A stretch of 32,908 nucleotides of DNA, from the NCBI GenBank assembly GCA_018985235.1, contig JADGIG010000044.1, positions 1 through 32,908 of the forward strand. The letters run 5' to 3'. The notes below the pieces were generated by a model. It was not told the DNA's origin and ran no database searches. It saw only the letters and a list, made by a program, of their open reading frames with translations. Position 1 is the first letter of the stretch. Every line of letters begins with the position of its first letter. Below, in pieces: positions 1 to 32,908 of the stretch. Origin of the DNA: Sanchytrium tribonematis. Taxonomy: Eukaryota; Sanchytriomycota; Sanchytriomycetes; Sanchytriales; Sanchytriaceae. A program made the translations under genes and the position numbers.

Positions 1-1
1 T

Positions 2-2107
2 GTTGCTCCAGACTGTCAGCTGATTGTATCACTCGCTAAAGGACTCAATTTGGATGTAACAAATCCCGTACTATATAATCAACTTAATATTGATTGCTGC
101 GCAGCTGGAACAGGTGTGACTTGCATAGGAAATACAATAGACAGTATTGTATGGAACAATGGTGTCAGTTATTATATGAATGGATTTATTGATGGATCAA
201 AAATTCCATCTTCGGTGACAAAAATTGATTTTTCAGTCAATAATATTCAGGGCTCCATTCCAGCTGTATTACCAAGTGTACTTTTATATTTAAATTTAGC
301 TGTGAATTACCTTACAGGTTCACTTCCTAGCGTATTGCCTCCAGGCCTCCAATATCTGAATTGTGGTAGCAATAAATTATCGGGAGTAATTCCGAAAATT
401 CCAGAAACAGTAACATTTCTTCACTTGGACACAAATGCATTTACTGGAGTGATCGATATACCTCCCAGCATTCAAGAGGTTTGGCTTTACGACAACAGAT
501 TGTCTGCCGTCAACTTCAAAGACTTTTCCCAAATTAAAAGTGTTGGTGAAGCTGGCAAACGAGGGTGTATTTTGGATAAAAATCCAATATTTTACAATAT
601 ATCTTTAGTACCTTATTGTGATATGGCATCAGTAAAAGCAATTGATTGTCCAAATGTGGTCAATTTTGCATTTGGATTAAATTTGCATCAAATTATGCCT
701 GCCAAATACCAGGAATTGGAATATAATTGCTGTACAGTACCTCGGATTGGTACCAAATATAGCAGTGTATCTACATTCATAGTAGAATGCAATGCAGATG
801 TCGTGACAGGTATTTTTATGGAAAATCTCAATTTAAATGGGACTTTAAATGGAACAGCTATTCCGACTAGACTAAGTCAGTTGCTACTCGGTAATAATCT
901 CATTACTGGTACTATCCCATCTCTACCTCCAAATCTGGTCCAATTAAGTCTCTCTAAAAATCCATTAAAATCCGTGCTTCCCCCTTTGCCAGCTTCATTA
1001 CAATTCATTCATTTAAATGATTGCCCTAATTTATATGGATCTCTAGTCATTAATGGCACCCCTAATAATGTCCAATTGGCATCTAGTTACTTCACATCCA
1101 TTTCCATCTCAAATCCATCTCAATTATCCATTTCCAATTGCAATATCTCAAATAACCCATTATTACCCTCCCAAGTCTCCTATTTGACCAATAAATGCAT
1201 CATCAACAATCTATACTCTCCAGATTGTCCCATATTACATCAAATGATACTTAATCTCAATCATGCAAATTCACTCCAAATCTCAAATGATTGTTGCACA
1301 TCCCCACAAATCACTTGCATCGATAATCAAATCACCAAAATCAATTGGAGTCACTCCCAATTATCCGGCACTCTCAATTTATCCACTATTCCTCCTCTAT
1401 TAACTTCCATCAATATGTCCAATAATCAAATTTCCAATATTTCCCCTATTCCATCCCAAATCAATGAAATCATATTATCCCATAATCAATTCAATGGCAC
1501 CATCTCACTCCATCATCCCACCATAGTCGCATTAAATGATAATTTATTCACTCAAATTTCCATTCAAAATGTATCCAATTTGTTATTCTGTAATATCTCT
1601 AATAATCCATTATATTTTAGTGATTATGTGTCACTCAGTAGTGTTTGTATTATGGATCATTTACTTGTTAAACCCACAACCACCCAAATCACGACCTATG
1701 CAGATTTGACCAGTGATTTAACCAGTAAATTATCCAGTGAATCGACAAGTGAACTATCAAGTGAATCAGCCAATGGATCAACAATATCCACCAGTGAATC
1801 CACTAGTGAATATGTGTACTCCCCACTCATTCGTCAATCCATCAAAATACGCCCTATTTTCACTCTCTCCATTTCTTCCATCTCCCACTCCCAAATCAAT
1901 CAATCCAATTTAACTAGTAAATCAACTGTCACCCATCATACCATCATTATATTCAATCAAAATACCCTATTATTCGTTTCATTAGATCGACTCATCCGAA
2001 TCTCATTTTCATTTGTATTCATTTTAATACTTGTATATCAATTTAAACCAATTCGAAAGAGAAAGTATAACAAAGATTATTCATTGGGACATTCTATGGG
2101 CTATTAA
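2..2107 (+). CDS. LRR-A: leucine-rich-repeat membrane protein, 5' end outside window
   Basis: The frame is open from the first complete codon, so the gene starts upstream; about 701 residues are visible. It is built from three cassettes. Each opens with a cysteine cap (a DC pair, an A-x-x-L-x-L stretch, then DCC and another Cys before I-x-W), continues with LRRs of the L-x-x-N-x-L-x-G-x-I-P type and closes with a CNISNNPL-like cap. Caps lie at about nt 2-140, 643-760 and 1222-1330. A Ser/Thr-rich stalk (nt ~1670-1960) precedes one membrane segment (~1990-2044) and a short basic tail (KPIRKRK). It is probably a type I surface protein with extracellular LRRs; no kinase or other signalling domain is present. 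It shares the architecture of LRR-B and LRR-C but has three cassettes where they have two. Its ligand and role are unknown. From about nt 1080 the sense strand becomes strongly C-rich and G-poor. Confidence 0.8.
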   Translation, partial: VAPDCQLIVSLAKGLNLDVTNPVLYNQLNIDCCAAGTGVTCIGNTIDSIVWNNGVSYYMNGFIDGSKIPSSVTKIDFSVNNIQGSIPAVLPSVLLYLNLAVNYLTGSLPSVLPPGLQYLNCGSNKLSGVIPKIPETVTFLHLDTNAFTGVIDIPPSIQEVWLYDNRLSAVNFKDFSQIKSVGEAGKRGCILDKNPIFYNISLVPYCDMASVKAIDCPNVVNFAFGLNLHQIMPAKYQELEYNCCTVPRIGTKYSSVSTFIVECNADVVTGIFMENLNLNGTLNGTAIPTRLSQLLLGNNLITGTIPSLPPNLVQLSLSKNPLKSVLPPLPASLQFIHLNDCPNLYGSLVINGTPNNVQLASSYFTSISISNPSQLSISNCNISNNPLLPSQVSYLTNKCIINNLYSPDCPILHQMILNLNHANSLQISNDCCTSPQITCIDNQITKINWSHSQLSGTLNLSTIPPLLTSINMSNNQISNISPIPSQINEIILSHNQFNGTISLHHPTIVALNDNLFTQISIQNVSNLLFCNISNNPLYFSDYVSLSSVCIMDHLLVKPTTTQITTYADLTSDLTSKLSSESTSELSSESANGSTISTSESTSEYVYSPLIRQSIKIRPIFTLSISSISHSQINQSNLTSKSTVTHHTIIIFNQNTLLFVSLDRLIRISFSFVFILILVYQFKPIRKRKYNKDYSLGHSMGY

Positions 2108-2163
2108 TTGGCAAGAGTGTGCAAGGCATGCAAATAAATTGGATTGGTTTAAATTTCATTGTG

Positions 2164-2218
2164 TTTGCCATTTATTATTTAAAAAAAGAGCATCCCTCTT
2201 CTATTGTGATGCTCTTTT
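2164..2218 (+). repeat. Leader repeat, copy 1, with start-codon hairpin
   Basis: A 51-nt leader (2164-2214) matches 2566-2616 at 47 of 51 positions. In this copy nt 2184-2194 (AAAAGAGCATC) and 2208-2218 (GATGCTCTTTT) form a perfect 11-bp stem with a 13-nt loop. The ATG of the following gene (2209) lies inside the 3' arm. The pairing is read directly from the sequence; any effect on translation is inference. Confidence 0.75.
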
Positions 2219-2493
2219 ACTTGACTGCGTTGTTGTCTGAAGTTGTTTTTCCCAAAACTGTAAAATTAATTTTGTTTGAATGCGTGTTGAAAGCAACTCA
2301 TGATTTATCATGTCGAGTTATCCACCCAGAGAAGTCCCTCAAATGGACAGAAATTGCTGTTAAAGGTGTTGATATAGGTAATTATAATGGGCAGTACATT
2401 ACTGTTCTTTGCAAATATGGTGCTAAAACTTATACGCGCTACATAGAGCTTAGTACTGCAGGTGGATTTAGTTTGTTGTCAACCCCAAGCTAG
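2209..2493 (+). CDS. Small secreted protein 1 of 3 (tandem family)
   Basis: Encodes 94 residues. ATG 2209 is preferred because the resulting N-terminus (MLFYLTALL) aligns with the hydrophobic leader of the third paralogue (MMFYLTLLIALP); longer in-frame starts add leader-repeat sequence. The mature part begins with the family pattern F-x-C-x-L, then a second Cys about 10 residues on, basic residues and a Trp (LFECVL, LSCR, LKW). It belongs to a three-gene tandem array with the genes at 2627 and 3035. I recognise no known family, so the function is unknown; the size and leader suggest an exported surface or effector-like protein. The start codon is buried in a hairpin. Confidence 0.6.
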   Translation: MLFYLTALLSEVVFPKTVKLILFECVLKATHDLSCRVIHPEKSLKWTEIAVKGVDIGNYNGQYITVLCKYGAKTYTRYIELSTAGGFSLLSTPS

Positions 2494-2518
2494 TAAAATC
2501 ATTACCTAATTAAGAAGT

Positions 2519-2566
2519 AGGTATATTAATCAAAAGCAATTGGCAATATGTACTTGGTGATGTGGT
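2519..2566 (+). pseudogene. Relic fragment of small secreted protein 3
   Basis: nt 2541-2566 match 3161-3186 exactly over 26 nt, a coding stretch of the third paralogue (W-Q-Y-V-L-G-D-V-V). Weaker similarity with a gap continues back to 2519, matching 3129 onward. The fragment has no start codon and runs directly into the second copy of the leader repeat. It is best read as a recombination remnant. Confidence 0.7.
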
Positions 2567-2616
2567 TTGCCATTTATTATTTGAAAAGAAAGCATCCCTC
2601 TTCTATTGTAATGCTC
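2566..2616 (+). repeat. Leader repeat, copy 2
   Basis: Matches 2164-2214 at 47 of 51 positions. The hairpin has decayed to AGCAT/ATGCT. The ATG equivalent to the first gene's start (2611) meets a stop after 11 codons, so the second gene must start further on. The copy is joined to the upstream relic at a shared TTGCCAT. Confidence 0.75.
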
Positions 2617-2626
2617 ATACTTGGCT

Positions 2627-2881
2627 ATGATGTTGGCCATTCCTGATAACACTCTTCATGGTAAAAATGACATTGTAAAGACTTCAAAATTTCAATGTAA
2701 ATTAAATTCTCAAATGATTAGTTGTAAAAAGAATAAAGATAAGGTGTGGACTACTTTAACAATCAAAAAAATCGGCAAAATATACAGAAAGGAAGATTTC
2801 ATACTTGCAGAAACCTTGACCCATCCACAAATTTTTTACAATATTGGCATAGGCAAGACTGGAAATGTTGTTGTTTTATAA
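2627..2881 (+). CDS. Small secreted-family protein 2 of 3, damaged leader
   Basis: Encodes 84 residues from ATG 2627 (or 83 from 2630). The family pattern is present (SKFQCKL, ISCKK, KVW), aligning with the genes at 2209 and 3035. The N-terminus MMLAIP is too short for a normal signal peptide. The ATG homologous to that of gene 1 (2611) is in a different frame and soon stops. So either the export signal was lost, the gene is decaying, or an unseen exon supplies it. A GT...AG segment at 2661-2680 does not help, because the frame it would join contains a stop. Function unknown. Confidence 0.5.
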   Translation: MMLAIPDNTLHGKNDIVKTSKFQCKLNSQMISCKKNKDKVWTTLTIKKIGKIYRKEDFILAETLTHPQIFYNIGIGKTGNVVVL

Positions 2882-3034
2882 GAACCGAAATAAATGATTA
2901 AATTGAGACCTAACTACTATTTGAGATAAACCACGTGCTGAGCAATCCATTTGCAAGTTATTTCTTCATTATTGATTGGACCAAACATTTTTAATTTGAC
3001 ATGATTTACCATAAATACAACCCTGTGACTACTT

Positions 3035-3304
3035 ATGATCATGATGTTTTACTTGACACTATTAATAGCTTTACCATCAACAATAAAAGTGAAAAAATTT
3101 GCATGCAAATTATTAAGAGACTCTCAAGAGGTATATTGTCGCAAGTCAAACAAAAGAAAATGGCAATATGTACTTGGTGATGTGGTTGCCATCAAAAAAG
3201 ATTCTAAAAACACTATTCGTGCCGAAATTCCGACAATTGACCTTCGATCATCACATGCAATTATTAAATTGGAAAATGGCAAATTCACCATAGACAGACA
3301 ATAA
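3035..3304 (+). CDS. Small secreted protein 3 of 3 (tandem family)
   Basis: Encodes 89 residues with a compact hydrophobic leader (MIMMFYLTLLIALP), then a basic stretch and the family pattern KFACKL, VYCRKS, RKWQ. ATG 3035 is the first of three close in-frame ATGs (3035, 3041, 3044). It is the most intact member of the array. A 26-nt piece of this gene (3161-3186) is duplicated between genes 1 and 2. A likely poly(A) signal AATAAA overlaps the stop (CAATAAATG). Function unknown; probably exported. Confidence 0.6.
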   Translation: MIMMFYLTLLIALPSTIKVKKFACKLLRDSQEVYCRKSNKRKWQYVLGDVVAIKKDSKNTIRAEIPTIDLRSSHAIIKLENGKFTIDRQ

Positions 3305-3645
3305 ATGACAATTCTCTAATTGCAATGACTAATTTCTATTAAATGATGATGCATCGTCTATTTTGTATTTTAAAACATGGGTGTCACGTCACGATGAGTC
3401 ATATTCATTTTTAGAGGGTTGAAACAGAATCCAAATCTCGATGGATGGCACGAAAACATGATTAGATGGGTTGGATGAGTCACCTATTTGATCTACTAGT
3501 CATGATGAGTCATCATTTGTTGAAATGGTCAATTTTGTGATCCATGTACTGTAGAAATAAATTAGAAATGGGACTCATAGCTAGGTATTTCATATAAATC
3601 AAAGTATTTCATGATGATTAAATATATAAATAGATTTATTGTAAA
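3305..3645. other. Spacer between convergent genes with bZIP-type sites
   Basis: No convincing ORF in 341 nt. It holds three TGAGTCA (AP-1/Gcn4-type) sites at 3395, 3476 and 3506. The last lies in a near-perfect 15-nt palindrome (ATGATGAGTCATCAT, 3502-3516). A CRE-like ACGTCA lies near 3386. This is odd for a region bounded by two 3' ends, so an unannotated transcript start is possible. Confidence 0.5.
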
Positions 3646-4065
3646 TTATTTGTATCCAAAATGCTCTTTAGTGAGTCGTTGCCCGTGTTCTTTTTGAACT
3701 CTGTGTGTATTCAGATGGCTTATCTTACCATAACTACGATCACAGCCAGGGTAATCACACTTGTAATGTCTCTCAATGTCCTTGTATTTCTTTCTAAATC
3801 TCTTTTTCATTCTAATATAGGGAGCAGCATATTGAGGCTGCTGTTGTTTATAAACAGGATAGAGCTGTTGTTGCTGTTGTTGCTGCTGTAGCTGCTGGTG
3901 TTCAGGCATCAGATATTGGTTGAATGAGCCACACATTGGGGATGGAAGTGGGGATGGCATTGGGGAAGGTGCTCTTGAGATTGGGTCATCACTTAAGACG
4001 ACATCCAAGTTAAATGTTTCTGGAGAAGTATCGAATTGTTCTGGTTCAAAGAAGATCGGTTGCAT
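3646..4065 (-). CDS. C2H2 zinc-finger transcription regulator, Con7-like
   Basis: Encodes 139 residues from ATG at 4065; the frame is open further upstream but has no earlier ATG. The N-terminal half is acidic and Ser/Pro-rich (APSPMPSPLPSP), followed by a poly-Gln tract at about residues 58-67. The C-terminus carries one C2H2 finger (C103, C108, H121, H127; C-x4-C-x12-H-x5-H) preceded by a basic KKRFRKKYKDIER stretch. That basic block with I-E-R, Y-K-C, Y-G, H-L-N and H-G matches the DNA-binding region of fungal Con7-type regulators, which act in cell-wall and morphogenesis programmes. The protein is far shorter than typical Con7 proteins and ends soon after the finger. Promoter-side TGAGTCA sites lie at 4191 and 4315. 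Confidence 0.7.
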   Translation of the reverse strand: MQPIFFEPEQFDTSPETFNLDVVLSDDPISRAPSPMPSPLPSPMCGSFNQYLMPEHQQLQQQQQQQQLYPVYKQQQPQYAAPYIRMKKRFRKKYKDIERHYKCDYPGCDRSYGKISHLNTHRVQKEHGQRLTKEHFGYK

Positions 4066-4704
4066 CAGTTTTACCCTTGGAGGGACGGACTGCTTTTTAA
4101 CTGAATGGCAAATCAACGTGTGCAACACACATGGTCCCCTTCCCGATCTTTGAATGGAAACCCCTTGTTTGACGATCGATTATTTCGATCTGAGTCACAC
4201 CAACACATTTGTGACCAGTATAATTCGGTGATTATGGGAATTAGAAAGTTGAAAATGCATTAAATAAGAGATGTTGGGTGTTTTAGTTGGATTTTAGAGC
4301 AGCGGGATCATCTGTGAGTCAACATATGTGCCATCTGATATTACAATATTGCGTTAAACACATGGAAACTCCATCGCCGTTTCAGATTCCTTCAATTAGC
4401 GATCGGCGTGTCATTTTGTGATCTGTGCAACGAGTTACCGATGATCATTACCGAATTAGTGAAATAGAATCATTATTAAACAGGAAACACAGAATTTGCA
4501 AGTTGACAATCATTTTGCAGACATCGTTTAACCCAAATATCTGTTTTAATGACAAAGTCTGTGGCAAGACATTCAAAATCCTGTGATTGGGTTTAACGTT
4601 ATCTTCATCTATGAAATGGATCATCTTATTGGTGAGATAGGATTCTCAGCTCTGAATCAATATCTGCAAATCATAAAAGGAAAGAAGTTCCCCCAGAATA
4701 GAAA
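4066..4704. promoter_or_regulatory. Divergent promoter spacer (zinc finger / Glu-Pro protein)
   Basis: No supported gene in 639 nt. It contains TGAGTCA at 4191-4197 and 4315-4321, an inverted repeat GATCGA/TCGATC at 4174-4190 with a 5-nt loop, and a reverse CCAAT box (TGATTGG, 4584-4590) about 115 nt before the ATG at 4705. Confidence 0.45.
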
Positions 4705-5901
4705 ATGAGATTACAATTGATTTTATTAACCTTGATTGCTGCAAGTCCACTGACACCTTATGATCAGCCAGATTTGACTGCCATTTACGGTGATCAAGCA
4801 CCCCCAAGTGAAGATCCATCCCAAGCGCAACCAGAGCCAGAGAATGAACCAACTCAAGAGCCAGAATATGAACCAGTTCAAACTCAAGAGCCAGAAGTTG
4901 AGCCTGCTCAAGAGACAGAACCATGCAGTGAGCCAGAACAAACTCAAGAACCAGAAATAGAACCAATTCAAACTCAAGAACCAGAAGTCGAACCTGCTCA
5001 AGAAACTGAGCCATGCACTGAACCTGAAAGTGAACCCGAAAGTGAACCTGAAGTTGAACCAGCAACTAGTGAACCAACTGAAGAAGTTCCAGTCGCACCT
5101 ACCAACTCATATATACCCCCTACTGTTGAACCTGCTCAAGAGACTGAGCCATGCACTGAGCCAGAGACTGAGCCAGAAAGTGAACCAGAAAGTGAACCAG
5201 AGAGCGAGCCAGAAACCGAACCAGCTCAATCAACAGAGCCATGCACTGAGCCAGAGACTGAACCAGAAACAGAACCAGAGAATGAACCAGAACCACAACC
5301 TACAAATACCTATCAAACTCCAATTGTTTCCCCTGCTCATGAAACTGAGCCAACAACACCCGTCCAGCCAATTAACTCTTACATACCACCAACTACTGAA
5401 CCAGAAGTATCTCCAGCTCATGAATCTGAACCAGTTGAACAACCAATCGTCACAAATGCTTACAATACACCACAAGTCCAAGATACCAATGAAAATTCCC
5501 CAACTCCTTCTAACTCATACGATACACCTAGTGTATTAGATACCTCAGTACCAGCAGCAGGAACACCAGAAGAAGAATTGCCATATTGTGATGAATTACC
5601 TGAAGGTACAGGAGAGCCAGTTGGAGAGCCAGAAAGCGAACCAACCTCAGTACCAGAAGTATCTCCAGCACACGAAACTGAACCTGCTAGTGAACCAGCA
5701 GTACAACCAGCTGGAAGTGAACCAGAGCCAGAAGTTGCACCAGGAAATGAAGAACCAATGCCAGCAGCAGAACCAACTGAGCCAGCACCACCTACAAATG
5801 CATATGGAGGCGCAGATGCCCCAATGAGTACAGAATTCTACTCTTCTGGCAGCATCGCAAGTTCATCTGTGTTTATATTGGCAGTATTGACTCAAATATA
5901 A
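4705..5901 (+). CDS. Glu/Pro-rich repetitive surface protein 1, probable GPI anchor
   Basis: Encodes 398 residues. A short signal peptide ([15 protein letters not shown]) leads into a long low-complexity region dominated by E-P-E/E-P-x steps, including four TEPC[ST]EPE blocks. An N-[SAT]-Y-x-[TP]-P-like motif recurs (NSYIPP twice, NTYQTP, NAYNTP, NSYDTP). An SPAHETEP motif also repeats. The C-terminus is Ser-rich then hydrophobic ([13 protein letters not shown]) with no basic tail, as expected for GPI attachment. It would form an extended acidic rod at the cell surface or wall. The neighbour at 6237 is a relative. Reverse-strand ORFs here are artefacts of the GAA-CCA repetition. No enzymatic domain is visible. 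Confidence 0.75.
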
Positions 5902-6236
5902 CAATAAATTTATTTGATGCTACTTTTTGAAATTGGGCTTTACCAATTACAAAAATTCTTTTCACGACACTCTATCACGCACCATTGCAAGTCAATTGGC
6001 AAATGATTGTCGATCGCTTACTTGTTTGCCCATAAACTTGCACCCATGAGTTCATTTGTGAAATTAATTTACCAGATTTGTGATTGGCGCTTGAAATTTA
6101 TCTGAGATTGCAAATTGATTGCACCATGTCCAATTGGACCACGAGTTCTGTACAATTTGTAATTAACTTGCCCACCCAATCAATTGACGGACAATCAAGT
6201 TCAGTTGATTTAAAAAAGAACGCGGGTTAAATCAAC
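5902..6236. promoter_or_regulatory. Spacer and promoter of Glu/Pro-rich protein 2
   Basis: No ORF of note in 335 nt. AATAAA lies just after the upstream stop. A perfect 12-nt palindrome GTCCAATTGGAC (6128-6139) and a TGATTGG box near 6080 could be promoter elements. An A-rich GATTTAAAAAAG lies about 30 nt before ATG 6237 in the usual TATA position. Confidence 0.4.
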
Positions 6237-7058
6237 ATGAAGTACATTTTATTGTCCGCTGTATTTGCAATCCCTTGTGATGAAAAAGCACCTGATACTA
6301 ACAATGCGTATCCACAAAACTTACCTGCACACAATGCTCCACCTTCCCATCCAACTCCTTCTCATCTAGAATCACGTCATGAGCCACATCACGAGCCACA
6401 TCATGAACCATCTCATGAGCCGCCAAAGCACGAGCCATCTCCTCCTGCTGGGCCACCAGCTGGACCACCTCCAGGAGAATTACCAGGACACGGCCAGCCA
6501 CCAGCGCCAGCGCATACTGAGCCAGTTGAAGAACCAACCCAAGAGCCTGAATCAGAACCTACTGAGCCAGCGCCACCTGCAGAATTACCAGGAAACGGAT
6601 TACCAGCTGCACCAACTAGCGAGCCTGAATCAGAACCAGAATCAGAACCTACCGAACCAGCTCCACCTGCAGAATTACCAGGAAACGGACTACCAGCTGC
6701 ACCAACTAGCGAGCCAGAATCAGAACCAGAATCAGAACCTACCGAACCAGCTCCACCTGCAGAATTACCAGGAAGTGCCGCACCAGAAGAAACTGAAGAC
6801 TGTGAAGAGGAAGAACCTACTCAAGAACCTGCTGTATCTCCAGCAAATTCTGAACCTGCACAAGAAACTGAACCTGTAGAAGAACCTCAACCAGCATATC
6901 CTGGTGTGCCTGCTGGCCCACCTTCTGCAAATCCAGCGCAAGCCACAGATGCACCTCCAGCGCCATTACCAGGTAACGATGTTTACGAATTCTCTAGTGC
7001 AAATACCAATATTGCTGCTATATCGATCATGGGTGCAATACTATTGGCCAGTTTCTAA
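6237..7058 (+). CDS. Glu/Pro-rich repetitive surface protein 2, probable GPI anchor
   Basis: Encodes 273 residues. The signal peptide is very short (MKYILLSAVFAIPC). It is followed by a His/Pro-rich part (repeated HEPHHEP-like units), Pro/Gly-rich PPAGPPAGPP blocks, then a tandem repeat whose unit carries [21 protein letters not shown] and NGLPAAPTS. The tail is Ser-rich then hydrophobic (IAAISIMGAILLASF), consistent with a GPI signal. Composition and EPESEP units link it to the protein at 4705, so the pair is a tandem family of cell-surface or wall rods. The His-rich N-terminal block could bind metal, but that is speculative. No enzyme domain is visible. Confidence 0.75.
   Translation: MKYILLSAVFAIPCDEKAPDTNNAYPQNLPAHNAPPSHPTPSHLESRHEPHHEPHHEPSHEPPKHEPSPPAGPPAGPPPGELPGHGQPPAPAHTEPVEEPTQEPESEPTEPAPPAELPGNGLPAAPTSEPESEPESEPTEPAPPAELPGNGLPAAPTSEPESEPESEPTEPAPPAELPGSAAPEETEDCEEEEPTQEPAVSPANSEPAQETEPVEEPQPAYPGVPAGPPSANPAQATDAPPAPLPGNDVYEFSSANTNIAAISIMGAILLASF
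6543..6773 (+). repeat. 90-nt in-frame tandem repeat
   Basis: Units start at 6543 (78 nt, lacking one EPES block), 6621 (90 nt) and 6711 (partial). The full unit encodes 30 residues. Copies at 6621 and 6711 are nearly identical, so the array is recent or homogenised and likely length-variable between isolates. Confidence 0.85.
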
Positions 7059-7245
7059 TAAACATCAAGTATCTTTGACTTTATATTTTCTGAAACAACT
7101 TGATTTGCAAAATACCAATCAGAAAGACACGTGTTTATGACTTTTATTGGTGCAATTTGCCTAGAACGTACCAGAAATCAGGATGGTATATTAAGTAATC
7201 GAATCAATCAATATAAATTGCCCAATAAATCGCCATATTCATCGA

Positions 7246-7254
7246 TATATAAAA
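7246..7254 (+). promoter_or_regulatory. TATA box of cyclin gene
   Basis: TATATAAAA begins 30 nt before ATG 7276. Similar spacing recurs at other genes here. Confidence 0.5.
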
Positions 7255-7275
7255 TAGACACCTCTTAAAATTTAG

Positions 7276-7662
7276 ATGGTATCAGAATTCATCCAGTATT
7301 TCCCAACTCAAGCGAATTCGATGCATTATATCCCACTGCAATGTAGCCAGATATCAATAGATTATGCGCATATTTACTTTTTGAGAATCCGACAATATAT
7401 TCCCATCAAACATTCTAATCAAATTGTTTATTTGGCATGTCTAGCCATTAGTGACAAATATACCAGTGATTACCCTATTAAAAATAGAACAATAAGTCAT
7501 TATTACCGTGTCCCGCTAGACTATTTGAACTTTATGGAACTATGGATTATACAGTTAATGGAGTACCATTTGGAGATATCCGCATCCGAATGGTACATGA
7601 ATCATCAAATGAATGGGATGAATAGAAGGTATTCTATGCCATGTCGTCTCCCTAGCTATTAA
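7276..7662 (+). CDS. Small Pho80/Pcl-type cyclin-like protein
   Basis: Encodes 128 residues. The centre reads as a cyclin fold of the Pho80/Pcl (PF08613-like) group: YFLRIRQYIP, then YLACLAISDKYTSDYPIKN, then VPLDYLNFMELWIIQLMEYHLEIS. These correspond to the helix carrying the K-x-x-D-x-x-x-x-N pattern and the E-L-N-x-x-E-type helix. Such cyclins activate Pho85-like kinases in phosphate sensing, polarity or cell-cycle control. The N-terminal cyclin helices seem abbreviated, so the protein is shorter than usual for the group. No intron is needed to keep the frame. The assignment rests on motif recognition only. Confidence 0.6.
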   Translation: MVSEFIQYFPTQANSMHYIPLQCSQISIDYAHIYFLRIRQYIPIKHSNQIVYLACLAISDKYTSDYPIKNRTISHYYRVPLDYLNFMELWIIQLMEYHLEISASEWYMNHQMNGMNRRYSMPCRLPSY

Positions 7663-7880
7663 AATAATAAATTTAATCTAAGTCATTTTTCTGGAATCTT
7701 AAAAAATAGAGTCACGGTGGGAGGCAAGTGTTTTTCAACAAGCGTTTGCATCATTAACAAACGATTTAACTCAGACGTTTGTAATCACTATTATTGGCCC
7801 GTATTTATTTTCTTGTCTGACAATCTCAATCTTCCAATCATCACGTGTCATTCATCTTATGCAAGGATTTAAAAGTCGCC
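7663..7880. promoter_or_regulatory. Tyrosinase promoter region
   Basis: A 218-nt spacer with a CCAATCA box at 7834-7840, 47 nt before the chosen ATG. No ORF. Confidence 0.4.
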
Positions 7881-9206
7881 ATGGTCACAAATGACATCAT
7901 GATTCTCGCTACATTGATATTATCGGCATTTCAACCTCATTGCTCAAATCCGAGAATTAGAAAGGAGTTTCGACAACTAAGTGACAACGAATGGAGCGAC
8001 TTGCGGGCTGCTTTTCACAAGTTGAAATACTCTGGTAGATTGACAGAGTACGCTAAGCTGCACAATCAAGAAGCCACCCATATCCATTTCACAATGGAGT
8101 TTTTGACTTGGCATCGTACTTTTTTGTGGAGTTTGGAAACTGAATTGCGGCAAGCTATTGGCAGTGATACCCTCACGATTCCATACATCGACTATGCTTA
8201 CGAAGGTGACCAGTTACAGGGCCAAATCGAACAAAGTTCAGCCTTTCAAACCAAGTTCTACGGTACTTTTTTGGAAACTTTGGATCAATGTGTCGTTGGT
8301 CAAATTTACGACTCATTTGTCATGTCTGAAGATTTCAACATGAAAAAATGTCTTTATAGACAAATGGAAGAGAGTGTCAGTGTCTCAGGATGGGCGTCAT
8401 TAGACCAAATGATCTTTACTTCCTCAAGTTATGGAGATTTCTCTGAGAATATTGAAAATTCCATTCACGGATATTGTCATTTGCGAACAGGTGGGTACAT
8501 GACCAGCATGTTTTCACCAATTGATCCAACATTCTACGCGGTTCATGGCTTTATTGATATGGCATTTCTGAGCTGGCAATACGTCCACGATGCTTTCAAT
8601 GATCAAGACAAATCCGTAGCCAGCAAGACATTTACCATCTTTGGACACACCCAGACTCATAGAGACTCGTACACTATGAAAAACCAGTGTGTTTCTTATG
8701 AAAGATATGGAAGTAGCGCGGTCAATGCCTTGCCATTGAAAAAGAGGGATGATACCAGCACGACTCCGACTTCTACAGGTTCTGAAGAAGCAGCAACAAC
8801 AGAAGCAGTCGACTTCTCTCAATATGAACAGAAACCATACAAAACTTACAGTCCAGATGAAATTAAGAGTTTCAACGACGAACTGGATACTTATTATTTG
8901 AAATTAAAGGGCATTCTCAAATCAGGTTCAGAAACAGATCTTTACAAAGAAATAGCCGGATTCCATCCAAATTCGTACATTGCTATTAACAATCATCCAT
9001 CTGATGATTTATTGGCCCAAATCGGATTAAAACCAGATATCTTTAACAAAGTGAATCAAAATTTGAATCAACAAAGACTAGCATTGGCTCAATTTGGTAA
9101 TTTTACCGTCAATGATTTATTGGCTCAAGTCACCAATTCAATGAATCCATCTTCTGGCAGCACATTACCAATGATACTGGGCATTTTATTCATTTTATTT
9201 CAATAA
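7881..9206 (+). CDS. Tyrosinase, secreted, probable GPI anchor
   Basis: Encodes 441 residues. ATG 7881 sits in GCCATGG and yields a hydrophobic leader (IMILATLILSAFQ); the frame upstream lacks an ATG. It is a type-3 copper oxidase that converts phenols to o-quinones. CuA: H61, H69 and H78, with F-L-T-W-H-R matching the tyrosinase signature. CuB: H196 and H200 (HGYCH), then H222 in D-P-T-F-Y-A-V-H-G-F-I-D, matching the second signature. The usual HH is VH here, as that signature allows. The C-terminal 200 residues are unassigned and end in a Ser-rich, hydrophobic tail (LPMILGILFILFQ) without basic residues, so surface anchoring is likely. Possible roles are melanisation or wall cross-linking. 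The stop overlaps AATAAA and lies in a 25-nt repeat shared with 11847-11871. Confidence 0.9.
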   Translation: MVTNDIMILATLILSAFQPHCSNPRIRKEFRQLSDNEWSDLRAAFHKLKYSGRLTEYAKLHNQEATHIHFTMEFLTWHRTFLWSLETELRQAIGSDTLTIPYIDYAYEGDQLQGQIEQSSAFQTKFYGTFLETLDQCVVGQIYDSFVMSEDFNMKKCLYRQMEESVSVSGWASLDQMIFTSSSYGDFSENIENSIHGYCHLRTGGYMTSMFSPIDPTFYAVHGFIDMAFLSWQYVHDAFNDQDKSVASKTFTIFGHTQTHRDSYTMKNQCVSYERYGSSAVNALPLKKRDDTSTTPTSTGSEEAATTEAVDFSQYEQKPYKTYSPDEIKSFNDELDTYYLKLKGILKSGSETDLYKEIAGFHPNSYIAINNHPSDDLLAQIGLKPDIFNKVNQNLNQQRLALAQFGNFTVNDLLAQVTNSMNPSSGSTLPMILGILFILFQ

Positions 9207-9221
9207 AAGACACTTAATTTC
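9197..9221 (+). repeat. 25-nt direct repeat, left copy (at tyrosinase stop)
   Basis: Identical over 25 nt to 11847-11871, same orientation. It contains the tyrosinase TAA (9204-9206) and AATAAA. It also holds, at 9214-9216, the reverse complement of the SET-gene stop codon found in the other copy. It flanks the LRR-B segment. Confidence 0.9.
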
Positions 9222-9291
9222 GATTAATTTAATTTACTTGCCCATCCGAAATGAAATTTATGAAATGTCATAACTAAGTTAAATAAACAGT

Positions 9292-11809
9292 TTATAACAG
9301 TTCACTGGCTCTGAACGCTGAATTTGCTGCTCTTCTCCATTTTTTCCGTTCAAATCTGGTGCAGTATGGTAACGCAATGATAAGGAATGAATTTAATATC
9401 ATTTTGACGATTGCAAACACGCTTAAATTGATAAAATCATTCAATTTATAGACGGGTTTAAAGAATGAATTTGCTAATGTGGTTTGGAAGATTTGAGATG
9501 ATGTTGCAGAAGATGTAATGGAATCCGAGTGATATACTACATCTGAAGTAGTCTTGAAAAATATTCTTCTGATCAAAATAGACTCTAAATAAATAAAATA
9601 TACGCTTGGAATCATCAATAGAGTAAGGATTAAATTCAATTTGATCAGATAATGAGATGGTTGTAGTAGTTACAGGCAATGTGTCTGTATTGACAAAGCT
9701 AGAAATACTAGACTCAGAAAGAATCAAATTTTGTTTCAAAAATGAATCTGAGTTATTTGCACAAATTTCCAAATTGGTGGCATTCAAAATTGGATTTTTA
9801 GTAATGTCACAATATTTTAGAGTATCAGGAGCAGCAATATACACATTAGAGATTGAATTATTGTATAAATACAAGAATTTTTCAGAATTTAGTTCCAACA
9901 TAGACACATTTCCACTAAAATTATTAGAATCCAATTGATTTGGTAATCCCAATACCAAAGTAATCATATTGGGTGGCAGAGTGGGTAAGACAGTGTTGAT
10001 TTTATTACTTTGTAAAAATAAATGCGCCAAACTTGTTGGAAATGGACCAGTTAGATTTGTAAATTGATTAAATGACAAATCTAAATTAATCATGCCATTT
10101 GGTATAAGTGGAATTGTGCCACTTAATTGATTATGATTCATATTTCCAACACTGATTTTGCCAAATCCTGGTAAATTGCCACTTAATTTGTTATTTTGTA
10201 CAAAAATTGAATCTGCATTTGGTGGAATATAAATTGGACCACTAAATTGATTATCATTTGCATAATAATACTTGGCATTGGGTGCTTCTGGCATCGTACC
10301 ATTAAATTTGTTGCCATTAATATAAAACTGAAGTGCATTCATAAATTTTTGAGTAATTTGGCCACTAAATTGGTTATTGTCGATTGAAATGGTACCTATA
10401 TTTGCAAAATCAGGTATGGAACCATTAATTTTGTTGTTTGTAATCGCAATAAAACTTAAATTTTGAGGTACTTGGCCAACAATATTGACAAAATTATTGT
10501 TGCTCAAAAAAAGTATTGTAAGACCTTTTGGCAATAAATCCATGTCTAAAGTGATTTCTGGTTCTATAGAGTTGAAAGAATTCCATGTAATTTCCAAGAC
10601 AATCCTTTCATAGCAATATATTTCCGACAATGAACAGCAATCTTGACTAATAGAATCAAAGTAATCAGGCTTATTAAGATCTAATTTCATTGATTTGGCG
10701 AATATTGCAAGTTGTTCGCATCCATATCCGCTCTTCGAAGGTTTATTCGTTTGACAATTGACGGGTAGATTAGATGAATTTGAAATTGGATTATTTTTTA
10801 GAATGCAATAATTGTCAATATCACCAATAGAACAGGTTCCGTCTATCACCTTTACACTTGAGACATCATTATTAGTAATATTTAAAAAGCAGTTATTCTT
10901 TAAAATGCTAACTTCGCCATAAAAATGATTGTTGGAAATATCTATATTTTGAACAGATTCCGCGGAAATCCAATTGGACATGTTGCCAGTCAAATTGTTG
11001 TTTTTAATTGTTAGTTCTATTATGTTAAAGAAACTAGGCTCAAATATCCCACTTAATCGATTATTATCCAATCTTAAAATTCCCAAATTTGAAAGATTGG
11101 GAATATTTCCGATAAATAAATTATTGCTTGCAGTCAAACTGTACAGTAATGGAGGAAATGCAGGCAGGGAACCACTTAATAAATTGTGTTGTATCGAAAT
11201 AAACAATACTTGTGTTGGAAATACTTCAATTTTTCCAGAAAATAGATTATAATCAAATGATCCAAACTGAAGCGCATCTGATAGTTTATTTGCCAATGTG
11301 CCATTAAATTGATTCTTGTCGCAATAAACTTGACTTGTACCCACCATTTTTGGTAATTTTCCACTTAATTTGTTATTTGACACTTTCATATAATCTCCAA
11401 AAAAATCAAAATTTAATTGACCAACTAAATGATTGCCACTAATAGAAAGATAGGCTAATGTTGGTGGGAATGTGACATTAGCTATTTCATTTAATCTGTT
11501 ATAGTCTATGGCAAAAAAATCAGATGGTAATTTGAAATTCAAAATTCCAGTCAACTCATTAAAACTCAGATCTAGCCTTCTCAAATTTGGCGGATACACA
11601 AGATCAGTTACATCACCATCTAAACCAAGACTTACCCAATAGATACTCTTTACTTGACCATTAGAACACTCAACACCCAAACAACAATCTACCAAGTTAG
11701 TCGCGTACATTCTAGGTTGTCGACGATCTAATCCGAGTTTTTGGGCCATTTTAATGACAATATTACAATCTGAAATGACTCCCAGAATAAAGTAGTAAAG
11801 TAAAATCAT
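9292..11809 (-). CDS. LRR-B: two-cassette LRR membrane protein, one 19-nt intron
   Basis: CDS is complement(join(9292..9584, 9604..11809)), 832 residues. ATG 11809 aligns with that of LRR-C, with a signal peptide (MILLYYFILGVIS). Two cassettes follow, each with a DC...DCC cap and plant-like LRRs (NQLSGTIP, NNKLSGNLP); the second cap is near nt 10730. Read without splicing, the frame leaves the family pattern after DDSKR. Removing the 19-nt intron gives a stalk, one membrane segment (about NLSVFAIVKMILNSFLIIALPYC) and a short basic tail. It is probably a surface recognition or adhesion protein; no cytoplasmic signalling domain is seen. It is a close paralogue of LRR-C (14956), with homology starting about 18 nt before the ATG and ending near the RFER codons. 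It therefore lacks LRR-C's TATA-like sequence. It sits between 25-nt direct repeats. Confidence 0.8.
9585..9603 (-). other. 19-nt intron in LRR-B
   Basis: Sense sequence GTATATTTTATTTATTTAG, GT...AG bounded and identical in LRR-C. Excision changes the frame so that a membrane-spanning C-terminus conserved with LRR-C follows. Confidence 0.8.
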
Positions 11810-11846
11810 GTTAAAGATCAAGCCACGCAGTTTCGAAAAGAAATAA

Positions 11847-11871
11847 ATTTCAATAAAAGACACTTAATTTC
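11847..11871 (+). repeat. 25-nt direct repeat, right copy (at SET-gene stop)
   Basis: Identical to 9197-9221. It contains the SET-gene stop (TTA at 11864-11866, TAA on the minus strand). The AATAAA it carries on the plus strand has no plus-strand gene to serve here. Confidence 0.9.
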
Positions 11872-12988
11872 CATTTATTTGACTCCATTCTGTTACTCTT
11901 TGATCCTCTTTTCCAAATCCAATCTCAATAAACACCAATAATTCAGAAATAATCTGTTTCATTTCATCACTCAATTCCATCTCCAAATCCAATATTTCAA
12001 ATGCCATTTGTGCTGCATTAAATGGCTGAATGGGATACAAATACGTATACAACCAAATTATTATGTCGTCACAAGTTTTTTGAGTAGGACACAAATCATA
12101 AATTAATCGATTTAAAGTCAAATACGTCCAATGTAAATCACCCAAATGCGATAATACTTGATCCCTCAACTCATTTAATATATTTATAGTGGCTTTAAAT
12201 GGATTCATATCCAAATCCATCACTTTATCTTCCAATTTCTTTTCAATTTCTAATAAATGATTTAAATTCATTTGACACGCACAAATCAATTGGTTCTTTG
12301 AAGGAATGACTGTTAATCCACACTGGCATTTAATCATTCTCATATCATCGATGCCACGACATCTAGCACATAAACACACAAATCCACGATCATGTAATAA
12401 TTTCTCCATTCTAAATCGACGTGGTTTTATCAATAAATCACCAGAGATATACGAAAATGTGATTTCATCTGATGCATTAATGGGTTTAATGGCTTTAAAT
12501 GTCAATTGGCCCTGTTCCCATCCCACATTACACACATTCTGAGAACAGGAATGATTGGCTTTAGATGCAAATACATACAGCGCATTATCATCTGAATTAT
12601 TAATACCATGTGCATTTAATACCCACATGGTCGCATATCTTGATGCCAAATCATGATCTTTATAATCTGTAGCATGATTTAATGCATCTACACATTCTTT
12701 GATTTTGGCAAATTTATTGGATTCTTGGAGATCCATGGTCTTGAATGCATCAATTAATCCAATTTTAGATGGATATTTTTGAATCATATTAAAGAATGAC
12801 TCTACAATGTCCCCATTCTTTGCAATTAATGCAGGTTGTTCATTTAATACAATTTCACCTATTTTAAGTGATTTAGTGGATATGAGTGAATTACCAAATG
12901 GTTTCATAGATTGTACTTTTGTATTTGGATAATGTTGACTGGCAATGTCATTTAATTTCTGCAATTGTGTATTTTGCATTTGTGTCAT
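11864..12988 (-). CDS. SET-domain protein (SMYD/Set5-like), putative lysine methyltransferase
   Basis: Encodes 374 residues from ATG 12988; the frame extends upstream without an ATG and would run into the spacer after 13032. SET hallmarks: GNSLISTKSLKIGEIVLNE at the N-terminus, NHSC near residues 145-148 and DEITFSY near 174-180, then a post-SET C-x-C-x2-C (FVCLCARC, 205-210). More Cys pairs follow (KCQCG, CACQM). The split-SET arrangement with an inserted helical part resembles SMYD/Set5 proteins, but no MYND zinc motif is visible. Expected activity is SAM-dependent methylation of lysines on histones or other proteins. It is 43 nt downstream of the secreted-protein gene and 54 nt upstream of LRR-B. 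No AATAAA follows its stop, which fits loss of its original 3' flank through the LRR-B insertion. Confidence 0.8.
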   Translation of the reverse strand: MTQMQNTQLQKLNDIASQHYPNTKVQSMKPFGNSLISTKSLKIGEIVLNEQPALIAKNGDIVESFFNMIQKYPSKIGLIDAFKTMDLQESNKFAKIKECVDALNHATDYKDHDLASRYATMWVLNAHGINNSDDNALYVFASKANHSCSQNVCNVGWEQGQLTFKAIKPINASDEITFSYISGDLLIKPRRFRMEKLLHDRGFVCLCARCRGIDDMRMIKCQCGLTVIPSKNQLICACQMNLNHLLEIEKKLEDKVMDLDMNPFKATINILNELRDQVLSHLGDLHWTYLTLNRLIYDLCPTQKTCDDIIIWLYTYLYPIQPFNAAQMAFEILDLEMELSDEMKQIISELLVFIEIGFGKEDQRVTEWSQINGN

Positions 12989-13031
12989 CCCTTGCGAAAA
13001 TGAATTTAAAAAATAAATTCTAGGTAATTTA

Positions 13032-13724
13032 TTATGGGGCGAGTCTGCGTTCAAAGTGATTTAATGTTTGAGGATGATGTCCACCTCCAGTCTCCATGCT
13101 GAGAGTTGGAAATGCCTCAAAAGCTGCAATATTTTCTGCTTGTCTTAAATCATTTAACTGAATATCCTTTTCTTGGCCTCCTAGATGCTGAATTTGAAAT
13201 TCACCTGTTCTTGCTAATCCTTCTTCATTTGAAAACTTATTAAGTCTTTGTTTTTGTTCATCTGTGGGCTGCATCTCAATTTCTGCTAATTTCTCGTTGT
13301 CTTGCTCAAATTTCGCTTGATCAAATGTGTGATATGGATCATTAAAATATTCAATGACTTTTTGGTAATTTTCTTCTTCGATATCGCGAAGATGTTCTTC
13401 CTTACCTTTGAAAATCTTGACAAGAAATTTGGATATATCAGTCTCGTGTCTATCCCATTCCTCACCATCCATTATCAATGCATTCAATTTCTGGCGAATG
13501 TACTTACTTTGATAATAATCCAACACCTTTTTTTTAAGCTGCATTATTTCCTCTCGATGTAAAATCGGCTTCTCTGATATTACTTCAGCTGGTCTGGCTG
13601 GAGATCCGCTTTCTGGGTTATCCGCAACTTGTTGACGTGAATTTGCCAATGTTGTTACCAGTTTGGGCAATCCAACAGATGTTCCAAAAAATGGTAATGA
13701 AAATAAAAGTGTCAAGTAAATCAT
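13032..13724 (-). CDS. Secreted protein of unknown function
   Basis: Encodes 230 residues. The N-terminus is hydrophobic (MIYLTLLFSLPFFG), consistent with a short signal peptide. The rest is hydrophilic and highly charged, with predicted-helical stretches (MQLKKKVLDYY, LVKIFKGKEEHL) and few or no Cys. I recognise no domain. A TATA box (TATAAATAG, minus strand, 13751-13759) lies 26 nt before the ATG, which supports this start. It is the first of three minus-strand genes at 43- and 54-nt spacing; that looks like compaction and I cannot show co-transcription. It diverges from the gene at 14052. Confidence 0.6.
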   Translation of the reverse strand: MIYLTLLFSLPFFGTSVGLPKLVTTLANSRQQVADNPESGSPARPAEVISEKPILHREEIMQLKKKVLDYYQSKYIRQKLNALIMDGEEWDRHETDISKFLVKIFKGKEEHLRDIEEENYQKVIEYFNDPYHTFDQAKFEQDNEKLAEIEMQPTDEQKQRLNKFSNEEGLARTGEFQIQHLGGQEKDIQLNDLRQAENIAAFEAFPTLSMETGGGHHPQTLNHFERRLAP

Positions 13725-13750
13725 TGTCGATAGTCTTTGCGATGTCCACT

Positions 13751-13759
13751 CTATTTATA
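13751..13759 (-). promoter_or_regulatory. TATA box of secreted protein gene
   Basis: Reads TATAAATAG on the minus strand, 26 nt before ATG 13724. A CCAATCA lies at 13832-13838 in the same divergent spacer. Confidence 0.55.
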
Positions 13760-13994
13760 GACTCTATCAGACCTAATAGCCACTCATATTCGCGATGTAG
13801 TCGTGCTATCTTTTCAATCTTTCCTAATCATCCAATCATTTAAATCGAAGCATCTGTCAAATCTAGCCTCCGAATAAATTCCTTAGGTACAACTATAGGG
13901 AAACCAAGACACCCCCTGTTACTATCTTGTGAGCCAGTCATTATTAATTGTTCAAACAGAGCCAGGCATCTCCATTTGATTCACCAAGATTGAA

Positions 13995-14004
13995 CCAATC
14001 AAAT
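13995..14004 (+). promoter_or_regulatory. CCAAT box
   Basis: CCAATCAAAT, 57 nt before ATG 14052. The same spacing (55-62 nt) separates CCAAT boxes from the ATGs of the three Cys-rich genes, which favours 14052 over the upstream ATG at 14019. Confidence 0.45.
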
Positions 14005-14051
14005 CTCAATCAAAATAAATGAAAAACCCAACAGATCTCAACTTTCTCACT

Positions 14052-14837
14052 ATGCAGTGTCTCTCATTCATGCTAATATCAGTCGTATGCGCGATGGGTA
14101 ACTATACACACCCTTCAGCGATCTGGTCTCCTAATATCCAAGGCAATGCTTCCTTTGAATATTTCAAATCCACATTTATTGTCCCTGATGTACCCTCATC
14201 CAATTGGACTAGTTTTGAATTTTATCAAGGCATTGCAGATAACAATGCAGCTGGTACTACAAGTGCCAAATTGAATTGGGGCAAACCAGCTTGTCCAGAT
14301 TCTACAAATTTAGATTATGAGCACAATTGGTGGGTATCTGCTGAGCATGAAATCCCTGCTAACTGCTCTGCTTCTGCATCAAGTAACAAAATGATTGTGC
14401 AACCAGGTATCGAATTGACCATGATTCAAGAAATCAAGGACAATCAATGGATTCAAACTATTACAGATCTATCCACTGGTAAATCCATTTCATTCACATC
14501 TGTATTGAATCCACATTATTCTGCAATGATTCGATTTGAACCTGGTGAAAATAAAAATGGAATTCAATGGAATTCAGAAGCACCTCCATTTGGCGTCAAG
14601 GATATTGAATTACATTTTAAATCCGGAGGAAATTGCAATTTTGCGGCTGCGAGTCAAAAAGATTTTGGGAGTGTGGAGTGCGATGAACCCGTTAAAGCAG
14701 ATGGAAAATGCACTATTAAAACATGCAAATTCAATGGATATAATGGATCATTTACTGGGGTGAATAGCACGTCATCAGCAAGTAGCAATATTGCTGGATT
14801 TATGGTATTTTTGACAGTTTTCATGGCATTTAAATAA
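14052..14837 (+). CDS. Secreted jelly-roll-like protein, probable GPI anchor
   Basis: Encodes 261 residues from ATG 14052 (272 if ATG 14019 is used). The later start puts the hydrophobic leader (CLSFMLISVVCAMG) at the N-terminus. The body has F-I-V-P-D-V-P, an aromatic F-E-F-Y-Q-G-I strand, LNWGKP, HNWWVSAEH, an I-V-Q-P-G stretch and a W-x-Q-x-x-x-D-x-S-T-G-K-S-like strand. This resembles secreted concanavalin-like/glutamic-peptidase-type beta sandwiches with a W-T-V-P entry motif. I cannot confirm catalytic residues, so no enzyme activity is claimed. Several N-x-S/T sites and a Ser-rich hydrophobic tail (NIAGFMVFLTVFMAFK) suggest a glycosylated, GPI-anchored surface protein. It lies just upstream of LRR-C. 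Confidence 0.55.
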   Translation: MQCLSFMLISVVCAMGNYTHPSAIWSPNIQGNASFEYFKSTFIVPDVPSSNWTSFEFYQGIADNNAAGTTSAKLNWGKPACPDSTNLDYEHNWWVSAEHEIPANCSASASSNKMIVQPGIELTMIQEIKDNQWIQTITDLSTGKSISFTSVLNPHYSAMIRFEPGENKNGIQWNSEAPPFGVKDIELHFKSGGNCNFAAASQKDFGSVECDEPVKADGKCTIKTCKFNGYNGSFTGVNSTSSASSNIAGFMVFLTVFMAFK

Positions 14838-14917
14838 ACAAAATTACCAAGGCTTTTTTGAATTAGTTTAATCCCAATGAGAGTTCATGATTTATGCAAA
14901 GATCTTGAAAATCTATC

Positions 14918-14925
14918 TATTAAAA
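14918..14925 (+). promoter_or_regulatory. TATA-like box of LRR-C
   Basis: TATTAAAA, 30 nt before ATG 14956. LRR-B's upstream homology stops before this position. Confidence 0.4.
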
Positions 14926-14955
14926 TAATGAACCAGTTGTGGCTTGATCTCAAAC

Positions 14956-17491
14956 ATGATTTTAATTTACTACTTTATTTTTGGAATTATTTCAGATTGT
15001 GATATAGTGATTAAAATGGCTCAAAAATTGGGATTAAATCATCAACAACCAAGAATGTACGCGAATATCCAAATAGATTGCTGTTTACCCTATGAAATGA
15101 CTGGAATTTGGTGTTCTGATGGACACGTCAAATACATCTTTTGGGATAGCCTCGGATTAGATGGAGATGTGACCAATCTTGAATATCCACCTAATGTGGC
15201 AGAATTTTATTTAGATAATAACAATTTAAAGGGAAGTTTAAATTTCAAGTTACCATCTGATGTATTTGTGATTGATCATAATAGATTAAGTGGTATTTTT
15301 AATGCAACTGTACCAGTGACATTAGATCGTTTATCATTTACAGATAATCAATTGGAGGGAATATTGGATTTCGATTTTCATGGAAGTGATTTGGGAGTTT
15401 CAAAAAATAAATTCACTGGCAATTTGCCACGTATGAATGCTATCACATATTTGGCATGCCAAATGAATCTGTTTAATGGTACACTGACTAATAAGCTACC
15501 AAATACACTTCAATATGGATCATTTGAGTCTAATCAATTTATTGGTGAAATTGGAGCATTTCCAACACAAGCCAGGTCTATTTCGATGCATCACAATCTA
15601 TTGAATGGTACACTACCGGCATTTCCTTCACTGCTTAATAGTTTTATTGCAAGTAATAATCTGTTTATTGGAAATATTCCATTTTTAAAGAATTTGAAGA
15701 CGTTGAAATTGGATAATAACCATTTAAATGGAATATTTGAACCTATTACCACCAATTTATTGGAATTAACAATAAAAAACAACACTTTGACTGGTAATAT
15801 GTCTAATTGGGTGTCTGCAGAATCCATTCAAAAATTAGATATCTCTGACAATCATTTTTATGGCGAAATTCGCATTTTAAAGAACAACTGCTATGTTAAT
15901 ATTACTAGCAATAATATTACGAGTGTCAAATTGATAGACGGAAGTTGTTCTGCCGGTGGGATTGACAATTATTGCAGTATTAAAAATAATCCAATTTCAA
16001 ATTTCACCAGTTTACCACTAAATTGTGAATCAAATCATGTTTTCAAAAGTGGATATGGATGCGAACAGCTTATAATGCTAGCAATATCAATGAAAATTGA
16101 TTTAATCAACCCAGAATACTTTGATTCACTGAACCAAGATTGTTGCTTATCTGCAAATATACATTGCAGCCAAGGCAGTGTCGATAAAATTCAATGGAAT
16201 TCTATTAATACTCTTGGTTTTGAAATCACTTTAGACATGGATTTATTGCCTAAAGGTCTTGCAAGTCTTTCATTGAGCAACAATAATCTTGTCAAAATGA
16301 TTGGCCAAGTACCTCAAAGTTTAAACTTTATTGAGATTTCCTACAATAAAATCAACGGGACTCTTCCTGATTGTGCAAATTTACGCACCATTTTAATCGA
16401 CCATAATCAATTTAGTGGCCAAATTACTCAAAAAGTCATCAATGCACTTCAGTTTTATATTAATGGTAACAACTTTAATGGTACGATGCCAGAAGCACCC
16501 AATGCCAAGTATTATTATGCAAATGATAATCAATTTAGTGGTGCGATTTATATTCCGCCAAATACGGATCAATTGTTTGTACAAAATAACAAATTAAGTG
16601 GCAATTTACCAGGATTTGGCAAAATAAGTTATGGAAATATGAATCATAATCAATTAAGTGGCACAATTCCACTTATACCAAATGGCATGATTAATTTAGA
16701 TTTGTCATTTAATCAATTTACAAATCTAACTGGTCCATTTCCAACCAGTTTGGAGCATTTATTTTTACAAAGTAATAAAATCAACACTATTTTACCCACT
16801 CTGCCACCCAATATGATTACTTTGGTACTTGGATTACCAAATCAATTGGATTCTAATAATTTTAGTGGAAATGTGACCATGTTGGAACTAAATTCTGATA
16901 AATTCTTGTATTTATACAATAATTCAATCTCTAATGTATATATTGCTGCTCCTAATACTCTAAAATATTGTGATATTACTAAAAATCCAAATTTAAATGC
17001 CACCAATTTGGAAAATTGTGCAAATAACTCAGATTCATTTTTGAAACAAAATTTGATTCTTTCTGAGTCTAGTATTTCTAGCTTTGTCAATACAGACACA
17101 TTGCCTGCAACCACTACAACCATCTCATTATCTGATCAAATTGAATTGAATTCTTACTCTACTGATGAATCCAAGCGTATATTTTATTTATTTAGAGTCT
17201 ATTTTGATCAGAAGAGTATTTTTCAAGACTACTTCAGATGTAGTATATCACTCGGATTCCATTAAATCGTCTAAAACATCCACCCAAATTATCCAAACCA
17301 CATTAGCAAATTCATTCTTTAAACCCGTCTATAAATTGAATGATTTTATCAATCTAAGTGTGTTTGCAATCGTCAAAATGATATTAAATTCATTACTTAT
17401 CATTGCATTACCATATTGCACCAGATTCGAAAGATCTAAAATCACCAAAATATCCACTTCATATTTCTCTGCAAATAAATCAATTTCTTGA
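14956..17491 (+). CDS. LRR-C: two-cassette LRR membrane protein, one 19-nt intron
   Basis: CDS is join(14956..17176, 17196..17491), 838 residues. A signal peptide (MILIYYFIFGIIS) is followed by two cassettes with Cys caps (SDCDIVIKMAQKLGL...DCC; second cap near nt 16060) and LRRs of the N-x-L-x-G-x-I-P type. A Ser/Thr-containing stalk, one membrane segment and a basic tail follow. Without splicing the ORF ends at ...SISLGFH before any membrane segment; excision of the 19-nt intron restores one. The post-intron frame is conserved with LRR-B: in the last roughly 110 nt before RFER, five of six differences that I count are synonymous. It is probably a surface recognition or adhesion protein. Its TGA stop lies 6 nt from the TAG stop of the convergent gene. 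Confidence 0.82.
17177..17195 (+). other. 19-nt intron in LRR-C
   Basis: GTATATTTTATTTATTTAG between AAGC and AGTC; phase 1, giving K-Q-S-I-L-I across the joint. Identical in LRR-B. Confidence 0.8.
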
Positions 17492-17497
17492 AATTTA

Positions 17498-18130
17498 CTA
17501 AAATGTCATTGATACAGTCGCCTTTTTCGTATCCGCACTATCGAATTTACTTCCAATATCAATGCACTGATACACATTATTATTGGTCCCTGGCATGTGC
17601 CCACAAATTTGTCTGCTTTCAATTCGAATGCCATCTGCGCCTTTTAAATTCACCATTTTACTCCAAACTTGCTTCTTTGTGAAATCTTGTTTGCTACACC
17701 ACACTTCTGAATTGGAATTTGCAATACACATGAAATCGGCGTATTGACATAATCTCACTTGTGTGACATGCGCACCACTAATTTGACTGACTGCTACAGC
17801 ATCTTTACTGATAAGATTCACTGCGCCACCACATCCCACATCTCCATTACTCGTCACAATGCAAATCTTATTTTTGTAAAAATCAACAGATACCAAATTG
17901 GGTTGTTCATTTGCAAATGTACCACCATATGTGAATGATTTACCATCTTTATAAGTAAATTTCAATACTTTGAATACGCGACTATCATCTTGTAGTCCAC
18001 AAAATAAAGATTGTTGAGTGACTTGGCATTGGCCATTGTCGTGTCTTGACAAGTCAGAGAGACCACCTATTGATTGTGGGATAGATTGAATTGGCATGGG
18101 AAACATCATTTGGTTGAAATGAAAAGGCAT
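17498..18130 (-). CDS. Unknown Cys-containing protein, possibly beta-propeller-like
   Basis: Encodes 210 residues if ATG 18130 is used. A TATA-like ATAAATAG (18131-18138) touches that ATG, so the true start is more likely the pair of ATGs at 18109/18106 (MMFPMPIQS). That would give about 203 residues, with spacing like the other TATA boxes here. Repeated strands of the form I/V-C-x5-G/S-x-V-x-C (KICIVTSNGDVGC, FMCIANSNSEVWC) resemble RCC1/tectonin-like propeller blades, but there are too few for a full propeller. Function unknown. The stop is TAG. It is convergent with LRR-C (6 nt between stops) and divergent from homoaconitase. Confidence 0.5.
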   Translation of the reverse strand: MPFHFNQMMFPMPIQSIPQSIGGLSDLSRHDNGQCQVTQQSLFCGLQDDSRVFKVLKFTYKDGKSFTYGGTFANEQPNLVSVDFYKNKICIVTSNGDVGCGGAVNLISKDAVAVSQISGAHVTQVRLCQYADFMCIANSNSEVWCSKQDFTKKQVWSKMVNLKGADGIRIESRQICGHMPGTNNNVYQCIDIGSKFDSADTKKATVSMTF

Positions 18131-18325
18131 CTATTTATGGTTAAAATAAATTAAAATCATTTGTATGACACCAATCAAAGACTGGAGGTAATTTACAAAG
18201 TCAATTTGCAATCACAAGTTCACAAAGGGAATGATGCTTGAGAAGCATCAAGATATGCCTGAGATGCAAAGTTGAAAATTAAAGCAAGTCAAAAATTGCC
18301 AAATTGATCCGTGTCTCATCCCAAT
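18131..18325. promoter_or_regulatory. Divergent promoter with hairpin
   Basis: Contains ATAAATAG (minus, 18131-18138), CCAATCAAA (18171-18179) and a perfect 8-bp stem, 3-nt loop hairpin TGATGCTTGAGAAGCATCA (18232-18250) about 75 nt before the homoaconitase ATG. A short upstream ORF (14 codons) begins at 18231. Confidence 0.5.
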
Positions 18326-20197
18326 ATGTCACTCGTTGAACAAATTCTGCAACGATTTGCTGCAGATACAGTGAAGCAAGGTAGAATTGTGAGAATTAGA
18401 CCACATTATTGTATGACACATGATAATTCAGGTGCCGTCATTAACAAATTCAACGCATTAAAATCAAAACAACCCAAGTTATCCATTTATAAACCATCTC
18501 AATTGGTATTTACACTAGATCATGATGTGCAAAACATTAAAAATCAATTTAAATATGGTAATATTAAGAAATTTGCAAAAACACATGGGATTGATTTTTA
18601 TCCTGCTGGTCGTGGGATTGGGCATCAAATTAATATTGAAGAAGGATATGCATTTCCTAATAAGTTGACTGTGGCTTCTGATTCACATTCTAATATGTAT
18701 GGCGGTATTGGGTGCTTGGGAACTCCAATTGTGAGATCTGATGCGCTGAGTATCTGGTGTACTGGAGAGACATGGCTTAAAGTACCACCAGTGATTAAAG
18801 TCAATTTATTAAATCAATTGCCAGAAGGCGTGAGTGGCAAAGATGTGATTATAGCACTTTGTGGGTATTTTAATGCAGATCAAGTTTTAAATTCATTTTT
18901 AGAATTTTCAACCAATTCACTAGGTGTAGAAGACAGATTGAGTATTGCAAACATGACTACGGAATGGGGTGCATTAGCAGGTGTATTCCCATATGATTCA
19001 ATCACAGAATCGTATTTAAAGAATTTGTATGAGAAATCAGATAAAATGAAACCACGCAATTTGAACAAGATTAAACACATTTCCACAAAGAATGCCAACT
19101 ATTTCAAGACATTAACCATTGATTTATCCACTTTAAGACCATTTGTGAGTGGACCCAATTCAGTTAAAATATTTACATCTGCTAAATCACTTGAAAATGA
19201 TAAAATCAAAATCAACAAGGCATATCTAGTCAGTTGCACGAATTCTAGAACATCTGATATCCATGAGGCTGCTAAAATATTGAAAAATAAGAAAATTTAC
19301 AAAAATGTTGAAATGTATATTTCTGCTGCTTCTAGTAAAATAGAACAAGAATCTAAATTAAATGGAGATTGGGATACATTATTACAAGCAGGATGCATCC
19401 CATTAATCAGTGGATGTGGCCCATGTATCGGATTGGGACAAGGATTATTAAAATCAAATGAAGTAGGTATTTCTGCCACAAATCGCAATTATAAAGGCAG
19501 AATGGGTGATCCGAATGCATTATGTTATTTAGCATCACCAGCAGTTGTTGCTACAAGTGCATTAAATGGCTATATCTCATCCAATTCCAATTTATCCGAT
19601 ATTCCAATTTCTGCTCAAATTCAAACACAGTCAACCCCGTCTACTTCTTTCGAATTAGAAGATGGAATAGAGACAAATGGCACTCTATTCTACTGCAAAC
19701 AAGATAATATCAATACAGATGCCATCTATCCTGGTAAATACACCTATAATGATGATATCACCCCAAATCAAATGAAAAACATCGTCATGGAGAATTATGA
19801 CCTCCAATTCACCAATCTAGTATCTCAACATCAAAATACAAAGTATTTAATTGCAGGATACAATTTTGGAACAGGTTCAAGCAGAGAACAAGCAGCCACA
19901 GCATTATTAAGCATAGGCATCAAAATCGTATTTGCTGGTTCATTTTCAGAGACATTTAAGCGCAATGCATTAAATAATGGATTATTGACTATAGAATTAC
20001 CTGAATTAGTGGATTATTTACAATCTAAATCGTATCCCAATTTGACACATGAAATTGGCCATGTTATATTTCACAGTGGTGGGAAATTGATTTTAAATGA
20101 TAAAGTATTTAAATGCATGCCATTAAATGGGATTGCAAAGGAATTGGTTGAATCTGGTGGCATCGAATCCTTTATATTGAATAAAATTGAAAAATAA
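18326..20197 (+). CDS. LYS4: Homoaconitase (lysine biosynthesis)
   Basis: Encodes 623 residues from ATG 18326. Homoaconitase interconverts homocitrate and homoisocitrate in the alpha-aminoadipate route to lysine. The aconitase-family 4Fe-4S ligands are present: C304 in S-C-T-N-S-R, then C364 and C367 in G-C-G-P-C. G-I-S-A-T-N-R-N-x-K-G-R-M-G and the swivel-domain F-G-T-G-S-S-R-E-Q-A-A-T-A-L are also present, the latter typical of the homoaconitase group. Isopropylmalate isomerase is the main alternative and is less likely from these motifs. Length is a little below that of fungal Lys4 because the protein begins almost at the catalytic domain (MSLVEQILQRFA). No mitochondrial presequence is evident, so either it is not mitochondrial or a leader exon is missed. 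Confidence 0.85.
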   Translation: MSLVEQILQRFAADTVKQGRIVRIRPHYCMTHDNSGAVINKFNALKSKQPKLSIYKPSQLVFTLDHDVQNIKNQFKYGNIKKFAKTHGIDFYPAGRGIGHQINIEEGYAFPNKLTVASDSHSNMYGGIGCLGTPIVRSDALSIWCTGETWLKVPPVIKVNLLNQLPEGVSGKDVIIALCGYFNADQVLNSFLEFSTNSLGVEDRLSIANMTTEWGALAGVFPYDSITESYLKNLYEKSDKMKPRNLNKIKHISTKNANYFKTLTIDLSTLRPFVSGPNSVKIFTSAKSLENDKIKINKAYLVSCTNSRTSDIHEAAKILKNKKIYKNVEMYISAASSKIEQESKLNGDWDTLLQAGCIPLISGCGPCIGLGQGLLKSNEVGISATNRNYKGRMGDPNALCYLASPAVVATSALNGYISSNSNLSDIPISAQIQTQSTPSTSFELEDGIETNGTLFYCKQDNINTDAIYPGKYTYNDDITPNQMKNIVMENYDLQFTNLVSQHQNTKYLIAGYNFGTGSSREQAATALLSIGIKIVFAGSFSETFKRNALNNGLLTIELPELVDYLQSKSYPNLTHEIGHVIFHSGGKLILNDKVFKCMPLNGIAKELVESGGIESFILNKIEK

Positions 20198-20215
20198 TAA
20201 ATGAAATGCATTTGT

Positions 20216-21232
20216 TTATTGGTGATACACTGTTAATCCCAACCAGTAAAATACAATTCCAAATAATGCTTCTTCTCCAATCTCAACCATATCATATAAA
20301 ATCACTTTAGTTTCAGCACTAGAAGCATCTTCTTTTCTCAATTTCAATTCACCTTTACGTAATTTTAATCCTTGTAAAATATCAGCGCATTCTGTAGGTG
20401 TTTTTGTCCCATAGTTTTTAACAGTGCATCCATTTGCCAATGCTGACTGACAGGCATCTTTTGCTTCTTCATTACACGTTCCTAAATGTAAATTAAGTAA
20501 ATCGACATCATAGCAACTATAACTACGCGGTGGTACTCCTTCTGGACATATTTCTACATGCGAGGATCTGTCACAGTCACCCAATCCAAATACACACTCA
20601 CCCAATTTCGCATTTGATTTATCATAGGATTTTTGTGCTTCATTAGCAACTTCGGTGAAGGAATTTGTTTTGACTTCTTCCAACTTGCGATTAAATGTTG
20701 TGAGTTCGTGCAATCCACCAATTCCCATTAATCCCACAATTAATAAAACCACTTTTGCCCATTTGGGATTTATAGAAGCCACTCCATTTCTCAGACGTCT
20801 GAATTGTTCTTGACCAAAATCAGATAAAGTCACAGTGGGTGCAGAATTGTCATTTGCACTTGATGTGTCACCAACTGTATCTATTTCAAATTCATCTGGA
20901 TCCCGACTATCTCTAGTGCCGACTTGTTCATACCCATTTTGCATTCTCTTTTTCAAATGACCGTTGCGTGTCAATTTGACACCTGCATATTGCAAAATGC
21001 TACCAAGACATTCTTTGTGTTGCAAGCCATATGTTCTAATTCTATTTAATAATTGGTTGGCTAGATCTTTAGCCTGACCAACAGGGCAGCTTGATGGATC
21101 TAACAAACACTTTGGGATAAACATATTGTAATTTGCTACTAAACTTTGGCCATCTACCATTGTGGATTTCAATGATTTCAAATTACATCTACTCGCCATC
21201 ATTGAGTACAGTACAATTGTAAATAGTACCAT
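20216..21232 (-). CDS. Tandem two-TM family protein 1 of 3
   Basis: Encodes 338 residues. A short hydrophobic leader (MVLFTIVLYSMMA) precedes SRC. A Cys-containing N-terminal region follows, with a conserved GYE preceded by HLKKRMQN. Next come an acidic linker, a membrane segment (about residues 160-178, VVLLIVGLMGIGG) and a Cys-rich domain with L-G-T-C-N, then C-x-x-A-L-x-N-G-C. A C-terminal membrane segment (GIVFYWLGL) ends the protein. The gene at 21450 is a close paralogue and the one at 22472 a more distant one. No known family recognised. Probably surface membrane proteins of a lineage-specific set. The stop lies 18 nt from that of homoaconitase. Confidence 0.65.
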   Translation of the reverse strand: MVLFTIVLYSMMASRCNLKSLKSTMVDGQSLVANYNMFIPKCLLDPSSCPVGQAKDLANQLLNRIRTYGLQHKECLGSILQYAGVKLTRNGHLKKRMQNGYEQVGTRDSRDPDEFEIDTVGDTSSANDNSAPTVTLSDFGQEQFRRLRNGVASINPKWAKVVLLIVGLMGIGGLHELTTFNRKLEEVKTNSFTEVANEAQKSYDKSNAKLGECVFGLGDCDRSSHVEICPEGVPPRSYSCYDVDLLNLHLGTCNEEAKDACQSALANGCTVKNYGTKTPTECADILQGLKLRKGELKLRKEDASSAETKVILYDMVEIGEEALFGIVFYWLGLTVYHQ

Positions 21233-21360
21233 TGACAGGGGTGTTTGACTATCAATTTTGTCAATTTAACTTGATCTTTGCGTTGGGGTAACACGTGCTG
21301 CTGTATTTGAAAGGAAATGTAATTTGATTGGACGATAAGAATGATAATGGTATAAGAACT

Positions 21361-21394
21361 CAAATTGTTTATTTTACCATCTCCAATCCCAGTA
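21361..21394 (-). pseudogene. Relic of a paralogue 3' end
   Basis: On the minus strand this matches the last codons of the family member ending at 21450 (shared GGAGAT and AAACAATTTG blocks with small gaps). It suggests a lost copy or partial duplication between genes 1 and 2. Confidence 0.35.
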
Positions 21395-21449
21395 CATATG
21401 CCACACATGCAGCCAACAATTTGATGGGACTGGCACTGAATGAGAATAT

Positions 21450-22370
21450 TCAAATCAAATTGTTTATTATTTTCTCAATCTCCATTCCCAAATAATACAA
21501 TACTATTCCAAGCAAGACATATTCTCCAATTTCTAAAAATGTATAGAAAATCACTTTAGATTTAGCAAAATATGGTTCTATTTGTTGTAGATCCAATTGA
21601 TTTTTCAATTGATTGATTCTAATCTGGTTAAGAGCACATGCTTCAGATGATTTTGAACCATATTGGGTAATTTGACATCCATTTGCCAATGCATTATTGC
21701 ATGATTCTAATAAATTTGGATTGCAAATACCCAGATGCGATTCAATTACATTTTCATGGTGATTACTGGTACATGTTGGATTAAACTGAAAGAAACAATT
21801 TGCATCAAACTCTGATTTTTGATTTAAATAGTGTTGATAATTGGTTTTGTACGCATTTAGAAGCATATTTGTTTCTGATACTTTGATATCAAAATGGAAA
21901 TCTGTGATTCCATAAGCTGCACCAATGGCTATTAATCCTACAATTAATAAAATGATTTTTGCCCATTTAATATTCATTTGACCATCTCGGAATAAACCTA
22001 GCATATTTTGAATAGTGGGTTCCTCAAAGCTCGTTGTTGGTGATTCAACATCTGCAGTTACTGGTTCATACCCATTTTGCATTCTCTTTTTCAAGTGATC
22101 GCGTGTCAATTTGACACCTGCATATTGCAAAATCCCATCTTGACATTCTTTGTGTCGCAAGCCAAATGTTCTAATTCTCTTCAATATTTGGTTGGCTAAG
22201 TCTCTAGTTCTTTTAACAATGGGGCATCTTGATGGTTCCAACAAAGACTCTGGAATGCTACTTTGATGTTCATCTACCAAACTTTGGCCAATTGCCATTG
22301 TGGCTTTCAATTGCTCTAGTTTACATCTACTTGCCATCATTGAGTACATTACAATTGTAAATAGTACCAT
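21450..22370 (-). CDS. Tandem two-TM family protein 2 of 3
   Basis: Encodes 306 residues. It aligns closely with the gene at 20216: the same leader (MVLFTIVMYSMMASRC), the G-Q-S-L-V stretch, the LQYAGVKLTR and HLKKRMQNGYE blocks, a membrane segment WAKIILLIVGLIAIG and the C-terminal L-G-I-C-N, C-x-x-A-L-A-N-G-C and membrane segment. Its linker is shorter. Both promoters carry AGTCAAAC about 20 nt before the ATG. Function unknown. Confidence 0.65.
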   Translation of the reverse strand: MVLFTIVMYSMMASRCKLEQLKATMAIGQSLVDEHQSSIPESLLEPSRCPIVKRTRDLANQILKRIRTFGLRHKECQDGILQYAGVKLTRDHLKKRMQNGYEPVTADVESPTTSFEEPTIQNMLGLFRDGQMNIKWAKIILLIVGLIAIGAAYGITDFHFDIKVSETNMLLNAYKTNYQHYLNQKSEFDANCFFQFNPTCTSNHHENVIESHLGICNPNLLESCNNALANGCQITQYGSKSSEACALNQIRINQLKNQLDLQQIEPYFAKSKVIFYTFLEIGEYVLLGIVLYYLGMEIEKIINNLI

Positions 22371-22471
22371 TTTAAAAAAGAGGAGGTTTGACTGTTAAAC
22401 GATGATGCCATTAAAAGTGCCTGGGGAAACATGTGGTTAAACAAAAGTCATTTCATCAATTTATCATTTAT

Positions 22472-23500
22472 TTATTGAAAAATTGATTTTTTTAATTCAT
22501 AGAGAAAGACTGGCCATATCGCTCCCATGATAAATGCAATCACTTTAAGAGTTAAATCAATCCCATCACTATTCCCTGCTAATAGTGCTTTGTATCTCTT
22601 GTCATTCAAATTCTGTTTATAAGTAGCATCTAAACCAATACATTCTTCAGTAGTGTTTAATCCTTCTTGTACAATCAAGCATCCATTTTGTAATGCTCCC
22701 TCACACAATTCTCCAACCCATTTCACATTTGTATTGCAAGTACCTAATAATGGATCCACAAGTTTCTCTTCATAGCATGCAGCACCGGATGGACTTGATC
22801 GCGGACAAATTACTTCTGTTCTTGATACTGGGCATTCATCATTTAAATCAAACTTGCATCCCAGTTGTAATGCCATTTCTGATGCTCTCAATTGATCTCG
22901 AGCTGTTTTTAATGCTTCATTTGCTACAGCTGATTTAGGAAGATGACTAAAAAGTCCATATAATACACCACATAAAAATAAACTCATAAGAAATACAAGA
23001 GTCATAGTTTCTCTTACTGTGAATTTGACTTCGCTGAACTGCACATTTCGCGTGGCTACCACTCCATCAGTTGGAACATTATTTGCTGCTGCTTGGATTG
23101 ATACATCATTTGCATCGGGTTGTGAAATGACTGGTGAATCAGGTTGAGCTTGATTTTCTTCGTCTTCACTTTCTTCACTATCAACTCTGTTGTACCCGCT
23201 ACCTCTACCACCTCTCTTGTGCAGTCGTTCTTGCCCTGGGGCCGTTTTTTCTAATTCTAATACTTTGAGACATTCTGGATATTTCTCCAACAATTTCTCT
23301 AATCGACGCCATCGCAACTGAGCATACTCATTTTCGCCTGATTTACGAGGACATTGTGATTCATCTTTGATTCTCACCAACTTTTTAATTGAGTCTTCAT
23401 GTTTTGCAAGAAATGGTTCAGAATCTCTGGCCCACTTCTTAAGTGGCTTCCGATTGCATTTCTTTGCCATGACAATACACAACAAAATTGGGAAGAGCAT
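22472..23500 (-). CDS. Tandem two-TM family protein 3 of 3 (divergent)
   Basis: Encodes 342 residues from ATG 23500, chosen because its leader (MLFPILLCIVMAKKC) aligns with those of the other two; the longer ORF to 23572 adds residues with no counterpart. The plan is the same: a basic Cys-containing N-part, an acidic Ser/Glu linker (SEESEDEENQ), a membrane segment (LVFLMSLFLCGVLYGLF), a Cys domain with L-G-T-C-N and C-x-x-A-L-x-N-G-C, and a C-terminal membrane segment. It is clearly older or faster evolving than the other pair. Function unknown. Confidence 0.6.
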   Translation of the reverse strand: MLFPILLCIVMAKKCNRKPLKKWARDSEPFLAKHEDSIKKLVRIKDESQCPRKSGENEYAQLRWRRLEKLLEKYPECLKVLELEKTAPGQERLHKRGGRGSGYNRVDSEESEDEENQAQPDSPVISQPDANDVSIQAAANNVPTDGVVATRNVQFSEVKFTVRETMTLVFLMSLFLCGVLYGLFSHLPKSAVANEALKTARDQLRASEMALQLGCKFDLNDECPVSRTEVICPRSSPSGAACYEEKLVDPLLGTCNTNVKWVGELCEGALQNGCLIVQEGLNTTEECIGLDATYKQNLNDKRYKALLAGNSDGIDLTLKVIAFIMGAIWPVFLYELKKSIFQ

Positions 23501-23658
23501 TGCACGTTCAAAAGGGGGATAAATGGTCAGATAGAATGATGTCATTTTAGAGACATGCGTAAACACGTGCATTGAAAATGGCGCAATTTGATGATCTGTG
23601 CATTTGATTCCAAATATTTGATTTTATTGTACGAATGGATGAAATTTTCAAATTAATA

Positions 23659-23684
23659 TTCTCTTTGTTTTTTTACAAAGAGAA
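23659..23684. other. 10-bp inverted repeat with T6 loop
   Basis: TTCTCTTTGT, six T, ACAAAGAGAA. It lies upstream of the gene at 23753 and behind the promoter side of the gene ending at 22472. Role unknown. Confidence 0.6.
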
Positions 23685-23752
23685 GTAGGGAAGAAACATG
23701 TTCATTGTCACTTTATAGTTGATTGAGAGCGCAACAAAAAGAAACAGAAAAA

Positions 23753-24169
23753 ATGATATTTTCAGATGATCAGTATTACTCACTGAAACAACAACTGGGT
23801 ATCGGCAACATTGAATTGAAGCCAGTTTCAAAATATACCATTTTATTTGAATTTGATGATTTAATGGCTTCTTTAGGACAATATATGGTGGATAATAGAA
23901 TAATTCATAGATTTGATGCAAAAGTTACTTTTATCCGAGTCAATAGATTCCAGAATCCATTATTCACTGTAAAAATGGATCATGATGAAATTAAATGTGA
24001 CAATATTTACATGGATTTGAAGAATATTGAGATGCCATCTATCAAATTATCTAGATACCATAAATTGATGAATCATTTGGTGAAATATCAATTTTATGAT
24101 CTGAGAGGTTTGAGTGTAAATCCATACAATTATTTGAAACAAATCAGTTTTATTTTAATGGGAATTTAA
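23753..24169 (+). CDS. Unknown small protein
   Basis: Encodes 138 residues from ATG 23753; the ORF extends 30 nt upstream without an ATG. No signal peptide, membrane segment or recognised motif. Mixed charged and aromatic composition (MIFSDDQYYSLKQQLG start), probably a soluble intracellular protein. Its stop is 6 nt from that of the convergent gene and overlaps AATAAA. Intergenic codon usage and the matching tail-to-tail geometry support a real gene. Confidence 0.5.
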   Translation: MIFSDDQYYSLKQQLGIGNIELKPVSKYTILFEFDDLMASLGQYMVDNRIIHRFDAKVTFIRVNRFQNPLFTVKMDHDEIKCDNIYMDLKNIEMPSIKLSRYHKLMNHLVKYQFYDLRGLSVNPYNYLKQISFILMGI

Positions 24170-24175
24170 TAAATT
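24170..24175. terminator. Overlapping bidirectional poly(A) signals
   Basis: The six bases between the two stop codons and their flanks read AATAAATTTTATT. This gives AATAAA on the plus strand and AATAAAA on the minus strand. Each signal overlaps or abuts the other gene's stop. Confidence 0.55.
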
Positions 24176-24508
24176 TTATTTGTTGCAATATCGAACATGA
24201 CTTGCAATTTCCCTTATAAAAGATCCTTTTACACGTGGATCAGTACTGGGTACAAGTTTAGTTTTTTCACATTTGCCAGATTTGACCCAAACTGGAGAAT
24301 CCAAATCCAAATAATGACTCCAATGTTTCTTAATATGTTTAAATGTCATTTTTATGTTTTTATATGACTTGATTCCAACTTTTCCAGTTGCTAACCAATT
24401 TTGAGTGTTTTTGATGGCTGTGTATGTTAAATCAAAGTGTTTAACTTGTTGAATCTGAAATGTCTTGACACCATATGCAATAGATAATAATGTGATCAAA
24501 GCCATCAT
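24176..24508 (-). CDS. Small secreted protein, unknown
   Basis: Encodes 110 residues. A short leader (MMALITLLSIAYG) suggests export; the mature part is basic with two Cys (KCEK near residue 80 and YCNK at the C-terminus). A second ATG follows immediately (24505). ATAAATAG on the minus strand (24530-24537) lies 22 nt before the ATG, supporting the start. Convergent with the gene at 23753; divergent from the Cys-rich gene at 24737. No family recognised. Confidence 0.55.
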   Translation of the reverse strand: MMALITLLSIAYGVKTFQIQQVKHFDLTYTAIKNTQNWLATGKVGIKSYKNIKMTFKHIKKHWSHYLDLDSPVWVKSGKCEKTKLVPSTDPRVKGSFIREIASHVRYCNK

Positions 24509-24529
24509 TTTATTGAATTGGGACTAATT

Positions 24530-24537
24530 CTATTTAT
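24530..24537 (-). promoter_or_regulatory. TATA box of small secreted gene
   Basis: ATAAATAG on the minus strand, 22 nt before ATG 24508. CCAATCAAA at 24559-24567 lies farther out in the same divergent spacer. Confidence 0.5.
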
Positions 24538-24642
24538 GATTAAATTGGAAATCAAAGGCCAATCAAAGAAACGCGTTAAAATTAATAAATGACTTGCAGA
24601 GATAAATCATTTAACAGCAAGGCTTGCCCTCATTTCCATGTT

Positions 24643-24685
24643 CCATAAACAGAATCACTGCACGGTGATTGCACCCAATCAAATG
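24643..24685 (+). promoter_or_regulatory. Shared promoter element of Cys-rich genes, copy 1
   Basis: About 35 of 42 positions match 26253-26294, including an exact TGCACGGTGATTGCA. Both copies end in a CCAATC box at nearly the same distance from the ATG (about 60 nt). CCAATCAAATG here (24675-24685) is also found at 25278-25288. Confidence 0.6.
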
Positions 24686-24736
24686 ACCTTGATTAAACTG
24701 ACTTTTGATTAAACACCAGTTCATCCCAAATAACAA

Positions 24737-25096
24737 ATGTTGATTTCTTTATTATTTGCTTCAACTGAAATAGCACAAGTATCTACCGTGGGAGAGGGTG
24801 AATTATGTGGATGGCAAAATAACAATGCAATTTGTAAGGGATATTGTAGTTTATGGGGAAAATGTAGAACTTCAATTTGGTTTAAATTCAATTGTCAGCC
24901 AGCTACCAGTCAAACATTGTGTTATGATAATGGTAAATGTGGTGAACAGCCTAATGGGACTAAAAGATTTTGTACTAAAGATCGATATTGTAGTTCATCC
25001 AAATATTGTGGCGTCACTTATGAATATATCAATACGTGTAGCATTGAATATAGTGGTCCTGATACATGTAAAATTGATCATCCCCCAAAGGAGTGA
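24737..25096 (+). CDS. Cys-rich secreted protein 1 of 3 (short)
   Basis: Encodes 119 residues. Leader MLISLLFASTEIA, then a Cys-rich module shared with the gene at 26349: LCGWQN, C-x-G-x-C-S-L-x-G-x-C, C-x6-LC, NGxC/GTC, KxFC, YSGPDTC versus FSGPNAC. It stops just after that shared point while the paralogue continues for a further ~110 residues, so it looks like a shortened version of the same protein. Stop is TGA. Cys spacing suggests disulphide-stabilised extracellular modules. No known family recognised; a role at the cell surface or toward a host or prey is possible but unproven. Confidence 0.65.
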   Translation: MLISLLFASTEIAQVSTVGEGELCGWQNNNAICKGYCSLWGKCRTSIWFKFNCQPATSQTLCYDNGKCGEQPNGTKRFCTKDRYCSSSKYCGVTYEYINTCSIEYSGPDTCKIDHPPKE

Positions 25097-25277
25097 CAAT
25101 TTTAACAAATAAAAAGAGTTTTAAACACATTTTATTTTGAAACATTGTACAACCACATGATATTCCAATACGAACTACGCCACTAAAGCCAACAATCCGA
25201 TGGATTTTAAATCGACTCGTGCAGCAAGTGCTTGCCAAATTTGCAAGTACCAATAATTGTCAGGCAAGCTACTTTGC

Positions 25278-25288
25278 CCAATCAAATG
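25278..25288 (+). promoter_or_regulatory. CCAAT box of Cys-rich gene 2
   Basis: CCAATCAAATG, 55 nt before ATG 25333, identical to 24675-24685. Confidence 0.5.
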
Positions 25289-25332
25289 GCATTGCAATCC
25301 ACTATTTAAATCATGTACCCACACATGGTAAA

Positions 25333-26190
25333 ATGTTTTACATGATACTACAACCCATCTCGGCATCAATCCAATGTGGACTCATTGATGGTAAGCGCAC
25401 AGTTAAATGTCCAGCTGGATATGCTTGTAGTTCAAAGAACATTTGCACAAAATTAACCACGCCAATGCGAGAACCAGATTGCATTCGAGAATTTAGTTTG
25501 ACGGGTACATGTAGGAAGAAATTATGTGACAATTCTGGTAAATCGGAATATACATGTCCAGATAAATATCAATGTGAAATATTTCACAATGGCAGATTTG
25601 GCATTTGTAAAGAAGATGTGCCACCTCAAGGGGATCCTCAATATTGTTATAACAAAAAATCTGGCAGTAGAACATGTACAGATGACGAATATTGCGACAA
25701 GGGAAACTATGCAAACGTTAAAAAAGATCTACGATTTCTTGATGGCTTATGTTTTAAACAGGAATGCGGTGTGAAAAATGGCAAAGTGCTTCAGTGTGTG
25801 GATCCTGACAAACCAAATTGTTTTTTGAGTGCATTTCAAAAGAAATTAGGCAATGACAAAGGATATTGTCTTCCTGGTGGAGATGATGAGTATTATCCTT
25901 GCGATGGCAAATACAGTTACAATGGAGCTTGTGAGCATAAGACACCCCCTTTATTTACCCCTACTCAAAGTCAACAAGATTCAATTCGTAAAAATTGTGA
26001 AAAGGAGAACCCAGATTATGGAACTTGTGGTCTTTATAGCGATTGTGATGGATCAGACTTCATACTCCCAATGTCCTGCTTACATGACTCATATTGCAAT
26101 TTTTACTCGGATATTATGGGAAATTGCGATTCAGTTCCAAATAACAATGGTACTTGTGAGAGCAATTTTGGAAAAGACTGTCCAGAATAA
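25333..26190 (+). CDS. Cys-rich secreted protein 2 of 3 (long)
   Basis: Encodes 285 residues from ATG 25333; the frame is open further upstream but has no ATG there, and this start gives a short leader (MFYMILQPISASIQC). Some 30 Cys are spread over modules such as VKCPAGYACSSKNIC, YTCPDKYQCE, RTCTDDEYCDKG and LQCVDPDKPNC, plus a C-terminal part with GTCGLYSDCDGS and GNCDSV. The recurring x-C-x-x-x-x-x-C pairs resemble those in the neighbouring genes, though end-to-end similarity is weaker. Likely an extracellular disulphide-rich protein; specific function unknown. A CCAAT box lies 55 nt upstream. Confidence 0.6.
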   Translation: MFYMILQPISASIQCGLIDGKRTVKCPAGYACSSKNICTKLTTPMREPDCIREFSLTGTCRKKLCDNSGKSEYTCPDKYQCEIFHNGRFGICKEDVPPQGDPQYCYNKKSGSRTCTDDEYCDKGNYANVKKDLRFLDGLCFKQECGVKNGKVLQCVDPDKPNCFLSAFQKKLGNDKGYCLPGGDDEYYPCDGKYSYNGACEHKTPPLFTPTQSQQDSIRKNCEKENPDYGTCGLYSDCDGSDFILPMSCLHDSYCNFYSDIMGNCDSVPNNNGTCESNFGKDCPE

Positions 26191-26252
26191 ATCAAATTTA
26201 AAAATCTCTTCAAACTCGATTTTGCAGTAAATTCTGTGCTCATTTAAGTGAG

Positions 26253-26294
26253 CCATATACAGAACATGTGCACGGTGATTGCATCCAATCCAAT
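26253..26294 (+). promoter_or_regulatory. Shared promoter element of Cys-rich genes, copy 2
   Basis: Matches 24643-24684 at about 35 of 42 positions, including TGCACGGTGATTGCA. A CCAATCA box follows at 26290-26296, 59 nt before ATG 26349. Confidence 0.6.
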
Positions 26295-26348
26295 CACGAA
26301 ATAGATTATGGTTAATGATTTAAGGAGTCATCGTCTCTTTTTTTACAA

Positions 26349-27038
26349 ATGAATTACATTTTGATGACTTTATTATTTGCAGAAATATCTTATGCTAAAG
26401 TGGGCCAGGGCTGTGGATGGCAAAACAAGAATACAATGTGTGATGGATTATGCAGTTTGGAAGGGGTTTGTATGCCAAATAAAAAGATATACAGATCAAA
26501 ATGCCAGTCACATGCTAGTAAAGCATTGTGTTTTGGAGATGGAACTTGTGGGAATTTTGACAATGGTATCAAGAAATTTTGTGCAAGAAACCATGTGTGC
26601 GAAGAAGGTAAATGTGTTACAGCAACGGACCATTTGGGTTATTGTGACAGTACCTTTTCAGGGCCCAATGCGTGTGGCGATATTCAGTGCGGAGGAGGAC
26701 AATATTGTCCGATTTACAAGCCATATTGTTTGTCAGACAGTTCCACTACAACTGGATATTCATGTCAAGTGGACGCGCCATTTCAACAGGATTGTCAAGC
26801 ATTTAGTTCTCTAGATAGGTGCCCACTTCAGGTAATACCTTGTGGAGAGCTTACCACGTCTCAACACACCGCCGTGGTAAATTGTCCAAAAGAAATCCCA
26901 TATTGCGTCGAAAAGTATAATCCTAGTTTTTTTGCTACAGTCAGCGTCTGCCAAAAAGAATTTAATTACAGGATTAGTGGCCAAACATGTTTTCCTGAAA
27001 ACAGTTCTTCCGAATGTCCCGGACCCTCACCGCCATAA
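26349..27038 (+). CDS. Cys-rich secreted protein 3 of 3
   Basis: Encodes 229 residues. Leader MNYILMTLLFAEISYA, then GCGWQN, C-D-G-L-C-S-L-E-G-V-C, KALCFGDGTCG, KKFC and FSGPNAC, aligning with the gene at 24737. An additional Cys-rich half follows (CGGGQYCPIYKPYC, CPLQVIPCG, CPKEIPYC), ending Pro/Ser-rich. Probably a disulphide-rich extracellular protein. It shares an upstream element with the first gene. Its stop is 7 nt from that of the convergent kinase-like gene. Confidence 0.65.
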   Translation: MNYILMTLLFAEISYAKVGQGCGWQNKNTMCDGLCSLEGVCMPNKKIYRSKCQSHASKALCFGDGTCGNFDNGIKKFCARNHVCEEGKCVTATDHLGYCDSTFSGPNACGDIQCGGGQYCPIYKPYCLSDSSTTTGYSCQVDAPFQQDCQAFSSLDRCPLQVIPCGELTTSQHTAVVNCPKEIPYCVEKYNPSFFATVSVCQKEFNYRISGQTCFPENSSSECPGPSPP

Positions 27039-27045
27039 AATAAAT

Positions 27046-27894
27046 TTATTTCAAAAATTCATGATTTTGAGCATCTGCTACACGATTCAATGTTCCACGC
27101 CATAATCCCATTGCAAAATCAATAAATGCGTCATTTCCTTTTCCATATTCTTGATTAATAAAATCCCATTGCACATAATCTCTCCCATATTTCAATTCCA
27201 ATAAAGATCCCCCAATTCTCTTCAAATTCCCTTGAATCTCTATTAATAATTCATTTCCTTGCTTCATAGTGGCACTATTATCTATAAATTTATAAATTCC
27301 ATCACAATTGACAATATTCTGTAATTGCAAGTCATTGTGATATAAATAATGTATTTGTAATTCATGCAATCCATTTAATACTTGAATGGCATAATCTTTG
27401 ATATATTCATTAGAATGTTCACCTGAATATGCATTTAATGATCCACTACAATATTCCATTAATACACCAGATTGCACCACATTAGAATCTGAAACAGATT
27501 TCAATTTTGGATAAAATTCAAATGATTTGACGTGATGCACTAAATCATAGGTTAATGCCATTTGTCCAACAAAATATTCATGATAAATAGTATCAGATGG
27601 ATTAGAAGTGAGATATGGATTCATTAGATTATATTTAAATGCATAAATTTGACCATTTTGACGCACTTTAATGACTTTGCCATTATCTCCTTGACCAATT
27701 AGTTGAATAAAATGGATGTTTTTTGGTAATGGGATATCCAAATCACATAGATGATGCTCGCCATGTTTATGAGTATGGAATCTCAGATTGCCCATTAAAA
27801 TATTCTCACAAGATAATAAATAATCGTGGTGATTCTTCAAGATACTAGATGGATTCATTGATAGCATCGCAAAGATAACAGTGATAAACATCAT
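27046..27894 (-). CDS. Secreted protein kinase-like protein
   Basis: Encodes 282 residues with an N-terminal signal peptide-like stretch (MMFITVIFAMLSM). A protein kinase fold follows: glycine loop G67-x-G69-x-x-G72-x-V74, lysine K87 in YAFK, a candidate helix-C glutamate E106, and a catalytic loop Y-H186-N-D188-L-x-x-x-N193 (HRD changed to HND, catalytic Asp and metal-binding Asn kept). The DFG site reads I-D205-N, with the Asp kept. All catalytic residues are therefore present despite two unusual motifs, so activity is plausible. The C-lobe after the DFG site is short, about 75 residues. It could be an exported kinase acting in the secretory pathway or outside the cell. Its relation to known secreted kinases cannot be settled here. 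Confidence 0.7.
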   Translation of the reverse strand: MMFITVIFAMLSMNPSSILKNHHDYLLSCENILMGNLRFHTHKHGEHHLCDLDIPLPKNIHFIQLIGQGDNGKVIKVRQNGQIYAFKYNLMNPYLTSNPSDTIYHEYFVGQMALTYDLVHHVKSFEFYPKLKSVSDSNVVQSGVLMEYCSGSLNAYSGEHSNEYIKDYAIQVLNGLHELQIHYLYHNDLQLQNIVNCDGIYKFIDNSATMKQGNELLIEIQGNLKRIGGSLLELKYGRDYVQWDFINQEYGKGNDAFIDFAMGLWRGTLNRVADAQNHEFLK

Positions 27895-28000
27895 TCCCCG
27901 AAAGTTTGACCCTAACTCTGAGAATCTGTTTTGTGTTACATACTAAAAATTAGTAAATTTGTGCGACCATTTGCAAATCATATTTTATTTTTAAATCATT

Positions 28001-28987
28001 TTATGAATCACAGCCACAATGATTTCCACATTTCTCAAAATTCTTTTGTTTTAAATACATGATATCGGGTTTGACATGATGTGACAATAAATCTGTTGGT
28101 TTACATCTATGAGAATCATTAATGTCATTTGAATGAAGTAATTTGACATTTGTAGAAGACAACCAAATACCTAATGCGGCATCTTCATTAGGCATCATTT
28201 TAAGCCATTTCATTTTAGATTGTTTGGATATATATTGCACGATATCAAATGACATACCGAATCCACAGCCAATTGGGAAATTGGGATATCTCGTATTGGA
28301 ATATACTAAATTTTCAAATTGACCTGATTTTTGTACTTTAAAATTGACGGCTATAGTACCAATGACAGTTTTAGGTTGATGATTTGCGAATAATTGAAAT
28401 AATCTTTTCATATCTATCCATACATCTGTATCTGTTTTGAATAGCCAATTGGCTGTAAAATGATCTGAAACATATTCGTATATATGGGTCATTTTAGTGG
28501 TTAAATTTTTATATGAATCCATCATATCTAGTAATACGATATCCTGATATTGTTCTTGTTCCATTTTAGCAGCTTGTAATTGCTCAGGGGTGAAACCTGA
28601 TTTGCCAAAAAAGAAGATTAATTTGGAATCAGATGGAATTTTGGATTTCCATGTGGTTCTGACTGCCATTCTACTTTTAAACGCATTGATATCTGCAGGG
28701 ACTACAAATATCATGTTGTAATGTGGTTTAGTGGGCACTAATGGGAGTTGAATTTTGGATTCATTTTGAATAGGTGTATTTGCTTGTGTGTTTTCTATAG
28801 TGGGTTGCTTTTCAATTAATTTTGATGGTGTGATTTTCAAATTGGATTTAGTGAATGGATTGTAGAATGTAATCCAACTAAAAAAGACAATGAGTAAAAA
28901 TACCAAATAAATTCTATATTTTATGAATATTCCTGTTTTAGGGCTATTCTCTTTAATTTCACTAGTTGGAAAATATTGGTAACGCAT
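28001..28987 (-). CDS. GT31-family glycosyltransferase (beta-1,3-galactosyltransferase-like)
   Basis: Encodes 328 residues, a type II membrane protein: a short cytoplasmic tail, a membrane anchor (about residues 23-40), a Pro/Thr/Asn stem, then the catalytic domain. GT31 motifs in order: R106-x-x-x-R-T-T-W113, a D-x-x-D-S-Y-x-N-L-T-x-K block (154-165), the metal-binding D186-T-D188, YPNFPIGCGFGMS (234-246), and E268-D-A-x-x-G. The C-terminus is Cys-rich (CGNHCGC). Expected to act in the Golgi, adding a beta-1,3-linked sugar to glycoproteins or glycolipids; the donor and acceptor cannot be read from sequence. Reverse CCAAT boxes lie at 29061 and 29091. With many glycosylatable surface proteins nearby, a role in surface glycosylation is reasonable. 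Confidence 0.85.
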   Translation of the reverse strand: MRYQYFPTSEIKENSPKTGIFIKYRIYLVFLLIVFFSWITFYNPFTKSNLKITPSKLIEKQPTIENTQANTPIQNESKIQLPLVPTKPHYNMIFVVPADINAFKSRMAVRTTWKSKIPSDSKLIFFFGKSGFTPEQLQAAKMEQEQYQDIVLLDMMDSYKNLTTKMTHIYEYVSDHFTANWLFKTDTDVWIDMKRLFQLFANHQPKTVIGTIAVNFKVQKSGQFENLVYSNTRYPNFPIGCGFGMSFDIVQYISKQSKMKWLKMMPNEDAALGIWLSSTNVKLLHSNDINDSHRCKPTDLLSHHVKPDIMYLKQKNFEKCGNHCGCDS

Positions 28988-29162
28988 GCTGAACGAGGGT
29001 GTTTGTTACTTTTAATGTCATTTCCCATTATGTGCAAGGATTCTCAGAAATTTACAATGTTTTGATTGGGTCTTGAAATCACGTCGATGATTTGATTGGA
29101 GAAGATAAATTGGAATTAAATGCACGGGGAGACATTCTGCAAAATGATATTCATCCTATTTA

Positions 29163-32100
29163 TTATCGAGTCAATACTCTACTAATTCCATCAATTTTAT
29201 CAGCTGGTCGAGTGCGAATCCCTCCAAAATAACCCCTTTTAAACAAAGATTTCTTCACAAAATCAAATGCAATAATACCCATTCCAGTACCAATAGCAAC
29301 CATCCACACTTGCCATCTAGGTCCCTTTACTCCAAATATATCTTGTAATCCCGGTGTATACAATAATAAGCAACTCACGCCAATACTCCATGGAATACTC
29401 ATAAAATGCGTCTTATTCTTGAAGATTCTAGTCGTATTAATCGTATCAATCTTCAATTTCACAATAAACAAGTCAAATACTTGTGGAAATACGATATTTA
29501 ACCAATACGCACCAGCAGCTTCAGCATATAAAATAGAGTAAATATCATATGTCACATTGTTAATTTGAGTATAATTGCCACTTGCATCCACTGGAAATGT
29601 TCGATTTCCCCATAATTGACTGGGTGAAATATTGTAAAATACATTATTTTGAGTGATTCCCAAATAAAACACCAAAAAGAATGAAATAGTGCCACCAATC
29701 ATTTGAATCAATCCAATTTGAGTATAACTTTGCAACATGAGATTCAAATCAATTAATGAATCATCTTTTTCATTATTTTTAAATGTCCATAATGAATTTG
29801 CAATTTTTTGCAACCATGTTTGATGTGGGCGAGTCACTTGATCAATTCGAAATGATGGGATACGACTTAATGCTCTGGCTTCTTCATCACTATTCACTAC
29901 TAATCGTGCGGGTGGCTTGATGGTGCGTCGTGGATTCTCTTGCATTAAATCATTCTCTTCTGGTTCATTGACGAGTAATATAGCTGGTAATGAGTCAATA
30001 AACAGGTCAATCATGATAATAATCAACGCAGTACACAAAGAAGGTATTGGGAATATGATATATGCGATAAATGACCAATTTTCAGCCACTAAATCAATTT
30101 AAATTACTAATATGCGAAATAGTGTATAAAATGGCCTTTTTAAGATTAGCAAATACCAATCTGCCACTTGCAATACCCTCTACAATTGATGCAAAATCAT
30201 CATCCATTAAAATCATTTTAGCAGCTTCTTTGGACACATCACTTCCAGAAATATTCATGGATATTCCCAAGTCTGCTCGCTTTAGTGCGGGTGCATCATT
30301 CACACCGTCACCTGTAACCGCTACAATATGACCCATAGCTTGTGCACGTGCAACAATTTCTAGTTTTTGAGCAGGGGATGTGCGTGCAAATACGATTTCT
30401 TTTTTAGCCAATATTTTATGCCATTCTCTGTTGCTCATTTGTGATAAATCATCACCATGTACAATCACTGCCTTGTATTCATCTTCACTGATACTCTCAA
30501 TGGGTCTATTGGTGCGTGTGGCTACTTGTAATTTCGTTTCTCCTCTAATTAATCCAACTTGTCTGGCAATAGATTCACAGGTTAATGGATGGTCTCCACT
30601 CACCATATACACTGTAATACCAGCTGTTTGACAACTCGCAATGGCTTTATTCACTCGTGGCTTTGGTGGATCTTGTAATCCAATTAATCCTGTAAATGTT
30701 AATTCACTGGTTAATTCTGATGCATTGAATTCGTTAGATGCTGGCATGGTCTTTGTAGCACACGCCAATACACGCTGTCCTTGAGATGCTAATTGTTTAT
30801 ACGCAGCATTGAATAAATCAATAAATGCGTCATTTTTCAATTTCAACTCATTTTCATGATAAATATGACGACACATTTCTAAGACACGCTCAGGTGCTCC
30901 TTTTAAATACACGACATGTTCGTTATTCTGCTGATGCACAGTTAATGCCCATTTATTACTAGAATTAAATGGAATTTGATAAACAAGGGGAAATACCTGT
31001 TTGATTTCATTTAAATCTATCTGTTGACTGATAAATCGTAAAATACCAGATTCCGTTGCATCTCCCTAACATGAGTATGAATTACTATAATCTTTCTTTT
31101 GTTAATGTCACTACTTGTGTCATTTAAATCAAATTCTGCTTTTCTATTCAATGCACAGCATAATAAGAGGGGATGCTGGTCATTTAATGGCAATTTTGAT
31201 GTGTTGCTGACTTGCAAATGTCCATTTGACTCGGATGATTCACTATTTTGTGGTGGAATCCATAAATCAACCACTGTCATTTTATTTTGAGTCATAGTAC
31301 CTGTTTTATCACTTGCAATTAATGTAACAGCACCCAATGTATCTAATCCTTCAATATCTTTGACTAAAACATTCTTTTTAATTAATCGATTTGCAGAAAT
31401 AGTCAGCATGAACAAGGTGATGGCGGGTAATCCTTGTGGGATATTACCTACAAATATACCAATGAAGAATGTGAAATTAGTGACTACATCTGGATTCTCA
31501 AGCATCCCAATGAGAAAGAATAATCCCCCTAAAACAATCGAGATGAGGGTGATTAATCGAACAAATTTGGAGATTTCTTCATTTAATGGGGATTTTAAAG
31601 TTGATTTGGCATTGGATAATTGAGCAATACTTCCAATCACTGTATCTTTACCTATTTTAATCACTAATCCTGTCATTTCTCCACTCACACATAATGTCCC
31701 AAAAAATGCTAGATTTTCTGCTTCCATTGGATTACTTTTAGTGGTTTTAGTTGATCTAGTCAATGCATCTGCTTCTCCTGTCAATGATGAATTGTCTACT
31801 TTACAAACCACAGATTTAATCACTCGAATATCAGCAGGGATTTTATCACCTTCTTTAATCTGGATCACATCTCCCTTGACTAATTCACGACTAGGGATGA
31901 TGCATAACTTGCCTTCTCTCAATACTGTTGCATTCTGACTAATTAGAGAAGCAAACGATTTCAAAACAGATTGCGTTTTGACTTCTTGGATTGTTTGGAC
32001 TGCAGAGTTGAATGCGACTACAAAGAACAAGACACCTGCTAAATAGTAATTGGAAATAGCATATGAGACTGGAAATGCTTGTAAAATCAGGCATAATGCA

Positions 32101-32426
32101 CCCGCAAATGACAGCAACACATTAAAGGTGCCAAATAAGTAAATGACAAATAAATAAATGGCTGGTGTTTGTTTAGGTGGTTTTAATTCATTATAGCCAT
32201 CTAATTGCCGCTGACTAACTTGATTAGGAGTTAACCCAGTGGTCAAATTGGATTCTAAATAAGAGACTAAATCAGGGAGGGGGACCAAATGTTCAGTAAC
32301 ATCAGCTTGTTTTTTAAGAGTGGGTGAATGCGTAGACGCTTCTTGTTCAAATACCAGTACATCCATATCTTGTAGCTTGTTTGAACTGGCTACAAGCAAC
32401 TCTTCGTCTTTTGAAGAGTTCTGCAT
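29163..32426 (-). CDS. Type IIC (Na,K-ATPase-like) P-type ATPase, two ultrashort introns
   Basis: CDS is complement(join(29163..30088, 30108..31065, 31086..32426)), 1074 residues. A plasma-membrane cation pump using an aspartyl-phosphate. Motifs: L-T-G-E-A (216-219; usually TGES), M4 P330-Q-G-L-P, phosphorylated D373 in DKTGTMTQ, KGAPER, T-G-D-G-V-N-D-A-P-A-L, and M6 I-D-L-x-x-D-x-x-P-A-I. N-terminal GLTPNQV and the IPFNSSNKW stretch place it with animal-type alpha subunits. From the M5 NLKKAILYT stretch to M6 it aligns without gaps to Na,K-ATPase, keeping the M5 Glu and both M6 Asp. The M4 Glu is replaced by Gln (PQGL for PEGL), so ion binding may differ. Splicing restores GDATES after exon 1 and a continuous M5 after exon 2. 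A reverse CCAAT box (32539-32545) lies 113 nt upstream. Confidence 0.92.
30089..30107 (-). other. 19-nt intron 2 of the ATPase
   Basis: Sense GTAATTTAAATTGATTTAG. It contains an in-frame stop if retained. Excision joins CATATTA to TGGCTGAA, giving H-I-M-A-E-N-W and an ungapped M5-M6 alignment with Na,K-ATPase. Confidence 0.9.
31066..31085 (-). other. 20-nt intron 1 of the ATPase
   Basis: Sense GTAATTCATACTCATGTTAG. Excision joins K-R-K-I-I to G-D-A-T-E-S-G-I, the expected GDASES-type motif. Without splicing the frame runs to an unrelated tail and stop. Confidence 0.93.
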
Positions 32427-32908
32427 TTCAAATTATTTTGGGGAGGCGTTGAGCTTTTATCGCGATGACATGTCCATGTTGAGAGCCAAATGGCAGACGA
32501 TGAGTCATTTTGAGTGGATGGGACTTTGAAACTAAGCCTGATTGGATTAGATATGCGATTACGAGGTTCAATAAGCACTCGCTTCCCACATTTGAGAATG
32601 GGTCAAGTCATGAAGAAAAATTGTAGGAGTACACAAGTTATTTATTACATTGAAGATGCTCAGATTATTAATTTAGAGTCGAAATCTGAGTATTTTCAAA
32701 GATCGGGTGCTTCCGATTATTTTGGATGCGTGTTCTTTTAGAGGACATACTTAGTGTAGAAAGCAGAATTCATTCAAATTCATGGTTTAATTAAAAGTAT
32801 TGGAAATTTCCAAGTTGATTGACAAATGAAATCTGTTTCAAATAAACCGGAGTCAAAATCGATTAAAAATCAACAAAATTGTTTTTTTTTTTTTTTTTTT
32901 TTTTTTTT
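32427..32908. other. ATPase upstream region ending in poly-T
   Basis: No convincing gene in 482 nt; a 69-75 codon plus-strand ORF here has no leader or motif. It holds a TATA-like GATAAAAG (minus, about 32456-32463), TGAGTCA (32501-32507), TGATTGG (32539-32545) and, at 32882-32908, about 27 consecutive T, which may be a contig end or assembly artefact. Confidence 0.5.

Follow-up and report, generated by a model that had tools for sequence, protein, structure and literature searches.

An interrupted P-type ATPase gene

The 32,908-nt stretch of DNA analysed here (the window), which is contig C251 of a genome whose source is apparently a sanchytrid fungus parasitic on algae, carries on its minus strand a P-type ATPase gene (29163-32426) whose reading is split across three frames (Table 1). 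The original prediction placed two inserts in this gene; each string occurs in it exactly once, and their lengths of 20 and 19 nt are both indivisible by three. Excision yields the anticipated 3225-nt coding sequence, in frame and with a terminal stop, encoding 1074 residues in which the conserved motifs are restored. The product carries the E1-E2 and hydrolase domains along with a C-terminal cation ATPase domain in a single chain, consistent with membership of the Na,K/H,K-like (IIC) P-type ATPases. Homologs of the pump bear Na/K pump names, and the solved structures matched by its last exon include alpha chains of Na,K- and H,K-ATPases. The contig itself ends in a T run (32882-32908), perhaps marking an assembly stop.

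An insertion at either pump junction is absent from all 12 aligned homologs (P0001-P0012), a set that includes gene predictions, so that absence at the DNA level is shown by its ORF-derived members only. Two of the 12 are paralogs from the same genome, Na,K-like pumps on contigs G000:C237 and G000:C161 that are each 54% identical to the window copy and read in one frame through both junctions.

A third distinct intron had also been proposed for the window and is present in two copies, the same 19-mer occurring in each of two twin LRR genes (Table 1). These genes (9458-11863, minus strand, and 14944-17491, plus strand) lie in opposite orientation, and their spliced proteins are 74% identical over 839 aligned positions. 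Elsewhere the window encodes Glu/Pro-repeat proteins with N-terminal hydrophobic stretches that are probably secreted or surface-exposed (4705-5901 and 6237-7058, plus strand), three tandem and mutually similar membrane-like proteins (20216-23572, minus strand; two were scanned, both without a Pfam match), and adjacent cysteine-rich, secreted-looking proteins (24737-27038, plus strand), of which those at 25219-26190 and 26349-27038 have no Pfam match.

Table 1. Exons and putative introns of the pump and LRR genes, with positions counted from the first base of the window
Feature	Position	Strand	Supporting evidence
P-type ATPase exon 1, 1341 nt from ATG	31086..32426	-	Pfam E1-E2_ATPase and Cation_ATPase_N
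Pump intron 1, GTAATTCATACTCATGTTAG, 20 nt, phase 0, residues 447/448 (KII|GDATES)	31066..31085	-	Excision and homologs
Pump exon 2, 958 nt	30108..31065	-	Pfam Hydrolase
Pump intron 2, GTAATTTAAATTGATTTAG, 19 nt, phase 1, codon 767 (SHI|MAEN)	30089..30107	-	Excision, homologs and ORF scan
Pump exon 3, 926 nt including stop	29163..30088	-	Pfam Cation_ATPase_C
19-nt intron GTATATTTTATTTATTTAG, near 3' end of LRR gene	9585..9603	-	Joined frames form an 850-codon ORF
Identical 19-nt intron, twin LRR gene	17177..17195	+	Joined frames span 842 codons

A genome-wide class of 19- and 20-nt inserts

The genome searched comprises 6,336,753 bases in 311 contigs and has a GC content of 35.2% (over 233 kb). 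A strict motif, GTA-N(k)-YTNATTTAG, which was derived from several candidate introns before the genome-wide count, matched 11, 385, 74 and 9 times at 18, 19, 20 and 21 nt, respectively, on both strands of the 6.34 Mb. The reversed pattern gave 37, 49, 32 and 25 matches at the same lengths. At 18 and 21 nt this control outnumbers the motif itself and so does not provide a matched background; neighbouring lengths (~10 matches) were used instead. By this measure the survey of intron lengths that had been advised reveals a genome-wide class at 19-20 nt, with 18 and 21 nt at background. The same motif ends spaced 22 to 51 nt apart produced 445 matches against 855 for the control, and 25 of the first 50 among 100 matches listed just share the 3' end of a 19- or 20-mer, so no second length class was seen.

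A motif-free scan of 233 kb for reading frames that are broken without excision, covering all dinucleotide pairs and lengths of 12 to 60 nt, returned GT-AG at 19 nt as the top outlier when 100 open codons were required on each side (6 vs 0.42 expected). The same combination ranked eighth at 60 codons (7 vs 1.56) and fell outside the top eight at 140 codons (3 vs 0.36). A coarse decoy comparison in 5-nt bins found no excess at 19 nt over background, nor did a codon-usage scan set this length apart. The model behind the latter had been trained on long ORFs, antisense ones included, and its threshold discarded nearly everything, so plain ORF tests took its place. In 261 kb, a profile scan for lengths of 14 to 45 nt, with the profile seeded by candidates from the same data, identified 74 candidates, of which 29 measure 19 nt and 7 measure 20 nt (5.65 and 2.15, respectively, with shuffled profiles), and all other lengths together gave 38 candidates vs about 39 with shuffled profiles. 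By these counts, nearly all introns in this genome appear to be within a few nucleotides of one minimal length. Extrapolation from the self-seeded profile to 6.34 Mb provides an estimate of roughly 700-900 introns. Some longer introns with different motifs may accompany them; homology support was lacking for a 25-nt candidate (L008) and a 32-nt one (L023). One 21-nt candidate, GTACATTTTAAATTGATTTAG, on the minus strand of G000:C22 (L037, locus position 1644), scores on a par with true 19-mers and could represent a rare intron of this length.

Strict 19- and 20-nt matches in 261 kb clearly join open frames in 21 of 24 cases. One of the others (L012:9049-9067) is ambiguous because its unspliced frame remains open for 85 codons, and the remaining two (L014:4237 and L023:4322) do not join open frames. 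Spliced proteins from 8 of 14 candidates of a first set and from 10 of the 24 strict matches were scanned against Pfam. A domain spans the junction in six of the former (NAD kinase, histone deacetylase, SNF1-like kinase, OST3/OST6, homogentisate dioxygenase and Rpb1) and seven of the latter (ferric reductase NAD-binding, GH31, HEAT repeat, GATA finger, anoctamin, Ras family and FH2), and in the other 5 of the 18 proteins the domain ends before or begins after the junction, or there is no domain.

Intron consensus and spliceosomal components

The profile scan supplied 36 of the 39 introns compared; pump intron 1, the second LRR copy and L012:9049 were included manually. All begin with GTA and end with AG, GT and AG having been search conditions for the set, and their A+T content is 79%. 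Counting back from the 3' end, T occupies position -8 in 94%, A position -6 in 94% and T position -5 in 92%; position +5 is never G. The resulting consensus is GTA - (about 7 nt) - YTNAT - NNAG. It had been thought that the introns of the window leave no room for a canonical distance from branch point to 3' splice site, a view that does not hold, as a YTNAY element occurs at a fixed place, with its A at -6, in 34 of the 39 introns and at -7 in the 20-nt pump intron. The latter is an atypical member of the class; its branch-like element is CTCAT, it does not match the strict motif and, with a score of 10.7, it has the poorest consensus fit of the 15 profile seeds. Pump intron 2 has the branch-like element TTGAT with A at -6. 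Assignment to the U2 type agrees with the GT-AG ends of the pump introns, as read from their sequence, with the rank of GT-AG at 19 nt above other dinucleotide pairs at 100 codons, and with the branch-point-like sequence upstream of the 3' splice site.

The genome encodes a U2 snRNA (115.9 bits) with a GUAGUA box, a U6 snRNA (61.8 bits) with ACAGAGA, and a U1-like RNA with the 5' sequence AUACUUACCU / ACUUACCU that scores 43.7 bits, under the Rfam cut-off of 69.5. A Prp8 domain (213.2 bits) lies inside a 2239-aa open frame. The canonical recognition boxes of U1, U2 and U6 are all present together with Prp8, as expected of a U2-type machinery, with the U1 candidate below Rfam's cut-off; the snRNA survey covered these three. 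Losses of spliceosome components, suggested earlier as a point to check, were not observed among the testable parts: U2, U6 and Prp8 were found, and U1 under its cut-off. A genome search for SF1-HH gave no match anywhere and is uninformative by the tool's own note. The search for the U2AF large subunit is likewise uninformative, with 20 matches of which none is above the cut-off, and two bacterial controls matching too. Its best match, a 431-aa RRM protein, was not taken as U2AF and presumably resembles RBM39 instead.

These features indicate that a conventional U2-type spliceosome removes the 19-20-nt introns. In such a scheme U1, and then U6, would recognise GTA(A/T)(T/A)T, and the intact GUAGUA box of U2 snRNA would pair with YTNAY. 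The branch A at position 14 of 19 would then attack the 5' splice site, and the 3' splice site would be the first AG, five bases downstream of the branch A, without an intervening polypyrimidine tract. As the spacing is nearly fixed (13 nt from the 5' splice site to the branch A and 5 nt from there to the end), the machinery would act as a ruler. Neither 19 nor 20 is a multiple of three, so every retained intron shifts the reading frame.

Intron sites shared with relatives

By protein similarity the closest relatives are a second EukProt assembly and a set of ENA proteins. After these, the best named matches are Paraphysoderma, Allomyces and Blastocladiella for NAD kinase and Sorochytrium for homogentisate dioxygenase, all of which we take to be Blastocladiomycota. 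Both the homogentisate dioxygenase deposited for the present assembly (P0121, 319 aa) and the 81% identical one of a relative (P0122, 325 aa) end directly after FHRN, beyond which Blastocladiomycota homologs, P0124 and P0155 among them, have C/V-MSEFMG. Back-translation of the P0122 tail, WYFILI-stop, gives GTAYTTYATHYTNATHT(A/G)(A/G), matching a consensus intron of 19 nt in which TAG would serve as the stop. Similarly, the NAD kinases of this assembly (P0241) and of relatives (P0242, P0243 and P0244) all end after HTL. The tails of all four relatives' proteins (P0122, P0242, P0243 and P0244) encode GTAY, and a full consensus intron fits three of them, P0242 at 20 nt and P0122 and P0243 at 19 nt, the latter two formally also allowing 23 or 24 nt, given that the deposited proteins end at the stop; the tail of P0244 is too short for an intron length. 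Since the sites are common to separately sequenced genomes, sequencing error is excluded for homogentisate dioxygenase and NAD kinase.

The published sanchytrid genomes are SPAdes contigs of 10.5 and 11.2 Mb with 35-36% GC, from a lineage sister to Blastocladiomycota, and their proteins were called by TransDecoder directly on contigs (PMC8371127). The present genome agrees with this description in its 35.2% GC, in the existence of a sister assembly and in having Blastocladiomycota among its nearest named matches, so that a sanchytrid source is likely. The main text of that report has the word "intron" once, in a reference, and is free of "splic" (PMC8371127). Our results suggest that published proteomes hold many entries truncated at introns. 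Because deposited proteins are cut at the intron in the two genes checked, statements on gene loss and completeness in sanchytrids may need to be re-examined.

Alternative explanations

We conclude that the pump inserts are almost certainly U2-type spliceosomal introns belonging to a genome-wide, length-locked class of mostly 19 and some 20 nt in a probable sanchytrid fungus. The original prediction, which placed two ultrashort spliceosomal introns in the nuclear genome of a fungus-like organism, is thereby supported as the best reading, and it appears to hold genome-wide. This conclusion is drawn at the level of sequence, through exact excision, the length lock, the consensus and the conservation of intron sites in relatives. 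Frame changes could in principle arise from assembly or amplification errors, such as indels introduced during whole-genome amplification of a single sporangium, and published sanchytrid assemblies were indeed made by whole-genome amplification (PMC8371127). However, inserts throughout the genome have one consensus and one length in common, and in two genes the deposited proteins of relatives end at the same site with tails starting GTAY, making error an extremely unlikely source of the inserts. Pseudogene decay of the pump gene, with both inserts as random insertions, is also very unlikely. In its favour, both inserts are absent from relatives and paralogs, and two intact paralogs exist elsewhere in the genome; against it, the rest of the 3225 nt is fully open, the inserts bear the genome-wide consensus, and the same class interrupts conserved genes including Rpb1, HDAC and NAD kinase.

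Spliceosomal excision must also be weighed against other ways of joining the frames. Removal by DNA elimination, comparable to that of ciliate internal eliminated sequences, or by an Ire1/tRNA-ligase-type cut has nothing specific in its favour beyond the fact that introns of 19-20 nt are close to the smallest that spliceosomes handle. Given the GT..AG ends of all 39 introns (by construction), the YTNAY element at a fixed distance matching an intact U2 box, and the presence of U1, U2, U6 and Prp8, we consider such a route very improbable. Programmed ribosomal frameshifting, for which no supporting point was found, would leave 6-7 extra residues inside motifs that are invariant in all 12 aligned homologs (KII/GDATES and SHI/MAEN) and would be needed twice in one pump gene as well as in many other genes; its probability is vanishingly small.

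Comparison with other minimal introns

Length-locked introns of 19-20 nt represent a regime so far known only in a few unrelated microbes; no report of a genome-wide class of this length in Fungi was found in the open-access literature among the matches listed. The nearest parallel in length is the chlorarachniophyte nucleomorph, described as having more than 800 introns of 18-21 nt, which resemble the present ones in length range, GT-AG ends, narrow distribution and AT-richness (PMC10245619). In contrast, the nucleomorph is a relict green-alga endosymbiont nucleus in Rhizaria rather than a fungal nucleus, and its reported range includes 18 and 21 nt, the lengths that are at background here. 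Mikrocytids, according to the same source, have introns of 16-17 nt (217 of 224 at 16 nt in Mikrocytos mackini) and share with the present fungus a parasitic lifestyle, a few hundred introns, two adjacent locked lengths and a conserved sequence (PMC10245619). They differ in belonging to Rhizaria, in having introns three nucleotides shorter, and in a spliceosome described as being down to 17-19 proteins, set against a survey of Prp8 and snRNAs here.

In the heterotrich ciliate Stentor, introns are reported to be 15-16 nt long, with the branch A at position 10 of 15 and a branch region without strong consensus (PMC9505925), whereas the branch motif is well conserved here. The branch A thus lies five bases before the intron end in both (position 14 of 19 here), and the 5' part is four bases longer here. 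A fungal case would provide a new independent test of what sets the lower length limit of the spliceosome, in which the distance from branch A to end is equal to that of Stentor and the 5' side differs by four bases. Among fungi, introns of 22-76 nt with GT-AG ends and strict motifs are described for the microsporidian Encephalitozoon cuniculi (PMC3629993), and the GT-AG introns of Cryptococcus neoformans include a 20-40-nt bin (PMC11913375). Single short fungal introns are therefore not new, but both species have a broad length range, with no locked 19-20-nt class in evidence in the data cited from these sources. A tendency towards degenerate signals is reported for lineages with short introns, and one towards strict signals for intron-poor lineages (PMC2483917); the present genome combines short introns in modest number with a clear branch motif at a fixed distance.

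We lean, by a narrow balance, towards extending the pattern to the whole phylum Sanchytriomycota, in which essentially all introns would have been converted to a fixed 19-20-nt format. The spliceosome, conventional in other respects, would work as a ruler, the lengths 18 and 21 nt, both multiples of three, would be missing, and every retention would shift the frame. Such a state would have originated independently and been overlooked owing to gene calls made on plain ORFs. The introns of the pump itself are not conserved, as the nearest relative (P0001) and other relatives are without both, which implies either gain here or loss there. With introns in one pump and absent from relatives, recent gain or loss of minimal introns becomes traceable. 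Within this genome, the window copy with two introns and the two uninterrupted paralogs (C237 and C161) form an internal contrast for intron gain or loss.
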